Of a stretch of 64,000 nucleotides of DNA, positions 1-64,000 are shown in pieces (the first letter of the stretch is position 1; each line of letters opens with the position of its first letter). The stretch comes from Flavobacteria bacterium MS024-2A (GTDB lineage Bacteria; Bacteroidota; Bacteroidia; Flavobacteriales; Flavobacteriaceae), in contig CAJJBB010000006.1 in the NCBI GenBank assembly GCA_905182305.1, forward strand, positions 124,001-188,000, read 5' to 3'. The notes beneath the pieces are model-generated. The model was not told the DNA's origin. It made no database searches and saw only the letters and a list, made by a program, of their open reading frames with translations. Both the position numbers and the translations under genes were made by a program.

Positions 1-339
1 CCTAATTATTCTGCAGTAGGAGCAAGTGGTGCTGTAACAGGTGTTTTGTTTAGTGCCTTATTATTATATCCAAGTATTGAATTGATGTTGTTTTTTATTC
101 CAATTCCAATTCCTGGTTATCTTTTTGGAATAGGTTATTTGATCTATACTTTATATGGAATGAAAACACAAAATGATCAAATTGGCCATACAGCTCATTT
201 TGGTGGTGCATTGGGAGGAATAATTATTACTATTATTTTTATGCCTGAAGTAATTTACACCTCGCAATTAATGCTCGGAATATTATCTCTTACTACCCTT
301 GCAGCAGGTGGAATACTATATAAAAAACAACGTTACTAG
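1..339 (+). CDS. rhomboid family intramembrane serine protease (C-terminal part)
   Basis: The 5' end lies outside the window. The reading frame is open from base 1 and gives 112 residues before the TAG stop. Rhomboid hallmarks are visible: the G-A-S-G motif with the nucleophilic Ser codon at 25-27, and an A-H-F-G-G motif with the second catalytic His codon at 196-198. Hydrophobic segments surround both. Rhomboids cleave transmembrane substrates inside the cytoplasmic membrane; the substrate here is unknown. The gene is convergent with the thioredoxin-like lipoprotein, which ends only 2 bases away. Confidence 0.88.
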   Translation, partial: PNYSAVGASGAVTGVLFSALLLYPSIELMLFFIPIPIPGYLFGIGYLIYTLYGMKTQNDQIGHTAHFGGALGGIIITIIFMPEVIYTSQLMLGILSLTTLAAGGILYKKQRY

Positions 340-341
340 GA

Positions 342-1454
342 CTATAAAGAGCCTAAAAGCTCTTCAATTTTTCGTTCTAATTGAATACCTCTTAAATTTT
401 GAGCAATGATAACACCATTTTCATCCAAAACAAAGGTAGCAGGAATAGCACTTACCTGATAGAGTTTAGCAATTGGATCGTTCCAGAATTTTAAATTTGA
501 AACATGATCCCAAATCAAACCATCATCTACTATGGCCTGTAACCATTGAGACTTTCCTTTGTCTAGGGAAACACCCACTATTGACAAACCACTATATTGA
601 TATTTTTGATACAACTTAACTAAACTTGGATTTTCTACACGACACGGTCGACACCAGCTTGCCCAAAAATCTATAATTGTAATTTTTCCTAAACGGTCTT
701 CAAGCGAAATGAGAACTCCTTCTGGATTTGGTCCTTCAAACATGGGAGCAGTTAAACCCACTTCTGGTTTTGACGAAGGAGCTAATAATTTAGATACTTT
801 TTTTCCAGAAATACTATTTTTAATAACATCATTAAAATCATTAAAGATTTCAGTTGCTTCAGGAATAGTAATTCCTTTATTAGCAACAAATCGTTCTAAA
901 ATTAAAACCGAAATAAAAGAATTGTTAGATGTTTTAATAAAATCAAGTTCATAGCTTTTGATCTGATCACCAACTTCTTGATATTGATCTCTTAAGTCTT
1001 GAATTAAGAGCGAATCTTTTAAAATCATCGCCTGTTGCAAGTCATTTCCAATAGCATTTAAAGAAGTAATATAAACCTGTGTTTCAGACTTATACCGCAT
1101 GAAATCGTCATTAGAAATGGTACCAAAAGCTTTAGAGAGTCCTAAGCTATCCTTATGTAAATCAATTATAATAGTTCCATTCTCAGCTATAAACGGAAAA
1201 CTTTCTTTACGGCCATCTATTTGAAGGAAATGAATGTCTGGAGATTCAATCTCAAGATCTAATGAAAAACTATTTTCTTTCACTAATATCGTATCTAAAA
1301 TTTTAGGCTGATTATTAAAATCCGCAACTACATGAAGTATTTTGTTTCCGTCACCAAGATCAGTAGTTCCTCTTAAGCGAACAGTATTTGAAGTGTTTTG
1401 ACAGGATAATATTAAAAGTATTAAACTAAGAACACCTATGATTTTTTTAAACAT
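342..1454 (-). CDS. TlpA-like thioredoxin lipoprotein with DUF4369-type N-terminus
   Basis: The 370-residue protein has a lipoprotein signal (hydrophobic stretch ending L-I-L-S-C at about residue 17). Next comes a beta-rich region of about 100 residues that looks like the Bacteroidota DUF4369 domain, then a helical linker, then a thioredoxin fold from about residue 230. The redox motif W-C-R-P-C has its cysteines at about residues 268 and 271, and the cis-Pro loop (A-I-P-A-T) is present further on. This architecture is typical of Bacteroidota periplasmic or outer-membrane thiol-disulfide oxidoreductases of the TlpA/ResA group. The substrate cannot be read from the sequence. ATG start; the gene is divergent from the FAD/Fe-S dehydrogenase across an 82-bp gap. 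Confidence 0.9.
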   Translation of the reverse strand: MFKKIIGVLSLILLILSCQNTSNTVRLRGTTDLGDGNKILHVVADFNNQPKILDTILVKENSFSLDLEIESPDIHFLQIDGRKESFPFIAENGTIIIDLHKDSLGLSKAFGTISNDDFMRYKSETQVYITSLNAIGNDLQQAMILKDSLLIQDLRDQYQEVGDQIKSYELDFIKTSNNSFISVLILERFVANKGITIPEATEIFNDFNDVIKNSISGKKVSKLLAPSSKPEVGLTAPMFEGPNPEGVLISLEDRLGKITIIDFWASWCRPCRVENPSLVKLYQKYQYSGLSIVGVSLDKGKSQWLQAIVDDGLIWDHVSNLKFWNDPIAKLYQVSAIPATFVLDENGVIIAQNLRGIQLERKIEELLGSL

Positions 1455-1536
1455 AATTTTTAAATAATAGCTAAATTACACAATTGGTTGGAATTGGAGA
1501 ACAAATCATTATTTTAGCTTAAAACGATCTACCTGC

Positions 1537-4464
1537 ATGCAATCAGAACTAGAGGAGTTAAAACAAAAAATGGAAGGTACTCTGAAGTGGGACTCAGTTC
1601 ATAAAACCTTATTTGCAACAGATGCTTCTGTGTACAAAATAGATCCTTTAGCTGTTGCTTTTCCAAAAAATAAAGCAGATCTAAAAGAATTAATTGTCTT
1701 TGCCGGTAGTCATAAAATAAGTTTGATACCGCGTACTGCTGGAACTTCACTCGCAGGACAATGTGTTGGGCCTGGAATTGTCGTTGATGTTTCTAAACAT
1801 TTTACAGAAATAATAGCTTTAGACGTCGAGTCAAGAACAGTTAAGGTTCAGCCTGGAGTTAACAGAGATGCTCTTAATGAGTTTTTAGCAACGAAAGGTT
1901 TATTTTTTGGCCCAAACACCTCAACTTCTCAATATTGTCTTTTAGGTGGTATGGTAGGTAATAATTCTTCCGGAACAACTTCTATTAGGTATGGTGTAAC
2001 CCGAGATGTTGTTGTGAGTTTAGAAACTCTTTTAAGTGATGGTTCAGAAGTTGAATTTGGAAATTGTTCAGCAGCTGACTTGAATATAAAAACATCAAAG
2101 AAAAACATGGAAGGTGAAATATACAAATCACTGTTTCAAGAACTTGGTAATAAGAAAGTACGACATCATATAAAATCAGATTTTCCAGAAGTAAGTGTTC
2201 ATAGGCGTAATACAGGATATGCAGTTGATGTTTTATTAAATCAACAGCCATTTACTCAATCTGGCACCCCATTTAATGTTGCTAAATTACTCGCTGGAAG
2301 TGAAGGGACCTTAGCATTTACAACTTCTATTACCCTAGCTTTAAGTCCATTGCCACCAAAAAACGCAGTAATGCTAGCTGTTCATTTTAATAGCATTCAA
2401 CAAGCTATGGAGGCTGTAGTACCTGTAATGGATCACCATCTCTATACCTGTGAGTTGATGGATAAAATAATTTTAGACTGTACTAAAGATCATCCGGGAT
2501 ATAAAAAAAATCGTTTTTTTCTAGAGGGTGATCCTAAAGCAATTCTTCTTTTAGAGCTTCGTGGAGATACTTTAGAAATCCTTAAAAATGAATTAAGGGC
2601 TCTTCAAGAAACTATAATTAATTCAGGATTAAGCTATGCTGCAATTCCTTTATGGGGTGAAGAGATAGTTTTGGCAAATGAATTGCGTAATGCTGGCCTT
2701 GGACTACTAGGGAATATTGTTGGAGATTCAAAAGCTGTTGCTTGTATTGAAGATACTGCCGTCCCGCTGAAGCAGCTTGCTTTATATATAAAAGACTTTC
2801 AAGTACTGATGAAGGAATTTAATCAAGAAGTTGTTTATTACGCTCATGCTGGAGCAGGGGAGTTACACTTAAGACCTATTTTGAATTTAAAAACTAAAAA
2901 AGGAGTTAAAGATTTTAAAACTATTACTCTAGCAGTGGCGCATTTAGTAAAGAAATACAAAGGTTCTTTAAGTGGAGAACATGGCGATGGAATTGTTCGA
3001 TCTGAATTCATACCAATTGTTGTAGGGAAGGAAAACTATGAGCTATTTAAAAGAATTAAAAAGATGTTTGATCCCAATTCAATTTTTAATCCAGGAAAAA
3101 TTGTTGATTCTTTCCCAATGGACAAAAACCTTAGAACTTTACAAAAAGAGACGCCAATTCACAAAACACTTTTTGATTTTTCATCTGACCAAGGATTACT
3201 TAGAGCTTCAGAAAAGTGTAACGGTGCAGGGAAATGTCTTTCCGTTACTGCTTCAGGAACAATGTGTCCAAGTTATCGTGCCACTAGAGACGAAAAACAC
3301 AACACCAGAGGAAGAGCAAACGTACTTCGTGAGGTGTTAACACAAAACATACAACCTAATGCATTTGACAGCGAAGCATTAAAAGAGGTCTTTGATCTTT
3401 GTTTGAGTTGTAAGGCCTGTGCTACAGAATGTCCAAGTAGTGTAGATATTGCTACATATAAAGCAGAATTCTTATACCAATATCAAAAAACTCATGGAAG
3501 CTCACTACGCGACAAGCTATTTGCAAACGTGGGTCTGTTAAATCATTTAGCTCAGCCGATACGATTAGTTCAAAACTGGTTATTTAGCGCTCCTTTCGTT
3601 AGTGTATTTTTGAAAAAAACATTAAGAATTGCCTTAAAAAGAACTATTCCTAAACTAGAGAAATCATTATATAAAATACTAAATAACAGAGATTTAACAA
3701 ATAATAGTAAAAGTGTTTATTTATATTTAGATGAATTCACTAATTATAATGAAACTTCCATTGGAAAAGATGCTGTAGATCTTTTAGAGGGCTTAGGTTA
3801 TTCGGTAAAAGTTTTGAGGCCATCAGAAAGTGGACGTTCTTATATCTCAAAAGGTTTTTTAAAACAAGCAAAAAAATGTGCTAATAAAAACGTCTTATTA
3901 TATCATCCTCTTATTTCCGAAAAAACACCTCTTTTAGGTATAGAACCCTCAGCTATTTATACCTTTTTAGATGAATATCCAAAACTTAGTTCTTTTCCAA
4001 AAGAATCAAAAGAGCTTGCTTCTAATTGTCATTTAATAGATTCCTTTCTAGCAAAGGAACTTCAAAATAATAACATTCAAGAAACACAATTTCATACGGA
4101 TGCGAAAGAGATTAAGGTTCACGCCCATTGTTATCAAAAAGCTTTGGGTAATCCCTCAGATACTTTTAAAATTCTTAATCTTCCTAAAAACTACAACGTT
4201 CGGATGTTAAACACTGGCTGCTGTGGAATGGCTGGTTCATTTGGTTATGAAGAAGAACATTATGATACAAGTATGAAAGTGGCGGAGGAACGTCTTTTTC
4301 CATCTGTTAGAAATATAGGATATGATGTTGTTATTGCTGCAAATGGCACTAGTTGCAGGCATCAAATTAAAGACGGTACTCAACGTGAAAGCCTTCATCC
4401 TGTTAGTATCTTAAAGGCTGCGCTTATTAAAAAACGTTTGGTAAAAGGTAATCTGAAACTTTAA
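1537..4464 (+). CDS. FAD-linked D-2-hydroxyacid dehydrogenase fused to Fe-S domain (YdiJ-like)
   Basis: The 975-residue single chain has two halves. The N-terminal half is a VAO/GlcD-type FAD-binding dehydrogenase: PP-loop with P-R-T-A-G-T-S around residue 65-71, G-N-N-S-S-G around 141, and a cap domain ending in S-G-E-H-G-D-G. The C-terminal half is a GlpC/GlcF-type iron-sulfur module: C561, C567 and C577 (C-x5-C-x9-C-P), then C622, C625, C628 and C632 (C-x2-C-x2-C-x3-C-P), and a late C-C-G domain near residue 891. Long proteins of this build include E. coli YdiJ, a D-2-hydroxyglutarate dehydrogenase. D-lactate or glycolate are other possible substrates. Electrons probably pass to the quinone pool. 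The gene is not clearly in an operon with aroC, which has its own -7 box. Confidence 0.85.
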   Translation: MQSELEELKQKMEGTLKWDSVHKTLFATDASVYKIDPLAVAFPKNKADLKELIVFAGSHKISLIPRTAGTSLAGQCVGPGIVVDVSKHFTEIIALDVESRTVKVQPGVNRDALNEFLATKGLFFGPNTSTSQYCLLGGMVGNNSSGTTSIRYGVTRDVVVSLETLLSDGSEVEFGNCSAADLNIKTSKKNMEGEIYKSLFQELGNKKVRHHIKSDFPEVSVHRRNTGYAVDVLLNQQPFTQSGTPFNVAKLLAGSEGTLAFTTSITLALSPLPPKNAVMLAVHFNSIQQAMEAVVPVMDHHLYTCELMDKIILDCTKDHPGYKKNRFFLEGDPKAILLLELRGDTLEILKNELRALQETIINSGLSYAAIPLWGEEIVLANELRNAGLGLLGNIVGDSKAVACIEDTAVPLKQLALYIKDFQVLMKEFNQEVVYYAHAGAGELHLRPILNLKTKKGVKDFKTITLAVAHLVKKYKGSLSGEHGDGIVRSEFIPIVVGKENYELFKRIKKMFDPNSIFNPGKIVDSFPMDKNLRTLQKETPIHKTLFDFSSDQGLLRASEKCNGAGKCLSVTASGTMCPSYRATRDEKHNTRGRANVLREVLTQNIQPNAFDSEALKEVFDLCLSCKACATECPSSVDIATYKAEFLYQYQKTHGSSLRDKLFANVGLLNHLAQPIRLVQNWLFSAPFVSVFLKKTLRIALKRTIPKLEKSLYKILNNRDLTNNSKSVYLYLDEFTNYNETSIGKDAVDLLEGLGYSVKVLRPSESGRSYISKGFLKQAKKCANKNVLLYHPLISEKTPLLGIEPSAIYTFLDEYPKLSSFPKESKELASNCHLIDSFLAKELQNNNIQETQFHTDAKEIKVHAHCYQKALGNPSDTFKILNLPKNYNVRMLNTGCCGMAGSFGYEEEHYDTSMKVAEERLFPSVRNIGYDVVIAANGTSCRHQIKDGTQRESLHPVSILKAALIKKRLVKGNLKL

Positions 4465-4467
4465 CTT

Positions 4468-4475
4468 TATCTTTG
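4468..4475 (+). promoter_or_regulatory. Bacteroidota -7 box (TATCTTTG) before aroC
   Basis: The sequence matches the Bacteroidota housekeeping -7 consensus TAnnTTTG at all six fixed bases. It lies 18 bases upstream of the aroC ATG, starting just after the previous gene ends. No -33 TTTG sits at the usual spacing. Confidence 0.5.
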
Positions 4476-4493
4476 GGATTATAAAAATTAGTT

Positions 4494-5558
4494 ATGTCAG
4501 GTAATATTTACGGTACTCTTTTCAGACTTGCTACTTATGGAGAATCTCATGGACCTGCGATTGGTGGTGTAATTGACGGATGTCCTGCAGGTATTAAATT
4601 AGATTTAGATGCGATTCAAAATGACTTAAATCGACGTAAACCAGGGCAATCCTCAATTGTAACTCAGAGAAAAGAACCAGATGAAGTCAGTTTTTATTCA
4701 GGTATTTTTGAAGGTAAGACAACTGGGACTCCTATTGGATTTGCTATTCACAATACAAATCAAAAATCTAATGACTATTCTCACATAAAAGATAGCTACC
4801 GTCCTTCACATGCCGATTATGTTTATGATGAAAAATACGGTATTCGCGATTATAGAGGAGGTGGACGAAGTTCTGCTCGCGAAACAGCTAGTAGAGTTGT
4901 TGCAGGAGCAATTGCAAAACAATTTTTATCTCCTATGGATATTCAAGCCTATGTTTCTGGTGTTGGAACACTTAGTTTAGATAGCCATCCCTCTGAAATT
5001 GATTTTAGTTCAGTTGAGCAAAATCCTGTTCGATGTCCAGATCCAAAAATGGCAAATGAGATGGAGCGTTATATTAAACAAATACGAAAAGAAGGTGACA
5101 CCGTTGGTGGTGTTATTACTTGTATCATTAAAAATGTTCCTGTAGGACTTGGTGAACCTGTTTTTGATAAGCTTCATGCTGAATTATCTAAAGCTATGCT
5201 TTCTATTAATGCTGTGAAAGGATTTGAATACGGTAGTGGTTTTAAAGGCACCCAAATGAAGGGTAGTGAGCACAATGATTTATTTAATTCAGATGGGACT
5301 ACCCAAACAAATAGATCTGGAGGAATTCAAGGTGGAATTTCTAATGGTATGGATATTTATTTTAATGTCGCCTTCAAGCCTGTAGCTACCATTATGCAAA
5401 ATCAACAAACAATTAATTCACAAGGGGTAAAGGTGGAGATGCAAGGCAAAGGAAGACATGATCCGTGTGTAGTTCCAAGAGCAGTTCCTATTGTTGAAGC
5501 AATGTCTGCATTAGTTTTAGCTGATTTTATGTTATTGAAAAGAACAAATAAACGTTAA
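4494..5558 (+). CDS. aroC: chorismate synthase
   Basis: The 354-residue product has the usual family length. It carries the family signatures G-E-S-H-G-P near the N-terminus, R-P-S-H-A-D around residue 103, and the [11 protein letters not shown] segment around residue 122 that contacts FMN and substrate. The enzyme converts 5-enolpyruvylshikimate 3-phosphate to chorismate using reduced FMN, the last step of the shikimate pathway. It is cytoplasmic. The gene is followed after 13 bases by the symporter gene on the same strand. A -7 box just upstream suggests that it starts its own transcript. Confidence 0.97.
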
Positions 5559-5571
5559 CATTTATTACCCC

Positions 5572-6837
5572 ATGAAAAAACTTGCCTTACACTGGAAGAT
5601 ATTAATTGGAATGGCCCTTGGTGTTGTCGTTGGAATCATTCTTTCTCTTATTGAAGGAGGTGATACTTTCATTGGGAATTATATCAAACCTTTTGGAACT
5701 ATTTTTATTAATCTCTTAAAATTAATTGCAGTTCCCTTAATTTTAGCCTCCCTAATTAAAGGTATTTCAGACCTGAAAGATATCTCCAAGTTATCACAGA
5801 TGGGAGGAAGAACAATTGTTACTTACCTTATAACAACTTTGACAGCAGTTACTATTGGACTTATCTTAGTAAATGTTATACAACCCGGAAAATCTATTAG
5901 TACTGATACAAGATTAGAACTTGTAGAGGCTTATTCTTCAGACACCAAAGAGAAACAAGTTGCTGCTGCAAAACAACAAGAGTCTGGACCACTTCAAGCC
6001 CTAGTAGATGTGGTTCCTTCAAATATTTTTTTAGCTGCATCTAATAACCGAAACATGCTTCAGGTTATCTTTTTTGCATTGTTTTTTGGTATTGGAATGA
6101 TATTATTACCAGAAAAAAAAGTAAAACCAGTAAAAAAATTCTTTGACTCTTTTAATGATATTATCTTAAAATTAATTGATCTAATAATGTTAGCAGCCCC
6201 TTACGGAGTATTTGCTTTATTAGCAGCATTAGTTGTAGAGGCACCGAGTCTAGAATTATTTCAAGCACTAGCTTTATATGCAATAACGTTACTACTAGGA
6301 TTGGCCCTTATGATTGTAGTTTATATAATTATTGTTCGTGTTTTTACAAATAAAAAAGCTTCTTTTTTCATGAAAGGAATTGCACCGGCACAACTTTTAG
6401 CTTTCTCAACTAGCTCAAGTGCTGCGACACTTCCCGTGACCATGGAATGCGTTGAAGAAAATTTAGGAGTAGATAAAGAAGTTGCTAGTTTTGTATTACC
6501 AATTGGCGCAACTATCAATATGGATGGTACTTCTGTTTACCAAGGAGTTGCGGCTGTTTTTATAGCACAAGCATTTGGATTAGATTTAAGCTTGAGTGCT
6601 CAATTAGGTATTGTATTAACTGCAACATTAGCCTCTATCGGAACCGCAGCGGTTCCAAGTGCAGGAATTGTAATGTTAGTTATCGTTCTTGCTCAAGCGG
6701 GGATACCTGAAGCTGGTTTGGCTTTAATTTTCGCTATAGACAGACCACTGGACATGTGTAGAACAATTGTTAATGTAACTGGAGATGCAGCTGTATCAAT
6801 GATTGTAGGTAAATCTATTGGAAAACTGAAAGACTAA
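5572..6837 (+). CDS. dicarboxylate/amino acid:cation symporter (DAACS family)
   Basis: The 421-residue integral membrane protein is of the glutamate transporter-like (SDF/GltPh) family, with about eight hydrophobic segments. The hairpin motif S-T-S-S-S-A-A-T-L-P-V-T around residue 280 and the cation-binding N-M-D-G-T motif around residue 317 are both present. It should import C4-dicarboxylates or acidic/neutral amino acids with Na+ or H+. The region around residues 115-150 between early helices is hydrophilic and longer than in bacterial GltP, which is common in Bacteroidota members. It is probably cotranscribed with aroC (13-bp gap) and is convergent with mutS2. Confidence 0.92.
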   Translation: MKKLALHWKILIGMALGVVVGIILSLIEGGDTFIGNYIKPFGTIFINLLKLIAVPLILASLIKGISDLKDISKLSQMGGRTIVTYLITTLTAVTIGLILVNVIQPGKSISTDTRLELVEAYSSDTKEKQVAAAKQQESGPLQALVDVVPSNIFLAASNNRNMLQVIFFALFFGIGMILLPEKKVKPVKKFFDSFNDIILKLIDLIMLAAPYGVFALLAALVVEAPSLELFQALALYAITLLLGLALMIVVYIIIVRVFTNKKASFFMKGIAPAQLLAFSTSSSAATLPVTMECVEENLGVDKEVASFVLPIGATINMDGTSVYQGVAAVFIAQAFGLDLSLSAQLGIVLTATLASIGTAAVPSAGIVMLVIVLAQAGIPEAGLALIFAIDRPLDMCRTIVNVTGDAAVSMIVGKSIGKLKD

Positions 6838-6886
6838 ACAAACTTAATATGGTCCTATTTTCATTTAAATAACATTAAGAATTTTA

Positions 6887-9055
6887 CTATTTACCTACTT
6901 CTACTAGCTCTAATAAATCAAGACTTACTTGTGTAGTGAAAATACCATAATTAACAATTGCTTTTTGTTTTTCAATAGAGTCAATAGTCCCTACGGATCG
7001 GCCATCAAACATTCGAACACTATCACCTACTTTTAGTTTTATTTTTGGTGGAGTAGGAGTAGCTTTTTTCTTTTTTTCTTTTTTCTTCTCCTTCCTAACA
7101 ACTTCTAACTCTTTTTTGACAGATTCATCAAGTTGTTTCTTCAGTTCACGTTCTTTTTTAAAAATTGCACTAGATTTTCGTTTTCTTTTGGAATTTTCAG
7201 ACTCAATTGTCCTAAGTAATTCCGAAATAAGTGGTCGTTTTTTATTGTTTTCAAAAAACCGTTCAGCAATATCATTAACTTTATTTCCTAATAAAATCAT
7301 TCTTTGATTATGATCAAACAACTCTTGGTAGCTAACTAATTTTGTTTTTAACTTAGCATTAATTTCTTCCATTTTATCTCCCTCTGCTGCAGCTTTTGTT
7401 TCTTTGACTTTAAGAGATTCTCCTGTTTTTATCATCTGAGAGCGCTCTTTTTGGAGTTTAGCTATGGTTGCATCAAAACGCACTTTACTTCGCTCTATCT
7501 TCTTTTTAGCTCGATTAATTAAGCTAAATGGAAGTCCGTTTTTCTGGGCTACTTCAAAAGTAAAGGAACTACCAGCTTCTCCCATCATTAATTTAAAGAT
7601 TGGTTCTAAGGTTTTATTGTCAAATTGCATATTGGCATTAACCATTGCAGGCAATTCATTAGCTAAAACTTTTAAGTTTGAATAATGAGTTGTAATGATA
7701 CCGAAAGCTTCTCGTGAATAGAAATCTTCTAAAATAACTTCTGCAAGAGCACCACCTAATTCCGGATCTGAGCCAGTCCCAAATTCATCAATAAGAAAAA
7801 GTGTATCTGTATTGCATTTTCGCAAAAAATATTTCATATTCTTTAAACGATATGAATATGTGCTCAAATGATTTTCAATAGACTGATTATCTCCAATATC
7901 TGTCAAAATTTGATTAAATAAAGTGGCTTTACTGTTTTCGTGAACAGGGACTAGCAAACCACTTTGCAACATTAGCTGAAGTAATCCAACTGTTTTTAAT
8001 GTAATACTTTTTCCACCAGCATTAGGGCCTGAGATTACAACTATTCTTTTTTCAGGATGTAAAAGTATATCTTGTGGATAGGTAGTTTTATCTTCTAATC
8101 GATTTGACTGAAGAAGTAATGGGTGGAATGCAGCTTTATATTCAATTCTTCGATCTGTTAGATCAATTAAAGGGAGCACACCTCCAATTTCTTGAGCATA
8201 GCGAGCTTTTGCAAAAACCATATCTATACTTAGTAAAAATTCATGCTGTAGCTTTAAATATGAAAGGTGGGGCCTAAAATAATCCGTTAAAACACTTAAG
8301 ATTTTTTTAATTTCTTCTCCCTCTTCAAAAAGTAAATTTTGTAATTCGCGGTTCTGAGCGTGAGTTGCTTCTGGTTCCATAAAAACGATACTACCTGTTT
8401 TAGAGCTTCCCATTATAGCACCTTTAACCTTCCTTCTATGCATTGCTTTTACCGCCAGTACTCGTCGATTTTCAACAACAGACTCCCTAATATCATCTAG
8501 ATATTCTGCACTTTGACACTGACTTAAGGCTTTGTTGAAACTACTGCTAATTTTAGATCGAAGTTGTTGTATTTGCTTACGAATTTGATAGAGTGATTCA
8601 GATGCATTATCACGAACTTCTCCAAAACGGTCTATTACAGCATCAATTGTCTTTTTTATCTCTTTGTCAACATATAAGTTGTCCGTATAGCTATGTAGAG
8701 TAGGGTAATAGATCTTAAATTTGAGAAAAAAAATCAATAGAGTATTTGTGATTTCAGTATTAGCTGCAATAATTCTAAATACTGAAATATCCAATACACT
8801 ATTTTCAACACTCAAAAGAGAAAAAATACTGATAAGGGGGTCAAATCCATGATTTGGAATTCGATTTTCATTATCAAAAGACGCATGGTATTCTGAAACA
8901 GCCTTAAGATCTTCTAAAAGTTCTTTAATAGCTGTTTTAGGCTGTAATGATAAACAGGCCTGTTTTCCAAGAGGAGTAATAGCAAAATCTGCACATTGCC
9001 GAAGAACTTCATAATATTCAAGATCTTCTAAAGTTTTTTTTGGAATTTTTCCCAT
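6887..9055 (-). CDS. mutS2: MutS2 family ATPase lacking a Smr domain
   Basis: The 722-residue protein has the MutS core: a lever/clamp region, Walker A (G-P-N-A-G-G-K-S) near residue 342 and Walker B (F-L-I-D-E-F-G-T-G-S-D-P) near residue 418. A charged coiled coil follows at about 510-640, with a lysine-rich stretch near 650. The last 50 residues form a small beta domain (K-V-G-D-S-V-R to the end). Canonical MutS2 is about 780 residues and ends in a Smr endonuclease domain; no Smr motif (LDLRG-like) is visible here. MutS2 proteins act on branched DNA or on collided ribosomes rather than in mismatch repair. The gene has a -7 box (TACTTTTG) at 9079-9086. Confidence 0.93.
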   Translation of the reverse strand: MGKIPKKTLEDLEYYEVLRQCADFAITPLGKQACLSLQPKTAIKELLEDLKAVSEYHASFDNENRIPNHGFDPLISIFSLLSVENSVLDISVFRIIAANTEITNTLLIFFLKFKIYYPTLHSYTDNLYVDKEIKKTIDAVIDRFGEVRDNASESLYQIRKQIQQLRSKISSSFNKALSQCQSAEYLDDIRESVVENRRVLAVKAMHRRKVKGAIMGSSKTGSIVFMEPEATHAQNRELQNLLFEEGEEIKKILSVLTDYFRPHLSYLKLQHEFLLSIDMVFAKARYAQEIGGVLPLIDLTDRRIEYKAAFHPLLLQSNRLEDKTTYPQDILLHPEKRIVVISGPNAGGKSITLKTVGLLQLMLQSGLLVPVHENSKATLFNQILTDIGDNQSIENHLSTYSYRLKNMKYFLRKCNTDTLFLIDEFGTGSDPELGGALAEVILEDFYSREAFGIITTHYSNLKVLANELPAMVNANMQFDNKTLEPIFKLMMGEAGSSFTFEVAQKNGLPFSLINRAKKKIERSKVRFDATIAKLQKERSQMIKTGESLKVKETKAAAEGDKMEEINAKLKTKLVSYQELFDHNQRMILLGNKVNDIAERFFENNKKRPLISELLRTIESENSKRKRKSSAIFKKERELKKQLDESVKKELEVVRKEKKKEKKKKATPTPPKIKLKVGDSVRMFDGRSVGTIDSIEKQKAIVNYGIFTTQVSLDLLELVEVGK

Positions 9056-9078
9056 TCAATTTTATTAACTTTACAAGG

Positions 9079-9086
9079 CAAAAGTA
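9079..9086 (-). promoter_or_regulatory. Bacteroidota -7 box (TACTTTTG) before mutS2
   Basis: This is a perfect TAnnTTTG match on the minus strand. It is preceded 17 bases upstream by TTTC, one base off the -33 TTTG consensus, and lies 23 bases before the mutS2 ATG. Confidence 0.55.
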
Positions 9087-9094
9087 ATGAATTC

Positions 9095-9760
9095 ATGACG
9101 TTAGAAATACATCCCAGCTGGGAAAAACCTTTACAAACTGAATTTGATTCTACTTATTTCAAGCAATTAATTAATTTTATAGCTTCTGAGTATAAATTTA
9201 AAAATTGTTTTCCTCCAAAAACTGACATTTTCAATGCTTTTTCTAAGTGTTCTTATGATAATGTGAATGTTGTTATATTAGGTCAAGACCCGTATCATAG
9301 AGAAGGTCAAGCCCATGGCTTATCTTTTTCTGTTCCAAGGGGAATAAAGCATCCCCCTTCATTAATCAACATTTTCAAAGAACTTCAGGAAGATGTTAAA
9401 ATATCCTATCCAGCTAGTGGAAATTTAAGTCATTGGACACAACAAGGGGTATTACTCCTTAATGCTACATTAACGGTTCGCGAAAATGAGCCAGGGAGTC
9501 ATCAAAAAAAAGGATGGGAAAAATTTACTGATGCTATTTTAAAAAAACTTTCAGATGAAAAAGAAGGACTGGTGTTTATTTTATGGGGAGGCTTTGCCAA
9601 AAAAAAAGAAAAATATATTGATAGCGAAAGACATCTGGTGTTGACTAGTGGACATCCTTCTCCATTAAGTGCAAATAGGGGGTATTGGTTTGGTAATATG
9701 CACTTTAGTCTTTGTAATTCTTATTTAAAAAATCAAGGAAAACAGAGTATAGAATGGTGA
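9095..9760 (+). CDS. ung: uracil-DNA glycosylase (family 1)
   Basis: The 221-residue protein carries the water-activating loop G-Q-D-P-Y-H (catalytic Asp65) and the DNA-intercalation loop H-P-S-P-L-S (catalytic His187), both exact for family 1 UDG. The length matches E. coli Ung (229). It excises uracil from DNA to start base-excision repair. The gene is divergent from mutS2 and abuts the convergent SUI1-domain gene with no intergenic base. Confidence 0.97.
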   Translation: MTLEIHPSWEKPLQTEFDSTYFKQLINFIASEYKFKNCFPPKTDIFNAFSKCSYDNVNVVILGQDPYHREGQAHGLSFSVPRGIKHPPSLINIFKELQEDVKISYPASGNLSHWTQQGVLLLNATLTVRENEPGSHQKKGWEKFTDAILKKLSDEKEGLVFILWGGFAKKKEKYIDSERHLVLTSGHPSPLSANRGYWFGNMHFSLCNSYLKNQGKQSIEW

Positions 9761-10102
9761 TTATCCTCCAACCCTTTTAACTAAATGACCCATCTTTTTT
9801 AAAAGAACTATTAGTGAATCTCTATAATTTCCTTGAATTATAATTTCTCCATTTTTCACTGTTCCACCAACTCCAATTGAATTTTTAAGAATTTTAGCAA
9901 GATTTTTTAATGCTACAGCCTCACCATTAAATCCTTTAATAATGGTAACCGTTTTTCCTGCTCTTCCTTTATTGCTAAAGTGTGCTTCAAGATTTTGTTT
10001 TATGAATGTCGGTCCTTTTATAGCGATTGGTTCAGGATCTGGTTCAAGACTTTCAAATTGAATACGGGCCAAATCCTCTAAACTATTAAGCTTCTTTTCC
10101 AT
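9761..10102 (-). CDS. SUI1/eIF1-like translation factor (YciH family)
   Basis: The 113-residue protein has a disordered N-terminus of about 30 residues and a SUI1 domain. The typical G-G-T-V-K-N-G-E-I-I-I-Q-G-N segment is near residue 80, and a short K-M-G-H-L-V-K-R C-terminus follows. Bacterial YciH proteins resemble eukaryotic eIF1 and are thought to affect start-codon choice or stress-time initiation. It is convergent with ung and divergent from the DinB-like gene. Confidence 0.93.
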   Translation of the reverse strand: MEKKLNSLEDLARIQFESLEPDPEPIAIKGPTFIKQNLEAHFSNKGRAGKTVTIIKGFNGEAVALKNLAKILKNSIGVGGTVKNGEIIIQGNYRDSLIVLLKKMGHLVKRVGG

Positions 10103-10162
10103 TAAAAAAAGATTTTTGATTGACGAAAATAGTACATTAGATTTTTTAAACTAGTATGTCTT

Positions 10163-10738
10163 ATGAGAATCTTTTTAGTATTTTACCTTATTTCAACCTC
10201 ACTTATGTCACAAGATAAACTACCCTTTAAAACTATTCCTGGAGCTCCAGACAATATTACTACAGGCACTTCACTTGCCAGAATGACACAGGGAATTGGG
10301 TTTAGGTATTATTGGGCTACTGAAGGTTTATCGGCCGAAGATTTAAAATATCGCCCTTCAGAAGAGGCACAATCTATGTTAGAAACTATTAAACACATCT
10401 ATGGACTATCGAATATGATTTTTAATGCAGCAAGTGGTAAAGAAAATATTAGACCTTTAACTGATATTCCCCAGGATTACGCAAACCTTAGGAAGGTTAC
10501 TTTATCGTTTCTGGAAGATGCTAGCTTACTTTTCTTAAATGCTTCAAAAGAAGAACTTACTTTGATGAAAGTTAAATTCAATAGGGATGGTAACCGTAGT
10601 TCTTATCCAATATGGAATTTAATTAATGGCCCCTTGTCAGACGTACTTTACCACACGGGGCAGATCGTGAGTTTTAGAAGAACTTCTGGAAATCCAATTG
10701 CCAAGGGAGTAAACGTTTTTATGGGTGCTAAAAATTAA
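10163..10738 (+). CDS. exported DinB-like four-helix protein
   Basis: The 191-residue protein begins with a signal peptide (hydrophobic core from residue 4, ending S-L-M-S-Q). The rest resembles the DinB/YfiT four-helix-bundle superfamily: a histidine in E-T-I-K-H-I-Y near residue 74 and H-T-G-Q-I near residue 164, the positions of metal-ligand histidines in this fold. No substrate can be assigned. DinB-fold proteins include thiol-dependent transferases. The last 4 bases overlap the end of the convergent mini-protein gene. Confidence 0.75.
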   Translation: MRIFLVFYLISTSLMSQDKLPFKTIPGAPDNITTGTSLARMTQGIGFRYYWATEGLSAEDLKYRPSEEAQSMLETIKHIYGLSNMIFNAASGKENIRPLTDIPQDYANLRKVTLSFLEDASLLFLNASKEELTLMKVKFNRDGNRSSYPIWNLINGPLSDVLYHTGQIVSFRRTSGNPIAKGVNVFMGAKN

Positions 10739-10839
10739 TTATTACGATCTTCAAAGTTTTCTTTTTTCTTATCTCCCTGTCTTTTGACTAAGAAATAAAC
10801 AAGAAGTATGGTAATTAAAATAGGAATGATAAAATCCAT
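10735..10839 (-). CDS. 34-residue single-span membrane mini-protein
   Basis: The short ORF begins ATG at 10839, immediately after the TAA of the YbjQ gene (TAA-ATG with no gap), and ends TAA at 10735. The product starts MDFIIPILITILLVYFLV, one transmembrane helix of about 16 residues. A charged tail (KRQGDKKKENFEDRNN) follows, so an N-out/C-in orientation is likely by the positive-inside rule. Direct abutment to the upstream stop suggests translational coupling to YbjQ. I do not recognise a family. The gene is too short for most gene callers and could be missed. Confidence 0.6.
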   Translation of the reverse strand: MDFIIPILITILLVYFLVKRQGDKKKENFEDRNN

Positions 10840-11154
10840 TTATTTAATAGTTACTGCTGTGCCGTAAGCTAATATTTCTGAACAGCCCTGCATTACCATT
10901 GAGGTAGTTAAACGAACATTCACAACTGCATTAGCACCCATCTTTTCAGCATCTTCAATCAATCGTTGTAAGGCTTGTTCTCTTGAATCTGCTTGTAGTT
11001 TTGTGTATTCAGATATTTCTCCACCAATTAAGTTTTTTAATCCAGCAAAAATGTCTTGTCCTACATTTCTAGCACGAACAGTGCTGCCACGTGCAATTCC
11101 AAAAGTTTCAGTTATAACTTTTCCTTCAATTGTGGGAATATTTACTAGTATCAT
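10840..11154 (-). CDS. YbjQ/UPF0145 family protein
   Basis: The 104-residue protein matches the UPF0145 (YbjQ) family in length and pattern: a V-R-A-R-N-V-G-Q-D segment, an R-E-Q-A-L-Q-R-L helix, then the conserved A-N-A-V-V-N-V-R-L core and A-Y-G-T-A-V C-terminus. Members form pentamer-like dodecin-type rings. Their cellular role is uncertain and heavy-metal binding has been suggested. It is third in an apparent operon after DUF2911 and the amidohydrolase (3-base gap) and is followed directly by the mini-protein. Confidence 0.9.
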   Translation of the reverse strand: MILVNIPTIEGKVITETFGIARGSTVRARNVGQDIFAGLKNLIGGEISEYTKLQADSREQALQRLIEDAEKMGANAVVNVRLTTSMVMQGCSEILAYGTAVTIK

Positions 11155-11157
11155 GAT

Positions 11158-12291
11158 TTAATTTTTAAATAAGTTTGAATCAATTTTCGGAAAAAGTTTA
11201 AGAGCGTTTTTATAATATAGTTTTTTAAGAACAGAATCGGGGAGAGCTAAGCCATACATTCTCCAGTGCGCATGTCGTTTTCTGTAATATTCAAAATATT
11301 CATCATTTGTTTCCAGTACCCTAAAATAAGTATAATACTCACTAACATTATAACTATCCTTTCCAAATAAAATTCGGTCTTGATAGGTTGTGAAAAACTG
11401 TTTAGCTCTTATGGGCTGGCGACCTATTTCTGCCAACACTGCGCCAATTTCCGTTAACACATTAGGATAGAGGTCCAAATGCTCTCCTAGACGATCCAAA
11501 TCATTACCCATCCATCCTAAATGTGCGTTTATAAAAGTCGTATTAGGGTGTTTTCTAAAAACATCATGTTGTTCGGCAATAACTTCTTCAAAAGAAGGAT
11601 TAATTTCAGGATCACGATAACGATTTGGTTTTTGACGTAGCTCTAACCAGCGTTCATTAAACTTATCTTTAGGGTTCCAAAAGGAAGCAGGTTCGCCACT
11701 ATGAATTAGAACAGGAATATTATTATCACCACAAGCTTTCCAGATAGGGTCAAGGCGTATATCATTTATTGCAATTCGAGCTCCCTTATTGTCTTTACTG
11801 GTAAGCCCTAAAGATTTATATACTTTTAATCCCATAACTCCTGCTTTAACTGCAGAATCTATTAATGCTACTTGTGTTTCTGAAAAAAATTTATCATCAA
11901 TATCTTCAAAATCAATATTAAGAAAAAGCCCAAATCGAGTTGGTGCATTCTTCTTAATATTTTCAAGTGATTTCCGAAGGTATAGTCCTCTAAAGCCACT
12001 AAGATTTATCATAAAGGCCATATTTAAACTGTCCATTTCTGATACAAGCTTAGGAAGGTTTTTTATGGGCATATCAAATTGATGATTATGCACATCAATA
12101 AAAGGATATTTTGATCGCTTAACAGTATGCTCTGGTACAATTAAAGTGGATTTAGGAGAGTATTCCTCAATATCCATTAAATTATTTTTCTCTTGAATCT
12201 TATCGATACAGTAGTATGTAATCCCACCCAGGAATAGGATAACTAAAGTTGACTTTAAAAGCCATAGAATATTTCTGAAAAATAATGTCAT
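11158..12291 (-). CDS. membrane-anchored amidohydrolase (PF04909-type)
   Basis: The 377-residue protein has an N-terminal transmembrane anchor (about residues 11-30), so the catalytic domain is probably periplasmic. The domain is a TIM-barrel amidohydrolase. A D-V-H-N-H motif near residue 66 supplies metal ligands, G-L-K-V-Y-K marks a barrel strand, H-S-G-E follows near residue 197 and N-A-H-L-G-W near 256, with a late F-G-K-D-S-Y. The substrate is unknown; relatives include decarboxylases and lactonases. The ATG overlaps the DUF2911 stop by one base (TAATG), indicating coupled translation. Confidence 0.85.
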   Translation of the reverse strand: MTLFFRNILWLLKSTLVILFLGGITYYCIDKIQEKNNLMDIEEYSPKSTLIVPEHTVKRSKYPFIDVHNHQFDMPIKNLPKLVSEMDSLNMAFMINLSGFRGLYLRKSLENIKKNAPTRFGLFLNIDFEDIDDKFFSETQVALIDSAVKAGVMGLKVYKSLGLTSKDNKGARIAINDIRLDPIWKACGDNNIPVLIHSGEPASFWNPKDKFNERWLELRQKPNRYRDPEINPSFEEVIAEQHDVFRKHPNTTFINAHLGWMGNDLDRLGEHLDLYPNVLTEIGAVLAEIGRQPIRAKQFFTTYQDRILFGKDSYNVSEYYTYFRVLETNDEYFEYYRKRHAHWRMYGLALPDSVLKKLYYKNALKLFPKIDSNLFKN

Positions 12292-12824
12292 TAATTAATT
12301 GGTATCGAAACTTGGGTAGTATCCCAACGTATTCTGAGATAATTATCAACGAAATCAATGGTGAGTTTTTCTATCGATTTATCTAATGATTGACTCGCAG
12401 TATTGATTTTCATAATAACCCCGCTTTCATCCGGCTCAGCAAAACTAAACCCGCCTGTTTTTTCATGTACTACAATAACCCAGTTTTCTTTATTAGGGTA
12501 GGCGTAAAGTCCGTAAGTACCAGATGGAAGCTCTCTACCCGCAAATGAGATAGTTGTTTTAGTTTCAATTTTAGTGGTTAAATTTGCTCCTAAACGCCAG
12601 TAAGATCCATAAGGAACTAACGCACCTTCGTTTTCATTACCAAATATAATACGTTCTTTTTTTAGGGGTCTGTAATAACGAATTGAAATATCATCCTTAC
12701 CATTATTATAATATGCATGACCAAGAGGACTTTTTGGATTTATGTATAATCCATATATAAGAAAGCTAGTTGCTAAGGCAATTAGTATTATTACGCCAAT
12801 AATTATTTTATTAATTAATTTCAT
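12291..12824 (-). CDS. DUF2911 family membrane-anchored protein
   Basis: The 177-residue protein has an N-terminal transmembrane helix (residues about 7-27) and a DUF2911 domain. Seen in order are S-P-L-G-H-A, I-S-I-R-Y-Y-R-P, the strongly conserved W-R-L-G-A-N near residue 77, L-P-S-G-T-Y-G-L near 99 and the W-V-I-V-V-H strand. The family is abundant in Bacteroidota, envelope-exposed and of unknown function. It opens the DUF2911-amidohydrolase-YbjQ-mini-protein unit. Confidence 0.88.
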   Translation of the reverse strand: MKLINKIIIGVIILIALATSFLIYGLYINPKSPLGHAYYNNGKDDISIRYYRPLKKERIIFGNENEGALVPYGSYWRLGANLTTKIETKTTISFAGRELPSGTYGLYAYPNKENWVIVVHEKTGGFSFAEPDESGVIMKINTASQSLDKSIEKLTIDFVDNYLRIRWDTTQVSIPIN

Positions 12825-12875
12825 TGAGAGTAGTGCGATTTGAGATTAAATTACAATTTACGATTTTTCACTTCA

Positions 12876-12913
<38 letters not shown>

Positions 12914-12939
12914 ATGTAGTTGATTTAATTCTTCATGGT

Positions 12940-14829
12940 TTAGTTCTTAAGCCAAGCTTTTCTTAATTTTTTGGAAGCTTCACTAGCCTCAGTATCATTT
13001 ATGACTCCACTTACTTTTACAGATGGAGTTCCGGTAATACCTTTAAGAGAAATTATATCATTATTACGCTGAACAGTAATGCTAAATTCAGTTTTGTCAT
13101 CCCACATAAAACTTGAAGTAAGTAATGCATTTATTTCTTTAGTATTTTCTTGGTTGATTTCAGGAAATAATTTATCATTTAATCCTAAAAAAACATCTCC
13201 TACATTAACACCCATGGATTCAATAGTCGTATTTAGACCATTCACAATAAACTGGTTAACACCTTCATCATTTAGTTTTGCTTCAAAAAAAAGATTTTGA
13301 TTTTCCTTAAAAATTATACTTGAAAGTGGTACTTCAGTGTCTCCAATAGTTAAACCAACTTTATTAAAATAATCCATGTAATTTATAGGTTTAGTACCTT
13401 CTACATGAGTTCTAAAAAAAGTTTCTACTTCGGGATATGTCATGGTAACGATCTCATCGATAAGTTCTTCATCTTTAAAGGGTTTCTCGGTTCCGTAGCG
13501 TTTAGCTAAGTTTTGCATGACCCAAAGTATTCCATGTTCTCCTCCACTCTGCTCTCGGATAATAATGTCCAAACACATATTAATTAACGCACCTTTTTGA
13601 TAAACATTTCCATAATTGGCTTGAAAAGGTTCATCAACAATACCCGCACTCATTTTTGTGAAGGACATCGTGTCGTCATAACGCTTAGAATAATTTAATT
13701 TTTCAAGGATACGGTTATAAAAATTTTGCTCATCAATCAAGCCCTGGTTGATTTGAAATAAATTTGCAAAATATTCTGTTGTCCCTTCATACATCCACAA
13801 ATGCTTTGACATTAAGGGAGTGTTATATTCAAAGTTATGTATTTCCTCTGAATGAATATTTAATGGAGTAAGCGTATGGAAAAATTCGTGCGAAACCACA
13901 TCAACTAAGTTTTGTGTTAATTCTTGAGGCTTCATTTGATCTACAAACACTACAGTTGTAGATGTGTGGTGCTCTAACGCTCCCATCATGCCACCAAAGT
14001 ATTGTAATTCGTCCATATCCATCAGATGAAGTAAAATATCATATGATGTAGTATTGTTAGCTTCCCCTAAAAAGTTCTTTTGCGCTATCATCATCTCTTC
14101 AATTGCAGACTGATATACTTCCGCTTTGTGGATTCCTGTTGGAGAATAAACAGCAAGCCCTACCTTGATTTTTTCTAAGTCAAAAGAAACAGCGTTAGGT
14201 TCACTATATAAGATTGGGTTATCAATAATATGAAAATATCTTTTGGCTAAAAACACATCAAGACTATCACTTTCCGAAATACTTGGTAGTGAAGTAAAAG
14301 CTTTTAAGTTTTTTGGTGAATTCACACTAAGGTGATAGGGAACTTCTTTCATTCCCTCGAAATAACCTATCATACTATGAAGGTTAAGTAAAAATGTTTC
14401 ACCCACTTTAAAGTTAGTCCCTCCCATGGGATAAACGTCACTTCCAACAGGCCCATCAAAAGTGTCGTTTACTAAATAACTTACTTTTACGAGCTTCTTG
14501 GCGTTGGAAATCCTCCAACTATTCTTGTCTAGGGATTCAACTGGAAGTAGATTTCCTTTTTTATCAAAAGCTTTTAAGGTTTCTACGAAGCGTCCAAAAT
14601 TAGAATATTCATAGGTCCCAGGCACAATTTGAGGTATATAAAATATTATTTCATCTTGAATAACCACTAAAGGAGAAACAGTTATCTTTACTTTATCATC
14701 GTTCACATCAACCAAGTTAATGGTGGCTTGAATGTTTATAGGTTTATTAACACTATTATTTTTTAGTGCGGCACACCCTAAAAATAAAATGTAAGCACTA
14801 AGGCTTAATAAATACTTTGCTTTTTTCAT
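12940..14829 (-). CDS. M61 family peptidase with PDZ-like domain, lipoprotein
   Basis: I chose the ATG at 14829 (629 residues) over the upstream GTG at 14850. It starts M-K-K-A-K-Y-L-L directly before a lipoprotein signal ending L-F-L-G-C. The zinc site reads H-E-F-F-H near residue 317 with a downstream E-G-T-T-E-Y-F-A helix supplying the third ligand, as in M61 glycyl aminopeptidases. An N-terminal beta-sandwich domain precedes it and a PDZ-like domain follows at about 500-620. It probably trims peptides at the cell surface or in the periplasm. The GTG start would overlap the end of the DUF2461 reading frame by 4 bases. Confidence 0.88.
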   Translation of the reverse strand: MKKAKYLLSLSAYILFLGCAALKNNSVNKPINIQATINLVDVNDDKVKITVSPLVVIQDEIIFYIPQIVPGTYEYSNFGRFVETLKAFDKKGNLLPVESLDKNSWRISNAKKLVKVSYLVNDTFDGPVGSDVYPMGGTNFKVGETFLLNLHSMIGYFEGMKEVPYHLSVNSPKNLKAFTSLPSISESDSLDVFLAKRYFHIIDNPILYSEPNAVSFDLEKIKVGLAVYSPTGIHKAEVYQSAIEEMMIAQKNFLGEANNTTSYDILLHLMDMDELQYFGGMMGALEHHTSTTVVFVDQMKPQELTQNLVDVVSHEFFHTLTPLNIHSEEIHNFEYNTPLMSKHLWMYEGTTEYFANLFQINQGLIDEQNFYNRILEKLNYSKRYDDTMSFTKMSAGIVDEPFQANYGNVYQKGALINMCLDIIIREQSGGEHGILWVMQNLAKRYGTEKPFKDEELIDEIVTMTYPEVETFFRTHVEGTKPINYMDYFNKVGLTIGDTEVPLSSIIFKENQNLFFEAKLNDEGVNQFIVNGLNTTIESMGVNVGDVFLGLNDKLFPEINQENTKEINALLTSSFMWDDKTEFSITVQRNNDIISLKGITGTPSVKVSGVINDTEASEASKKLRKAWLKN

Positions 14830-14846
14830 AAGTAAAAATTTAGATG

Positions 14847-15519
14847 TCACAAAAGTGAAACCCCATTTAAATCTGTAGTTAATACGCTGGTCATGAGATC
14901 AAAAAAAGGTCTTATTGCGGAAAAGCTCTTAATCACTTCTTTTTGAAAATCAGACGAAAGTACACTTTTATCATCAAATCTCTTAATAAAGAGAAACTGT
15001 TTGTGACGAATTAAGTCAATGTTCGGATGGTCTATATTAAAACCTTTAGGAGACGTTTTAACTAACACCTCCTTGAAGTTCCCCCCAAGCTTTTTTAAAT
15101 GTGAAATCAGTAATAACATCTCTCAATTCTTGAGCATCCATTTCTAAATCCTTTCGAATTCGTAATAGATCCATTGGGTTGGGATTCCAAAAACCAGAAG
15201 CAATAAAACTATTTTGTGGAGCAAGATGCATGTAATAACTCCCTCTAAGGTTGGGTTTTTTCCTATGAAAGCTAACTCCAAAATGGGTTTTATAAGGTGT
15301 TTTATTTTTAGAAAAACGCACATCACGATAGATACGGAACATTTTTACTTTTTCAATATCATCTGTTTCTTCAAGTCCAAATTTTACAATTTCGTTAAAG
15401 TCTTTAACTTCTGATTCTAGTGCTTTGAATCTAGGTTTATGTGACTCAAACCATTCACGATTATTGTTCTTATCTAGATCTTTATAAAAAGTAAATATAT
15501 CGGGATTAATGTTTTTCAT
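14847..15519 (-). pseudogene. DUF2461 family protein, split by a frameshift
   Basis: Two overlapping minus-strand frames together make one DUF2461 (TIGR02453) protein. Frame one (15519 to stop at 15058) gives the N-terminal 150 residues, with N-N-R-E-W-F and F-R-I-Y-R-D-V-R-F-S-K-N-K-T-P-Y-K-T-H, and runs well up to G-E-L-Q-G. The rest (S-P-K-G-F-N-I-D-H-P-N-I-D-L-I-R and on to 14847) is in the next frame. A single +1 step at or near the GGAGG at 15068-15072 joins them into about 223 residues, the normal family length. A run of six G (15081-15086) and six A (15091-15096) lie close by, so an indel in the genome or in the reads is the simplest explanation. The function of the family is unknown. 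Confidence 0.8.
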
Positions 15520-15551
15520 ATTTTTTTTAGATTATAATTCTTGATCTTTAC

Positions 15552-16514
15552 TTAGCTTAAAATATACTCCTTAGCTAAATTGAGTAAGTTTTTTTTTTGT
15601 TTTAGAGTTCGTGCCATAGGTAATTGTGCTAAACCAATTAAGCGCCTTATGATTTCAATTCCACAATAAGTTTGAACTTGCTCAACCTTTACCTTATTTC
15701 GATAAGCCTCACAAACTTGATCAAAAACTGAATTCTGCCCTGATGCTAAAATAAGGTGTGCTGCCATAATACCCAAATCAAATTCTTTGGGACCTGCAAA
15801 ACTAAACTCAGGATCAATTATATATAACCGCTCCCCAACTCGCATCCAACTTCCTGGATAATAATCTCCGTGTAAAAGGGTGTCTCCATTTTGCATGTAA
15901 GCTTTACCAGCACGATCTATTTTATTTTTTAAGACTTTGTCATTTTTAAATGGTTTTGCTAATGCCTCCAATCCCTGTTGAATATTGTCTAAAGAAAAAC
16001 CGTTATTTTTGAAAGGTAAAATAAATATATGTTGGTGATTGAGTTCACGTAAGATCATATTTTTAGGATACTCCTTAGGAATAACTTGTTGATGGATATG
16101 TTGAAGCCCAGTAATTAGTTTTTGAATAAAATCTTGCGAAACCTCTCCACTTTTATAAACGGAAGTTAAGTCTTCACAATCTCCTAAATCTTCCATAAAC
16201 AAAAGGTAATTTATTGGAACATATTTTAAAATTTTTGGGAAAAAGGAATGTGATCCTACTTGTCTATAAAAATTATATTCTACATCTATTCGATTCAAAG
16301 GAGCTGCTATGTCAGGATATTTCTTGACAAAAGGTCGAGACTGCTTAAGGATAAATGAACGTTGATTTGTTTTTAAGCGCATTACCACATTCATATTGCC
16401 TTCTCCTGCAATTTCTGTTCGAATCAAAGCTTCATTTTTATTCAGAAAATTCAGTCTATTTTTTAAATAATTGTTTAATTCATCAACAGGTGTATTTTGA
16501 TCAAAAAGGATCAT
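15552..16514 (-). CDS. methylthioribose-kinase-like phosphotransferase (APH fold)
   Basis: The 320-residue protein has the aminoglycoside-phosphotransferase/choline-kinase fold: a G-E-G-N-M-N nucleotide loop near residue 38, F-I-L-K-Q-S with the ATP-binding Lys, the catalytic loop L-L-H-G-D-Y-Y-P-G-S near residue 214, and I-I-D-P-E-F-S-F-A-G-P near 234. The last motif is closer to methylthioribose kinase (MtnK: I-D-P-E-F-A-F-x-G-P) than to antibiotic kinases. By inference it phosphorylates a ribose-type sugar. Six bases separate it from the nucleoside hydrolase gene upstream, so the two are probably cotranscribed. Confidence 0.75.
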   Translation of the reverse strand: MILFDQNTPVDELNNYLKNRLNFLNKNEALIRTEIAGEGNMNVVMRLKTNQRSFILKQSRPFVKKYPDIAAPLNRIDVEYNFYRQVGSHSFFPKILKYVPINYLLFMEDLGDCEDLTSVYKSGEVSQDFIQKLITGLQHIHQQVIPKEYPKNMILRELNHQHIFILPFKNNGFSLDNIQQGLEALAKPFKNDKVLKNKIDRAGKAYMQNGDTLLHGDYYPGSWMRVGERLYIIDPEFSFAGPKEFDLGIMAAHLILASGQNSVFDQVCEAYRNKVKVEQVQTYCGIEIIRRLIGLAQLPMARTLKQKKNLLNLAKEYILS

Positions 16515-16520
16515 AAATAA

Positions 16521-17444
16521 TTAATTTATTAAGGTTTTATAATGATTCCAAAAGTTATCTTGAATTTTCAGAGTATCAATGTCAGTGTAGATTTGAATTT
16601 CACGTGGACGATTTTCTAAAGGGGTTTTAAATGATTTAATTTTGGTCCATTCAGGATGAACTAAAGCTTGAATAATCGCAAGGTCCCACATAATCCAACG
16701 TTTTTTTTCCAAATCATTTTTTGTCCACCAACGCTCATAACTTTCCCAGCGCTCTTTGATATATTTTCCAAGGATATTGTTTCCTAATTTCTCAAAAGTA
16801 ATCACTTTGTCAAAAACTAGGTATTGGCTTGTCGTTGCTGACATCACCTGAAAATTTAAGCCTTCATAGTCTAAGAGAAAATTAGTAGCGATTATATCGT
16901 TATTTGTATTGAATTCATTTTTATTATAAGTGTTTTTGACAGGATCATGCCAAAAGCCAATATAGGAAATCATGAGTTTGGATTTAATTTCTGGAGCCTC
17001 TAATAAAGCTGAAGCTACATTGGTACAGGAGCCCAATATTACTAGATGAAGTTTTTTTCCTTTTGGAAGAATTTTGGCTTGATTAATAATGAACTGACTA
17101 GCTTCTGAAGTTTGTGGAGTTTTATTATTTTTAAGCGGAAACGGACTACCAATAATTATTGGAACCTGGTATTTTGGAATTAAATTTATTAGTGCTTCAT
17201 TCATTTCCTGGCTTTCTAGGGCTGTATTTGTAGTTGCATATGGTGATGTGTGAAATTGTGCAGAAGTTATTCCTAATAGCTCGAAACGTGGCTCTCCTAG
17301 TGCTCGTATAATGGCAAATAAATCATCAATCTCATTTGCCGTGTCCGCATCAATAATAATCTGAAGCTTCTCCTCTTGTTTTTGTGCAGAAATCAAAAAA
17401 GAAAAAAGAAAAAAGAAAATAAAAATAAGATTTTTCAATACCAT
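16521..17444 (-). CDS. exported inosine-uridine-type nucleoside hydrolase
   Basis: The start at 17444 gives a clean signal peptide (M-V-L-K-N-L followed by a phenylalanine-rich core ending I-S-A-Q); an in-frame ATG further upstream (17471) would add nine residues. The mature protein opens with I-I-I-D-A-D-T-A-N-E-I-D-D, the Ca2+-binding aspartate cluster of nucleoside hydrolases. L-V-I-L-G-S-C-T-N strand motifs and a W-D-L-A-I near the C-terminus follow. It should split ribonucleosides into base and ribose in the periplasm. It is the first gene of a pair with the kinase-like protein. Relatives of this secreted type are less studied than cytoplasmic RihA/B/C. Confidence 0.85.
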   Translation of the reverse strand: MVLKNLIFIFFFLFSFLISAQKQEEKLQIIIDADTANEIDDLFAIIRALGEPRFELLGITSAQFHTSPYATTNTALESQEMNEALINLIPKYQVPIIIGSPFPLKNNKTPQTSEASQFIINQAKILPKGKKLHLVILGSCTNVASALLEAPEIKSKLMISYIGFWHDPVKNTYNKNEFNTNNDIIATNFLLDYEGLNFQVMSATTSQYLVFDKVITFEKLGNNILGKYIKERWESYERWWTKNDLEKKRWIMWDLAIIQALVHPEWTKIKSFKTPLENRPREIQIYTDIDTLKIQDNFWNHYKTLIN

Positions 17445-17598
17445 ATATTTTTTACAAAGTACTAAAATCAAGAGAAATCATTTAAATGTAAACGACTATT
17501 AATTTATTGGCTCAATTGTTAAGAAAATCTACGTAAATCTAAATAACTAAATTGTTTTTAAGCTTAAAAAAATTTAATTTTATAAATTAAATATAACT

Positions 17599-18009
17599 AT
17601 GAATGATAGACCTAATGACTTGTTAAACATTCGTCCGGAAATTAAGAAAACTATTGCTTTTGATAGCATGACTAGTGATGAACGTTTTCAAAACGAAACT
17701 TTACGTCCTATATTAAAGTTACAAAACCCTTTATTTCTCTCTGTGTTTACTAATTATATTGAAAAACGAAAGGGGGTATTTTACGATCTATGTTTGGAGA
17801 AAAAAATAACCTATATCGAAAACAGCTTGATTAAGGATCAAAAGTTCAGAAGCTCTTTAAAAGGATTAATTATTGGACATTTTACAGTGGCGGAGTACCA
17901 AAAGTATAGCTTAAATTCTTCTTCCTTGAATAAACGAATTATAAATATGTTAATCCAGCGTCTTCAAGATCAGGTTAAAGTTTTTGATTTACCGCTTTCT
18001 GTGTCGTAA
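17599..18009 (+). CDS. conserved flavobacterial protein of unknown function
   Basis: The 136-residue, mostly helical, soluble protein has no signal peptide. It contains the pattern E-R-F-Q-N-E-T-L-R-P-I-L-K-L-Q-N and later K-R-K-G-V-F-Y-D-L and S-L-K-G-L-I-I-G-H-F-T-V. I recall near relatives across Flavobacteriia, sometimes labelled glyoxalase, but I see no glyoxalase metal-site pattern and do not adopt that name. Its last 21 bases overlap the end of the convergent hisIE gene. Confidence 0.75.
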   Translation: MNDRPNDLLNIRPEIKKTIAFDSMTSDERFQNETLRPILKLQNPLFLSVFTNYIEKRKGVFYDLCLEKKITYIENSLIKDQKFRSSLKGLIIGHFTVAEYQKYSLNSSSLNKRIINMLIQRLQDQVKVFDLPLSVS

Positions 18010-18588
18010 GAGAGCTTCAACATCACTGAGGCTGAAGCCTTTGGCTTTTAATAAAATCAAATAATGAAACAGCAAATCTGCACTTTCATTTAAAAAGAGA
18101 TCTCTATTATCATCTTTAGCCTCAATAACAGTTTCAATGGCTTCCTCCCCTACTTTTTGAGCAATTTTATTAATGCCTTTTCGAAATAAAGAAGCTACAT
18201 AGCTTTCATCATTATCATCTTCCTTTCGCTTAGCAATAGTTTTTTCCAGTTCTGAAAAGAAACCAAAATTACTTTTATTTTTTTCCCCCCAACAAGTATC
18301 ATTCCCCTTATGGCAAGTTGGACCCCTTGGATTGGCTTGAATCAAAAGTGCATCTTGATCGCAATCTTCCTTAAAACTCATAAACTCAAGAAAGTTGCCA
18401 CTCTCCTCCCCTTTAGTCCATAGGCGCTTTTTACTTCTGCTGTAAAATGTGACTTTTCCACTTTCCTGGGTTTGAGTCAAAGCTTCCTCATTCATATATC
18501 CCAACATTAAAACGTTTTTAGTCGTGGCATCCTGAATAATTGCTGGGATTAAGCCTTCGGTTAATTTCGAAAAATTAAGTGTTTTCAT
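17989..18588 (-). CDS. hisIE: bifunctional PR-AMP cyclohydrolase / PR-ATP pyrophosphatase
   Basis: The 199-residue protein joins two enzymes of histidine synthesis. The N-terminal HisI domain (about 1-105) has the metal sites C-D-Q-D and T-C-H-K-G-N-D-T-C-W. The C-terminal HisE domain (about 112-199) is the all-alpha pyrophosphatase with E-E-A-I-E-T-V-I-E-A and E-S-A-D-L-L-F-H. Together they convert phosphoribosyl-ATP through phosphoribosyl-AMP to ProFAR. It is the last gene of the his operon, one base after hisF. Confidence 0.97.
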   Translation of the reverse strand: MKTLNFSKLTEGLIPAIIQDATTKNVLMLGYMNEEALTQTQESGKVTFYSRSKKRLWTKGEESGNFLEFMSFKEDCDQDALLIQANPRGPTCHKGNDTCWGEKNKSNFGFFSELEKTIAKRKEDDNDESYVASLFRKGINKIAQKVGEEAIETVIEAKDDNRDLFLNESADLLFHYLILLKAKGFSLSDVEALLRHRKR

Positions 18589-18589
18589 A

Positions 18590-19345
18590 TTAAATTCGTA
18601 TTGCTAAATGTTGTTGTTTGAGTTGTTGTTTTAGTTCGGGAATTGAGATTTCTCCAAAATGAAAAATACTTGCTGCCAGAGCAGCGTCAGATTTTCCGTG
18701 GGTAAAAGTATCTACAAAATGACTAATCTCTCCAGCTCCACCTGAGGCAATAATAGGTATATTAACTTCTTCTGATAATCGAGCTAATGCTTTGTTGGCA
18801 AACCCTTCTTTAGTACCGTCATGGTCCATTGAGGTAAATAAAATTTCACCCGCTCCTCTTTCTGCTACTTCTTTTGCCCAGTCAAATAAATCAACTTCAG
18901 TTGGGATCTTACCTCCTACTAAATGAACTTTCCATTGGCCTTTAATCACTTTTGCATCAATTGCGATTACTATACATTGACTTCCAAACTGCTGTGCACA
19001 TTCATTAATTAATTCTGGATTTTTAAAAGCAGCTGAATTAATTGAAACCTTGTCAGCACCATTTTTTAAGAGTATTGCCACATCTGTTACGGAACTAATT
19101 CCTCCCCCTACTGTAAAAGGGATATCAATGGCAGCAGCTACCTTTAAAACTAAATCGGCTAAAGTTTTTCGTTTTTGTTCGGTTGCCGAAATATCTAAAA
19201 ATACCAATTCATCTGCATTTTGATCTGCGTATTGACGAGCCATCTCTACTGGATCTCCTGCATCCCGAAGATTAATAAAATTAATACCCTTTACGGTTCT
19301 ACCGTCTTTAATATCCAGACAAGGAATGATGCGTTTAGTTAACAT
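18590..19345 (-). CDS. hisF: imidazole glycerol phosphate synthase, cyclase subunit
   Basis: The 251-residue TIM-barrel protein begins [19 protein letters not shown], the HisF signature with catalytic Asp11. A second catalytic Asp lies in V-I-A-I-D-A-K. Phosphate-binding turns G-G-G-I and A-S-G-G-A-G are present. With HisH it turns PRFAR and glutamine-derived ammonia into imidazole glycerol phosphate and AICAR. It lies 6 bases after hisA. Confidence 0.98.
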
Positions 19346-19351
19346 ATTATT

Positions 19352-20074
19352 TTAATTAAGTATAAAACGTTCTAATTCCTTCAAGCTAATTCTGTTTTCA
19401 TAAATTGCTTTTCCGATAATCGTTCCATGACATCCCATAGAAGCTAACTTAGGGAGTTCTTCAAAAGCAGAAATCCCACCCGAAGCGATGAGCTTGATTT
19501 CAGGCTGTTCTTTTAATAAATTCTTATAAACCTCAAATGAAGGTCCTTGAAGCATTCCATCTTTACTAATGTCTGTGCATATAACATATTCTATACCTTT
19601 ATTTTGATAGCTTCCTACAAAATCTAACAAGCGATAACTAGAGGTTTTAAGCCAACCGTCAGTTGCAATATAATCTCCATGAAAATCCGCACCCAAAATG
19701 ATCTTTTCGTTTCCATGTGAACGAATCCATTCTTCAAAGATTTTCGGTTCATTAACTGCTATACTACCACCCGTAATTTGATTCGCCCCACATTCAAACG
19801 CAATTTCGAGATCTTTATTAGACTTTAGCCCCCCTCCAAAATCGATTTTAAGGGTTGTTTTAGTTGCTATAGCTTCTAATATCTTATAATTCACTATATG
19901 TTTAGATTTAGCGCCGTCCAGGTCTACTAAATGCAAATAATCAATTCCATGCGCTTCAAAAGCCTTCGCAACTTCCAAAGGGCTTTCGTTATAAATTTTT
20001 TGAGTACTATAATCTCCTTTAGAAAGACGCACACACTTACCGTCAATAAGATCAATGGCGGGTATTATTCTCAT
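19352..20074 (-). CDS. hisA: ProFAR isomerase
   Basis: The 240-residue TIM-barrel protein is a paralogue of HisF. It starts [20 protein letters not shown], with catalytic Asp8. The second catalytic Asp is in [13 protein letters not shown]. It catalyses the Amadori rearrangement of ProFAR to PRFAR. The ATG overlaps the hisH stop by four bases (ATGA), so translation is coupled. Confidence 0.97.
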
Positions 20075-20658
20075 TTACCAATATTTAAAAAATTTTGAAG
20101 CAATTGCTGCCCCGCTTTACTACTCTTTTCGGGATGAAATTGAACTCCATAAAAATTATCTTTGTTTAAAGCTACGCTGTAGGGCCGATGATAAGTGCTT
20201 ACAGCGATTGTTTCTGGAAGAATAGGAACAAAATAAGAGTGAACTAAATACATGAACTCATTAGGCTTAATGTCATGAAAAATAGTGGTTTGTGTTTCTG
20301 AAATTGTATTCCATCCCATTTGAGGAACTTTTACTTGATTTGGAAACCTACGTACTTTTCCTGGAATAATTCCTAAAGCTTTCACATCTCCTTCCTCTGT
20401 ATAATCACATAACAATTGCATGCCCAAACAAATTCCTAAAACGGGTTGTTGCAACTGAGGAATTAAAAGATCTAATCCTTTTACTTTTAACATAGCCATA
20501 GCGCTTTTCGCAGCCCCTTGCCCTGGAAAAATAACTTTATCAGCATTGCTTATCTGTTCAGGGTCTGAAGAAAGATATCCTGTAATTCCTAAACGTTCAA
20601 GAGCAAACTGTAAACTTTTTATGTTCCCTGCCCCATAATCAATAATGGCTACTTTCAT
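20071..20658 (-). CDS. hisH: imidazole glycerol phosphate synthase, glutaminase subunit
   Basis: The 195-residue class I glutamine amidotransferase has the nucleophile elbow G-I-C-L-G-M-Q-L-L (Cys near residue 76) and H-P-E-K-S for the catalytic His-Glu pair near residue 178. The N-terminal D-Y-G-A-G-N-I-K-S is typical of HisH. It supplies ammonia to HisF. It lies one base after hisB and overlaps hisA by 4 bases. Confidence 0.97.
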
Positions 20659-20659
20659 A

Positions 20660-21787
20660 TCACAAACTTCCTTTAGTTGAGGGGAGAATCATTTTATCTG
20701 AATCACGTTTTACTGCTACTTTTATTGCTTTGGCAAAAGCTTTAAAAATAGCTTCTATTTTATGATGTTCATTAGTTCCTTCTGCTTTGATGTTTAAATT
20801 GGCTTTGGCTCCGTCGGAAAAAGATTTAAAAAAGTGTATGAACATTTCTGTAGGCATCTGTCCGATCATTTCACGATTAAACTCTGCTTCCCAAACCAAC
20901 CAGTTTCGCCCACCAAAATCTATAGCAACCTGTGCCAAACAATCATCCATAGGCAAACAAAAACCATAACGCTCTATGCCAAGCTTATTCCCTAAAGCAG
21001 CAGCAAAGGCTTCACCCAATACAATGGCAGTATCTTCTATGGTATGATGCTCGTCTACCTCTAAATCTCCTTTCACTTGAAGTGAAATATCCATTCCCCC
21101 ATGACGCGCCAACTGATCTAGCATATGATCAAAAAATACGATCCCGGTCGAAATATTGCTTTTTCCTGAACCATCTAGGTTTAAACTTAAGTTAATATCC
21201 GTTTCATGGGTAGCTCTTTTATGTAAAGTGATGCGCTGTTCTAATTTTAAAAAATCATAAATTACTTCCCAAGATTTCGTTTTTAAGACAATCGTTTCGT
21301 TTAAGCCACCAGAGGCCTCATTCGCACCTAAAGATTTATTATTTGTGATAAAAATACCTTTAGCGTTAAGGTTTTTAGCCAATTCAATATCTGTTAACCT
21401 ATCTCCAATCACATAAGAATTAGCTAAATCATACTGACTATCATCAAAATATTGTGTTAACATACCTATTTTTGGCTTTCTCGTTGGAGCACCATCTTTA
21501 GGTAAACTTCTATCGATGAGTATTTCTTCGAAAAAAATTCCTTCTTGTTCAAGACTTTTTAAAAGTAGATTGTGCACGGGCCAAAAGGTGTTCTCAGGAA
21601 AACTTTCTGTTCCCAAGCCGTCTTGATTCGTAACCATTACCAATGTGTAATCTAACTCTTTAGCAATTTTCCCTAAATAAGTAAATACCTGAGGGTAAAA
21701 TATTAATTTATCAAAAGCATCTAATTGATAATCCTCTGGCTCTAATGCCAAAGTTCCGTCTCGATCAATAAATAAAACTTTCTTCAT
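20660..21787 (-). CDS. hisB: bifunctional histidinol-phosphatase / IGP dehydratase
   Basis: The 375-residue fusion has an N-terminal HAD phosphatase (D-R-D-G-T nucleophile loop near residue 8, G-D-R-L-T-D-I-E loop near 125) and a C-terminal imidazoleglycerol-phosphate dehydratase from about residue 185. The dehydratase shows [14 protein letters not shown] and N-E-H-H-K-I-E-A manganese sites. It performs steps 6 and 8 of histidine synthesis. This two-domain form, as in enterobacteria, is usual in Bacteroidota. Confidence 0.97.
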
Positions 21788-21789
21788 AA

Positions 21790-22836
21790 TTAGTTGTCTA
21801 ATGATTGTAACACTTTGATTAATATATTATTTTCTTTGGGAGTTCCCACAGAAATCCGCAATGTGTTTTCACATCCCAAACTCTTAGATGAATTTCGAAC
21901 TACAATTCCTGTGACTATAAGCTGTTTGTATCTATGAATACTGTTATCTACACGGATCAGTAAAAAATTAGCATCAGAAGGAAAACATTTTTCAACCCAT
22001 TGTACCTTTTTAAGTGCAGCTTCCAAGAGGGCTCTCTCTTTTAATAAATCAGCGACCTGTTCTTTGACCTGTTCTTGTTCTTTTAGCTTTCGTAAAACAG
22101 CATTAAGTGTTAATGAATTGATGTTGTAAGGTGCCTTGATTCGGTTTAAAAAAGAAATCAACTCTTTATGAGCAAAAGCCATTCCTAAACGAGCTCCAGC
22201 CATTCCTTGAGCCTTTGAAAATGTTTGACAAACTATCAGGTTTGGGTAATTATTTAACAAAGGGAGAATTGAAGGAGTTTTCGCAAATTCGACATAGGCC
22301 TCATCTACAACTACTAAACCTTTAAAATTTTCAATAAGCGTTTTAATATCGTTGGAATTAAAACTATTCCCTGTTGGATTGTTAGGGTTTGGAATAAAAA
22401 GAAGCTTTGATTCTTCATTTATAGCTGTTAAAATACTGGGCACGTCCAATTGAAATTCAGAAGTGAGCGGTATTTCTTTAACACTAACTCCAAAGGTGGC
22501 TGCCGCTACTTTATACATCCCAAAAGTAGGAGGCACTATAACAATATGATCCATGCCAGGCTCACAACTTCCCATGACAATTTGAGAAATGAATTCATCA
22601 CTCCCATTACTCAAATAAATTTGCTCTAAACCTACCTTTCTCCAAATCGCAATTTGGGATTTTAGCTCCATTTGTAGGGGATCTGGATAACGATTGACTG
22701 AGGTTTCAAATGGATTTTCATTAGCATCCAGCAGAATCATCTTACGTCCATCGTTGATAAATTCCTCACGCGCAGATTGATAAGGTTTTAATTTTAGTAA
22801 AGATTTCCGAAAGTATTGATTAAAATCAGTTTCCAT
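21790..22836 (-). CDS. hisC: histidinol-phosphate aminotransferase
   Basis: The 348-residue fold-type I PLP enzyme contains L-D-A-N-E-N-P near residue 34, N-P-N-N-P-T-G near 150, D-E-A-Y-V-E-F near 176 and the PLP lysine in T-F-S-K-A-Q-G near 207. It makes histidinol phosphate from imidazole acetol phosphate and glutamate. Its first 11 bases overlap the end of hisD; hisB follows after 2 bases. Confidence 0.97.
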
Positions 22837-24118
22837 TAGCTAATTTATTTAAACGAATTCGCACTGCATTTTTATGGGCTTCTAGACCCTCAGCAGCAGC
22901 CATTAATTCAATTGTATTTCCCAAAGACTGAATTCCCTCCTTGGTGATTCTCTGAAATGTAATGGCTTTTAAAAAACTATCTAGATTCACACCACTATAT
23001 TGTTTTGAATATCCATTGGTTGGAAGAGTATGATTGGTTCCTGAAGCATAATCTCCTGCACTCTCAGGAGTGTAATTTCCAATAAATACTGACCCTGCAT
23101 TTCGAATACCTGAAACATAAAGATCCTCGTTTTTCACACAAATAATATAATGTTCTGGTCCGTAATCATTTATAAAACGAATTGCATTATTATCATTTGA
23201 AAAACAAATCATTTTAGAATTTTTTAATGCTATTTCTGCAATGGCCTTTCTGGGCAGGCGCTCTAATTGATTTGTCACTGCAACAGTAACTTTGTTCAAC
23301 ATTTCAGCTTCGGTAGTGACAAGAATTACTTGACTATCGGGGCCATGTTCTGCTTGAGAAAGTAAATCTGCAGCTATAAAATCAGGATCTGCTGAATCAT
23401 CGGCAACAACTAATAATTCACTTGGCCCTGCCGGCATGTCGATACTAACATTAAATCGTGTTGCCCATTGTTTAGCCGCGGTAACATATTGATTTCCTGG
23501 ACCAAATATTTTATAAACACCCGGTATTGATTCAGTCCCAAATGTCATCCCAGCAATGGCCTGTATTCCACCAACTTTAAAGATCGAAGTAATTCCACAA
23601 AGATTAGCGGTATATAGCACCACAGCGGGAATATTTCCTGAATTATCCGGTGGTGTACATAAGATAATTTCATTGCATCCTGCAATTTTAGCAGGAACAG
23701 CTAACATTAAAATCGTTGAAAATAATGGAGCTGAACCTCCTGGAATATATAAACCTACTTTTTCAATAGCTTTTTTTTCTTGCCAACAATTCACTCCTGG
23801 TTCGGTTTCAATTCGAATCTCCGGGGTTTTTTGTGCAGAGTGAAATACCTCAATGTTTTGTTTCGCACGTTGTATAGCCTCTTTTAATTTATCTGCTACA
23901 TTATTCTCTGCTAATTGAATTTCAATTTTAGTAACAGAAATATGCTGAATAGAAACCTTATCAAATTTTTGAGTGTACTCTTTTATAGCTTTATCACCCT
24001 TTTCTTTCACTTGCTCAAAGACTTCTTCTACAACAACTTCCAAGTCCGAAGAGGAAGCATTAGGACGCTCTAAAAGATGTGCCCATTCTTTAGATGATGG
24101 ATTAATGTATTGTTTCAT
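22826..24118 (-). CDS. hisD: histidinol dehydrogenase
   Basis: The 430-residue zinc enzyme oxidises histidinol to histidine with two NAD+. Recognisable segments are L-Y-I-P-G-G-S-A-P-L near residue 127, G-P-G-N-Q-Y-V-T-A-A-K near 206, S-I-D-M-P-A-G-P-S-E near 226, the catalytic G-P-E-H-Y near 320, and G-T-N-H-T-L-P-T-N-G near 360. It starts on the same base as the end of hisG and overlaps hisC by 11 bases. Confidence 0.98.
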   Translation of the reverse strand: MKQYINPSSKEWAHLLERPNASSSDLEVVVEEVFEQVKEKGDKAIKEYTQKFDKVSIQHISVTKIEIQLAENNVADKLKEAIQRAKQNIEVFHSAQKTPEIRIETEPGVNCWQEKKAIEKVGLYIPGGSAPLFSTILMLAVPAKIAGCNEIILCTPPDNSGNIPAVVLYTANLCGITSIFKVGGIQAIAGMTFGTESIPGVYKIFGPGNQYVTAAKQWATRFNVSIDMPAGPSELLVVADDSADPDFIAADLLSQAEHGPDSQVILVTTEAEMLNKVTVAVTNQLERLPRKAIAEIALKNSKMICFSNDNNAIRFINDYGPEHYIICVKNEDLYVSGIRNAGSVFIGNYTPESAGDYASGTNHTLPTNGYSKQYSGVNLDSFLKAITFQRITKEGIQSLGNTIELMAAAEGLEAHKNAVRIRLNKLANGN

Positions 24119-24969
24119 TACAATACCATTTTTTCAATTGGACATACAAGAATATCTTCAGCGCCTTCTGCCTTCAGAGAATCAATAACTTCCCAAAAAT
24201 CGCCTGCATTTATTACAGAATGTAACGAACTCCATCCTTCTTCTGCAAGTGGTAAAATTGTTGGACTTTTTAAAACAGGTAAAATAGTACTGATAGATGC
24301 AATTTTATCATTTGGTACATTCATTAAAATATATTTAGATTTTTTTGCGCGTAAAACCGATTTTATTCTAAAGCAAAGTTTGTCAATTAATTCTGTTTTA
24401 ACTTCATTTAAATTGGGTGCTTGAACTAAAACCGCTTCTGAAGTGGCAATCTGAATAACCTCTTTTAAGTTGTTTTTAAATAGTGTACTTCCACTAGAAA
24501 CAATATCACAAATGGCATCTGCTAAGCCAATATTAGGAGCTATTTCAACAGATCCGTTAATAATATGTAATCCTGCATTAATCTTATTCTTAGATAAAAA
24601 TGACTTTACTGTATTTGGATAAGATGTAGCAATTTGCTTACCCTCTAAATCTTCTAGACCAGAAAATGATATTCTCTTTGGCACTGCAATACAAACACGA
24701 CATTTTGAAAACCCTAATTTTTCAATAATGGATAAGTCTCCACCTTTTTCAACTACTAAATTTTCGCCTAAAATAGCCAAATCGACAACACCATCGCGCA
24801 TATACTGAGGAATGTCGCCATTTCTTAGAAAAAACACTTCCATAGGAAAATTTCTAACTGTTGTTTTTAATTGATCTTTTCCATTATCGATAGAAATACC
24901 ACAGTCTTTGAGTAACCTAAGAGAATCCTGGTTTAATCTTCCTGATTTTTGAATCGCTATTCTTATCAT
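24118..24969 (-). CDS. hisG: ATP phosphoribosyltransferase, long form
   Basis: The 283-residue protein is the long, hexameric form, with its own C-terminal ACT-like regulatory domain (about residues 210-283), so no HisZ partner is needed. The N-terminus I-R-I-A-I-Q-K-S-G-R-L, the G-I-D-N-G-K segment and the D-A-I-C-D-I-V-S-S-G-S-T-L PRPP loop are present. It is the committed step and should be feedback-inhibited by histidine. It is the first structural gene after the leader peptide and attenuator. Confidence 0.97.
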   Translation of the reverse strand: MIRIAIQKSGRLNQDSLRLLKDCGISIDNGKDQLKTTVRNFPMEVFFLRNGDIPQYMRDGVVDLAILGENLVVEKGGDLSIIEKLGFSKCRVCIAVPKRISFSGLEDLEGKQIATSYPNTVKSFLSKNKINAGLHIINGSVEIAPNIGLADAICDIVSSGSTLFKNNLKEVIQIATSEAVLVQAPNLNEVKTELIDKLCFRIKSVLRAKKSKYILMNVPNDKIASISTILPVLKSPTILPLAEEGWSSLHSVINAGDFWEVIDSLKAEGAEDILVCPIEKMVL

Positions 24970-25008
24970 TTTTTCATTTTATTGCTTAAACTCTGCGAAT
25001 TTTAAAAT

Positions 25009-25039
25009 AAAAAAACCCGCTTGAAATTCAAACGGGTTT
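25009..25039 (-). terminator. intrinsic terminator of the his leader (attenuator)
   Basis: On the minus strand AAACCCGTTTG and CAAGCGGGTTT form an 11-bp stem (one T-G wobble) with the loop AATTT, followed by seven T (25015 down to 25009). It sits between the leader peptide stop and hisG, the expected place for transcription attenuation. Confidence 0.9.
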
Positions 25040-25079
25040 CTATTACTCTATATACATAGCATCATTAGGACTCGTTTGA
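25028..25079 (-). promoter_or_regulatory. predicted antiterminator pairing of the his leader
   Basis: The minus-strand TCAAACG at 25079-25073, inside the end of the leader peptide frame, is the exact reverse complement of CGTTTGA at 25034-25028, which forms part of the 5' arm of the terminator. Pairing these seven bases would disrupt the terminator. A separate 8-bp hairpin, CATCATTA (25097-25090) with TAATGATG (25067-25060), involves the His codons and would keep the first segment in its loop when no ribosome stalls. Confidence 0.7.
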
Positions 25080-25109
25080 GACTTCTAAATAATGATGATG
25101 TATGTTCAT
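25065..25109 (-). CDS. histidine operon leader peptide
   Basis: The frame ATG at 25109 to TAA at 25067-25065 encodes MNIHHHYLEVSNES, with three consecutive CAT histidine codons at 25100-25092. An in-frame ATG at 25118 would add M-K-L at the front and is an equally possible start. Position just upstream of hisG, a His-codon run and a following terminator fit a ribosome-mediated attenuator: stalling on His codons when charged tRNA-His is scarce should favour read-through into the operon. The peptide itself has no expected function. Confidence 0.88.
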   Translation of the reverse strand: MNIHHHYLEVSNES

Positions 25110-25123
25110 TAATTTCATGGACA

Positions 25124-25131
25124 CAAATGTA
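25124..25131 (-). promoter_or_regulatory. Bacteroidota -7 box (TACATTTG) of the his operon
   Basis: This is a perfect TAnnTTTG on the minus strand, in the 47-bp gap between the SPFH gene and the leader peptide. The transcript would begin around 25118, so the leader peptide has a very short or no untranslated leader. No -33 TTTG is visible. Confidence 0.65.
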
Positions 25132-25156
25132 TTGAAAATTATTTTAATTTTCTAAC

Positions 25157-25975
25157 CTATTGATTTCCTAAAATAATTGGAAGACCTCCCTTACCACTTC
25201 CAATCACGATTACCTTAGAATTTGGAGATTCTGAAAGCTTGATAGTCGCTTCAATTCCTTTTTCTCTTAGAATTTTATCTGTTAATGAAGCACTCAAAAT
25301 ACGGTTAGCTGTTGCCTTACCTTCTGCATCAATTCTTTGACGCTCTGCCTCTTGTGTTGCTTTTTCAATACGGAATTCATATTCCAAAGCCTCTTGCTCT
25401 TGGTTTAACTTACGTTCAATCGCTTCACGAATGGCTATTGGTAAAGTCACATCACGAACTAAAACTGCATTTAATTGTACATATTGACCTTCAACTACTT
25501 TTTTAGTTTCTTCAAAAATTTCATTTTGAATAGCATCACGTTTTGTAGAATATAATTGTTCTGGTGTATATCGTCCAACAACACTTCTCGCTACAGCTCT
25601 TATTTGAGGAATAATAATGATATTTAGGTAATTTACTCCTTTTGTTTGGTGTAGTTTCCCTAATTCCGCAATAGTAGGCTGGTATAATACAGATATATCT
25701 AGACTAATTTCCAAGCCATTTGAAGAAAGTACTTGCATTTTACTTTCAAATACTTCTTGTTGCTTTACATTATATATGTAAACTTTATTCCATGGTGCTA
25801 TAATATGGAATCCTTCTCCTAATGGTGGCTCATCTGTAACAACTCCTCCACCAAAGGTTTTAAATAAAACTCCAGCTTCTCCATAACCTATATTTATAGA
25901 AGATTTAGAAATAAAAATAAGTAGGACAACGACTAATAATATAATTGGTAATCCGATTTTAGGTAATTTTTGCAT
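25157..25975 (-). CDS. prohibitin/SPFH (band 7) membrane protein
   Basis: The 272-residue protein has an N-terminal transmembrane segment (about residues 7-25), an SPFH/prohibitin domain (about 27-190, with G-E-A-G-V-L-F-K-T-F-G-G and V-V-G-R-Y-T-P-E-Q-L-Y) and a heptad-rich coiled coil (about 190-225) with E-A-E-R-Q-R-I-D-A-E-G-K. Such proteins build large membrane rings or scaffolds and partner with membrane proteases such as FtsH; the partner is not in this window. It is the last gene of the minus-strand operon, 14 bases after fabG. Confidence 0.9.
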   Translation of the reverse strand: MQKLPKIGLPIILLVVVLLIFISKSSINIGYGEAGVLFKTFGGGVVTDEPPLGEGFHIIAPWNKVYIYNVKQQEVFESKMQVLSSNGLEISLDISVLYQPTIAELGKLHQTKGVNYLNIIIIPQIRAVARSVVGRYTPEQLYSTKRDAIQNEIFEETKKVVEGQYVQLNAVLVRDVTLPIAIREAIERKLNQEQEALEYEFRIEKATQEAERQRIDAEGKATANRILSASLTDKILREKGIEATIKLSESPNSKVIVIGSGKGGLPIILGNQ

Positions 25976-25989
25976 AATATAAAATTTAA

Positions 25990-26736
25990 TTAAGTTAACA
26001 TTCCTCCATCTACATGGAGTACTTGCCCAGTTATATAACTGGATAAATCAGAAGCCAAAAACACACAAGCATTGGCCACATCTTCAGGTTGTCCTCCTCT
26101 TTTAAGAGGAATTCCATCGCGCCATCCCTGGACAACGTCCTCAGATAGCTTATCTGTCATTTCAGTCTCAATAAAACCAGGCGCAATAACATTAGATCTA
26201 ATGTTTCGTGATCCTAATTCTAAGGCAACTGATTTAGAAAAACCGATCATTCCCGCTTTTGAAGCGGCATAATTTGATTGACCAGCATTTCCTTTTACTC
26301 CAACCACAGAACTCATATGAATGAGTGATCCATGGCGTTGTTTTAAAAAAGTGCGTTGAATAGCTTTTGTCATATTAAAAATAGATTTAAGATTAATTTC
26401 AATTACTTGATCAAAATCTTCTTCACTCATACGCATCAATAAATTATCTTTTGTAATACCAGCATTATTCACCAGAATATCTAAGCTTCCAAAGTCAACT
26501 AAAACTTCTTCTACTAACTTTTGTGCTTCGTTATAATTTGCAGCATTGCTTTTATATCCTTTTACTTTTACTTCTTCACTACTTAATTCAGCCACAAGAT
26601 TATCTGCAGCCTCTTTGTTGCTATTATAAGTAAAGGCAACAGCACAACCGTTTTCGACAAATATTTTAGCAATACCACGACCAATACCACGGCTTGCTCC
26701 TGTAATAATTGCAGTTTTACCAATTAATAATTTCAT
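25990..26736 (-). CDS. fabG: 3-oxoacyl-ACP reductase (SDR family)
   Basis: The 248-residue short-chain dehydrogenase has the nucleotide site T-G-A-S-R-G-I-G-R-G near residue 12, N-N-A-G near 89, catalytic Ser in M-S-S-V-V-G, and Y-A-A-S-K (Tyr and Lys) near 155. It is highly FabG-like, including the C-terminal Y-I-T-G-Q-V-L-H-V-D-G-G-M. It reduces 3-oxoacyl-ACP with NADPH in fatty acid elongation. It follows sucD by 32 bases and sits downstream of the lipid A genes and FabZ domain, consistent with shared fatty-acyl supply. Confidence 0.92.
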   Translation of the reverse strand: MKLLIGKTAIITGASRGIGRGIAKIFVENGCAVAFTYNSNKEAADNLVAELSSEEVKVKGYKSNAANYNEAQKLVEEVLVDFGSLDILVNNAGITKDNLLMRMSEEDFDQVIEINLKSIFNMTKAIQRTFLKQRHGSLIHMSSVVGVKGNAGQSNYAASKAGMIGFSKSVALELGSRNIRSNVIAPGFIETEMTDKLSEDVVQGWRDGIPLKRGGQPEDVANACVFLASDLSSYITGQVLHVDGGMLT

Positions 26737-26768
26737 TTTTAACTTTTTTATTGATTTAGCTTTAAAAA

Positions 26769-27641
26769 CTAGGCTAATACTTCAGCAACTTTTGCTCCAA
26801 TTTGAGCGGGAGAATTTACCACATAAATCCCACATTCACGCATAATCTCTTTTTTAGCTTCAGCAGTATCTTCACTTCCTCCAACAATGGCACCGGCATG
26901 TCCCATTGTTCTGCCTTTTGGTGCGGTTTCTCCTGCTATAAATCCAATAACAGGTTTCTTGTTTCCAGTTGATTTGATCCATTTGGCTGCGTCTGCTTCT
27001 AATTGACCTCCTATTTCACCAATCATAACTATACAATCAGTTTCTGGATCGTTCATAAACAACTCAACAGCATCTTTAGTGGTTGTCCCTATAATTGGAT
27101 CTCCACCTATACCAATGGCAGTAGAGATTCCTAATCCCTGTGCAACTACCTGATCCGAAGCCTCATATGTTAATGTTCCTGATTTTGAAACAATGCCTAC
27201 ATTTCCCTTTTTAAATACAAATCCGGGCATAATTCCCACTTTTGCTTCTCCAGGAGTAATAACACCTGGACAGTTAGGTCCTATTAGTGTAGCTCCTTGG
27301 TTTTTAACATAAGCGTAGGCTTTTGTCATATCATTTATAGGAATTCCTTCTGTAATAGTAATGATTACTTTAATTCCTGCTTCAGCAGCCTCCATAATTG
27401 CATCTGCAGCAAATGCTGGAGGAACAAATATGATCGATGTGTCAGCTTGAGCGACCGTTACAGCTTCAGCTACACTATTAAAAACAGGTTTATCTAAATG
27501 TATTTGTCCTCCTTTTCCTGGGGTTACTCCTCCCACAATATTAGTTCCATATTCAATCATCTGGGTAGCGTGAAAAGTACCTTCACTCCCCGTAAATCCT
27601 TGTACGATTATTTTTGAATTTTTATTTACAAGTACACTCAT
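26769..27641 (-). CDS. sucD: succinyl-CoA ligase alpha subunit
   Basis: The 290-residue protein has the CoA-binding Rossmann part ([10 protein letters not shown] near residue 15) and [10 protein letters not shown] near 122. The phosphohistidine loop G-H-A-G-A-I-V-G-G is near 245. It forms succinyl-CoA synthetase with SucC, which is not adjacent; separated sucC and sucD are usual in Flavobacteriia. The upstream 39-bp gap to efp is pure AT-rich sequence with a 16-bp AT palindrome across the efp stop. Confidence 0.97.
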
Positions 27642-27680
27642 TTTATTTTTGGTTGTTATAATTAATTTATAATAATATTA

Positions 27681-28247
27681 TTATTCTTTTACACGCTCTA
27701 TATAGCTACTCTTTTCGGTATCAACCTTAATTTTATCACCTTCGTTAATGAATAACGGAACGTTTATTGACGCTCCCGTCTCAACAGTGGCTGGTTTTGT
27801 TGCGTTTGTAGCTGTATTTCCTTTAACTCCTGGTTCAGTATGAGTAATTTCCAAAACAACACTAGCAGGCATGTCAGCGGATAATGGCATTCCATCTTCA
27901 GAGTTTATTGAAATAGAAACCATCTCACCTTCTTTTAATAATTGTGGAGAATCTAAAATAGATTTCTCAATACTTATCTGGTTATAGTCATCTGTATTCA
28001 TGAAATGATACTGAGTATCTTCATTATATAAAAATTGATATTTTTGTGTTTCGACGCGAATATCTTCAATTTTATTACCTGCAGAAAAAGTGTTGTCTAA
28101 GACTTTTCCAGATGTCACACTTCTTAGCTTTGTTCTAACAAATGCTGGTCCCTTACCAGGTTTTACATGTAAGAACTCAATAATTTTATAAATATCATTG
28201 TTGTACTTAATGCACAACCCTTTTCTAATATCTGATGTAGATGCCAT
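27681..28247 (-). CDS. efp: translation elongation factor P
   Basis: The 188-residue, three-domain EF-P matches the usual length. The tip loop reads K-P-G-K-G-P-A-F-V-R-T with Lys32 where EF-P is modified or contacts the peptidyl-transferase centre. The C-terminal G-D-K-I-K-V-D-T-E motif is present. EF-P relieves stalling at polyproline. No epmA/B or earP gene is near, so the modification state is unknown. It lies between lpxA (17-bp gap) and sucD. Confidence 0.97.
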   Translation of the reverse strand: MASTSDIRKGLCIKYNNDIYKIIEFLHVKPGKGPAFVRTKLRSVTSGKVLDNTFSAGNKIEDIRVETQKYQFLYNEDTQYHFMNTDDYNQISIEKSILDSPQLLKEGEMVSISINSEDGMPLSADMPASVVLEITHTEPGVKGNTATNATKPATVETGASINVPLFINEGDKIKVDTEKSSYIERVKE

Positions 28248-28264
28248 AGTTATAAATTATATTT

Positions 28265-29041
28265 TTAATTGTATCCTTTCATTAATCCCCGTTTAGAATT
28301 CAATACAAATTGTAATATATCATCACGCTCTTTGGTAGCTTTGATTTCTGCTTCAATGATTGGTATTGCTTGAGAAATATTATTATTTTGTTGAAAGAGG
28401 ATTCTATATATATTCTGGATTTCTTGCACTTTTTCACTGCTAAATCCATTTCTATTTAAGCCAATAGAATTTACACCAATAAATGATAATGGTTCTTTTG
28501 CAGCTTTCACAAAAGGGGGAACATCCTTTCTAACTTTTGAGCCACCAGAAATAAATGCATAATCTCCAATTGAGCAAAATTGATGAATTGCTGTCAAACC
28601 TGATAAAACAACATAATTTCCAATATTTATATGTCCTGCTAGAGTGCTATTATTTGAAAGAATGCAGTAATCACCTATAACACAATCATGTGCAATATGA
28701 GAATAAGCCATTATAAGACAATTGTTTCCGATTTTTGTTTCTCCATTACTAGACGTGCCACGATTAATAGTAACACACTCACGAATGGTAGTCTTGTCGC
28801 CTATTATTGCTAATGAATCTTCACCATCAAATTTCAAATCTTGTGGGACTGCACTAATGACAGCTCCTGGGAAAATTCTACATTGTTTCCCGATGCGCGC
28901 TCCCTCCATAATTGTTACATTAGGACCAATCCAAGTTCCCTCTCCTATAACGACATTTTTATCAATAGTGCTAAAAGGATCTACAATTACATTTTTTGCT
29001 ACTTGAGCCTCTGGGTGAATAAAAGAAAGGGGTTGAATCAT
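28265..29041 (-). CDS. lpxA: UDP-N-acetylglucosamine acyltransferase
   Basis: The 258-residue protein shows left-handed beta-helix hexapeptide repeats over about residues 5-185 and the LpxA C-terminal helical domain. Recognised segments include I-H-P-E-A-Q-V, V-T-I-N-R-G-T near residue 100 and the catalytic His in I-A-H-D-C near 121. It adds R-3-hydroxyacyl to UDP-GlcNAc, the first step of lipid A synthesis. It is 3 bases downstream of lpxC-fabZ. Confidence 0.96.
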   Translation of the reverse strand: MIQPLSFIHPEAQVAKNVIVDPFSTIDKNVVIGEGTWIGPNVTIMEGARIGKQCRIFPGAVISAVPQDLKFDGEDSLAIIGDKTTIRECVTINRGTSSNGETKIGNNCLIMAYSHIAHDCVIGDYCILSNNSTLAGHINIGNYVVLSGLTAIHQFCSIGDYAFISGGSKVRKDVPPFVKAAKEPLSFIGVNSIGLNRNGFSSEKVQEIQNIYRILFQQNNNISQAIPIIEAEIKATKERDDILQFVLNSKRGLMKGYN

Positions 29042-29044
29042 AAA

Positions 29045-30457
29045 TTATTCTTTTGTTGTATCTCGTTTTGAAATTTGCGCCATTAGATCACCTTCACTAA
29101 CAAGTTGATTATTAACATAGGCTTGGCCTCTCATATTACAAATTCCACGTCTAATCGGAGTAATCAATTCTAATTTAAATATCAAAGTGTCTCCAGGGTA
29201 AACAGGTCGTTTAAATTTAACATTATCTATTTTCATAAAGAATGTTAAATAATTTTCTGGATCTGGAACGGTATTTAAAACCAAGACACCACCAGCCTGA
29301 GCCATTGCTTCAATTTGAAGAACTCCTGGCATTACAGGAGCTCCAGGAAAATGTCCTTGAAAAAAAGGCTCATTCATTGTCACGTTTTTCATTCCAACTA
29401 CATGCCTTTCTGATAATTCTAATATTTTATCAACCAATAAAAATGGAGGTCGATGTGGTAACATATCCATGATTTGAACCACATCCATTAAAGGAGGTTG
29501 ATTTAAATCAACAATAGGTGCATTTGATTTACGATTAATTTTAATTAAACCTGCAATGTGTTTGGCAAAATTAGTATTTATCTTATGTCCTGGTTTAGTA
29601 GCTATAATCTTTCCTTTAAAAGGCATGCCAATTAAGGCCAAATCTCCCACAACATCTAATAACTTATGTCTTGCTGCTTCATTAGGATGATGAAGGGTTA
29701 AGTTATCTAAAATACCATTGGGCTTTACTGTTATTTCTTCTTTTTGAAATGCTTTCTTCAACCGATCCATATTGCTTTCAGCAATTGGCTTGTCAACATA
29801 GATAATAGCATTATTTAGATCACCGCCCTTAATAAGTCCATGTTCTAACAACATTTCTAATTCATGTAAAAAACTAAATGTTCTAGAAGAAGCTATTTCA
29901 TGAGAAAAATTTTCAATTTTATCTAAAGTAGCGTTTTGTGACCCTAAAACTTTTGTGTTGAAATCAATCATAACCGTATAAGAAGTTTCTTCTGAGGGTA
30001 ATAACATAATTTCACTTCCTGTTTCTTGATCGGAAATTTTAATAATTTCTTCAACAACAAAAACTTCTTGTTTTTCATTTTGCTCTTCGAGACCTACCGA
30101 CTTTATCGCTTCAATAAAATATTTTGAGGAACCATCCATAATAGGGATCTCAGTTCTATTAATTTCGATCAAGCAATTATTAACAGACATGCCCACTAAG
30201 GCTGCAAGTAAATGTTCACAAGTTTGGATTTCTACCCCATCTTTTTCTAGAGTAGTGCCTCTATCTGTTTTTGAAACAAAACTTGAAGTTGCCGGTATCT
30301 CAACTGAAGGATCTAAATCTGTTCTAAGGAAAACGAAACCTGAATTGGGGGGAGCTGGCTTTAAATTTAGTTCAACTTTTTGACCTGAATGAAGGCCAAT
30401 TCCACCTAACCTTACTGATTTTACTAATGTTTTTTGTTGTGTTGATTTTTTTATCAT
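29045..30457 (-). CDS. lpxC-fabZ: LpxC-FabZ fusion: lipid A deacetylase / 3-hydroxyacyl-ACP dehydratase
   Basis: The 470-residue chain has two enzymes. Residues about 1-310 are LpxC: G-I-G-L-H-S-G-Q near residue 20, the zinc motif C-E-H-L-L-A-A near 80 and H-H-P-N-E-A-A-R-H-K-L-L-D near 255. Residues about 325-470 are a hotdog-fold FabZ with L-P-H-R-P-P-F-L-L-V-D and catalytic H-F-P-G-A-P-V-M-P-G (His near residue 368). The fusion is known from Bacteroidota and Chlorobi. It couples the committed lipid A step to the enzyme competing for 3-hydroxyacyl-ACP. The start overlaps the lpxD stop by 4 bases. Confidence 0.97.
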   Translation of the reverse strand: MIKKSTQQKTLVKSVRLGGIGLHSGQKVELNLKPAPPNSGFVFLRTDLDPSVEIPATSSFVSKTDRGTTLEKDGVEIQTCEHLLAALVGMSVNNCLIEINRTEIPIMDGSSKYFIEAIKSVGLEEQNEKQEVFVVEEIIKISDQETGSEIMLLPSEETSYTVMIDFNTKVLGSQNATLDKIENFSHEIASSRTFSFLHELEMLLEHGLIKGGDLNNAIIYVDKPIAESNMDRLKKAFQKEEITVKPNGILDNLTLHHPNEAARHKLLDVVGDLALIGMPFKGKIIATKPGHKINTNFAKHIAGLIKINRKSNAPIVDLNQPPLMDVVQIMDMLPHRPPFLLVDKILELSERHVVGMKNVTMNEPFFQGHFPGAPVMPGVLQIEAMAQAGGVLVLNTVPDPENYLTFFMKIDNVKFKRPVYPGDTLIFKLELITPIRRGICNMRGQAYVNNQLVSEGDLMAQISKRDTTKE

Positions 30458-31476
30458 GGCCTTAGTTTTTCTTCTAATTTTCGAAGACGTGCATCTATAC
30501 TCGGGAATTGTTTAAACAAAGAAAATGATTTATAATAAGATTTAAAATTCATAGCTGGGTTTCCTTGAACTGCTTTACCATTTGAAATATTTTTCGTCAC
30601 TCCTGATTTTCCTTGAATTTGAAGATCATTCCCTAGGGTTAGATGACCAGCAATTCCAACTTGGCCTCCAATAATACAACGAGCACCAATTTTAGTTGAG
30701 CCTGCCACTCCAGATTGAGCAGCAATAACGGTATGTTCTCCAATTTCAACATTGTGAGCGATTTGAACCATATTATCTAATTTTACTCCCTCATGAAGAA
30801 TCGTTTCCCCTAAAGTAGCTCGGTCAATAGTAGAGTTAGCTCCAATTTCAATATTGTTTTTTAGTACTACTTTTCCTAATTGTGGAATTTTGACATAAGT
30901 ACCTGATGATTGAGGAGCAAATCCAAAGCCATCAGAACCAATTACAACCCCACTGTGTATAATACAGGATGAACCAACTTCTGATTCATCTAAAATACTT
31001 ACACATGGATATACTTTTGTGTTTTTTGCAATGTAAACTTGATCACCGATTACACAATTAGCATGAATTTGAACATTGGACTCAATAGTGCTTTCGCCAA
31101 TTACAGTATTTGCTCCGATAAAGACATCCTCACCTATTTTGGCTAAAGGACTAATTACAGCTGAAGTGTGGATTCCTGTTTTTAAATTCTCTTTCTTATT
31201 TCCCTCATCTAAAAGAAGGCTTGTGAAAACAGTATAAGGATCATCAACTCTAATTAAGGAAGACTTAATAGGAGTTTGAGGCACAAATTCTTTCTGAACG
31301 ATAACAGCAGAAGCCTCTGTAATGTATATAAACTTATCATATTTTTGGTTCGCTAAAAAGGTGATAGATCCTGGTTTGGCAGTTTCAATTTTACAAAGTT
31401 GATTGATTACAACATCAGCATTACCTTCAATAGAACCCTTGAATTTTAAAGCTATTTCTTTAAGAGTTAAATTCAT
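30454..31476 (-). CDS. lpxD: UDP-3-O-(3-hydroxyacyl)glucosamine N-acyltransferase
   Basis: The 340-residue protein has an N-terminal uridine-binding LpxD domain (about 1-100) and a long hexapeptide beta-helix (about 105-300). It contains G-S-D-G-F-G-F-A-P near residue 180, and the catalytic His lies in Q-I-A-H-N-V-E-I-G near 239. A short C-terminal helix follows. It adds the second acyl chain in lipid A synthesis. It lies 17 bases after the HD-domain gene and overlaps lpxC-fabZ by 4 bases. Confidence 0.97.
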   Translation of the reverse strand: MNLTLKEIALKFKGSIEGNADVVINQLCKIETAKPGSITFLANQKYDKFIYITEASAVIVQKEFVPQTPIKSSLIRVDDPYTVFTSLLLDEGNKKENLKTGIHTSAVISPLAKIGEDVFIGANTVIGESTIESNVQIHANCVIGDQVYIAKNTKVYPCVSILDESEVGSSCIIHSGVVIGSDGFGFAPQSSGTYVKIPQLGKVVLKNNIEIGANSTIDRATLGETILHEGVKLDNMVQIAHNVEIGEHTVIAAQSGVAGSTKIGARCIIGGQVGIAGHLTLGNDLQIQGKSGVTKNISNGKAVQGNPAMNFKSYYKSFSLFKQFPSIDARLRKLEEKLRP

Positions 31477-31493
31477 TCGTCAAAAATAAGGAT

Positions 31494-32717
31494 TTATAAG
31501 GAACTAATACTCTTGGGATAGCACAAATAATATTTATGAAACGGTGTCGAGAACTGTTTAAAATCTAAATAATTAATAAGTGACTCAAGAGGGAATATTT
31601 TACCGGATTTCTCTTTTAACAAAATTTTGGTATGGTCAGAAATATACATTTGGTTTGATATATCCCCAGTAAAGACAAAATAATTAAGATCATCCGAAGA
31701 AGTTAATGAGCTCAATTTTTTGTTTAATTTTTTTATTTCAGAAAGATCAAAAGGATTTTCCTTAATTTCAATTTTAGGCAATTGCCTCTGAATTAATTGC
31801 GTTGATAATTTTTTTAATACTATATCTTCATGAGTCATCCAAGATTTGAGCAAAAATAAAATATCAGTATTATCAAGTTTTAAATAGTGATTTAAAATGT
31901 TATTTTTTATTTTTTTTGATTTGGAAGTGTTGAAAAAAGGAAATAAAATATGAGAGGGCTCAATTGTGTGATTACCAGATTCAATCATTGTTTTAAAACG
32001 AGTTAATACTTTTACAAGAACTAATTCTGCGACTAAGCTCGTTTTATGAAGATATACTTGCCAATACATAAGTCGTCTTGCTAAGAGAAACTTTTCTAAA
32101 GAATGAACCCCTTTACTTTCAAAAACTAATTGCTCATTCTCAACATTCATCACTGATAAAATTCTATCTGTGTTTATATTACCTTCGGTTACTCCAGTAT
32201 AAAAACTATCTCTTTTTAAATAATCTAAACGATCCACATCTACTTGGCCGGACACTAATTGGTGCATAAATCCTCTAGTGTAATTATTTGTAAAAATCTT
32301 TGAGGCCAAACTCAATGCTCCTTTAAATTCTTCATTCAAAAGCTTAATAATACGAATTGACAATTCTTCATGATTAACGCCCGAAAGAAGTGTTGTTTCA
32401 GTAGCATGTGAAAAAGGACCATGTCCAATATCATGCAATAAAATTGCAATTTGCATAGCCTCTTGTTCTTCTTCAGAAATAATGATTCCTTTTTTAAGTA
32501 ACACATTAATTGCTTTTTGCATGACATGCATCGCACCAATAGCATGTTCAAAACGAGTGTGATGCGCCCCTGGGTATACTAGACTAGAAAGTCCCATTTG
32601 AGATATGTGTCGTAGCCTTTGAAAATAAGGATGATTAATTAGTTCTAAAATCAAATCTGATTCTATGGCAATAAATCCATAAATTGGATCGTTAAATAAA
32701 GTGTGGTTGATTTGCAC
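31494..32717 (-). CDS. HD-domain phosphohydrolase (dNTPase-like)
   Basis: The 407-residue protein starts at GTG (32717); no closer ATG fits the conserved N-terminus N-D-P-I-Y-G-F. The HD metal site is complete: H-T-R-F-E-H (His near residue 53), L-L-H-D-I-G-H-G-P-F-S-H-A near 95 and a later D-V-D-R-L-D-Y-L near 163. Relatives hydrolyse dNTPs or other nucleotides; the substrate here is unknown. It heads the lpxD-lpxC/fabZ-lpxA-efp-sucD-fabG-SPFH string. It is divergent from porX, with only 31 bases between the starts. Confidence 0.88.
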   Translation of the reverse strand: MQINHTLFNDPIYGFIAIESDLILELINHPYFQRLRHISQMGLSSLVYPGAHHTRFEHAIGAMHVMQKAINVLLKKGIIISEEEQEAMQIAILLHDIGHGPFSHATETTLLSGVNHEELSIRIIKLLNEEFKGALSLASKIFTNNYTRGFMHQLVSGQVDVDRLDYLKRDSFYTGVTEGNINTDRILSVMNVENEQLVFESKGVHSLEKFLLARRLMYWQVYLHKTSLVAELVLVKVLTRFKTMIESGNHTIEPSHILFPFFNTSKSKKIKNNILNHYLKLDNTDILFLLKSWMTHEDIVLKKLSTQLIQRQLPKIEIKENPFDLSEIKKLNKKLSSLTSSDDLNYFVFTGDISNQMYISDHTKILLKEKSGKIFPLESLINYLDFKQFSTPFHKYYLCYPKSISSL

Positions 32718-32736
32718 GCTGTACTAAATTTTAAAA

Positions 32737-32744
32737 CAAATATA
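32737..32744 (-). promoter_or_regulatory. Bacteroidota -7 box (TATATTTG) of the HD-lpx operon
   Basis: This is a perfect TAnnTTTG on the minus strand, 19 bases before the GTG of the HD gene. It ends only 4 bases from the porX ATG, so RNA polymerase or a regulator here would cover the porX start region. Confidence 0.55.
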
Positions 32745-32748
32745 ACAA

Positions 32749-34296
32749 ATGGATCGGATCAAAATTTTATGGGTAGATGATGAGGTTGAAATGCTTAAGC
32801 CACATTTTTTGTTTTTAGAAGAGCGAGGCTATGATCTTACACCTTGTACAAACGGTCAAGATGCACTAGATTTGATTATAGACAAACTTTTTGATGTTAT
32901 ATTATTAGATGAAAATATGCCTGGATTAAATGGTCTAGAAACTTTAGATGAAATTAAAAGTATTCAACCAAGACTTCCTGTCATAATGATTACAAAAAAT
33001 GAGGAAGAACATATAATGGAAGAAGCTATTGGTTCTAAAATATCTGACTATCTAATTAAGCCTGTTAATCCTCATCAGATTCTATTATCATTAAAAAAAA
33101 CGTTAAATATTAAAAATTTAGTAGCGGAAAAAACGACTCAAAACTACCAGCAAGAATTTAGTAAAATATCACAGTCATTATTTGATTTAGAAACCTATGA
33201 AGATTGGATAGATTATTTTAAAAAATTGATGTTTTGGGAACTTGAGTTAGAAACATTAGACGACAATAGTATGTTTGAGATTTTTGAAACTCAAATGAAA
33301 GAAGCTAACATGCAATTCGCTAAATTCATTAGCTCAAATTATGAAAAATGGATGGAGGGATCAGAAGGACCTCCCCTATCTCATTCAGTATTTAAAAAAT
33401 ATGTTCTTCCAGAATTAAGGGAGCATCAACCTACGCTTTTAATAATGATTGACAATCTTCGTTATGATCAATGGAAAACAATATTACCAGAGTTAAATAG
33501 TAATTTCAGTGTCGATAAAGAGTACACCTATTTTAGTATTTTACCAACAACTACTCAATATGCTCGAAATTCCTTTTTCTCTGGTCTAACTCCTTTAGAT
33601 ATTGAAAAAAAGTATCCTCAGTGGTGGAAAAATGATTCAGATGAAGGAGGGAAAAATTTATTTGAAAAAGAACTTTTAATGGAGCAATGCGATAAATTAG
33701 ATTTGAAACGTCCTATTAGTTATCATAAAATAACTAAACTAGAACAAAGTAATCAACTAATTAAAAACTTACAAAATCATTTTAATGAAGGGTTAACCGC
33801 AGTTGTATATAATTTTGTAGATATGATTTCTCATGCAAAAACTGAAATGGAAGTCATTAAAGAACTGGTTCCTGACAATAAAGCATATAGATCTCTCACA
33901 TTAAGTTGGTTTAAAAATAGTTCTTTAAAAAAATTACTCAGAAAAGCATCAAAATTAGGTTTTAAAGTAATACTAACTACTGATCATGGCACTATAAACG
34001 TTGGTCATCCAAGTGCTGTTATAGGTAATAAAGAAACAAGTGTGAATTTAAGGTATAAAACAGGAAAAAGCATAACCTATGAAACCAAAGATGTCATAAA
34101 ATGCATTGACCCACAGTCTTTTGGACTTCCGTCTACATCCATCAATAATCATTATATTTTTGCAAAAGGAGATCATTATTTTGTGTTCAAAAACAACTAC
34201 AACAAGTATGTTAATTATTTTAAAAACACCTTTCAACATGGTGGTGTTTCACTAGAGGAAATGATCATTCCATTTATTGTTTTAAATCCACGTTAA
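32749..34296 (+). CDS. porX: PorX, response regulator with PglZ domain (type IX secretion)
   Basis: The 515-residue protein has an N-terminal receiver domain (about 1-120). Its acidic pocket is D10-D11, its phospho-acceptor Asp54 (L-L-D-E-N-M-P-G) and its conserved Lys lies in D-Y-L-I-K-P. A helical linker leads to a C-terminal PglZ/alkaline-phosphatase-like domain (about 200-515), with L-I-M-I-D-N-L-R-Y-D-Q-W and T-T-D-H-G-T metal-site segments. PorX with the kinase PorY and sigma factor SigP controls type IX secretion genes, and its PglZ domain is a zinc phosphodiesterase in studied homologues. It is followed by tsaE after 15 bases. Confidence 0.96.
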   Translation: MDRIKILWVDDEVEMLKPHFLFLEERGYDLTPCTNGQDALDLIIDKLFDVILLDENMPGLNGLETLDEIKSIQPRLPVIMITKNEEEHIMEEAIGSKISDYLIKPVNPHQILLSLKKTLNIKNLVAEKTTQNYQQEFSKISQSLFDLETYEDWIDYFKKLMFWELELETLDDNSMFEIFETQMKEANMQFAKFISSNYEKWMEGSEGPPLSHSVFKKYVLPELREHQPTLLIMIDNLRYDQWKTILPELNSNFSVDKEYTYFSILPTTTQYARNSFFSGLTPLDIEKKYPQWWKNDSDEGGKNLFEKELLMEQCDKLDLKRPISYHKITKLEQSNQLIKNLQNHFNEGLTAVVYNFVDMISHAKTEMEVIKELVPDNKAYRSLTLSWFKNSSLKKLLRKASKLGFKVILTTDHGTINVGHPSAVIGNKETSVNLRYKTGKSITYETKDVIKCIDPQSFGLPSTSINNHYIFAKGDHYFVFKNNYNKYVNYFKNTFQHGGVSLEEMIIPFIVLNPR

Positions 34297-34299
34297 TAC

Positions 34300-34307
34300 T
34301 ATCTTTG
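34300..34307 (+). promoter_or_regulatory. Bacteroidota -7 box (TATCTTTG) before tsaE
   Basis: This is a perfect TAnnTTTG in the 15-bp gap between porX and tsaE. It ends 4 bases before the ATG, so if used it would give a leaderless or nearly leaderless mRNA. Confidence 0.4.
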
Positions 34308-34311
34308 AGGT

Positions 34312-34722
34312 ATGGATCTGATTTTTAAAAAAGACGAGCTTGACCTTGCAGTTAAATTAATTCTTAAGCAACGTTCTTGTAAGGTAATTCGAATTGACGG
34401 GCCTATGGGAGCTGGAAAAACAACCTTAATTTCAGCACTTTGCAAACATTTATGTATTGAAGAAACCATAAGTAGCCCCAGCTTTTCTTTAGTTAATAAT
34501 TACAAAGGGGAAAATGGTCCTGTTTATCATTTTGATTTTTATCGTCTAGAAAATTCAAATGAAGCATTGGATTTTGGTGTAGAAGAATATTTTGAATCTG
34601 GCTCTTTATGCTTTCTTGAATGGGCAGAAAAAATCGAACAACATCTTCCATTAAAATATGACCATTTTAAGTTGAAAGTTGTTGATTTTGAAACAAGAAA
34701 ACTTACATTATTAAAAGCATGA
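34312..34722 (+). CDS. tsaE: tRNA t6A synthesis ATPase TsaE
   Basis: The 136-residue P-loop protein has Walker A G-P-M-G-A-G-K-T-T near residue 28, the TsaE motif S-S-P-S-F-S-L-V-N near 53 and the later F-L-E-W-A-E near 103. It supports TsaB-TsaC-TsaD in making threonylcarbamoyladenosine at A37 of ANN-decoding tRNAs. The stop overlaps the next gene by 4 bases (ATGA). In other flavobacteria I recall an alanine dehydrogenase gene next to tsaE; none is present here. Confidence 0.95.
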   Translation: MDLIFKKDELDLAVKLILKQRSCKVIRIDGPMGAGKTTLISALCKHLCIEETISSPSFSLVNNYKGENGPVYHFDFYRLENSNEALDFGVEEYFESGSLCFLEWAEKIEQHLPLKYDHFKLKVVDFETRKLTLLKA

Positions 34723-35081
34723 AATTATTATACCGTATTGGGTTTTACTTAATAGGATTTTCTGTTGGATTGGTATTCTTGACTTTTATTCTGGATAAAA
34801 AGAAAACCGAATTTAATTATGGTCCTTCTGCACGTGTAAAAAGTAACTTGCTTAAGAAAAAAGTTCAAATTCCATCGAAATTATTGATTGAAAATGAAAC
34901 ACTTACTGATAGTCTAATTTATTTTTATATAAAAAATGGTACAATTAACTTTTCGAAAAGTGAAACTAAAAAAGATTCTTGTAATATCTATTATATTGAA
35001 ATCACGTCTGATAATAAAGGATTTTTTAAAGTAGCTAACTGTGAAAAAACATTAAACATTCTTTCATTTAAAGAACTCTAG
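34719..35081 (+). CDS. small membrane-anchored flavobacterial protein
   Basis: The 120-residue protein has one N-terminal transmembrane helix (about residues 6-25), then a basic segment and a small mixed alpha/beta domain. It resembles, from memory, flavobacterial proteins labelled DUF4258-domain that sit beside proline dehydrogenase; the match is by gene position and the N-terminal pattern (Y-R-I-G-F-Y-L-I-G-F-S-V-G-L-V-F). No function is known. It overlaps tsaE by 4 bases and, convergently, the proline dehydrogenase gene by 14 bases. Confidence 0.75.
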   Translation: MKLLYRIGFYLIGFSVGLVFLTFILDKKKTEFNYGPSARVKSNLLKKKVQIPSKLLIENETLTDSLIYFYIKNGTINFSKSETKKDSCNIYYIEITSDNKGFFKVANCEKTLNILSFKEL

Positions 35082-36237
35082 TTCTTCTTCTTTTCAATTC
35101 TTTTTTAATCAAACTTAATTCCCTGGGGGTTTGACCTCTAATTGATGTGTTTTCTTCAGCACGCCTAATCAAATAAGGAATAACCTCATTCACAGGTCCA
35201 TATGGAACATATTTAACTACCTGATATCCACTAGAAGCTAAATTAAAAGAAATATGATCTGCCATTCCGTAAAGTTGTGAAAACCAAATATGCGGATGCT
35301 TTTTTGAAATTTTATTTTGTGACATCCATTCGGTAACTCTCAAAATGCTTTGTTCATTATGTGAGCCCATAAATAGACTTCCAATATTAAGTTTAGAAAG
35401 CATGTAATCAATAGCATTGTTGAAATTTTGATCGGTTAATTCCTTTGATTCACAAATTGGGGAGGGCTTTCCGAGTTTATATGCTTTTAAGTTTTCCTTC
35501 TCAATGTAGGCACCTCTAACTAATTTTATACCGACCTTAAAACCTCGTTTAGTTGCTTTATTATACAAATTCTTCATGTAAATCATTCGATCTTTTCGAT
35601 ACATCTGAAGGGTTGTATAAATTACAGGAGTCTTTTTATTATATTTTTCCATTAATGATTCGGCAATTTCGTCAATAGCTGGCTGAATCCAAGATTCTTC
35701 AGCATCGATGAGCATCTTTACCCCTATTTGTTTTGCTGCTTCACAACAAGCGTCAATTCTAAGTTGTATACGCTCCCATTCAATTCTTTCTGAATCAGTG
35801 AAAGAAATTCCTTCACTTTTTTTTTCAAACAATTTAATAGGGCCTAAACTAGTTGCTTTAAAAACACTAAAGGGAAGCGCTTTGTTTTCTTTTGAAAACG
35901 AAAGTGTTTCTAGAGTATTATTTTTACTAATCTCCATACCTTTTTCTGTTTTTACTGCCTCAACTGCATAATGAAGATATGATAGAATCTTGTAAGACTT
36001 TAGTGAATCTACAGCTTTAAGTGATTCCTTTTTGTTTAAGCCTGCACAAAATTGAGAAAAAAAAGTAATTTTAAAAATATACGAAACGGGCAGTTTCATT
36101 TTTAAAATAAGCCTAGTGACAAAACTACCTATAGAAACTAATTTTTCATTTGAAAACAACAGAAACAAATAATATGCTTTTTGTAGATCTCTATCTGTTT
36201 TTAATTGATATGCTTTTTGAGTATTATCGAACTTCAT
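35068..36237 (-). CDS. proline dehydrogenase (stand-alone)
   Basis: The 389-residue FAD enzyme has the PRODH beta/alpha barrel: L-I-D-A-E-E-S-W near residue 178, K-L-V-R-G-A-Y near 245, G-S-H-N-E near 300 and Y-G-P-V-N-E near 356. The C-terminal helix carries the substrate-binding R-R-A-E-E-N pattern. It oxidises proline to P5C and feeds the quinone pool. No P5C dehydrogenase domain is attached, unlike PutA. It follows pcm by 9 bases on the minus strand. Confidence 0.95.
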   Translation of the reverse strand: MKFDNTQKAYQLKTDRDLQKAYYLFLLFSNEKLVSIGSFVTRLILKMKLPVSYIFKITFFSQFCAGLNKKESLKAVDSLKSYKILSYLHYAVEAVKTEKGMEISKNNTLETLSFSKENKALPFSVFKATSLGPIKLFEKKSEGISFTDSERIEWERIQLRIDACCEAAKQIGVKMLIDAEESWIQPAIDEIAESLMEKYNKKTPVIYTTLQMYRKDRMIYMKNLYNKATKRGFKVGIKLVRGAYIEKENLKAYKLGKPSPICESKELTDQNFNNAIDYMLSKLNIGSLFMGSHNEQSILRVTEWMSQNKISKKHPHIWFSQLYGMADHISFNLASSGYQVVKYVPYGPVNEVIPYLIRRAEENTSIRGQTPRELSLIKKELKRRRTRVL

Positions 36238-36246
36238 TAAAAAAAA

Positions 36247-36888
36247 TTAAATTTTGTTCTCTAGTAAGGGTACGAATTTAAATTGACCAAACTCTTCCTT
36301 GTCAAAAACAAGAGTAGAAGTTCGAGTAAAACGTGTCATTATTTGTGTATTAGCTCCCAAAGGAATAATTAATTTACCACCAATTGCGAGTTGATTCATA
36401 AGAGGTTTTGGTATTTCAGGAGCTCCTGCTGTAACAATAATTCTATCAAATGGTGCAACGTTGGGAAGTCCATTATATCCATCTCCAAATATTTGTTTTT
36501 TAGGACGTAATCCTAATTGCAAAAACAAACGTTGCGTTTGTTTAAATAAAGATTGTTGTCTTTCTATAGTATATACATTTGGTGTAAGACCAAGCAAAAC
36601 AGCAGTTTGATAGCCTGAACCTGTCCCTATTTCAAGCACTTTATGAAAAGTTGAAACTTCTAAAAGTTCAGTTTGAAAAGCTACAGTATAGGGTTGAGAT
36701 ATTGTTTGATTTGCCGATATAGGATAAGCTTTATCTTCATAGGCAAAATTAACAAGGCTAGGATCCATAAAAAAGTGCCTCGGAATTTTTGTCATCACGT
36801 CTAAAATAGTTTCATTCAAAATACCCTTAGCTTTAAGTGAACTTATTAATTGACGTCTCAAACCTTTTTGTTTTATGGTATCCTTCAT
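36247..36888 (-). CDS. pcm: protein-L-isoaspartate O-methyltransferase
   Basis: The 213-residue class I SAM methyltransferase has the PCMT marks I-P-R-H-F-F near residue 35, I-S-Q-P-Y-T near 64 and the SAM loop E-I-G-T-G-S-G-Y-Q-T near 87. The P-F-D-R-I-I-V-T-A-G-A segment is near 145. It repairs isoaspartyl residues in aged proteins. It has a -7 box ending only six bases before the ATG and is divergent from the Gfo/Idh gene. Confidence 0.96.
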   Translation of the reverse strand: MKDTIKQKGLRRQLISSLKAKGILNETILDVMTKIPRHFFMDPSLVNFAYEDKAYPISANQTISQPYTVAFQTELLEVSTFHKVLEIGTGSGYQTAVLLGLTPNVYTIERQQSLFKQTQRLFLQLGLRPKKQIFGDGYNGLPNVAPFDRIIVTAGAPEIPKPLMNQLAIGGKLIIPLGANTQIMTRFTRTSTLVFDKEEFGQFKFVPLLENKI

Positions 36889-36894
36889 TTGTCA

Positions 36895-36902
36895 CAAAAA
36901 TA
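36895..36902 (-). promoter_or_regulatory. Bacteroidota -7 box (TATTTTTG) before pcm
   Basis: This is a perfect TAnnTTTG on the minus strand, 6 bases before the pcm ATG. Transcription would start at or next to the start codon. Confidence 0.55.
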
Positions 36903-36936
36903 GCTTTGTTTTTCTTAAAGTATAATAATTAGATTG

Positions 36937-36944
36937 TATTTTTG
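36937..36944 (+). promoter_or_regulatory. Bacteroidota -7 box (TATTTTTG) before the Gfo/Idh operon
   Basis: This is a perfect TAnnTTTG on the plus strand, 23 bases before the ATG. It is back to back with the pcm box, which points to two divergent promoters within 50 bp. Confidence 0.55.
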
Positions 36945-36967
36945 ATGCTAATTAATTAAATAAATAA

Positions 36968-37930
36968 ATGCTTAAAATAGGTGTTCTTGGTGCAGGTCAC
37001 TTAGGAAAAATTCATTTACAAGTATTAGCTGCCTCCTCAGTCTATTCACTTATTGGTTTTTATGACCCTAACCCTGAAGTACAAACTGAACTTTTTAAAA
37101 CTCACGGATATAAAGCTTTTGAAAGTCCAGAAAAACTAATAGCAGTGTGTGATGTAATAGATATAGTAACTCCAACTTTGTTTCACTTCGATATGGCAAT
37201 GTTAGCATTAAACGCAAAAAAACATGTGTTCATAGAAAAACCAATTGCAACTTCTGATAAAGAAGCTGAAGCTATTGTGACTCTTGCAAATAAAAATGGT
37301 GTTATTGGAATGGTAGGTCATGTAGAACGATTTAATCCTGCTTTTAAAGCTGTTTCTGCCTCAATTACAGAACCTAAGTTTATTGAAACACATAGACTCG
37401 CTGAATTTAATCCAAGAGGAACTGATGTTTCTGTAGTATTGGATTTAATGATTCACGATATAGACATTATATTAAGTGTTGTCAAGTCACCAATAAAAAA
37501 TATTAAAGCTTCAGGTGTAGCTGTAATAAGTGAAACACCTGATATTAGTAATGCTAGAATAGAATTTGAAAATGGATGTGTTGCTAATTTAACAGCCAGT
37601 AGAATTTCATTAAAGAAAATGAGAAAATCACGTTTTTTTCAAAAAAACGCCTATATATCTGTAGATTTTTTAGATAAAAAAGTTGAAGTAGTGAAAATTA
37701 AAAATGCTCCAAAAGAATCTGATGATTTTTCACTACTATTTTCAAATGCAGAGGGAAAAAGAAAACAAATATATTTTGAAAATCCCAAAATAATTAAAAG
37801 GAATGCAATACAAGATGAATTAGAACATTTTGCAAAGGCAATTAAAATGAAAAAAAAACCAAATATTTCTTTAAAAAACGGAGCAAAAGCTCTTGAGATT
37901 GCCCACAAAATAATTTCATGTATTGGCTAA
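36968..37930 (+). CDS. Gfo/Idh/MocA family NAD(P)-dependent oxidoreductase
   Basis: The 320-residue protein starts with the Rossmann motif G-V-L-G-A-G-H-L-G. F-I-E-K-P-I-A around residue 92 is the family E-K-P motif with the catalytic lysine. V-G-H-V-E-R-F-N-P near 118 and D-L-M-I-H-D-I-D near 160 supply further active-site residues. Substrates of the family are sugars, inositols or UDP-sugars and are not readable here. It opens an apparent operon with DUF1015, YggS, the exonuclease-GIY-YIG protein and possibly the genes after it. Confidence 0.88.
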   Translation: MLKIGVLGAGHLGKIHLQVLAASSVYSLIGFYDPNPEVQTELFKTHGYKAFESPEKLIAVCDVIDIVTPTLFHFDMAMLALNAKKHVFIEKPIATSDKEAEAIVTLANKNGVIGMVGHVERFNPAFKAVSASITEPKFIETHRLAEFNPRGTDVSVVLDLMIHDIDIILSVVKSPIKNIKASGVAVISETPDISNARIEFENGCVANLTASRISLKKMRKSRFFQKNAYISVDFLDKKVEVVKIKNAPKESDDFSLLFSNAEGKRKQIYFENPKIIKRNAIQDELEHFAKAIKMKKKPNISLKNGAKALEIAHKIISCIG

Positions 37931-37943
37931 TTAATAGTTTATC

Positions 37944-39077
37944 ATGCCAAAATTTTCGCCTCTTTGTTTTGACCTCCCTATAAATCCATCAATTCAAGTG
38001 ATGAGGAGTCTTGATTCCTATAATGATGTTGAACTTAAAAAATTTAAGATAAATAAAAAACATTTTTCAAATATTATTTATCGTCAAAATAAAGAAATCA
38101 ATAAATCTTTTATCGTTCGTAAAAACTGGGAAAAATTTATTGAAAACAATTGGTATTTAAAAAAAAATAAACCCAGTATTTATTTTTATAAAATATCTAA
38201 ACCTACCAAACAAATTATTGGTTTTATTGGAAGTTTGTCTACCCATGACTTTTTCAATAACAATATCACGATGCACGAACAGACCTATTCTAAAAGGGTG
38301 CAACACATGACTAACTACATTAAAACAGTTAAGATTCAAGCAGAACCCGTTATGGTAATTCATGAATCCCCTCTCCCTGTGACACTTAAATTAAACGAAA
38401 TTGAAAATAAAAAGTGTTCTGTAGATTTTGAGTTCGAGGAAACAAGACATCAGTTATGGAGACTTAACGAAACACAAAATAAAATTCTTGAAACCTGGTC
38501 ACAAAAACAAAATTATTTTCATTTAGCAGATGGTCATCATAGAACAGAATGTATGATAAATCTTTCCAAGGAAATTAAGGCGGACTTTCCTGTTTCTACT
38601 TTTCTTGTTCATCAAAATCAAATCTCGTTAAACTCCTTTGTTTGGTTCTCAAAAAATAATATAGATATTTCAATTCAACTCAAACTAGTTGATAAACTAA
38701 TTGAATTAGGAGCTATTAAATTTTCAAATACAAACGAAAGTGTTATTGATTTTAGTTTGATTGTGAAAATAAATAATTCATTTTATGGCTTAATGATCCA
38801 AGAATCTAAAAAAGAAACAATTCCAAATTATATCAATAATTTTATTTTAAAAGATTTTAATAAAATTCAAAAAACATTAGAGTACCGACCTAATTTAGGT
38901 AGCCCAAAGATTTTAAAAACAACGTTATCAGAAAGTTTAGCTTTCTATATGAAGCCTATTTCAAAGCAATCACTATTTAATAATGCCAAAAATAAAATAT
39001 TCCTTCCTGCTAAATCAACTTATATTTCGCCTAAAATGCTCACGGGAATGGTTGTTTCTTCTTTAGTTAATATTTAA
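37944..39077 (+). CDS. DUF1015 family protein
   Basis: The 377-residue protein keeps the DUF1015 hallmark A-D-G-H-H-R near residue 195, in the middle of the chain, and a Y-P-P-like opening is replaced by L-P-I-N-P-S. The D-G-H-H-R pattern resembles the nucleotide-binding motif of the ParB/sulfiredoxin fold; that link is my inference. In many Bacteroidota the family sits next to serine-synthesis genes; here it is 13 bases after a Gfo/Idh oxidoreductase. The function is unproven. The gene is especially AT-rich and rich in Lys and Asn. Confidence 0.8.
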   Translation: MPKFSPLCFDLPINPSIQVMRSLDSYNDVELKKFKINKKHFSNIIYRQNKEINKSFIVRKNWEKFIENNWYLKKNKPSIYFYKISKPTKQIIGFIGSLSTHDFFNNNITMHEQTYSKRVQHMTNYIKTVKIQAEPVMVIHESPLPVTLKLNEIENKKCSVDFEFEETRHQLWRLNETQNKILETWSQKQNYFHLADGHHRTECMINLSKEIKADFPVSTFLVHQNQISLNSFVWFSKNNIDISIQLKLVDKLIELGAIKFSNTNESVIDFSLIVKINNSFYGLMIQESKKETIPNYINNFILKDFNKIQKTLEYRPNLGSPKILKTTLSESLAFYMKPISKQSLFNNAKNKIFLPAKSTYISPKMLTGMVVSSLVNI

Positions 39078-39123
39078 TCAAGAGTCTTTTGAGATGCGTT
39101 TTGAAAACGTATATTTATACCCA

Positions 39124-39774
39124 ATGAATATCATTAAAAATATTAGATCTTTAAAAAAATCTCTTCCATCGAAAGTAGAGCTTGTGGCAGTTTCAAAAAC
39201 AAAACCTATAGAAGATCTAGAGACTGCATACACCGCTGGTCAACGTATATTTGGAGAAAATAAAATTCAAGAAATGGTTAGCAAGTGGGAACAGCTTCCA
39301 AAAGATATCCATTGGCATATGATTGGTCATGTCCAAACTAACAAGGTTAAATACATGGCTCCATTTGTACATTTAATTCATTCTGTTGATAGTCTGAAAT
39401 TACTTAAAGAAATTCAAAAACAAGCTTTAAAAAACAATCGGATTATTAGATGTTTACTCCAAATTAGAATTTCAAAAGAAGAAACTAAGTTTGGACTTCC
39501 TTTTGAGGAATTAAACTCACTGCTTGAGACTTCAAAGTCCTTTCCAAACATTGCTATTAGTGGGTTAATGGGAATGGCAAGTTTTACTGGAGACAAGCAA
39601 CAAATTCGAACAGAATTTATGTCATTAGCGGCACTATTCAATAAAGTCACTGATTTACATAAAGGTTGTGAAATCCTTTCAATGGGAATGAGCGGTGACT
39701 ATGAAATTGCAATTGAAGAAGGTTCTAACATGATTCGTGTGGGTAGTAAAATTTTTGGAGAACGAACTTATTAA
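39124..39774 (+). CDS. PLP homeostasis protein (YggS/PLPBP family)
   Basis: I choose the ATG at 39124 (216 residues). It gives the usual family start N-I-I-K-N-I-R-S-L, whereas the ATG at 39094 adds ten unmatched residues. The PLP lysine is in V-A-V-S-K-T-K-P near residue 25, followed by G-E-N-K-I-Q-E near 49, H-M-I-G-H-V-Q-T-N-K near 70 and S-M-G-M-S-G-D-Y near 186. It buffers pyridoxal phosphate and affects amino-acid and cofactor balance. It abuts the exonuclease gene by 2 bases. Confidence 0.94.
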   Translation: MNIIKNIRSLKKSLPSKVELVAVSKTKPIEDLETAYTAGQRIFGENKIQEMVSKWEQLPKDIHWHMIGHVQTNKVKYMAPFVHLIHSVDSLKLLKEIQKQALKNNRIIRCLLQIRISKEETKFGLPFEELNSLLETSKSFPNIAISGLMGMASFTGDKQQIRTEFMSLAALFNKVTDLHKGCEILSMGMSGDYEIAIEEGSNMIRVGSKIFGERTY

Positions 39775-39776
39775 TT

Positions 39777-41141
39777 ATGTACGCCATACTTGATATTGAG
39801 ACTACTGGAGGTAAATTCAATGAAGAAGGAATTACTGAAATTGCAATTTATAAATACGACGGACAAGAAATAAAAGATCAATTTAGTAGTCTTGTTAATC
39901 CTGAAAAAGAAATACAGCCTTTTGTTCAAAAACTAACGGGCATTAATACTAAAATGTTGCGTAATGCTCCTAAGTTTTATGAAGTTGCTAAACGAATTGT
40001 AGAAATTACTGATAATTGTATTTTGGTAGCTCACAATGCTTCTTTTGATTACCGTATTCTTCAGACAGAATTTAGAAGGCTAGGGTTTTCGTTTGAAAGA
40101 AAATCAATATGTACAGTTGAATTAGCTCAAAAACTCATGCCAGATCAACCCGCCTTCAGCTTAGGTAAGTTAGTTAGAAATCTAGGCATTCCTTTTTCAG
40201 ATCAACATAGAGCTCATGGAGATGCAAAAGTAACCTTGAAATTATTTGAACTTCTTTTAGAAAAGGATGTTAAAAAAGAAATTTTAATGGAACACATTAA
40301 AATAATCAATCCAAATAAGATACCCTCTAAATACATATCAATTGTTGAAAAACTACCATCTGAAATGGGTGTTTATTACCTTCACAACTCAAATAATGAT
40401 ATTATATATATTGGGAAAAGCAATAATATAAAAAAACGAGTTTTAAATCATTTGACAGCTAGTCACCCTAAAGCAATTTTAATCCAAAAAGAAATAGCTC
40501 AAATTACTTATTCACTTACAGGAGGTGAATTAGTTACTCTACTAAAAGAACAAAATGAGATTAAAAATATTAGTCCAAAATTAAATCATGCCATGAAATT
40601 TCGCCTTTTTCCTGTGGGAATACTCCTAGATAATTCTCATGACTATCCTATTTTTATAATAGAACAAATTAGAAGTAATATAAAATATCTAAGTGTTTTT
40701 AAAAATAAAAAAGCGGCTAAAATAGCTCTTCTTAAGTGGGCAGATGACTTTAGAATTTGCCTTCAAAAAACAAGCCTATCCTCTGACAAAATAGCCTGTT
40801 TTAATTATGAAATTAAAAAATGTGATGGAGCCTGTACTGGTAAAGAGTCCATTGATGATTATAATCTTAAAATAAAATCAATAGTTGAATCACATAACTA
40901 TCCTCACAAAAGTTTCCTTCTTATTGATAAAGGGAAAAATGAGGCTGAACACTCTTTTATTTATGTGGAAGATTCTGTTTTCAAAGGCTATGGATATCAT
41001 GAACTAAACCACCAAATTAAAAGTAGGAACCAAATTCTTTCAAGATTGATACCAATGGACAATAATCCTGATACTCAAAAATTAATTCATAGTTTTTTAA
41101 GACGTAAAAAATTTAAGAAGTTAATACCTTTACCTATATAA
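39777..41141 (+). CDS. DnaQ-like exonuclease fused to UvrC-type GIY-YIG nuclease
   Basis: The 454-residue chain has an N-terminal DEDDh 3'-5' exonuclease (about 1-165): L-D-I-E-T-T-G-G near residue 4, A-H-N-A-S-F-D-Y near 85 and H-R-A-H-G-D-A near 143. A GIY-YIG nuclease follows (about 195-275), with G-V-Y-Y-L and I-I-Y-I-G-K-S and a downstream E-Q-N-E-I metal site. The C-terminal region (about 285-454) includes the C-D-G-A-C-T-G-K motif seen in UvrC- and Cho-related proteins. The arrangement is like Cho/UvrC-type incision proteins with an added exonuclease and suggests a DNA-repair role. Confidence 0.88.
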   Translation: MYAILDIETTGGKFNEEGITEIAIYKYDGQEIKDQFSSLVNPEKEIQPFVQKLTGINTKMLRNAPKFYEVAKRIVEITDNCILVAHNASFDYRILQTEFRRLGFSFERKSICTVELAQKLMPDQPAFSLGKLVRNLGIPFSDQHRAHGDAKVTLKLFELLLEKDVKKEILMEHIKIINPNKIPSKYISIVEKLPSEMGVYYLHNSNNDIIYIGKSNNIKKRVLNHLTASHPKAILIQKEIAQITYSLTGGELVTLLKEQNEIKNISPKLNHAMKFRLFPVGILLDNSHDYPIFIIEQIRSNIKYLSVFKNKKAAKIALLKWADDFRICLQKTSLSSDKIACFNYEIKKCDGACTGKESIDDYNLKIKSIVESHNYPHKSFLLIDKGKNEAEHSFIYVEDSVFKGYGYHELNHQIKSRNQILSRLIPMDNNPDTQKLIHSFLRRKKFKKLIPLPI

Positions 41142-41174
41142 ATATTTAATTAAATATTATATATACCCAAAATC

Positions 41175-41987
41175 ATGAGGAAGTGGCAACATAAACTTCA
41201 CGAAATTATTTACGAAGCGGACACCTTTGCAGGCAAACTATTTGATATACTATTGTTAGCCTTAATTCTTTTGAGTGTGGTGTTAGTTTCCTTAGAAAGT
41301 ATTCAATCCATAGATGAAATTTATCATAATTATATCAATATAGCAGAATGGGTAATTACAATTTTATTTACACTTGAGTACATCGCTCGTTTATTATGTG
41401 TTACCAATCCTAGTAAATATATTTTTAGTTTTTTTGGATTAATTGATTTGTTTTCAACCCTACCGAAGTATTTATCCATAGTGTTTTTAGGAACACATAG
41501 TATGGTGGCTTTAAAATCACTTCGATTACTTAGAGTATTTAGAATTTTAAAACTCACCCATTTTGTAGGTGAGTCTAATACTCTTCTTAAAGCACTTAAG
41601 GCAAGTAAAACAAAAATTTTAGTTTTTGTATATGGTGTGCTAATATTATGTGTCATTTTTGGAACTATCATGTACTTAGTTGAAAGTACTGAAAGTGGAT
41701 TTACAAACATTCCTAAAAGCGTTTATTGGTGTATTGTAACTCTTACTACTGTTGGTTATGGTGATATTGCTCCCATAACACCCTTAGGTCAGTTTATTGC
41801 CTCATTTATCATGATTATGGGATATGGAATCATTGCTGTGCCCACAGGTATAGTAACTGCTGAGATGTCTAAAAAAATTAATATAGATATTAATACCCAA
41901 GCTTGTCCTCACTGCCTTGTAAGTGAACACAAAGAAGCTGCGATATACTGCCATCAATGTGGAAAAAAATTAAATCATGTTAACTAA
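41175..41987 (+). CDS. voltage-gated-type K+ channel with C-terminal zinc ribbon
   Basis: The 270-residue membrane protein has six transmembrane segments, an S4-like helix with spaced arginines (L-R-L-L-R-V-F-R-I-L near residue 120) and the selectivity filter T-T-V-G-Y-G-D near residue 192. After S6 the cytoplasmic tail ends in C-P-H-C and, 14 residues later, C-H-Q-C, a small zinc-ribbon pattern. It should conduct potassium. The zinc ribbon may serve tetramer assembly or sensing (inference). The last 11 bases overlap miaA. Confidence 0.9.
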   Translation: MRKWQHKLHEIIYEADTFAGKLFDILLLALILLSVVLVSLESIQSIDEIYHNYINIAEWVITILFTLEYIARLLCVTNPSKYIFSFFGLIDLFSTLPKYLSIVFLGTHSMVALKSLRLLRVFRILKLTHFVGESNTLLKALKASKTKILVFVYGVLILCVIFGTIMYLVESTESGFTNIPKSVYWCIVTLTTVGYGDIAPITPLGQFIASFIMIMGYGIIAVPTGIVTAEMSKKINIDINTQACPHCLVSEHKEAAIYCHQCGKKLNHVN

Positions 41988-42876
41988 AACTCTTATTTAT
42001 ATTGCAGGACCTACAGGCGTTGGAAAGACTAAATTAAGTCTTGAAATAGCTAAATTATTTGATACGGATATAATCTCATGTGATTCCAGACAGTTTTACA
42101 AAGAAATGAATATAGGTACTGCGGTTCCATCCAGCAAAGAATTAAAAGAAGTAAAACACCATTTAATACAGCACAAATCTATACATGAAAAATATACCGT
42201 TGGAGACTTTGAAAAAGAAGCTCTTCAAATATTAGACTTTCTTTTTAAAAAAAAAGATTTTGTAATTATGGTTGGAGGATCTGGGATGTATGCAGATTCT
42301 TTAATGTTTGGATTGGACTCTTTCCCTAAGGTATCCTCTGAGATTAGAAGTCAAATCGAATTATTTCATAAAACTCATGGTCTAAAAGGACTTCAGGAAC
42401 TTCTTTTAAAGAAAGATCCAAAATATTATACGCGTGTTGATATAAAAAATCCCACAAGACTTATTAGAGCTCTAGAGGTTTGTATTTCTTCAGAAAAACC
42501 CTATTCATCTTTCCTTGGAAAAGAAAAAAAACCAAGAAATTTTATTTCAAAAATGATCATTTTGAAACGCCCAAGAAATGATTTATACGAACGAATCAAT
42601 CTCCGTGTTGATCAAATGATAGAAAGAGGACTAATAAAAGAAGCTCAAAAATTACTTACCAAAAAAGATCTTTCACCTTTAAAAACAGTTGGTTATAAAG
42701 AACTCTTTCCTTGTTTTGAAGGAAAAGAATCCTTTCAAAATGGTTTTTTAGAAATAAAGAAAAACACTAGACGCTATGCAAAACGTCAAATAACTTGGTT
42801 TAAAAAATATGATAACGCTTTAATTTTCTCTGCAAATACGGAAGCTAAAGTAATCTATGAATTACTAATCACCTAG
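41977..42876 (+). CDS. miaA: tRNA dimethylallyltransferase
   Basis: The 299-residue P-loop enzyme has Walker A A-G-P-T-G-V-G-K-T near residue 10, the tRNA/DMAPP motifs I-S-C-D-S-R-Q-F-Y near 35 and V-G-G-S-G-M-Y near 100, and the catalytic segment N-P-T-R-L-I-R-A-L-E near 160. It adds the isopentenyl group to A37 of tRNAs reading UNN codons. It overlaps the channel gene by 11 bases and ends convergent to purC across a 77-bp gap in which I see no clear terminator. Confidence 0.97.
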   Translation: MLTKTLIYIAGPTGVGKTKLSLEIAKLFDTDIISCDSRQFYKEMNIGTAVPSSKELKEVKHHLIQHKSIHEKYTVGDFEKEALQILDFLFKKKDFVIMVGGSGMYADSLMFGLDSFPKVSSEIRSQIELFHKTHGLKGLQELLLKKDPKYYTRVDIKNPTRLIRALEVCISSEKPYSSFLGKEKKPRNFISKMIILKRPRNDLYERINLRVDQMIERGLIKEAQKLLTKKDLSPLKTVGYKELFPCFEGKESFQNGFLEIKKNTRRYAKRQITWFKKYDNALIFSANTEAKVIYELLIT

Positions 42877-42953
42877 TTGACTAAAGTTCTTTATTGATAT
42901 ATTATTACTGATATTTTAATATGAAGTATTTAGGTAAGGTCATAAAACAAAAA

Positions 42954-43901
42954 TCATTTTAAATATTCAGAAACATTCATTTGAATTCTGTGTTGGATAT
43001 TATCGATTGATGCTTTTTTAAAGGAAAGTCCTGTGATTTTTTCATATAACATAACATAACGCTCTGAAATAGAATTAATTAACGTCTCATCCATTTCTGG
43101 AATTTTTTGTCCTTCAAGACCCTTAAATCCGTTACTTATAAGCCATTGCCTGACAAATTCTTTTGATAATTGTTTTTGTGGCAGACCTTCTTTTTGTCTT
43201 TTTTCATAACCTTCTTCATAAATGTAACGTGAGGAATCAGGAGTATGAATTTCATCGATTAAAAGAATTTTTCCAGTGCTACTTTTACCAAATTCATATT
43301 TTGTGTCTACTAAAATGAGACCTTGTTTTTTGGCGATTTTGCTACCTCTTTCGAAAAGCTGTTTAGTGTATTTTTCTAAAAGATTGTAATCTGTTTCATT
43401 TACAATACCCTCAGAAATTATTTCTTCTCTGGAAATATCTTCATCATGACCTTCTTCTGCTTTTGTTGAAGGTGTAATTATAGGAATCTCAAAACGATCA
43501 TTTTCAATCATTCCTTCTTGCATTAGAACACCACACAAAACTCTACCTCCTTCTTTATATATTCGTGCAGCATGACCTGATAAATAGCCTCTAATAACCA
43601 TTTCAACTCTAAATGGCTTACAAGAAATTCCAATAGAAACGTTTGGATCAGGTGATGCTTTTAACCAATTTGGAACAATGTCTGAGGTTGCTTCTAACAT
43701 TTGAGTAGCAATCTGATTCAGAATTTGACCTTTATATGGAATGCCTTTAGGCATTACGACATCAAAGGCAGAAAGTCTATCAGTAGCTACCATTAATAAT
43801 AAATCATTTTGCATGTAATATACCTCTCTTACTTTTCCAGTATATTTTGAATTTAATCCTTCTATTTGAAGGTTAGTATGCATTAGTGCTTTTGAAATCA
43901 T
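42954..43901 (-). CDS. purC: SAICAR synthase
   Basis: The 315-residue protein starts at the ATG at 43901, which shares its A with the phoH TGA (TGATG); the upstream in-frame TTG is a worse start. Visible are Y-T-G-K-V-R-E-V-Y near residue 20, T-D-R-L-S-A-F-D near 40, [12 protein letters not shown] near 100 and [12 protein letters not shown] near 210, all purC landmarks. It ligates aspartate to CAIR in purine synthesis. The length is of the longer (yeast-like) type usual in Bacteroidota. Confidence 0.96.
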
Positions 43902-44854
43902 CAATTTTCGTGTTCAATACTTTTATAAGCTTCAATTACTTTTTTAACTAATGGATGACGAATAACATCTTTGTCATCTAGGTAAATGATTTTAATTCCT
44001 TTTGTGTCTTTTAAAATTAAAAGAACTTCTTTAAGTCCAGAAATTATTCGTCTTGGTAAATCTATTTGACCTGGGTCACCTGTGATCATAAATTTAGCAT
44101 TCTTACCCATTCGTGTTAAAAACATTTTCATTTGAGCATGAGTAGTATTTTGAGCCTCATCAAGAATTACAAATGCATTATCTAAAGTTCTTCCTCTCAT
44201 AAAGGCCAAAGGAGCTATTTGAATGATTCCCTTTTCAATATAACTTTTTAATTTTTCATTAGGTATCATATCTCTTAAAGCATCATATAGTGGTTGCATA
44301 TAAGGATCGAGCTTTTCATTTAAATCTCCAGGAAGAAAACCTAAATTCTCTCCAGCCTCAACTGCTGGGCGGGTTAATATTATGCGTTTGACTTTTTTTT
44401 CTTTTAAAGCACTGACAGCGAGAGCAACACCAGTATATGTTTTTCCTGTACCAGCTGGTCCAATTGCAAAAACCATGTCGTTCCCTTGCATTGAATCTAC
44501 AAGTTTTTTTTGATTAAAGGTTTTTGCCTTAATAACCTTCCCCCCTACACCATGAAGAATAACAGATTCAGTCCCATTATTTAATTCATTTTTTTGATCA
44601 TTATTAGCCATAACTATACGCTCTATAATCTCGTCGTTTAATTTATTGAACTTCATGAAATGTTCAATGAGCATTGATATTCGTGTTTCAAATTCTTTAA
44701 GAATGTGGGGCTCCCCAAAAACTTTTAATGAATTACCTCTTGCAACAATTTTAATTTTAGGAAAATATGTTCGTAGTTTAGCTATATTGGAATTTTGATT
44801 CCCAAAAAAATCTCTCGGATTTACCTCAGTTAAATCAATTTTTATTTCATTCAA
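43901..44854 (-). CDS. phoH: PhoH family ATPase
   Basis: The 317-residue protein starts at TTG (44854); the frame has no nearby ATG and is closed just upstream. A KH-like N-terminal region (about 1-95) precedes the helicase-like PhoH domain, with Walker A G-P-A-G-T-G-K-T near residue 136 and Walker [10 protein letters not shown] near 228. PhoH proteins are RNA-associated ATPases, often linked to phosphate starvation or YbeY-dependent RNA processing. It is translationally coupled to purC by the shared base. Confidence 0.94.
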
Positions 44855-44887
44855 AGGCTACTAGTTTAAAATGAATTATTTTTGTTT

Positions 44888-44905
44888 CGCAGGTTTTAGC
44901 CTGCG
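44888..44905. promoter_or_regulatory. GC-rich hairpin in divergent promoter region
   Basis: CGCAGG (44888-44893) and CCTGCG (44900-44905) form a perfect 6-bp inverted repeat with a 6-base loop, in the otherwise AT-only 99-bp gap between divergent phoH and the DUF62 gene. It has no T-run on either side and no gene end, so it is more likely an operator or a 5'-UTR hairpin than a terminator. Confidence 0.4.
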
Positions 44906-44953
44906 CATAAAAATAGAATAATTTTAATTAATTAAATATTTAATTTTCACTTT

Positions 44954-45784
44954 ATGATCTTCGTAACTTTAACGACAGATTTTGGGCATAAAGATTATTC
45001 TATTGCCGTAATAAAAGCTGCACTTTTAAGTCAAATACCTGAGGCAAATATTATTGATATCTCACATCAAATTAGTCCTTACAATCATTCAGAAACTGCT
45101 TATATTTTAAAGAATTCATATACAGCATTCCCGAAAGGAAGTATTCATATTATTGGGGTTGAATCAGAATTTACACCAGAAAACATTCACTTGGCAATGG
45201 AATTTGATGGACATTTTTTTATTGGTGCAGATAATGGAATTTTTTCGTTGATTAAAGAAGAATTAAAATCAATAAAAACTGTAGCTATCAACATTCACAA
45301 ATCAGTAATTACATCTTTTCCTGTTCTAGACGTATTTATTAATGTAGCGGCTCACATATCTAGAGATGGAGCACTTGAGGTAATAGGATCTCCTGTCAAT
45401 AAAATACGTGAATTAACGAACATTAAACCTGTAATCAATCCTGAGGGAAATAAGATATTAGGAAGTGTCATCTATATCGATAATTATGGAAATGTGGTTA
45501 CAAATATTACTGAAAAACTTTTTAAAAAAATCGGGAAAACTAGAGATTTTATAATTTTAGCACGTACACTTAAATTTCGTAAAATACATAATAGCTATGG
45601 TGGTTCGATTGACTTTAGTTTACCCAAAGAAAAAAGGGAAGAAGATGGAAAAAAAGTAGCCTTATTTAACTCTGCAGGACATTTAGAACTAGCGGTATAT
45701 AAGAGTAATCCTCTTACTGTTGGGAGTGCTAGTTCTCTTTTTGGTCTCAACTATCGTGATCCCGTAACTATACAATTTGATTAA
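44954..45784 (+). CDS. SAM hydroxide adenosyltransferase (DUF62 family)
   Basis: The 276-residue protein starts L-T-T-D-F-G-H-K-D, the DUF62/fluorinase-type N-terminus, with D-I-S-H-Q-I near residue 35 and A-D-N-G-I-F-S near 95. The C-terminal beta-barrel contains Y-I-D-N-Y-G-N near 175 and N-S-A-G-H-L-E near 236. Members with the conserved D-R-H-like set hydrolyse S-adenosylmethionine to adenosine and methionine; halogenase activity is rare. It ends one base before the GldF-GldG start, so it is cotranscribed with gliding genes. Confidence 0.9.
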   Translation: MIFVTLTTDFGHKDYSIAVIKAALLSQIPEANIIDISHQISPYNHSETAYILKNSYTAFPKGSIHIIGVESEFTPENIHLAMEFDGHFFIGADNGIFSLIKEELKSIKTVAINIHKSVITSFPVLDVFINVAAHISRDGALEVIGSPVNKIRELTNIKPVINPEGNKILGSVIYIDNYGNVVTNITEKLFKKIGKTRDFIILARTLKFRKIHNSYGGSIDFSLPKEKREEDGKKVALFNSAGHLELAVYKSNPLTVGSASSLFGLNYRDPVTIQFD

Positions 45785-45785
45785 T

Positions 45786-48173
45786 ATGTTGAATATCGCT
45801 CGAAGAGAATTGAATTTTTTTTTTAGTAATCCAATAGGTTATATAGCTATGGGCTTTTACTTATTAACAAACACCTTATTGCTTTGGTTTTTTGACACTC
45901 CTTTTAATATACTCAGCATAGGCATTGGAAGTTTATCAACCTTTTTTGATCTTTCCCCTTGGCTTTTTCTATTACTTGTGCCAGCTCTTAGTATGCGTAG
46001 TTTTTCTGAAGAGCGTACTACTGGAACATTTGAGTTATTAATGACAAAGCCATTAAAAGCCATTGATATTTATGGCGGAAAACTTCTTGGAATTACTGCT
46101 GTATTTTCCATCACATTACTCCCTACTATTTTAAATATTTTTGCAATTAACACCCTATTAACTCAAGATACATACTTAGACTGGGGAAGTATAGTTGGTT
46201 CTTACCTTGGTTTAATTGGAGTAGGCTTTCTTTTTTTAGCATTAAGCTTGTGTACTTCTCTTTTGATTAAAAATCAAATTGCATCCTTTCTTGTATCAGT
46301 ATTAGTCTGTTTTACACAATTTTATTTGTGGTCATTTCTATCGGATTTCACAGGACATAATTGGATTTATCAAATCATTTCGAATATTGGAATTCAAACC
46401 CATTATTTAAGCATAAGCAGAGGAGTATTGACACTTAAAACCATTATTTATTTCTTAGGTCTTTTTTTAGGTATATCTAGTCTTAGTGTGTTATTAATTA
46501 AAAATAATGAAACTCCTAAAAAAGCTTTCAAAACACCAATAATAATTGTTTTTTTTACAATTTCATTAACTAATTTAAGTAGTGTATCTAATATACAAAT
46601 TGACCTTACACAAGATCAGCGTTATAGCCTAGCAGAGTCAACAATAAATAAACTTAATAAACTTGAACAACCATTACGAATAGATGTTTTTTTAGAGGGT
46701 GAATTACCTGGACCATATGTTAGTTTCAAAAATGAAGTAGATGCTGTTATAGCTCAATTAAAAAAACATTCTAATCAAATTATTGTTAATTATAACAACC
46801 CTTTTGATTTTGGAACTACGGATCAAATAATTCAGCAAATGCAAGAATATGGTATGAGCCCTGAAACTATAATTGAAAATAAAGATGGTAAACGAAATGA
46901 GAGTATTATTTTTCCTTGGATTATTATTAATAGTGGTGAACGCTCAGAACGAATTTCGCTCATTCAAAATCAATTGGGTGATACACAAAAGATTAAATTA
47001 ACACGTTCATTGCAACAATTAGAATATCAAATAATGGATGGTATTCATAAAATAACCCTGACAAGTAAACCTACTATTGCTGTTCTCACCTCACATCAAA
47101 CATCAGAAAATATAAAAATAGCTGATCTTTTAAAAAGTCTTCGTCCTTACTATGACTTAGCCTCGTTTAACCTTAAAAAGGAAGGTTTAACCGATCAAAA
47201 AAGTTTAGAAAACTTAAACCAATTTGATCTTTTATTAGTATCAAACCCTAAAGAAAAATTTACACGAAATGAAAAATACATATTAGACCAATATAGTCTA
47301 AACGGTGGGAGTCAATTTTGGATGCTTGAAGGTTTAAATATTGATCTTAAAAGTCTTTTCAGCACAAAAGGAAAAACTTATGGTTTTCCTAGAGATTTAA
47401 ATTTAGATGATTACTTCTTTAACTATGGCATTAAGATTCAAAAAAAAATTATTCAAGACCTTTACAATGCGCCTATAGTTTTGGCTAGTGGCTCAAAGGA
47501 AAACACTCAATACATATCTTACCCATGGCCATACTATCCTGTTTCTAAACCAGAAATTAGTTCTCATATTGGAAAAGACCTTGGACCTATAATAACAAAA
47601 TTTGTTAGTCCAATTGATACCCTTACCAATAATTTATTTAAAAAACCAATTTTAAAATCTTCAAAATTTACTAAATTAACAAGTGCAACTAAATTAATTT
47701 CATTGGAACTTGCAGGGCAGAAAATTCAACCTTCAAGTTTTAATGAGCCTGATAAAATTCTTGGGATAACCATAGAGGGGAAAACCACATCATTATTTAA
47801 AAACAGAATTAAACCAATAAACCTTAAGAGTTCAAAAGAAGATGGTCCTGTTAAAATGATAATTTTTGGTGATGGAAATCTAGCAGAAAATCAGACTGAT
47901 AAAGGAATTCCTTTAAGTTTAGGTTATGATAAATGGTCTAATAATTTTTATTCTAATAAAAGTTTAATAATGAATGGAATTCATTATTTAACAGAAAATA
48001 ATGACAGGTTATCTTTACGAGAAAAGACATGGCAAGTTCCATTTTTAGACGAACAAAAAATAATTCAAAATATAGCAATTTTGCAAATAGGTTTGTTATT
48101 ATTTACATTTTTATTTGGTTTAGGAATTGGATGGATTAATCTAAGAATTAGAAGTCAACAGTTATTAGCATAA
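45786..48173 (+). CDS. gldF-gldG: GldF-GldG fusion (gliding motility ABC transporter)
   Basis: One uninterrupted 795-residue frame holds two proteins that are separate in Flavobacterium johnsoniae. Residues 1-240 are GldF, an ABC-2-type permease with six membrane segments (N-P-I-G-Y near 15, S-M-R-S-F-S-E-E-R near 69). From about 246 comes GldG: a membrane helix (250-265), D-L-T-Q-D-Q-R-Y at 273-280, a periplasmic ABC-transport auxiliary domain and a C-terminal helix (about 765-790). No Met occurs near the junction, so separate GldG initiation is unlikely. The ATG at 45786 is preferred to an in-frame TTG at 45777. The ATPase GldA is elsewhere. The complex supports gliding and T9SS-related functions. 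Confidence 0.94.
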   Translation: MLNIARRELNFFFSNPIGYIAMGFYLLTNTLLLWFFDTPFNILSIGIGSLSTFFDLSPWLFLLLVPALSMRSFSEERTTGTFELLMTKPLKAIDIYGGKLLGITAVFSITLLPTILNIFAINTLLTQDTYLDWGSIVGSYLGLIGVGFLFLALSLCTSLLIKNQIASFLVSVLVCFTQFYLWSFLSDFTGHNWIYQIISNIGIQTHYLSISRGVLTLKTIIYFLGLFLGISSLSVLLIKNNETPKKAFKTPIIIVFFTISLTNLSSVSNIQIDLTQDQRYSLAESTINKLNKLEQPLRIDVFLEGELPGPYVSFKNEVDAVIAQLKKHSNQIIVNYNNPFDFGTTDQIIQQMQEYGMSPETIIENKDGKRNESIIFPWIIINSGERSERISLIQNQLGDTQKIKLTRSLQQLEYQIMDGIHKITLTSKPTIAVLTSHQTSENIKIADLLKSLRPYYDLASFNLKKEGLTDQKSLENLNQFDLLLVSNPKEKFTRNEKYILDQYSLNGGSQFWMLEGLNIDLKSLFSTKGKTYGFPRDLNLDDYFFNYGIKIQKKIIQDLYNAPIVLASGSKENTQYISYPWPYYPVSKPEISSHIGKDLGPIITKFVSPIDTLTNNLFKKPILKSSKFTKLTSATKLISLELAGQKIQPSSFNEPDKILGITIEGKTTSLFKNRIKPINLKSSKEDGPVKMIIFGDGNLAENQTDKGIPLSLGYDKWSNNFYSNKSLIMNGIHYLTENNDRLSLREKTWQVPFLDEQKIIQNIAILQIGLLLFTFLFGLGIGWINLRIRSQQLLA

Positions 48174-48212
48174 CTTTTGATAAGTTTCTTTTAGGAATTA
48201 GAGCAATTCAAA

Positions 48213-48220
48213 TATCTTTG
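48213..48220 (+). promoter_or_regulatory. Bacteroidota -7 box (TATCTTTG) before dnaN
   Basis: This is a perfect TAnnTTTG in the 62-bp gap after gldF-gldG, 15 bases before the dnaN ATG. It is consistent with a separate dnaN transcript. Confidence 0.55.
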
Positions 48221-48235
48221 ATGTAAATATTTAAT

Positions 48236-49354
48236 ATGAAATTTATTGTTTCTAGCGCTTCCCTTCTTAAAGAACTTCAAATGTTAGGAGGGGTAATTAA
48301 TAGTACTAATACCCTTCCTATTTTAGATAATTTTTTATTTAAAATTAATGGAAATAAGTTGACTTTAACTGCATCTGATCTTGAAACTACTTTTTCAACT
48401 TCTATTATAGTAGAGTCTGAAAGTAATAGCTTGATAGCACTCCCTGCAAGATTATTACTAGATATATTAAAAACTTTTCCAGAACAACCTTTAACGTTTG
48501 TTAAGACCGAAAAGAGTACAGTGGAAATAAGTGCAAATAATGGTAAATATGCTTTGGCTTATGTTGAGGGAGAGGAATTCCCTAAATCATCTGAGGTAAG
48601 TGATGCAAAAACGACAGTATTAAATAGTAAAATTCTTCATACTGCCATAAATAACACCTTGTTTGCTAGTGGAAATGATGATTTACGCCCTGTTATGAGT
48701 GGAGTCTTTTTTCAGTTCTCCACTGAATCTTTAACCTTTGTAGCTACTGATGCTCATAAACTCGTTAAATACACCCGTACTGACGTGACATCTGATGGCA
48801 CTTCAGAGTTTATAATGCCTAAAAAACCTTTGCAGTTAATAAAAGGTATTTTATTGGGCTCTGAAGATGAAATATCTATTGAATACAATGACACCAACGC
48901 ACAATTTAGTTTTGGAGAATCAACACTTACTTGTCGATTAATTGATGGTAAATATCCTAATTATGAAGCTGTAATACCAAAAGAAAATCCTAATCAAATG
49001 CAACTTGGACGTGTTGATTTTTTAAATTCAGTTAGAAGAGTAAGCATTTTTTCTAACAAAACAACTCATCAAATTCGTTTGAAAATTGCAGGAGCTGCAT
49101 TACAGATTTCTGCTGAAGATTTTGATTATAGTAATAGTGCTGAAGAGCGCCTAGATTGTGATTATCAAGGTGAAGACATTCAAATTGGATTTAATTCTCG
49201 TTTCCTTATTGAAATGCTCAATAATATGGAATCTGATAACATTAAACTTTCCATGTCACTTCCAAATAGAGCAGGCATCTTATCTCCATTAGATCACACA
49301 GAAGAAGGAGAGAACATAACCATGCTTGTAATGCCAGTTATGCTTAATGATTAA
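48236..49354 (+). CDS. dnaN: DNA polymerase III sliding clamp
   Basis: The 372-residue beta clamp has the usual length and three clamp domains. It starts M-K-F-I-V-S-S-A-S-L-L, has the A-T-D-A-H-K-L segment near residue 173 and R-L-I-D-G-K-Y-P-N-Y near 236, and ends V-M-P-V-M-L-N-D. The homodimeric ring tethers polymerase III to DNA. It is not next to dnaA here; a place after gldG is usual in flavobacteria as I recall. It is convergent with the acyltransferase gene. Confidence 0.97.
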   Translation: MKFIVSSASLLKELQMLGGVINSTNTLPILDNFLFKINGNKLTLTASDLETTFSTSIIVESESNSLIALPARLLLDILKTFPEQPLTFVKTEKSTVEISANNGKYALAYVEGEEFPKSSEVSDAKTTVLNSKILHTAINNTLFASGNDDLRPVMSGVFFQFSTESLTFVATDAHKLVKYTRTDVTSDGTSEFIMPKKPLQLIKGILLGSEDEISIEYNDTNAQFSFGESTLTCRLIDGKYPNYEAVIPKENPNQMQLGRVDFLNSVRRVSIFSNKTTHQIRLKIAGAALQISAEDFDYSNSAEERLDCDYQGEDIQIGFNSRFLIEMLNNMESDNIKLSMSLPNRAGILSPLDHTEEGENITMLVMPVMLND

Positions 49355-49361
49355 TTATCGT

Positions 49362-49383
49362 GTAAAGTAAGTAGATACTTTGC
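49362..49383. terminator. possible bidirectional terminator hairpin
   Basis: GTAAAGTA (49362-49369) pairs with TACTTTGC (49376-49383) with one G-T wobble and a 6-base loop, in the 28-bp convergent gap between dnaN and the next gene. There is no strong T-run, so the call is weak. Confidence 0.35.
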
Positions 49384-50642
49384 TACTTTTGGACACCCCT
49401 CATTATCACTTCAGATAAACGCTTGTAGGTCCCGTTTTCTAGTTTTTCTCTAATTCCAGAAAACGCTTTTAATGTAATTTTAATATCTTTAATTGTATGT
49501 GTTGCTGTTGGAATAAGTCGTAGTAAAATCAACCCCTTAGGTATTACTGGATAAACAACAATAGAACAAAATATTCCAAAATTTTCGCGAAGATCTTTTA
49601 CTAATGCCATAGCTTCAGGGATACTTCCCTTTAAATATACTGGTGTAACGCAACTTTGAGTAGTACCAATATCAAAACCACTTTCTTTTAATCCATTTTG
49701 TAAAGCGTTGACATTCTCCCATAACTTAATTTTAAATTCAGGACGAGTTCGGAACATGTCTAGTCGCTTTAATGCTCCTTTTACTAATTGCATTTGTAAC
49801 GATTTTGCAAACATTTGAGAACGCATATTGTATTTTAAATAATCAACAATTTCTTTGTCACCAGCAACAAATGCACCTGTTGAAGCCATTGACTTAGCAA
49901 ACGTAGCAAAATAAACATCAATTTGATCCTGGACACCTTGCTCATTTCCAGCTCCTTTTCCACTTTCACCAAGGGTACCAAAACCATGTGCATCATCTAC
50001 TAAGAAACGAAAGTTATATTTCTTTTTTAAGGCAACAATTTCCTTTAAACGTCCTTGCTCCCCTCGCATTCCAAAAACACCTTCGGATATTACTAAGATA
50101 CCACCTCCCGTTTGATCTGCTAACTTCGTAGCACGTTGTAAATTTTTTTCAAGACTAGTAACATCATTGTGCTTATAGGTAAAACGTTTCCCAATGTGAA
50201 GGCGAACTCCATCAACAATACAAGCATGAGCATCTACATCATAAACAATCACATCATCTTTTCCAACTAAAGTGTCTACAGTAGACAAAATTCCTTGGTA
50301 TCCAAAATTCAATAAATAAGCCGCTTCTTTATCTACAAATTCAGCTAGCTCATTTTCTAATTGCTCATGTAAATCAGTATGACCTGACATCATTCGGGCA
50401 CCCATTGGATAGGCTGACCCATATTCTGCAGCTGCTTCTGCATCTACCTTTCTTACTTCAGGCTGATTTGCTAATCCTAAATAATCATTTACACTCCAGG
50501 TAATTACCTCTTTCCCTTTAAATTTCATTCTATTGGAAATTGGTCCTTCTAACTTTGGAAAAACAAAATAACCTTCTGCTTGAGAAGCCCACTTTCCTAG
50601 TGGTCCTTTGTTTTCATGTATTCTTTCAAATAAATCTCTCAT
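49383..50642 (-). CDS. serine palmitoyltransferase-like acyltransferase (possible cysteate acyltransferase)
   Basis: The 419-residue fold-type I PLP enzyme belongs to the alpha-oxoamine synthase group (KBL/BioF/SPT). It has N-D-Y-L-G-L near residue 51, the G-Y-Q-G cofactor site near 113, D-D-A-H-G-F-G near 217 and the PLP lysine in T-F-A-K-S-M-A-S near 249. These enzymes condense an amino acid with an acyl thioester. In Flavobacterium a homologue is a cysteate-fatty acyl transferase for capnine (sulfonolipid) synthesis. The partner gene 50639-51694 could make cysteate. A true serine palmitoyltransferase remains possible. It overlaps the partner by 4 bases. Confidence 0.82.
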
Positions 50643-51694
50643 TTTTTAATTGTAAGGTCGTTTATGTATTGAATATTATTTTGTGATTCATTAGAGGAAT
50701 CAAAAAATCCCTGAGCTGCCATCCATTCTTCATTGTATATTTTACTCATATAACGTGATCCATGATCTGGAAAAATGACTACAACTTTACTGTCCTCATC
50801 AAAATATTTTTCATCTACTAATTGATGAATTGCCTGCATCGCAGCACCAGAGGTATAGCCGACAAACATCCCTTCAGAGCGAGTAATATTTCTAGCGGTA
50901 TGAGCACTTGATTCATCTGTAACTTTCACAAACAAATCAATTACATCAAAATGAGTGGAAGAAGGAATTAAACTTTTCCCCAATCCTTCTATCCGATATG
51001 GATATATTTCATTAGGATCTAGTTCTTGTGTTTCATGATACTTTTTCAAAACAGAACCATAGGCATCGACTCCAATAACTTTAATATGCGGATTTTTTTC
51101 TTTCAAAAACTTCGCACACCCTGAAATAGTTCCTCCCGTTCCACTACTTGCAACAAGGTGAGTTATTTTCCCATTTGTTTGCTCCCAAATTTCTGGACCT
51201 GTAAAGCGATAATGTGCCTCAACATTAAGTTCATTAAAATATTGATTGATATAAACCGAATTTTTGATTTCACTATGCATTTTTTTAGCTACTTCATAAT
51301 AAGATCTTGGATCATCAACTGGAACATTAGCAGGACAAACATGAACTTTAGCTCCCATTGAGCTTAGCATGTTAATCTTATCTTTTGAGGATTTTGAACT
51401 AACTGCTAGAATACAATTATATCCTTTAATCATAGATACCATTGCTAAACTAAAACCTGTATTCCCTGAAGTAGTTTCTATTATAGTAGCTCCTGGTTTT
51501 AAAATACCCTTGCGTTCTGCTTCTTCAATAATATATATTGCTATTCTGTCTTTATTTGAATGCCCAGGATTAAAAGCCTCAAACTTTGCATAAAAAGATC
51601 CTTTATAACCTTTTACAGCTTTATTTAGTCGAATTAAAGGTGTGTTTCCAATCAACTCTAATATATTTTGATAGGTGTTCACATGTCCATTCAT
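50639..51694 (-). CDS. cysteine synthase-like PLP enzyme (possible cysteate synthase)
   Basis: The 351-residue fold-type II PLP enzyme has the PLP lysine in N-P-G-H-S-N-K-D-R near residue 48, T-T-S-G-N-T-G near 79, S-S-G-T-G-G-T near 187 and Y-T-S-G-A-A near 286. It is cysteine synthase/CBS-like, but K-D-R after the lysine differs from the K-x-R of classical CysK, and there is no cys regulon nearby. The 4-bp overlap with an SPT-like gene suggests it supplies that enzyme, for example cysteate from phosphoserine and sulfite (inference). A -7 box lies upstream at 51723-51730. Confidence 0.82.
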
Positions 51695-51722
51695 ACTTCG
51701 TTTTTAAAATAAAAAATTTTTG

Positions 51723-51730
51723 CAAATTTA
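51723..51730 (-). promoter_or_regulatory. Bacteroidota -7 box (TAAATTTG) of the SPT-like operon
   Basis: This is a perfect TAnnTTTG on the minus strand, 28 bases before the ATG. It is preceded after 16 bases by ATTG (51750-51747), close to the -33 TTTG. It is one of the better complete promoter candidates in the window. Confidence 0.55.
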
Positions 51731-51741
51731 ATGAAAAATTA

Positions 51742-53886
51742 TTAGTCAATTTTTCCTTCTAACTGTAAAATGAAAGTATATTCTTTTGCTACTTCTTTTA
51801 AGGCATTAAATCTACCTGAAGCACCACTATGACCAGCATCCATATTAGTATCTAAAAACAAAACAGTGCCATCTTTTTTTAATGTTCTTAATTTGGCTAC
51901 CCATTTTGCTGGCTCCCAATATTGCACCTGAGAATCATGAAATCCTGCAGTGACTAATAGATTGGGGTAAGCTTGTGCTTTAATATTATCGTAAGGTGAA
52001 TAAGACTTCATGTAATCATAATGTTCTTTATTATTAGGATCTCCCCATTCATCATATTCTCCTGTAGTTAATGGTATGGTATCATCCAACATAGTAGTTA
52101 CTACATCTACAAAAGGAACTGCTGCTATTACACTTCTATATAATTCTGGAGCTTCATTTACAATGACTCCCATTAATAATCCACCTGCAGAACCTCCAAG
52201 TGCATGAAGATGAGAGGCGCTGGTATACTTTTCTTTAATTAAATATTTAGAGCAGTCTATAAAATCGTTAAAAGTATTTTTCTTGTATAATAATTTTCCA
52301 TTTTCATACCATTGGCGACCTAAATACTCCCCACCCCTAACATGTGCAATTCCAAAAATAAAGCCTCTATTTAATAAGCTCAGTCGATTACTTGAAAAAC
52401 TAGGGTCAACTGTAGAACCATAGGAACCATAGGAATATAAAAGAAATGGTGTTTCAACACCGGGTGCAGTATCTTTATGATGCACTATAGAAATTGGAAC
52501 TTTTAAACCATCACGTGTTGTTGACCAAATACGTTTTTCTACATAATTATTTGGATTAAAATTTTGGTCCATAATTTCACTTTGCTTAAGTAATGTAGAA
52601 GTTTTTTTAACCATATCGTACTCAAAGAGACTACTTGGGGTTGTAAGTGACGTATACCCATAACGTAATTTTGTTGAATCAAAACTTGGGTTATATCCAC
52701 CATACAAATCATATGTTTCTCCTTTTATTGGTAAATAATAATCTTCTGTTCCATCCCATCGCTTAATACGTATTTGTGTTAAACCTTTCGTGCGTTCAGT
52801 TATAACCAAGTATTCTTTAAAAATTTCAATATCCATAAGCAATACATCTTCACGATGTGCTAAAATTGTTTCCCATTGATCAATACTAGTTTTTGAAGTA
52901 AGTGTTTTAGATAACTCAAAATTTAATGCCTTGTTTTTATTACTTAAAATATAAAAGTGATCTTCAAAATGATCAACACTATATTCAAGTCCTCGTATTC
53001 TTGACTGAACAACTTGGAAAGGACTTAGTGGCATATCTGACTTTATAAATTGAGTTTCGGTAGTAAGCGTACTATATGACGAAATATAAATATATTCGGT
53101 TGATTTAGATTCGCTGACATACACTGAATAAGTTTCATCTTTTTCATTAAAAACTAATGTATTATCATTTTCAGGATGCTTAATATTATGTCTTAAAACA
53201 CTTTCAGAACGAAGTGTTTCTGGATTTTTATAAACATAAAAAAAATGTTCATTATCTGATGACCATGCTGATCCACCTGTCGTGTTTTTTATTTTAGTTG
53301 GAAGAATTCGGCCACTATTTAAGTCCTTCACATAAATTGTATATTTTCTTCGTGACTCTATATCAACTCCATACACTACTTTTGAATTGTCAGGACTTAT
53401 ATTTAATCCTACTAATCGAAAATAATCATGTTCTTTTGCCATTTTATTACAGTCAAAAAGAATTTCTTCTTTAGCATCTAAAGACTTTTTTTTACGAGTA
53501 TAGATGGGATATTGTTGTCCCTTTATTAAACGTGTGATGTACCAGTAATCATTATAAAAATAAGGCACCGATTCATCATCTTCTTTCATACGAGACTTTA
53601 ACTCTTCAAATAAGTTTTTCTGAAATGACTGTGAACTAGTAGTCATTTTTTTTAAATAATCATTTTCACGCTCAAGATAATCGACTACTTCAGGGTTATC
53701 ACGTTCTTTAAACCAGAAGTAATCATCGACTCTCAAATCATTATGTTCTTTTAATTGAAATGGTATTTTATCTGCAACAGGTGGTAATATAGAGGTATCA
53801 AAATTCATAGATGATTTTTTTTTACATGCCGTAAATGTGGTTACAAAAATCAAACTTGTAATTAATATATAGCTACGCATATTCAT
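51742..53886 (-). CDS. S9 family peptidase, oligopeptidase B-like lipoprotein
   Basis: The 714-residue protein starts with a lipoprotein signal ending F-T-A-C (Cys near residue 20). A seven-bladed beta-propeller (about 80-430) precedes an alpha/beta-hydrolase domain with G-G-S-A-G-G around the nucleophile Ser near residue 565. The acidic residue follows, and the catalytic His is in D-A-G-H-S-G near residue 685. The W-S-T-T-R-D-G-L-K-V-P segment near 465 is typical of prolyl oligopeptidase/PtrB. It cleaves short peptides, probably in the periplasm or at the outer membrane. The start overlaps the threonine aldolase end by 14 bases. Confidence 0.93.
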   Translation of the reverse strand: MNMRSYILITSLIFVTTFTACKKKSSMNFDTSILPPVADKIPFQLKEHNDLRVDDYFWFKERDNPEVVDYLERENDYLKKMTTSSQSFQKNLFEELKSRMKEDDESVPYFYNDYWYITRLIKGQQYPIYTRKKKSLDAKEEILFDCNKMAKEHDYFRLVGLNISPDNSKVVYGVDIESRRKYTIYVKDLNSGRILPTKIKNTTGGSAWSSDNEHFFYVYKNPETLRSESVLRHNIKHPENDNTLVFNEKDETYSVYVSESKSTEYIYISSYSTLTTETQFIKSDMPLSPFQVVQSRIRGLEYSVDHFEDHFYILSNKNKALNFELSKTLTSKTSIDQWETILAHREDVLLMDIEIFKEYLVITERTKGLTQIRIKRWDGTEDYYLPIKGETYDLYGGYNPSFDSTKLRYGYTSLTTPSSLFEYDMVKKTSTLLKQSEIMDQNFNPNNYVEKRIWSTTRDGLKVPISIVHHKDTAPGVETPFLLYSYGSYGSTVDPSFSSNRLSLLNRGFIFGIAHVRGGEYLGRQWYENGKLLYKKNTFNDFIDCSKYLIKEKYTSASHLHALGGSAGGLLMGVIVNEAPELYRSVIAAVPFVDVVTTMLDDTIPLTTGEYDEWGDPNNKEHYDYMKSYSPYDNIKAQAYPNLLVTAGFHDSQVQYWEPAKWVAKLRTLKKDGTVLFLDTNMDAGHSGASGRFNALKEVAKEYTFILQLEGKID

Positions 53887-54904
53887 TCATTTTTATTAAA
53901 GTTGTTAACACATAATCGTGATGATCTTGTGTATAATCCCTGTGAGTAACAATTCTTAATTTTGCCTTTCCCAAAGAAATTATATCAATTCCTCTTTTAT
54001 TTAAATCTTTAATAAATTTAGTTTCTGAAACACCTTCAATCAAAGAAAATATTAAAATATTAGTTGTGACTGGTTCTACATTTTGAACATAGTTCCTCAT
54101 TTGCAAAACACCCTCAAGCTCTTTGGCTTTTCTATGGTCTTCTTTCAAATCCTTTAGTTGATGATTAATGGCATAAGTTCCTGCTGCTGCCAAATATCCA
54201 ACTTGGCGCATACCACCTCCAAATATTTTTCTGTAACGAATTGCTTCTCTAATATGCTGCTTTGATCCCAATAACAAAGATCCAACTGGACACCCTAAGC
54301 CTTTACTTAAACAAACTGAAATCGTGTCAAAAACCCTCCCAAAGTCAATTGGTGTTTCCTTTGTAACTTCTAAAGCATTCCAAAGTCGAGCTCCATCTAA
54401 ATGTAATGCTAAATTATGCTTATCACACAACTCTTTAATTGCAATAATTTCATCAAAATCATAAACAGCTCCTCCTCCTTTGTTCGTTGTGTTTTCAAGA
54501 CAAACCAAAGTGGTTTTTGGACTGTGATAAAAGTCTGGAGGATTGATTACGTCTTTAATTTGAGCAGCAGTAATACGACCCCTATTCCCAGAAATTAATC
54601 GACATGAAACCCCTGAATTAAAGCTGACCCCGCCTCCTTCATAATTATAAACATGAGCATAATGATCACATATTAATTCATCGCCCGGTTGTGTATGAAT
54701 TTTTATTGCTGTTTGATTGGTCATTGTACCGGAAGGAAAAAATAAAGCAGCCTCCATCCCAAAAAGTGCAGCAACTTCTTTTTCTAATTTGTTTACAGAA
54801 GGGTCTTCCTTAAAAACATCATCACCAACTTTTGCTGCAATCATAGCTTCAAGCATTTCCTTAGAAGGTTTTGTTACAGTATCACTTATTAAGTTGACTT
54901 TCAT
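53873..54904 (-). CDS. ltaE: low-specificity L-threonine aldolase
   Basis: The 343-residue PLP enzyme of the beta-eliminating lyase/threonine aldolase family begins N-L-I-S-D-T-V-T-K-P-S. It has F-F-P-S-G-T-M-T-N near residue 55, H-L-D-G-A-R near 168 and the PLP lysine in C-L-S-K-G-L-G-C-P near 198. It interconverts threonine with glycine and acetaldehyde. It is cotranscribed with the S9 peptidase gene (14-base overlap). Confidence 0.93.
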   Translation of the reverse strand: MKVNLISDTVTKPSKEMLEAMIAAKVGDDVFKEDPSVNKLEKEVAALFGMEAALFFPSGTMTNQTAIKIHTQPGDELICDHYAHVYNYEGGGVSFNSGVSCRLISGNRGRITAAQIKDVINPPDFYHSPKTTLVCLENTTNKGGGAVYDFDEIIAIKELCDKHNLALHLDGARLWNALEVTKETPIDFGRVFDTISVCLSKGLGCPVGSLLLGSKQHIREAIRYRKIFGGGMRQVGYLAAAGTYAINHQLKDLKEDHRKAKELEGVLQMRNYVQNVEPVTTNILIFSLIEGVSETKFIKDLNKRGIDIISLGKAKLRIVTHRDYTQDHHDYVLTTLIKMNEYA

Positions 54905-54936
54905 TCGTTAAGATTAAATTTAAAAAATATCCAGTA

Positions 54937-57372
54937 TTAATAATCACATGAAAAAGAACCAATAGGTGAACCATCAGGAAGTCTTTTCGATGAGGTTAGA
55001 TTAAAACCAGAGGGATTATCAAAGTAATTTTGAATTTCCATTCGATAAAAATTTGAAAAATTAGCTTCTGAATGCCCAGCTAACCAGCGATCCAACGTTT
55101 CCAATTGCTCATATATAATTGCCTTTGTAATATTGCTTGCCAAAGAGTTTTGCCCCAATTGCATTAAATGTTTTAAAATAGAACCCTTAACGATTTCATT
55201 AAGTTGGTTTTCATGAGTATCACGAGGTGTCTTCTTGAAATGATTGTTAACCAATATATTCAATGTTTCTTGTAAGGATAGTTGATTCTTATCAAAACCA
55301 AATTGCATTACCAATCTATTTGCACGTTCTGGATGTAATAACATTCCTATAAGCGCATCACTCAAACTTGTTGCAATTCCTAAATAGTCAAAAGTTACAC
55401 CCGTTTGTGATAAAAAGTTTTCACGGGTTCGAGGATTTGAAAAAGATCGTGGATGAATTAATTTATTAAAATGTGATGGGATTTTTAATGCTTTAGGATT
55501 TAAGGTATTTAAATACTCTAATAATGCATTACGCTGTTGTGTAGGACTAACAACTATAACAGAAGAAAGAATTGGTCCCTTAACAGCATAATTATAATCA
55601 ACACCACCAATCATTTTCACAACAGCTTCAACTTGATAACGATGCAAGAGATACATTGGTACAAATAGATCTTCAAGATCACTATAAGGAGCACCTTCTT
55701 TAATGTGATTTAACGATAATTGATTTAATGCTTTGGATCTAATCTGCATTAAAACATTTAATTCATCTGTTGCGGAAGACCCATTATCCCATAAATGTGC
55801 TTTTGGATGTGCTCCTCCTATTGGTCGTGCATCACTATCACTTATGAAAAGATGACCTTCTTTAAGAGAGTTTTCTAGCAGTAAATTTAATTCTTTTGAT
55901 TCATCTATGTCACCAGGAAAATCACTGTAAGCATATCCCACACTTACTTTGTCCCAACTCCCTATTCCTTTTTCATATGCGTTGGAATAATTTATTTTAT
56001 CATTTTCTAAGGTTAAATAAGGATGAGGGTAATCCATTACTGAAGTACGTGATTTTGCACTTGCTGCAAAATTATGTGCAAAACCTAACGTATGCCCTAT
56101 TTCGTGTGCAGATAATTGACGTATTCTAGCCAATGCTAATTCGAGAGCTGCATATTCTTTGTTATTAGTTGGGTCAAAAGGTGCCTCTGTGAGACCTAAT
56201 GCAATCATAAAATCTTGTCTTATCCTCAGGCTTCCTAAACTCACATGGCCTTTTATGATTTCTCCAGTCCTAGGATCTGCAACGCTAGAGCCATAACTCC
56301 AACCTCTAGTTGAACGATGTACCCATTGAATCACATTATAACGAACATCTAATGGATCTGCATCATCTGGTAAAATTTTTACCTGAAAAGCATCTTTATA
56401 TCCTATACTTTCAAAAGCCTGGTTCCACCAATTTCCACCTTCTATAAGAGCAGAACGAACTGGTTCTGGTGTTCCATTATCTAAATAGTAAATAATTGGC
56501 TCAATGGCTTCACTAATTTCTGCAGAAGGATCTTTCTTTTCCAGACGATGACGATAGATGTATTGCTTTTGAGTAGATTCATTTACAGGTGTAGAATAGT
56601 CATAAAAAGATAAAGCATTGACACCTGAACGTGGATCAAATTTACGTGTTTCATAATCAGAATCTGGTAATGCGACAAAGGAGTGGTGCTGATTCACAGT
56701 AATTGCATTTGGAGTTGGTGTAACAGAACGCAATAAATTTCCTGGATCACTACCAGTAAAGGTTAATAACATATCAAATTCAATGTTCAAAGGGAATGCT
56801 TTAGTTCTGTCTAAATAAACAGCAGATCTGCCTTTATCGATCTTAAAAGTTCCTTGCTTACGTTGCTTTAGTCTCTTGCTAACCCCATGAGCATCTTCTA
56901 ATAAGAAAGATGTTAAATTAATTATGTAGGATCCATTAATCCTTTCTTCAATTGGAAAACTATACAGGACAGACTTTGCAAATGCCTCCTTAATGGATCG
57001 TTGCTCTAAAGGATTATCTGAGGTAGATCGGTATTTTAAATTAGGTTGAACCATTAATAATTTATTCCCAGTTTTTGTGAAATAAACAATACGTTCATTT
57101 CCCAATTGGCCTCGATCCAAACCAATATCATTACTTCCAATTCCTTGACTTAAGCTATTTACGTATAGAAACTCTTGATCTAATTTATCTACTGATAAAA
57201 ATAGTTGATCTTTTTGAGAATGATAATTAAAATTAAAAAAACCAGTATACAGCTCGGTGTTATCAAGTAGAGATGTATTAATTAAATGTTTGTTTTTATC
57301 TCCTTTTTTTTGAGCATTGAGTCCAAAAGAAAATATAAATAATATAGCTATTGCAAGCTTTACTCTTGTCAT
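54937..57372 (-). CDS. large secreted zinc metalloprotease (DUF5117/DUF4953 type)
   Basis: The 811-residue protein has a signal peptide (core A-I-L-F-I-F-S-F, cut after L-N-A-Q). An N-terminal DUF5117/5118-like region (about 35-330) is followed by a metzincin-type zinc site H-E-I-G-H-T-L-G-F-A-H-N-F near residue 425 and a helical C-terminal part. HExxHxxGxxH defines three histidine ligands. I see no T9SS C-terminal sorting domain, so it is probably periplasmic. The family is common in Bacteroidota and its substrates are unknown. It stands 102 bases after the ABC-F gene on the same strand. Confidence 0.9.
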   Translation of the reverse strand: MTRVKLAIAILFIFSFGLNAQKKGDKNKHLINTSLLDNTELYTGFFNFNYHSQKDQLFLSVDKLDQEFLYVNSLSQGIGSNDIGLDRGQLGNERIVYFTKTGNKLLMVQPNLKYRSTSDNPLEQRSIKEAFAKSVLYSFPIEERINGSYIINLTSFLLEDAHGVSKRLKQRKQGTFKIDKGRSAVYLDRTKAFPLNIEFDMLLTFTGSDPGNLLRSVTPTPNAITVNQHHSFVALPDSDYETRKFDPRSGVNALSFYDYSTPVNESTQKQYIYRHRLEKKDPSAEISEAIEPIIYYLDNGTPEPVRSALIEGGNWWNQAFESIGYKDAFQVKILPDDADPLDVRYNVIQWVHRSTRGWSYGSSVADPRTGEIIKGHVSLGSLRIRQDFMIALGLTEAPFDPTNNKEYAALELALARIRQLSAHEIGHTLGFAHNFAASAKSRTSVMDYPHPYLTLENDKINYSNAYEKGIGSWDKVSVGYAYSDFPGDIDESKELNLLLENSLKEGHLFISDSDARPIGGAHPKAHLWDNGSSATDELNVLMQIRSKALNQLSLNHIKEGAPYSDLEDLFVPMYLLHRYQVEAVVKMIGGVDYNYAVKGPILSSVIVVSPTQQRNALLEYLNTLNPKALKIPSHFNKLIHPRSFSNPRTRENFLSQTGVTFDYLGIATSLSDALIGMLLHPERANRLVMQFGFDKNQLSLQETLNILVNNHFKKTPRDTHENQLNEIVKGSILKHLMQLGQNSLASNITKAIIYEQLETLDRWLAGHSEANFSNFYRMEIQNYFDNPSGFNLTSSKRLPDGSPIGSFSCDY

Positions 57373-57474
57373 ATAAATATATTTAATGAATTTAAAACTA
57401 CTAAAAACAAATTAAAGAGAAGGATATCCCATTTTTATTTATCAACCAAAAAAAATGTAATTAGAAATAATTAG

Positions 57475-59340
57475 TTAGCCTTCCATTTCTATCGAATACT
57501 CTAACCATTGATTAGTTTTTTCCTCTAAAGTATTTTCCAATTCTTTTAATGTAATGGAAAGCTCTTTTATTTCTTCAGCACTCATTGTTTCAGTAACAAA
57601 ACGATTTTGAAGAGACAACTTTTTAAGTTCTATTTTTCTTATATTCTTTTCTAGTTTATTAAAAGATTGCTGGTCTTCATATGACATTGAGGTCTTAGTT
57701 GATTCTTTTAACTTCCAATCTTTTTTTGTTTTTTTTTCTTCAATTAATTTGGTTGAATGAGTTTCTCCTTCATATGCACGATAATCAGAATAATTACCTG
57801 GAAAATCTTCAATAATACCCTGTCCTTTCAAAACAAAAAGATGGTCAACAATTTTATCCATAAAATAACGATCATGAGACACGACCAATAAACAACCCGG
57901 AAAATCTAAAAGAAAACTCTCCAAAACATTGAGTGTAACAATATCTAAATCATTTGTAGGTTCATCGAGAATTAAAAAATTAGGATTCTGAATAAGAATA
58001 GTACATAAATATAAGCGCTTACGTTCACCTCCACTGAGTTTTTCAACAAAGTCATACTGTTTTTTACGATCAAATAAAAAACGTTCTAATAGTTGCTGAG
58101 CAGATATTTTTTTGCCTTTTTTTAATGGTATAAACTCTCCGAATTCTTGAATAACCTCAATGACCTTTTGTCTTTCTTTAACTTTTATTCCGTTTTGAGT
58201 GTAATAACCAAATTTCAATGTTTCACCCCGAATGATTTTTCCTGAATCAGGTTTAATGGCATCAGTAAGTAAATTTAAAAAAGTAGATTTTCCTGTTCCG
58301 TTTTTACCTATAATACCAATACGATCATTTCTTTGAAAGTTATAATCAAATTGATCTAAAATTACATTGTCTTTAAAGGCTTTGGAAACTTTATGCATTT
58401 CAATCATTTTAGAACCTAGACGTTCCATATTGATTTCTAATTGAACTTCATGATCATTTCTCCGTTGTTTAGTTTTTTCTTTTATAAATTTAAAATCATC
58501 AATTCTTGATTTTGATTTGGTAGTTCGAGCTTTTGGCTGTCTTCGCATCCATTCCAATTCTTTTACAAAATGACGTTTAGTTTTATGAGCCATAGTTTCC
58601 TCATGAGAAATTCTTACAGCTCGTTTTTCTAGATAATATGAATAACTTCCTTTATAAGTGAATAACTCCCCTTCGTCCAATTCAATAATTTCATTACATA
58701 CTCGTTCCAAAAAATAACGATCATGGGTAACCATAAGTAGGGTCATCTTTTCTTTTATAAAGTATGCTTCTAGCCACTCAATCATTTCCATATCCAAATG
58801 ATTAGTGGGTTCATCTAAAATTAAAAGGTCAGGCTTTTCAAGAAGAGATGTGCAAAGAGCAAGACGTTTTCTTTGTCCTCCTGAAAGATTAGAAACTTTC
58901 ATTTTTAAATCTCCTAATTTAAGTTTGCTAAGCATCTGCTTATATTGAGTTTCAAAATCCCAAGCTTCATGTTGATCCATTGCCTCAAAAGCATTTTGAT
59001 ATCCTTCAGAATCTTCTGGATTTAACAACGCTTTTTCATACACAGCTATCACCTTAAGAGTTTTGTTATCTGAACCCAATATAGTATCCTCCACTGTTAA
59101 ATTAGGATTTAATTTTGGGTCTTGAGCGAGATAAGAAATATGAGTTCCTTTTCTAAAATTAACCTCTCCCGTGTCTGAGGTGTCTTGCTGAGCAATGATT
59201 TTTAATAGAGTAGTTTTACCACTTCCATTTTTAGCTATAAAGGCAATTTTTTGACCCTTACTAATTCCAAAGGAAATAGGTTCAAAAACAATTCGTTCTC
59301 CATATGATTTCGAAACGCCTTCTACAGAAAGTAGGTTCAT
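57475..59340 (-). CDS. ABC-F family ATPase (Uup-like)
   Basis: The 621-residue soluble protein has two ABC domains. The first has Walker A G-K-N-/G-S-G-K-T-T near residue 40 and signature L-S-G-G-Q-R-K near 153. The second has G-K-N-G-T-G-K-S near 345 and L-S-G-G-E-R-K near 437. Both have L-D-E-P-T-N Walker B extensions. A P-site tRNA interaction linker lies between them, and a C-terminal coiled coil (about 550-621) matches Uup. ABC-F proteins act on ribosomes or DNA intermediates rather than transport. It is divergent from prfB. Confidence 0.93.
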   Translation of the reverse strand: MNLLSVEGVSKSYGERIVFEPISFGISKGQKIAFIAKNGSGKTTLLKIIAQQDTSDTGEVNFRKGTHISYLAQDPKLNPNLTVEDTILGSDNKTLKVIAVYEKALLNPEDSEGYQNAFEAMDQHEAWDFETQYKQMLSKLKLGDLKMKVSNLSGGQRKRLALCTSLLEKPDLLILDEPTNHLDMEMIEWLEAYFIKEKMTLLMVTHDRYFLERVCNEIIELDEGELFTYKGSYSYYLEKRAVRISHEETMAHKTKRHFVKELEWMRRQPKARTTKSKSRIDDFKFIKEKTKQRRNDHEVQLEINMERLGSKMIEMHKVSKAFKDNVILDQFDYNFQRNDRIGIIGKNGTGKSTFLNLLTDAIKPDSGKIIRGETLKFGYYTQNGIKVKERQKVIEVIQEFGEFIPLKKGKKISAQQLLERFLFDRKKQYDFVEKLSGGERKRLYLCTILIQNPNFLILDEPTNDLDIVTLNVLESFLLDFPGCLLVVSHDRYFMDKIVDHLFVLKGQGIIEDFPGNYSDYRAYEGETHSTKLIEEKKTKKDWKLKESTKTSMSYEDQQSFNKLEKNIRKIELKKLSLQNRFVTETMSAEEIKELSITLKELENTLEEKTNQWLEYSIEMEG

Positions 59341-59484
59341 ATATAATTTACTTTAATTTTCTGTAAAAGTACGGATTAAGATTAGGGGAATTGAAAATCT
59401 ATATTAGATTTAATTTTTAAATAAAGAGTTGTTTTGCACTAGTAAATAAGAGATTTCCTTATTTTTATATTTTAAAATAAACAT

Positions 59485-60586
59485 ATGATTTCAAACGAGC
59501 AATACAAACATTTAATGGAACGCCTGATTGCCTTAAGGCAATATCTTTGACATTGATGCCAAAGAAATTGAAATTAAAAATCAAGAAGAAAAAACTTTAG
59601 AACCAGATTTTTGGAGTAATGCCTCTAAAGCTGAGCTTCATATGAAAGGTTTAAGAAATCTAAAAAAATGGGTGACAGATTACAATAACCTTATTCAAGA
59701 ATCTGAAGACCTTGAAGTACTCATGGGATTTGTTAAAGCAGGAGAGGTTACTGGTGAGGAAGTAGAAGCACAATATTATGATATCGAACAACTTTTAGAA
59801 GCAGTTGAATTCAGAAACATGCTTTCCGATGAAGGAGATGATTTAAGTGCAGTACTTCAAATCACTGCTGGTGCTGGTGGGACTGAAAGTTGTGATTGGG
59901 CTGCCATGCTTATGCGAATGTATTTAATGTGGTCTGAAAAAAAAGGATATAAAATTAAAGAACTTAATCACCAAGCCGGAGAAGTTACAGGAATAAAAAC
60001 TGTGACTATAGAAATAGAGGGTTCCTATGCTTTTGGATGGCTTAAAGGAGAAAACGGTGTTCACCGATTAGTTCGAATATCACCGTTTGATACAAATTCT
60101 AAACGCCACACATCATTTGCCTCTGTATATGTTTATCCACTTGTAGATGATAGTATTGAAATTGTCATTAACCCATCAGAATATACTTGGGAAACAATGC
60201 GCTCTAGTGGTGCAGGAGGACAAAATGTTAATAAGGTAGAAACGGCTGTTCGCTTAAGACATCAACCTACAGGAATTATTATTGAGAATTCTGAAACTCG
60301 TTCTCAATTAGAAAATAAAAATAAAGCAATGCAATTATTACGCTCACAGCTATATGAATTAGAGCTTCAGAAAAAGTTAGCTGCAAGAGATGAAATTGAA
60401 GCCTCAAAGAAAAAAATTGAATGGGGATCTCAAATTAGAAATTATGTAATGCACCCCTATAAATTAGTTAAAGATGTTAGAACACAAGTTGAAATTACCG
60501 ATGTTGATGCAATAATGAATGGACAAATAGATCCATTTTTAAAAGCTTATTTAATGAGTATGGGACAAAAAGATTTATACGAATGA
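59485..60586 (+). CDS. prfB: peptide chain release factor 2 (programmed +1 frameshift)
   Basis: The gene is read in two frames. ATG at 59485 opens a 21-codon frame ending at an in-frame TGA (59548-59550). A +1 shift on CTT-T continues at GAC (59549) for 345 codons to 60586, giving 366 residues, the normal RF2 length. A simple ORF call would start falsely at 59642 and lose the first 52 residues. RF2 marks include G-A-G-G-T-E and the peptidyl-transferase motif G-G-Q near residue 242 (G-A-G-G-Q-N-V-N). RF2 ends translation at UAA/UGA, and the UGA at the shift site makes it autoregulated. The stop overlaps the HAD gene by 4 bases. Confidence 0.97.
59536..59551 (+). other. RF2 programmed +1 frameshift site
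   Basis: The stretch AGG-CAA-TAT-CTT-TGA-C matches the classical RF2 site: slippery CTT, TGA stop with following C, and an AGG (in TTAAGG, Shine-Dalgarno-like) at the same distance upstream as in E. coli (AGG-GGG-TAT-CTT-TGA-C). Confidence 0.96.
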
Positions 60587-61200
60587 AAGAGAAAATAACT
60601 ATAATATTTGATTTAGGTGGTGTTCTAATCGATTGGAATCCAGAATATTTATACCTAGATATTTTTGGAGGAGATCGCGTTAAGATGAATGCTTTTTTTG
60701 AGCTCGTATGCACTATGGATTGGAACGAAAACCAAGACGCAGGTTACCCATTAGCTCAAGCAACAGAAGACAGAATCGCGTTATTTCCTGAATATGAAAT
60801 TTTAATAAAAAAATATTATGGGCAATGGGAAGAAATGTTAGGAGAAGCTATTTCAGGCTCTGTACAAGTTTTAAAAAAATTAATTGATAATCCTAAGTTT
60901 AGAGTAGTCGCATTAACTAATTGGAGTGCTGAAACCTTTCCAGTGGCCCTTAAACGTTTTGATTTTTTACATTGGTTTGAAGGAATTGTAGTTTCTGGAA
61001 CTGAAAAAACTAGGAAACCTTATTCAGAAATTTATCAAATAACTTTAGATCGATTTAATATAGATCCGTCTGAAGCATTATTCATTGACGATAACTTAAG
61101 AAACATTAAGGGTGCAAAAGCACTTGGCATAAATGGAATTCATTTTTCAACACCTGAAGAGCTTATAAAAGATCTTAATAATTTTAAAATTAAGTTATAA
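60583..61200 (+). CDS. HAD family hydrolase (YihX-like)
   Basis: The 205-residue HAD-IA protein has the nucleophile loop I-I-F-D-L-G-G-V-L near residue 7, A-L-T-N-W-S (motif II) near 108, a lysine in R-K-P-Y near 145 and F-I-D-D-N-L-R-N (motif IV) near 167. A helical cap follows motif I. The second Asp of the DxD loop is replaced by Gly, as in several YihX-type and dehalogenase-like members. It is probably a sugar-phosphate phosphatase or a house-cleaning hydrolase. Its ATG overlaps the prfB stop, so its level may follow RF2 frameshifting. Confidence 0.9.
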   Translation: MKEKITIIFDLGGVLIDWNPEYLYLDIFGGDRVKMNAFFELVCTMDWNENQDAGYPLAQATEDRIALFPEYEILIKKYYGQWEEMLGEAISGSVQVLKKLIDNPKFRVVALTNWSAETFPVALKRFDFLHWFEGIVVSGTEKTRKPYSEIYQITLDRFNIDPSEALFIDDNLRNIKGAKALGINGIHFSTPEELIKDLNNFKIKL

Positions 61201-61209
61201 AAAAAATTA

Positions 61210-61728
61210 ATGTCTGTAACTCTAGATTCTATTAGAATTCAATCATTATCCAAATTACTGCAGTTGTCTGTTCAAACTTTTGAAGAAACTTTTGGGCATC
61301 AAAATACTAAAGAAAATATGGCCTGGTATTTTAAAACAAAAATGAATTCTAAACAGCTTAAAAAAGAGTTGCAGAATCCAAATTCAGATTTTTATTGGAT
61401 TCTTTTTCAAAAAAAAATTATTGGCTACTTAAAATTAAATTTTAACGACACACAAACTGAGGTTGTTAACTTCGAAGATTCTTTTGAAATTCAGCGTATT
61501 TATATTTTAAGCAATTTTCAAGGAAAAGGATTAGGACAAGATGTACTTTCTAAAGTAATATTATTAGGCAAAAACAAGGGGTACACTTTTTTATGGCTTG
61601 GTGTATGGGAACAAAATAAAGATGCAATCGCATTTTATACTAAAAAAGGATTTAAAATCTTTGAAAAGCATGTTTTTCAGTTGGGAACTGATTCACAAAC
61701 AGACCTATTAATGGGTCTTGAAATCTAA
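61210..61728 (+). CDS. GNAT family N-acetyltransferase
   Basis: The 172-residue protein has the GNAT core, with I-Q-R-I-Y-I-L-S (motif A beta strand) followed by the acetyl-CoA loop F-Q-G-K-G-L-G-Q-D near residue 105. W-L-G-V-W-E-Q-N and A-I-A-F-Y-T-K-K-G-F (motif B) follow near residues 137 and 148. It resembles RimI/SpeG-like single-domain acetyltransferases; the substrate is unknown. It is 9 bases after the HAD gene and overlaps convergent dnaB by 4 bases. Confidence 0.92.
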   Translation: MSVTLDSIRIQSLSKLLQLSVQTFEETFGHQNTKENMAWYFKTKMNSKQLKKELQNPNSDFYWILFQKKIIGYLKLNFNDTQTEVVNFEDSFEIQRIYILSNFQGKGLGQDVLSKVILLGKNKGYTFLWLGVWEQNKDAIAFYTKKGFKIFEKHVFQLGTDSQTDLLMGLEI

Positions 61729-63239
61729 AATGGAGAATCATCCTTTAAATCATCAAAAGCATCATCTGGATTGGGAAGACTTGAAGACGATATAGCATTA
61801 GGATTCATTTTTGATTGAAATTCAAAAGGGGAGTCAAAACTGTCTAAATCTTCAAATTTACCTAAATGACCAATAAATTTTAGTCTTATATTATCAAGAC
61901 CTCCATTACGGTGTTTAGCGACAATGAGTTCAGCTTGCCCTTCAGAAGGTGAACGTTCATCATCATCCCATTCATCAATATTATAGTATTCAGGACGGTA
62001 AATAAAGGATACAATATCAGCATCTTGTTCAATAGCACCAGATTCTCTTAAATCAGAAAGCATAGGACGTTTAGTCCCTCCTCTAGTTTCTACTGCTCGT
62101 GAAAGTTGTGAAAGTGCGATTACAGGGATATTTAATTCTTTGGCTAATGCTTTTAAATTTCTTGAAATTGTTGAAATTTCTTGTTCTCTATTCCCTGATT
62201 TAGTACTCGTTCCAGCGGTCATTAGTTGAAGATAATCCACTACAATTAATTTAATTCCATGTTGGGAAGATAGTCTTCGTGATTTTGCCCGCAAGTCAAA
62301 AATAGATAAAGAGGGAGTGTCATCAATGAAAAGGGGAGCCTTTTCAAGATCGGTTACTTTAACATTTAATTGCTGCCATTCATGATCAGCTAATTTTCCG
62401 GTTCTTAATTTTTCAGAAGACAGGCCTGTTTCTGCTGAAATTAAACGTGTAATTAGCTGTACAGACGACATTTCAAGAGAAAAGAAAGCAACGGGTATTT
62501 GTTTAGTTACGGCTATGTTTCTGGCCATTGATAATGTCAAAGCTGTTTTACCCATACCTGGTCGTGCTGCAATAATAATTAAATCGCTAGGCTGCCAGCC
62601 AGAGGTTAGCTTGTCAAGTTTTTCAAAACCAGTGCTCACACCACTTAATCCATCGCGTTTTGAAATTTCCTCAATGCGCTTTTTAGCTTCTATAACAAGG
62701 TTTTGAGCTGATTCTGATGATCTCTTGATGTTCCCTTGGTTAACTTCATATAATTTAGACTCTGCTTCATCTAAAAGGTCAAATACATCAGTTGATTCTT
62801 TATAAGAGCTTTCAATAATTTCATTTGAAATTTTTATCAAACTTCTTTGAATAAATTTCTGAAGGATAATTCTAGCATGAAATTCAATATGTGCTGAAGA
62901 AGCTACTCGCTGAGAAAGTTGTACTAAATAAAACTCACCTCCAACAGTCTCTAATTTACCTTTTTTACGAAGTTCTGAAGAAACTGTAAGTAAATCTACG
63001 GGTTGTGAATCTTGAAAAAGTTGATAAATTGCCTCAAAAATATGTTGGTGAGCTGTTTTATAAAAGGCATCAGGCTGAAGAATATCGATTACTTCATCTA
63101 CTCCTTTTTTATCAATTAACATAGCACCCAAAACAGCCTCTTCTAATTCTAAAGCTTGTGGAGGAATTCTACCCTGTTGAAGATTTATTACAGCTGGATT
63201 TGGTGTTTTTTTATATTCAAGTGCCTGCTTTTTTTCCAT
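61725..63239 (-). CDS. dnaB: replicative DNA helicase
   Basis: The 504-residue DnaB has its N-terminal DnaG-interacting helical domain (about 20-130, P-P-Q-A-L-E-L-E-E-A-V-L-G-A at the start). The RecA-like domain has Walker A A-A-R-P-G-M-G-K-T near residue 230, an L-I-V-V-D-Y-L-Q-L Walker B near 333, and the arginine-finger-type segment with R-E-S-G-A-I-E-Q-D-A-D near 405. It unwinds DNA at the fork. No intein is present. It follows accA, as in other flavobacteria. Confidence 0.98.
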   Translation of the reverse strand: MEKKQALEYKKTPNPAVINLQQGRIPPQALELEEAVLGAMLIDKKGVDEVIDILQPDAFYKTAHQHIFEAIYQLFQDSQPVDLLTVSSELRKKGKLETVGGEFYLVQLSQRVASSAHIEFHARIILQKFIQRSLIKISNEIIESSYKESTDVFDLLDEAESKLYEVNQGNIKRSSESAQNLVIEAKKRIEEISKRDGLSGVSTGFEKLDKLTSGWQPSDLIIIAARPGMGKTALTLSMARNIAVTKQIPVAFFSLEMSSVQLITRLISAETGLSSEKLRTGKLADHEWQQLNVKVTDLEKAPLFIDDTPSLSIFDLRAKSRRLSSQHGIKLIVVDYLQLMTAGTSTKSGNREQEISTISRNLKALAKELNIPVIALSQLSRAVETRGGTKRPMLSDLRESGAIEQDADIVSFIYRPEYYNIDEWDDDERSPSEGQAELIVAKHRNGGLDNIRLKFIGHLGKFEDLDSFDSPFEFQSKMNPNAISSSSLPNPDDAFDDLKDDSPF

Positions 63240-63335
63240 GATACTAATCTACATCCTTTTCTGATTTCATGATAAAACAAACTATAAAGAATTTAATGTT
63301 TATAAGTTTATAAAAATGTTGATAAGCTAAGAAAG

Positions 63336-64000
63336 CTAATCTAAAAAATTCCCCATTTCAAGGAACTTATTCCTTCTTTTATCGATTCGCTCTTTTGAAG
63401 AATCTTTCTCCATTTTTTTAAATGCTGTCAATAGCTCTTTACGGACTGTCTTGAATGTCGTTTCACGATCAAAATGTGCTCCTCCTAGGGGTTCTTTGAT
63501 TATTTTATCAATTAATTTATTCTTAAGCATATCTTTAGAAGTAAGTTTTAAGGCTTCTGCAGCTTGTTCTTTATGTTCCCAGCTTCGCCACAAAATAGAG
63601 GAACAAGACTCAGGAGAAATAACAGAATACCAAGTATTTTCAAGCATAAAAACTTTGTCACCAACACCTATTCCCAGAGCACCTCCAGAAGCTCCTTCAC
63701 CGATAATTACAACAATTATGGGGACAGTAAGAGACATCATTTCAAAAATATTACGCGCAATTGCTTCTCCTTGGCCACGTTCTTCAGCTTCTAAGCCCGG
63801 AAAAGCTCCTGGGGTATCAATAAATGTAATAATTGGAATACCAAATTTATCTGCAGACTTCATTAAGCGTAAAGCCTTACGATAACCTTCAGGATTTGCC
63901 ATTCCAAAGTTTCTATACTGTCTTGTTTTAGTATTATATCCTTTTTGAGTCCCTACAAACATAAAAGATTGATCATCAATTTTTCCTAATCCTCCAACCA
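63336..64000 (-). CDS. accA: acetyl-CoA carboxylase carboxyltransferase alpha subunit (partial)
   Basis: The start is outside the window. The frame stays open to base 64000 and the internal ATG at 63962 is not the true start, because [10 protein letters not shown] precedes it in frame. The seen part holds [30 protein letters not shown] and [10 protein letters not shown], the AccA crotonase-fold carboxybiotin site. With AccD it makes malonyl-CoA for fatty acid synthesis. A 96-bp gap separates it from dnaB. Confidence 0.97.

Follow-up and report, generated by a model that had tools for sequence, protein, structure and literature searches.

The enterobacterial hisL leader (Rfam RF00514, His_leader) combines a short ORF containing consecutive His codons with mutually exclusive antiterminator and terminator structures, and hisG is the first gene of the operon. 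Attenuators of his genes in Firmicutes, described for the Bacillus cereus group and others, carry 3–5 His codons in a row and alternative hairpins (PMC9413887). According to a 2010 survey, Proteobacteria and Actinobacteria were, to its authors' knowledge, the only groups in which leader-peptide systems had been shown; the same survey put forward a His leader for bacilli (PMC2965389). A 2021 transcriptome study of Flavobacterium psychrophilum reported strong clues that amino-acid operons are attenuated by leader peptides, together with a structured element ahead of hisG that is conserved in Flavobacteriaceae (PMC9723704). Shine-Dalgarno sequences are lacking in Bacteroidota, where leaderless mRNAs are reported to make up a minority of the messages (PMC6847099, PMC9723704, PMC7366714): 87% of the leaders in F. 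johnsoniae are longer than 10 nt (PMC6847099), 5.5% are leaderless in F. psychrophilum (PMC9723704) and about 3.7% of the 5′ UTRs in B. thetaiotaomicron are shorter than 10 nt (PMC7366714).

In the window (the whole stretch of 64,000 nucleotides analysed), the his genes are encoded on the minus strand. The long form of hisG with the HisG_C domain (24969-24118; Pfam PF01634 and PF08029) is the first gene of a presumed his operon spanning down to 19352. It is followed by hisD (22826-24118, identified by Pfam) and, farther down, by a gene with a His_biosynth Pfam domain (19352-20074) that is hisA by position; the hisC-, hisB- and hisH-like ORFs between hisD and hisA were named by eye from their translations.

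The sequence-only reading had noticed a promoter box, a 14- or 17-residue ORF with three His codons and a hairpin with seven T ahead of hisG, and all of them were found in place on the minus strand. The promoter −7 box TACATTTG (25131-25124) fits the Bacteroidota consensus TAnnTTTG, reported at −12 to −5 (PMC6847099, PMC9723704), and is separated by 5 bases from the ATG of the leader peptide ORF. This ORF (25118-25065; MKLMNIHHHYLEVSNES, 17 codons and 17 aa) starts with ATG at 25118 and ends with TAA at 25067-25065. A second in-frame ATG at 25109 would give 14 aa; L009 and L010, which are the nearest relatives, have leader ORFs that start level with the first of these two ATGs. The three consecutive His codons CAT CAT CAT (25100-25092) are the candidate sensing codons, and the last leader codons, those of S-N-E, contain strand 2 of the predicted antiterminator (25080-25071; CTCAAACGAG). 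The minimum free energy fold contains an upstream hairpin, P1, whose 5′ arm (25103-25090) overlaps the His codons and whose 3′ arm (25067-25052) runs from the leader stop codon on. Hairpin search, folding and duplex energy define strand 3 (25041-25028), which is at once the 5′ arm of the terminator and the partner of strand 2; hairpin search and folding define strand 4 (25024-25009), the 3′ arm together with the U run.

The terminator hairpin (25041-25011) begins 23 bases after the leader TAA. It was scored at 14 pairs, a count that includes AAA:UUU, and comes with TTTTTTT at 25015-25009, placing an intrinsic terminator (25041-25009) after the leader ORF and ahead of hisG, as in amino-acid attenuators. 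No other terminator-like site was found by the search of 24500-25500, where shuffled sequences averaged 0.4. The 114-nt leader folded at −30.7 kcal/mol, compared with −15.7 ± 2.9 kcal/mol for shuffled sequences (z −5.1), and none of the 200 shuffles equalled it. Upstream of the leader, an SPFH/Band 7 gene (25157-25975) lies on the same strand, and the his terminator may also act for this gene.

Conservation was analysed in two sets of hisG upstream regions. The close set consisted of the window and the best 80 of 551 confirmed hisG relatives, and is for that reason biased to Flavobacteriaceae-like genomes. For the class set, 159 Bacteroidia genomes were drawn evenly; 72 of them have hisG, and 70 upstream regions were used (L089-L158), the own genome and one contig-end fragment being omitted. 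In 80/80 close relatives, hisG was preceded by a short ORF containing two or more clustered His residues. Under a strict rule for His-dense ORFs, at least three His in seven residues of a short ORF, 70 of 81 regions in the close set and 61 of 70 in the class set were positive (131/151 Bacteroidia regions together, the close relatives being the best 80 of 551), compared with 12/1620 and 27/1400 shuffled regions, respectively. In the window, HHH is the run of cognate codons in a short upstream ORF that characterizes amino-acid attenuators. A very short leader was observed in L048 (MKINHHHTHFS), with its stop before the usual strand 2 and a CTCAAACG segment after the stop codon; its read-out may differ.

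The comparison with trpE indicated that the runs are specific for the amino acid made by the operon. Among 29 family-level trpE upstream regions (L188-L216), Trp runs were present in 27 and His runs in none, and Trp runs were found in 3 of the 151 hisG regions. The strong hairpin could also be a plain terminator, constitutive or under protein control, lying between the SPFH gene and hisG and acting for the upstream gene, with the His-rich ORF as a by-product of RNA structure. This reading is very improbable: the His runs are kept between relatives while the flanking residues differ, trpE carries Trp runs at the corresponding place, and the hairpin lies downstream of the his promoter box. In the ilvD regions, 9/25 matched a loose I/V/L criterion, and four of them resemble real leaders by eye. 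These four, short Ile/Val-rich ORFs about 300 nt ahead of ilvD in L160, L163, L165 and L177, are possible branched-chain attenuators; none of this kind was found within 330 nt upstream of ilvD in the own genome (L169).

A draw across the phylum gave 148 genomes, 128 of them with hisG, and 66 new regions were examined (40 fetched regions and 26 search loci), the remaining hisG genomes being in the class set or left out. A His leader was present in 13/13 further Bacteroidia and in 24 of 53 regions from other classes. When the genomes were grouped by eye from the printed HisG starts, all 24 of these leaders fell to genomes with a QKSGRL-like HisG start (24/32, with L269, misplaced because its reading is not HisG, counted as a miss), and genomes with PKGSLQ-like or other starts gave 0/21. 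Some of the 24 leaders outside Bacteroidia, which are long or GTG-started ORFs, could be due to chance. One lineage outside Bacteroidia (L249, L268, L271 and L272) has long His-rich leaders with GTG as start codon, for which the predicted 5′ UTR is 0 nt.

Of the 151 hisG regions, seven have no leader; among the other 144, a terminator was called between leader stop codon and hisG in 136, and 128 of these terminators reached −9 kcal/mol or better. The pairing tests accordingly dropped 23 of the 151 regions: seven without a leader, eight without a terminator call and eight with a call weaker than −9 kcal/mol. The hairpin finder picked poor or no terminators in some leaders, and five of the dropped regions (L064, L070, L073, L079 and L084) nonetheless show the usual CCCGTTTG arm by eye. 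Four class-set regions of family f41 (L114, L120, L125 and L137) have a His-rich leader and no terminator call; another mode of termination, or action on translation, may apply there.

The last leader codons (CTCAAACGAG) are complementary to the 5′ arm of the terminator, so that TCAAACG at 25079-25073 can pair with CGTTTGA at 25034-25028 in the window. The duplex of strands 2 and 3 was calculated at −9.9 kcal/mol, with shuffle P values of 0.03 and 0.04 for this single sequence. Across the sets, the duplex beat shuffled sequences (P ≤ 0.05, 300 shuffles) in 59 of 76 close-set leaders (best 80 of 551) and in 24 of 52 class-set leaders, where about 4 and 3 were expected by chance. A separate run with 100 shuffles gave 82/128 at P ≤ 0.05, and the duplex was no better than shuffles (P > 0.3) in 15/128, for example in L105, L110, L122, L123, L150 and L152. 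The leaders of L105, L110, L122 and L123 are of an HHSHHAH type with a strong terminator, and their antiterminator may lie elsewhere. P1, in which the region of the His codons pairs with the sequence beyond the stop codon, beat shuffles (P ≤ 0.05) in 58/128 leaders.

In an alignment of 53 of the 81 close-set sequences, from which near-duplicates were left out, strand 3 was nearly invariant. For this reason covariation is absent within the close set and appears just between lineages, and duplex tests on each sequence and a swap test between lineages were used instead of a count of column pairs. In the swap test, the 76 F1-type leaders (CCCGUUUG arm) paired with their own strand 3 at −11.6, with that of other F1 leaders at −11.3 and with those of other types at −6.4 to −6.5. 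The 21 B1-type leaders (GGCUURCC arm) gave −13.3 with their own, −12.2 with other B1 and −8.0 to −8.4 with other types, whereas the contrast was weak for the remaining 31 leaders outside F1 and B1 (own −8.7 versus −7.2 to −8.2). The own strand 3 beat the median of the sampled strands of other types in 111/128 leaders. On these duplex energies, the two main lineages differ in the terminator and, in step with it, in the predicted antiterminator.

The textbook attenuator proposed by the sequence-only reading is thereby supported by the conservation of the His codons, the Trp runs at trpE and the alternative pairings. Its suggested check in relatives did not refute it: the His codons are kept, and the stems persist as pairings of differing sequence in the two main lineages. 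The predicted antiterminator, which overlaps the last leader codons and would make the element a switch, is an addition to that reading.

The geometry was analysed in the 109 leaders with a strand 2:3 duplex energy below −8. The median distance from the first His codon to strand 2 was 21 nt, and strand 2 ended at a median of +1 nt relative to the stop codon. Folding was carried out with an assumed ribosome footprint that extends for 13 nt, counted from the first nucleotide of the codon in the A site. With RNA made through strand 3, the strand 2:3 pairing formed in 46/109 leaders without a ribosome, in 106/109 when the first His codon was in the A site and in 99/109 when the last one was. With the ribosome at the stop codon it formed in 0/109, largely as a result of the assumed footprint, which covers strand 2. 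Once strand 4 was also made, the terminator formed in 109/109 leaders with the ribosome at the stop and in 106/109 with the ribosome stalled; since the finished terminator wins at equilibrium despite a stalled ribosome, antitermination must be kinetic and take effect before strand 4 exists. By sequence and folding, then, the predicted antiterminator excludes the terminator, is exposed by a stall and is covered at the stop, and it is weak or absent in some distant lineages.

With a probability of about 0.92, we consider the element to be a ribosome-mediated attenuator that controls transcription of the his operon, whichever its exact start. Sequence comparison and computed folding demonstrated the parts of such a device, their conservation, the mutually exclusive pairings and the geometry. 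From these we infer the probable course of events in the cell, from where transcription starts and how the ribosome loads to its stalling and to termination. RNA polymerase would start about one base upstream of the leader ATG, and the emerging 5′ end would be engaged by a ribosome translating toward the three His codons. When charged His-tRNA is scarce, the ribosome would stall at these codons and hide them, which would block P1 and leave strand 2 free to pair with strand 3 once that is made; the terminator would be prevented, and hisG and the genes beyond would be transcribed. When His-tRNA is plentiful, the ribosome would reach the stop codon and cover strand 2, so that strands 3 and 4 could pair and transcription would end at the U run. 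Without translation, P1 would compete and the outcome would be mixed.

A T-box specific for His, or a riboswitch sensing a protein or metabolite, could replace the translated sensor, and his genes are reported to be under T-boxes in Firmicutes (PMC9413887). No Rfam family reached its gathering score in a search of the entire window, the T-box was absent among the 48 sub-threshold matches, and the His runs of the leader are in frame. The leader is also, we assume, too short for a T-box. Such a sensor is very improbable. The His_leader family RF00514 itself scored 24.1 bits in a 231-base search (E 0.042), below its gathering threshold of 49 bits; Rfam decides nothing here, because the sub-threshold matches go to several leader families and unrelated ones score alike.

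Returning to the ribosome-mediated attenuator, the position of its transcription start was predicted from the promoter boxes. The box ahead of the leader ORF places +1 at about 25119 and the leader ATG at +2, and the 5′ UTR is accordingly predicted to be about 1 nt long; the −33 element, TTAG, differs by one base from TTTG. UTRs were predicted by taking the nearest box and the start codon that comes first downstream of it, a procedure that leans to short UTRs. With it, an exact box was found for 64/81 close-set leaders, the other 17 having none within reach, and the predicted UTR was 0–4 nt in 49/81 (window and best 80 of 551), compared with 0.57 expected from the box density elsewhere in the same regions. 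Ten of these close-set UTRs (best 80 of 551) were of 0 nt, and four of those ten leaders start with GTG. In the class set, 50/63 leaders had an exact box, with a UTR of 0–4 nt in 10/63 (0.81 expected), of at most 10 nt in 28 and of more than 10 nt in 22 of the 50 boxed leaders. Trp leaders had a box in 27/27, with the nearest one predicting 0–4 nt in 11 and at most 10 nt in 16. The trpE of the own genome (L215) has the leader ORF MNKITILNSWWHTNSNSSS, the box TACATTTG and a predicted 5′ UTR of 1 nt.

Ordinary ORFs of at least 150 aa offer a thin background for near-leaderless starts. A box was found for 12/200 at the family loci (median 21 nt, 0/12 at 0–4 nt), for 1/228 at the close hisG loci (none at 0–4 nt) and for 7/53 in the window; as 2 of these 7 lie at 0–4 nt, near-leaderless genes may not be rare in the own genome. 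The near-leaderless leader ORF of the sequence-only reading holds as a conserved property, as predicted from promoter boxes. For the leader of the window, such a start is probable, and its ORF would most likely undergo translation on an mRNA that has next to no 5′ UTR.

The same attenuator might instead be reached through a normal 5′ UTR, with the message starting farther upstream or the start site lying several bases off. The SPFH gene on the same strand has its 3′ end 26 nt upstream of the his promoter box, so read-through into the his leader is possible; the −33 element is imperfect, every start site is predicted by a method that favours short UTRs, and longer UTRs are often predicted outside the clade of the window. 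We regard this variant as unlikely, in view of the excess of close-set boxes at 0–4 nt over expectation, the GTG starts of zero-nt leaders and the boxes of the Trp leaders, 11 of them at that distance.

It is further conceivable, though we hold it only tentatively, that the Bacteroidota attenuators for His and Trp form a dedicated near-leaderless class, with promoters positioned to bring the leader start codon to the RNA 5′ end or to within a few bases of it, in which the ribosome loads upon emergence from the polymerase and without an adenine at −3. In F. johnsoniae, initiation is reported to benefit from adenine at this position (PMC6847099), and just 8 of the 31 near-leaderless leaders long enough for the position carry it. 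If such a class exists, its special near-leaderless loading would keep ribosome and polymerase close enough for His and Trp attenuation.

Attenuation requires a ribosome close behind RNA polymerase, and judging from the design, transcription and translation would be tightly coupled in this lineage. Should attenuators for His and Trp be usual among Bacteroidia, coupling in that class must suffice for them even though Shine-Dalgarno initiation is absent. A near-leaderless ORF of 17 codons with a built-in termination read-out would make a compact reporter of ribosome loading, and the leader, for which no Rfam model gave a match at threshold, gains a regulatory annotation from the analysis. Within the texts available from the Bacteroidota literature, no His leader peptide with its antiterminator was found described, nor were the antiterminator layout, the class-wide distribution or the near-leaderless spacing found. 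Vitreschak and others reportedly listed candidates from Bacteroidetes/Chlorobi in 2004.

Compared with known systems, the element of the window has the layout of hisL. It has three His codons versus seven in hisL as reported (PMC3896937), and it is apparently simpler, with strand 2 within the last leader codons and a predicted near-leaderless start. Like the element of the window, the Firmicutes attenuators have consecutive His codons and alternative hairpins; they belong to a different phylum, and the available text of that report does not mention a leaderless start (PMC9413887). The F. psychrophilum element concerns the same gene and family as that of the window; its main text on hisG, as far as available, comes without a leader ORF, an antiterminator, the spacing to a start codon or a distribution beyond the family (PMC9723704). 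A leader ORF likewise at or near the RNA 5′ end is reported for trpL of Sinorhizobium meliloti (PMC7298713), and a similar start for ilvBNC of Corynebacterium glutamicum, which is treated as leaderless in the discussion of that report (PMC11857589); both differ from the element of the window in phylum and amino acid. Given the published hisG element, the His leaders and the leaderless leader peptides, the element of the window belongs to an already known sort of attenuator, one that is ordinary in principle, well supported and useful, and its near-leaderless design is the interesting part.
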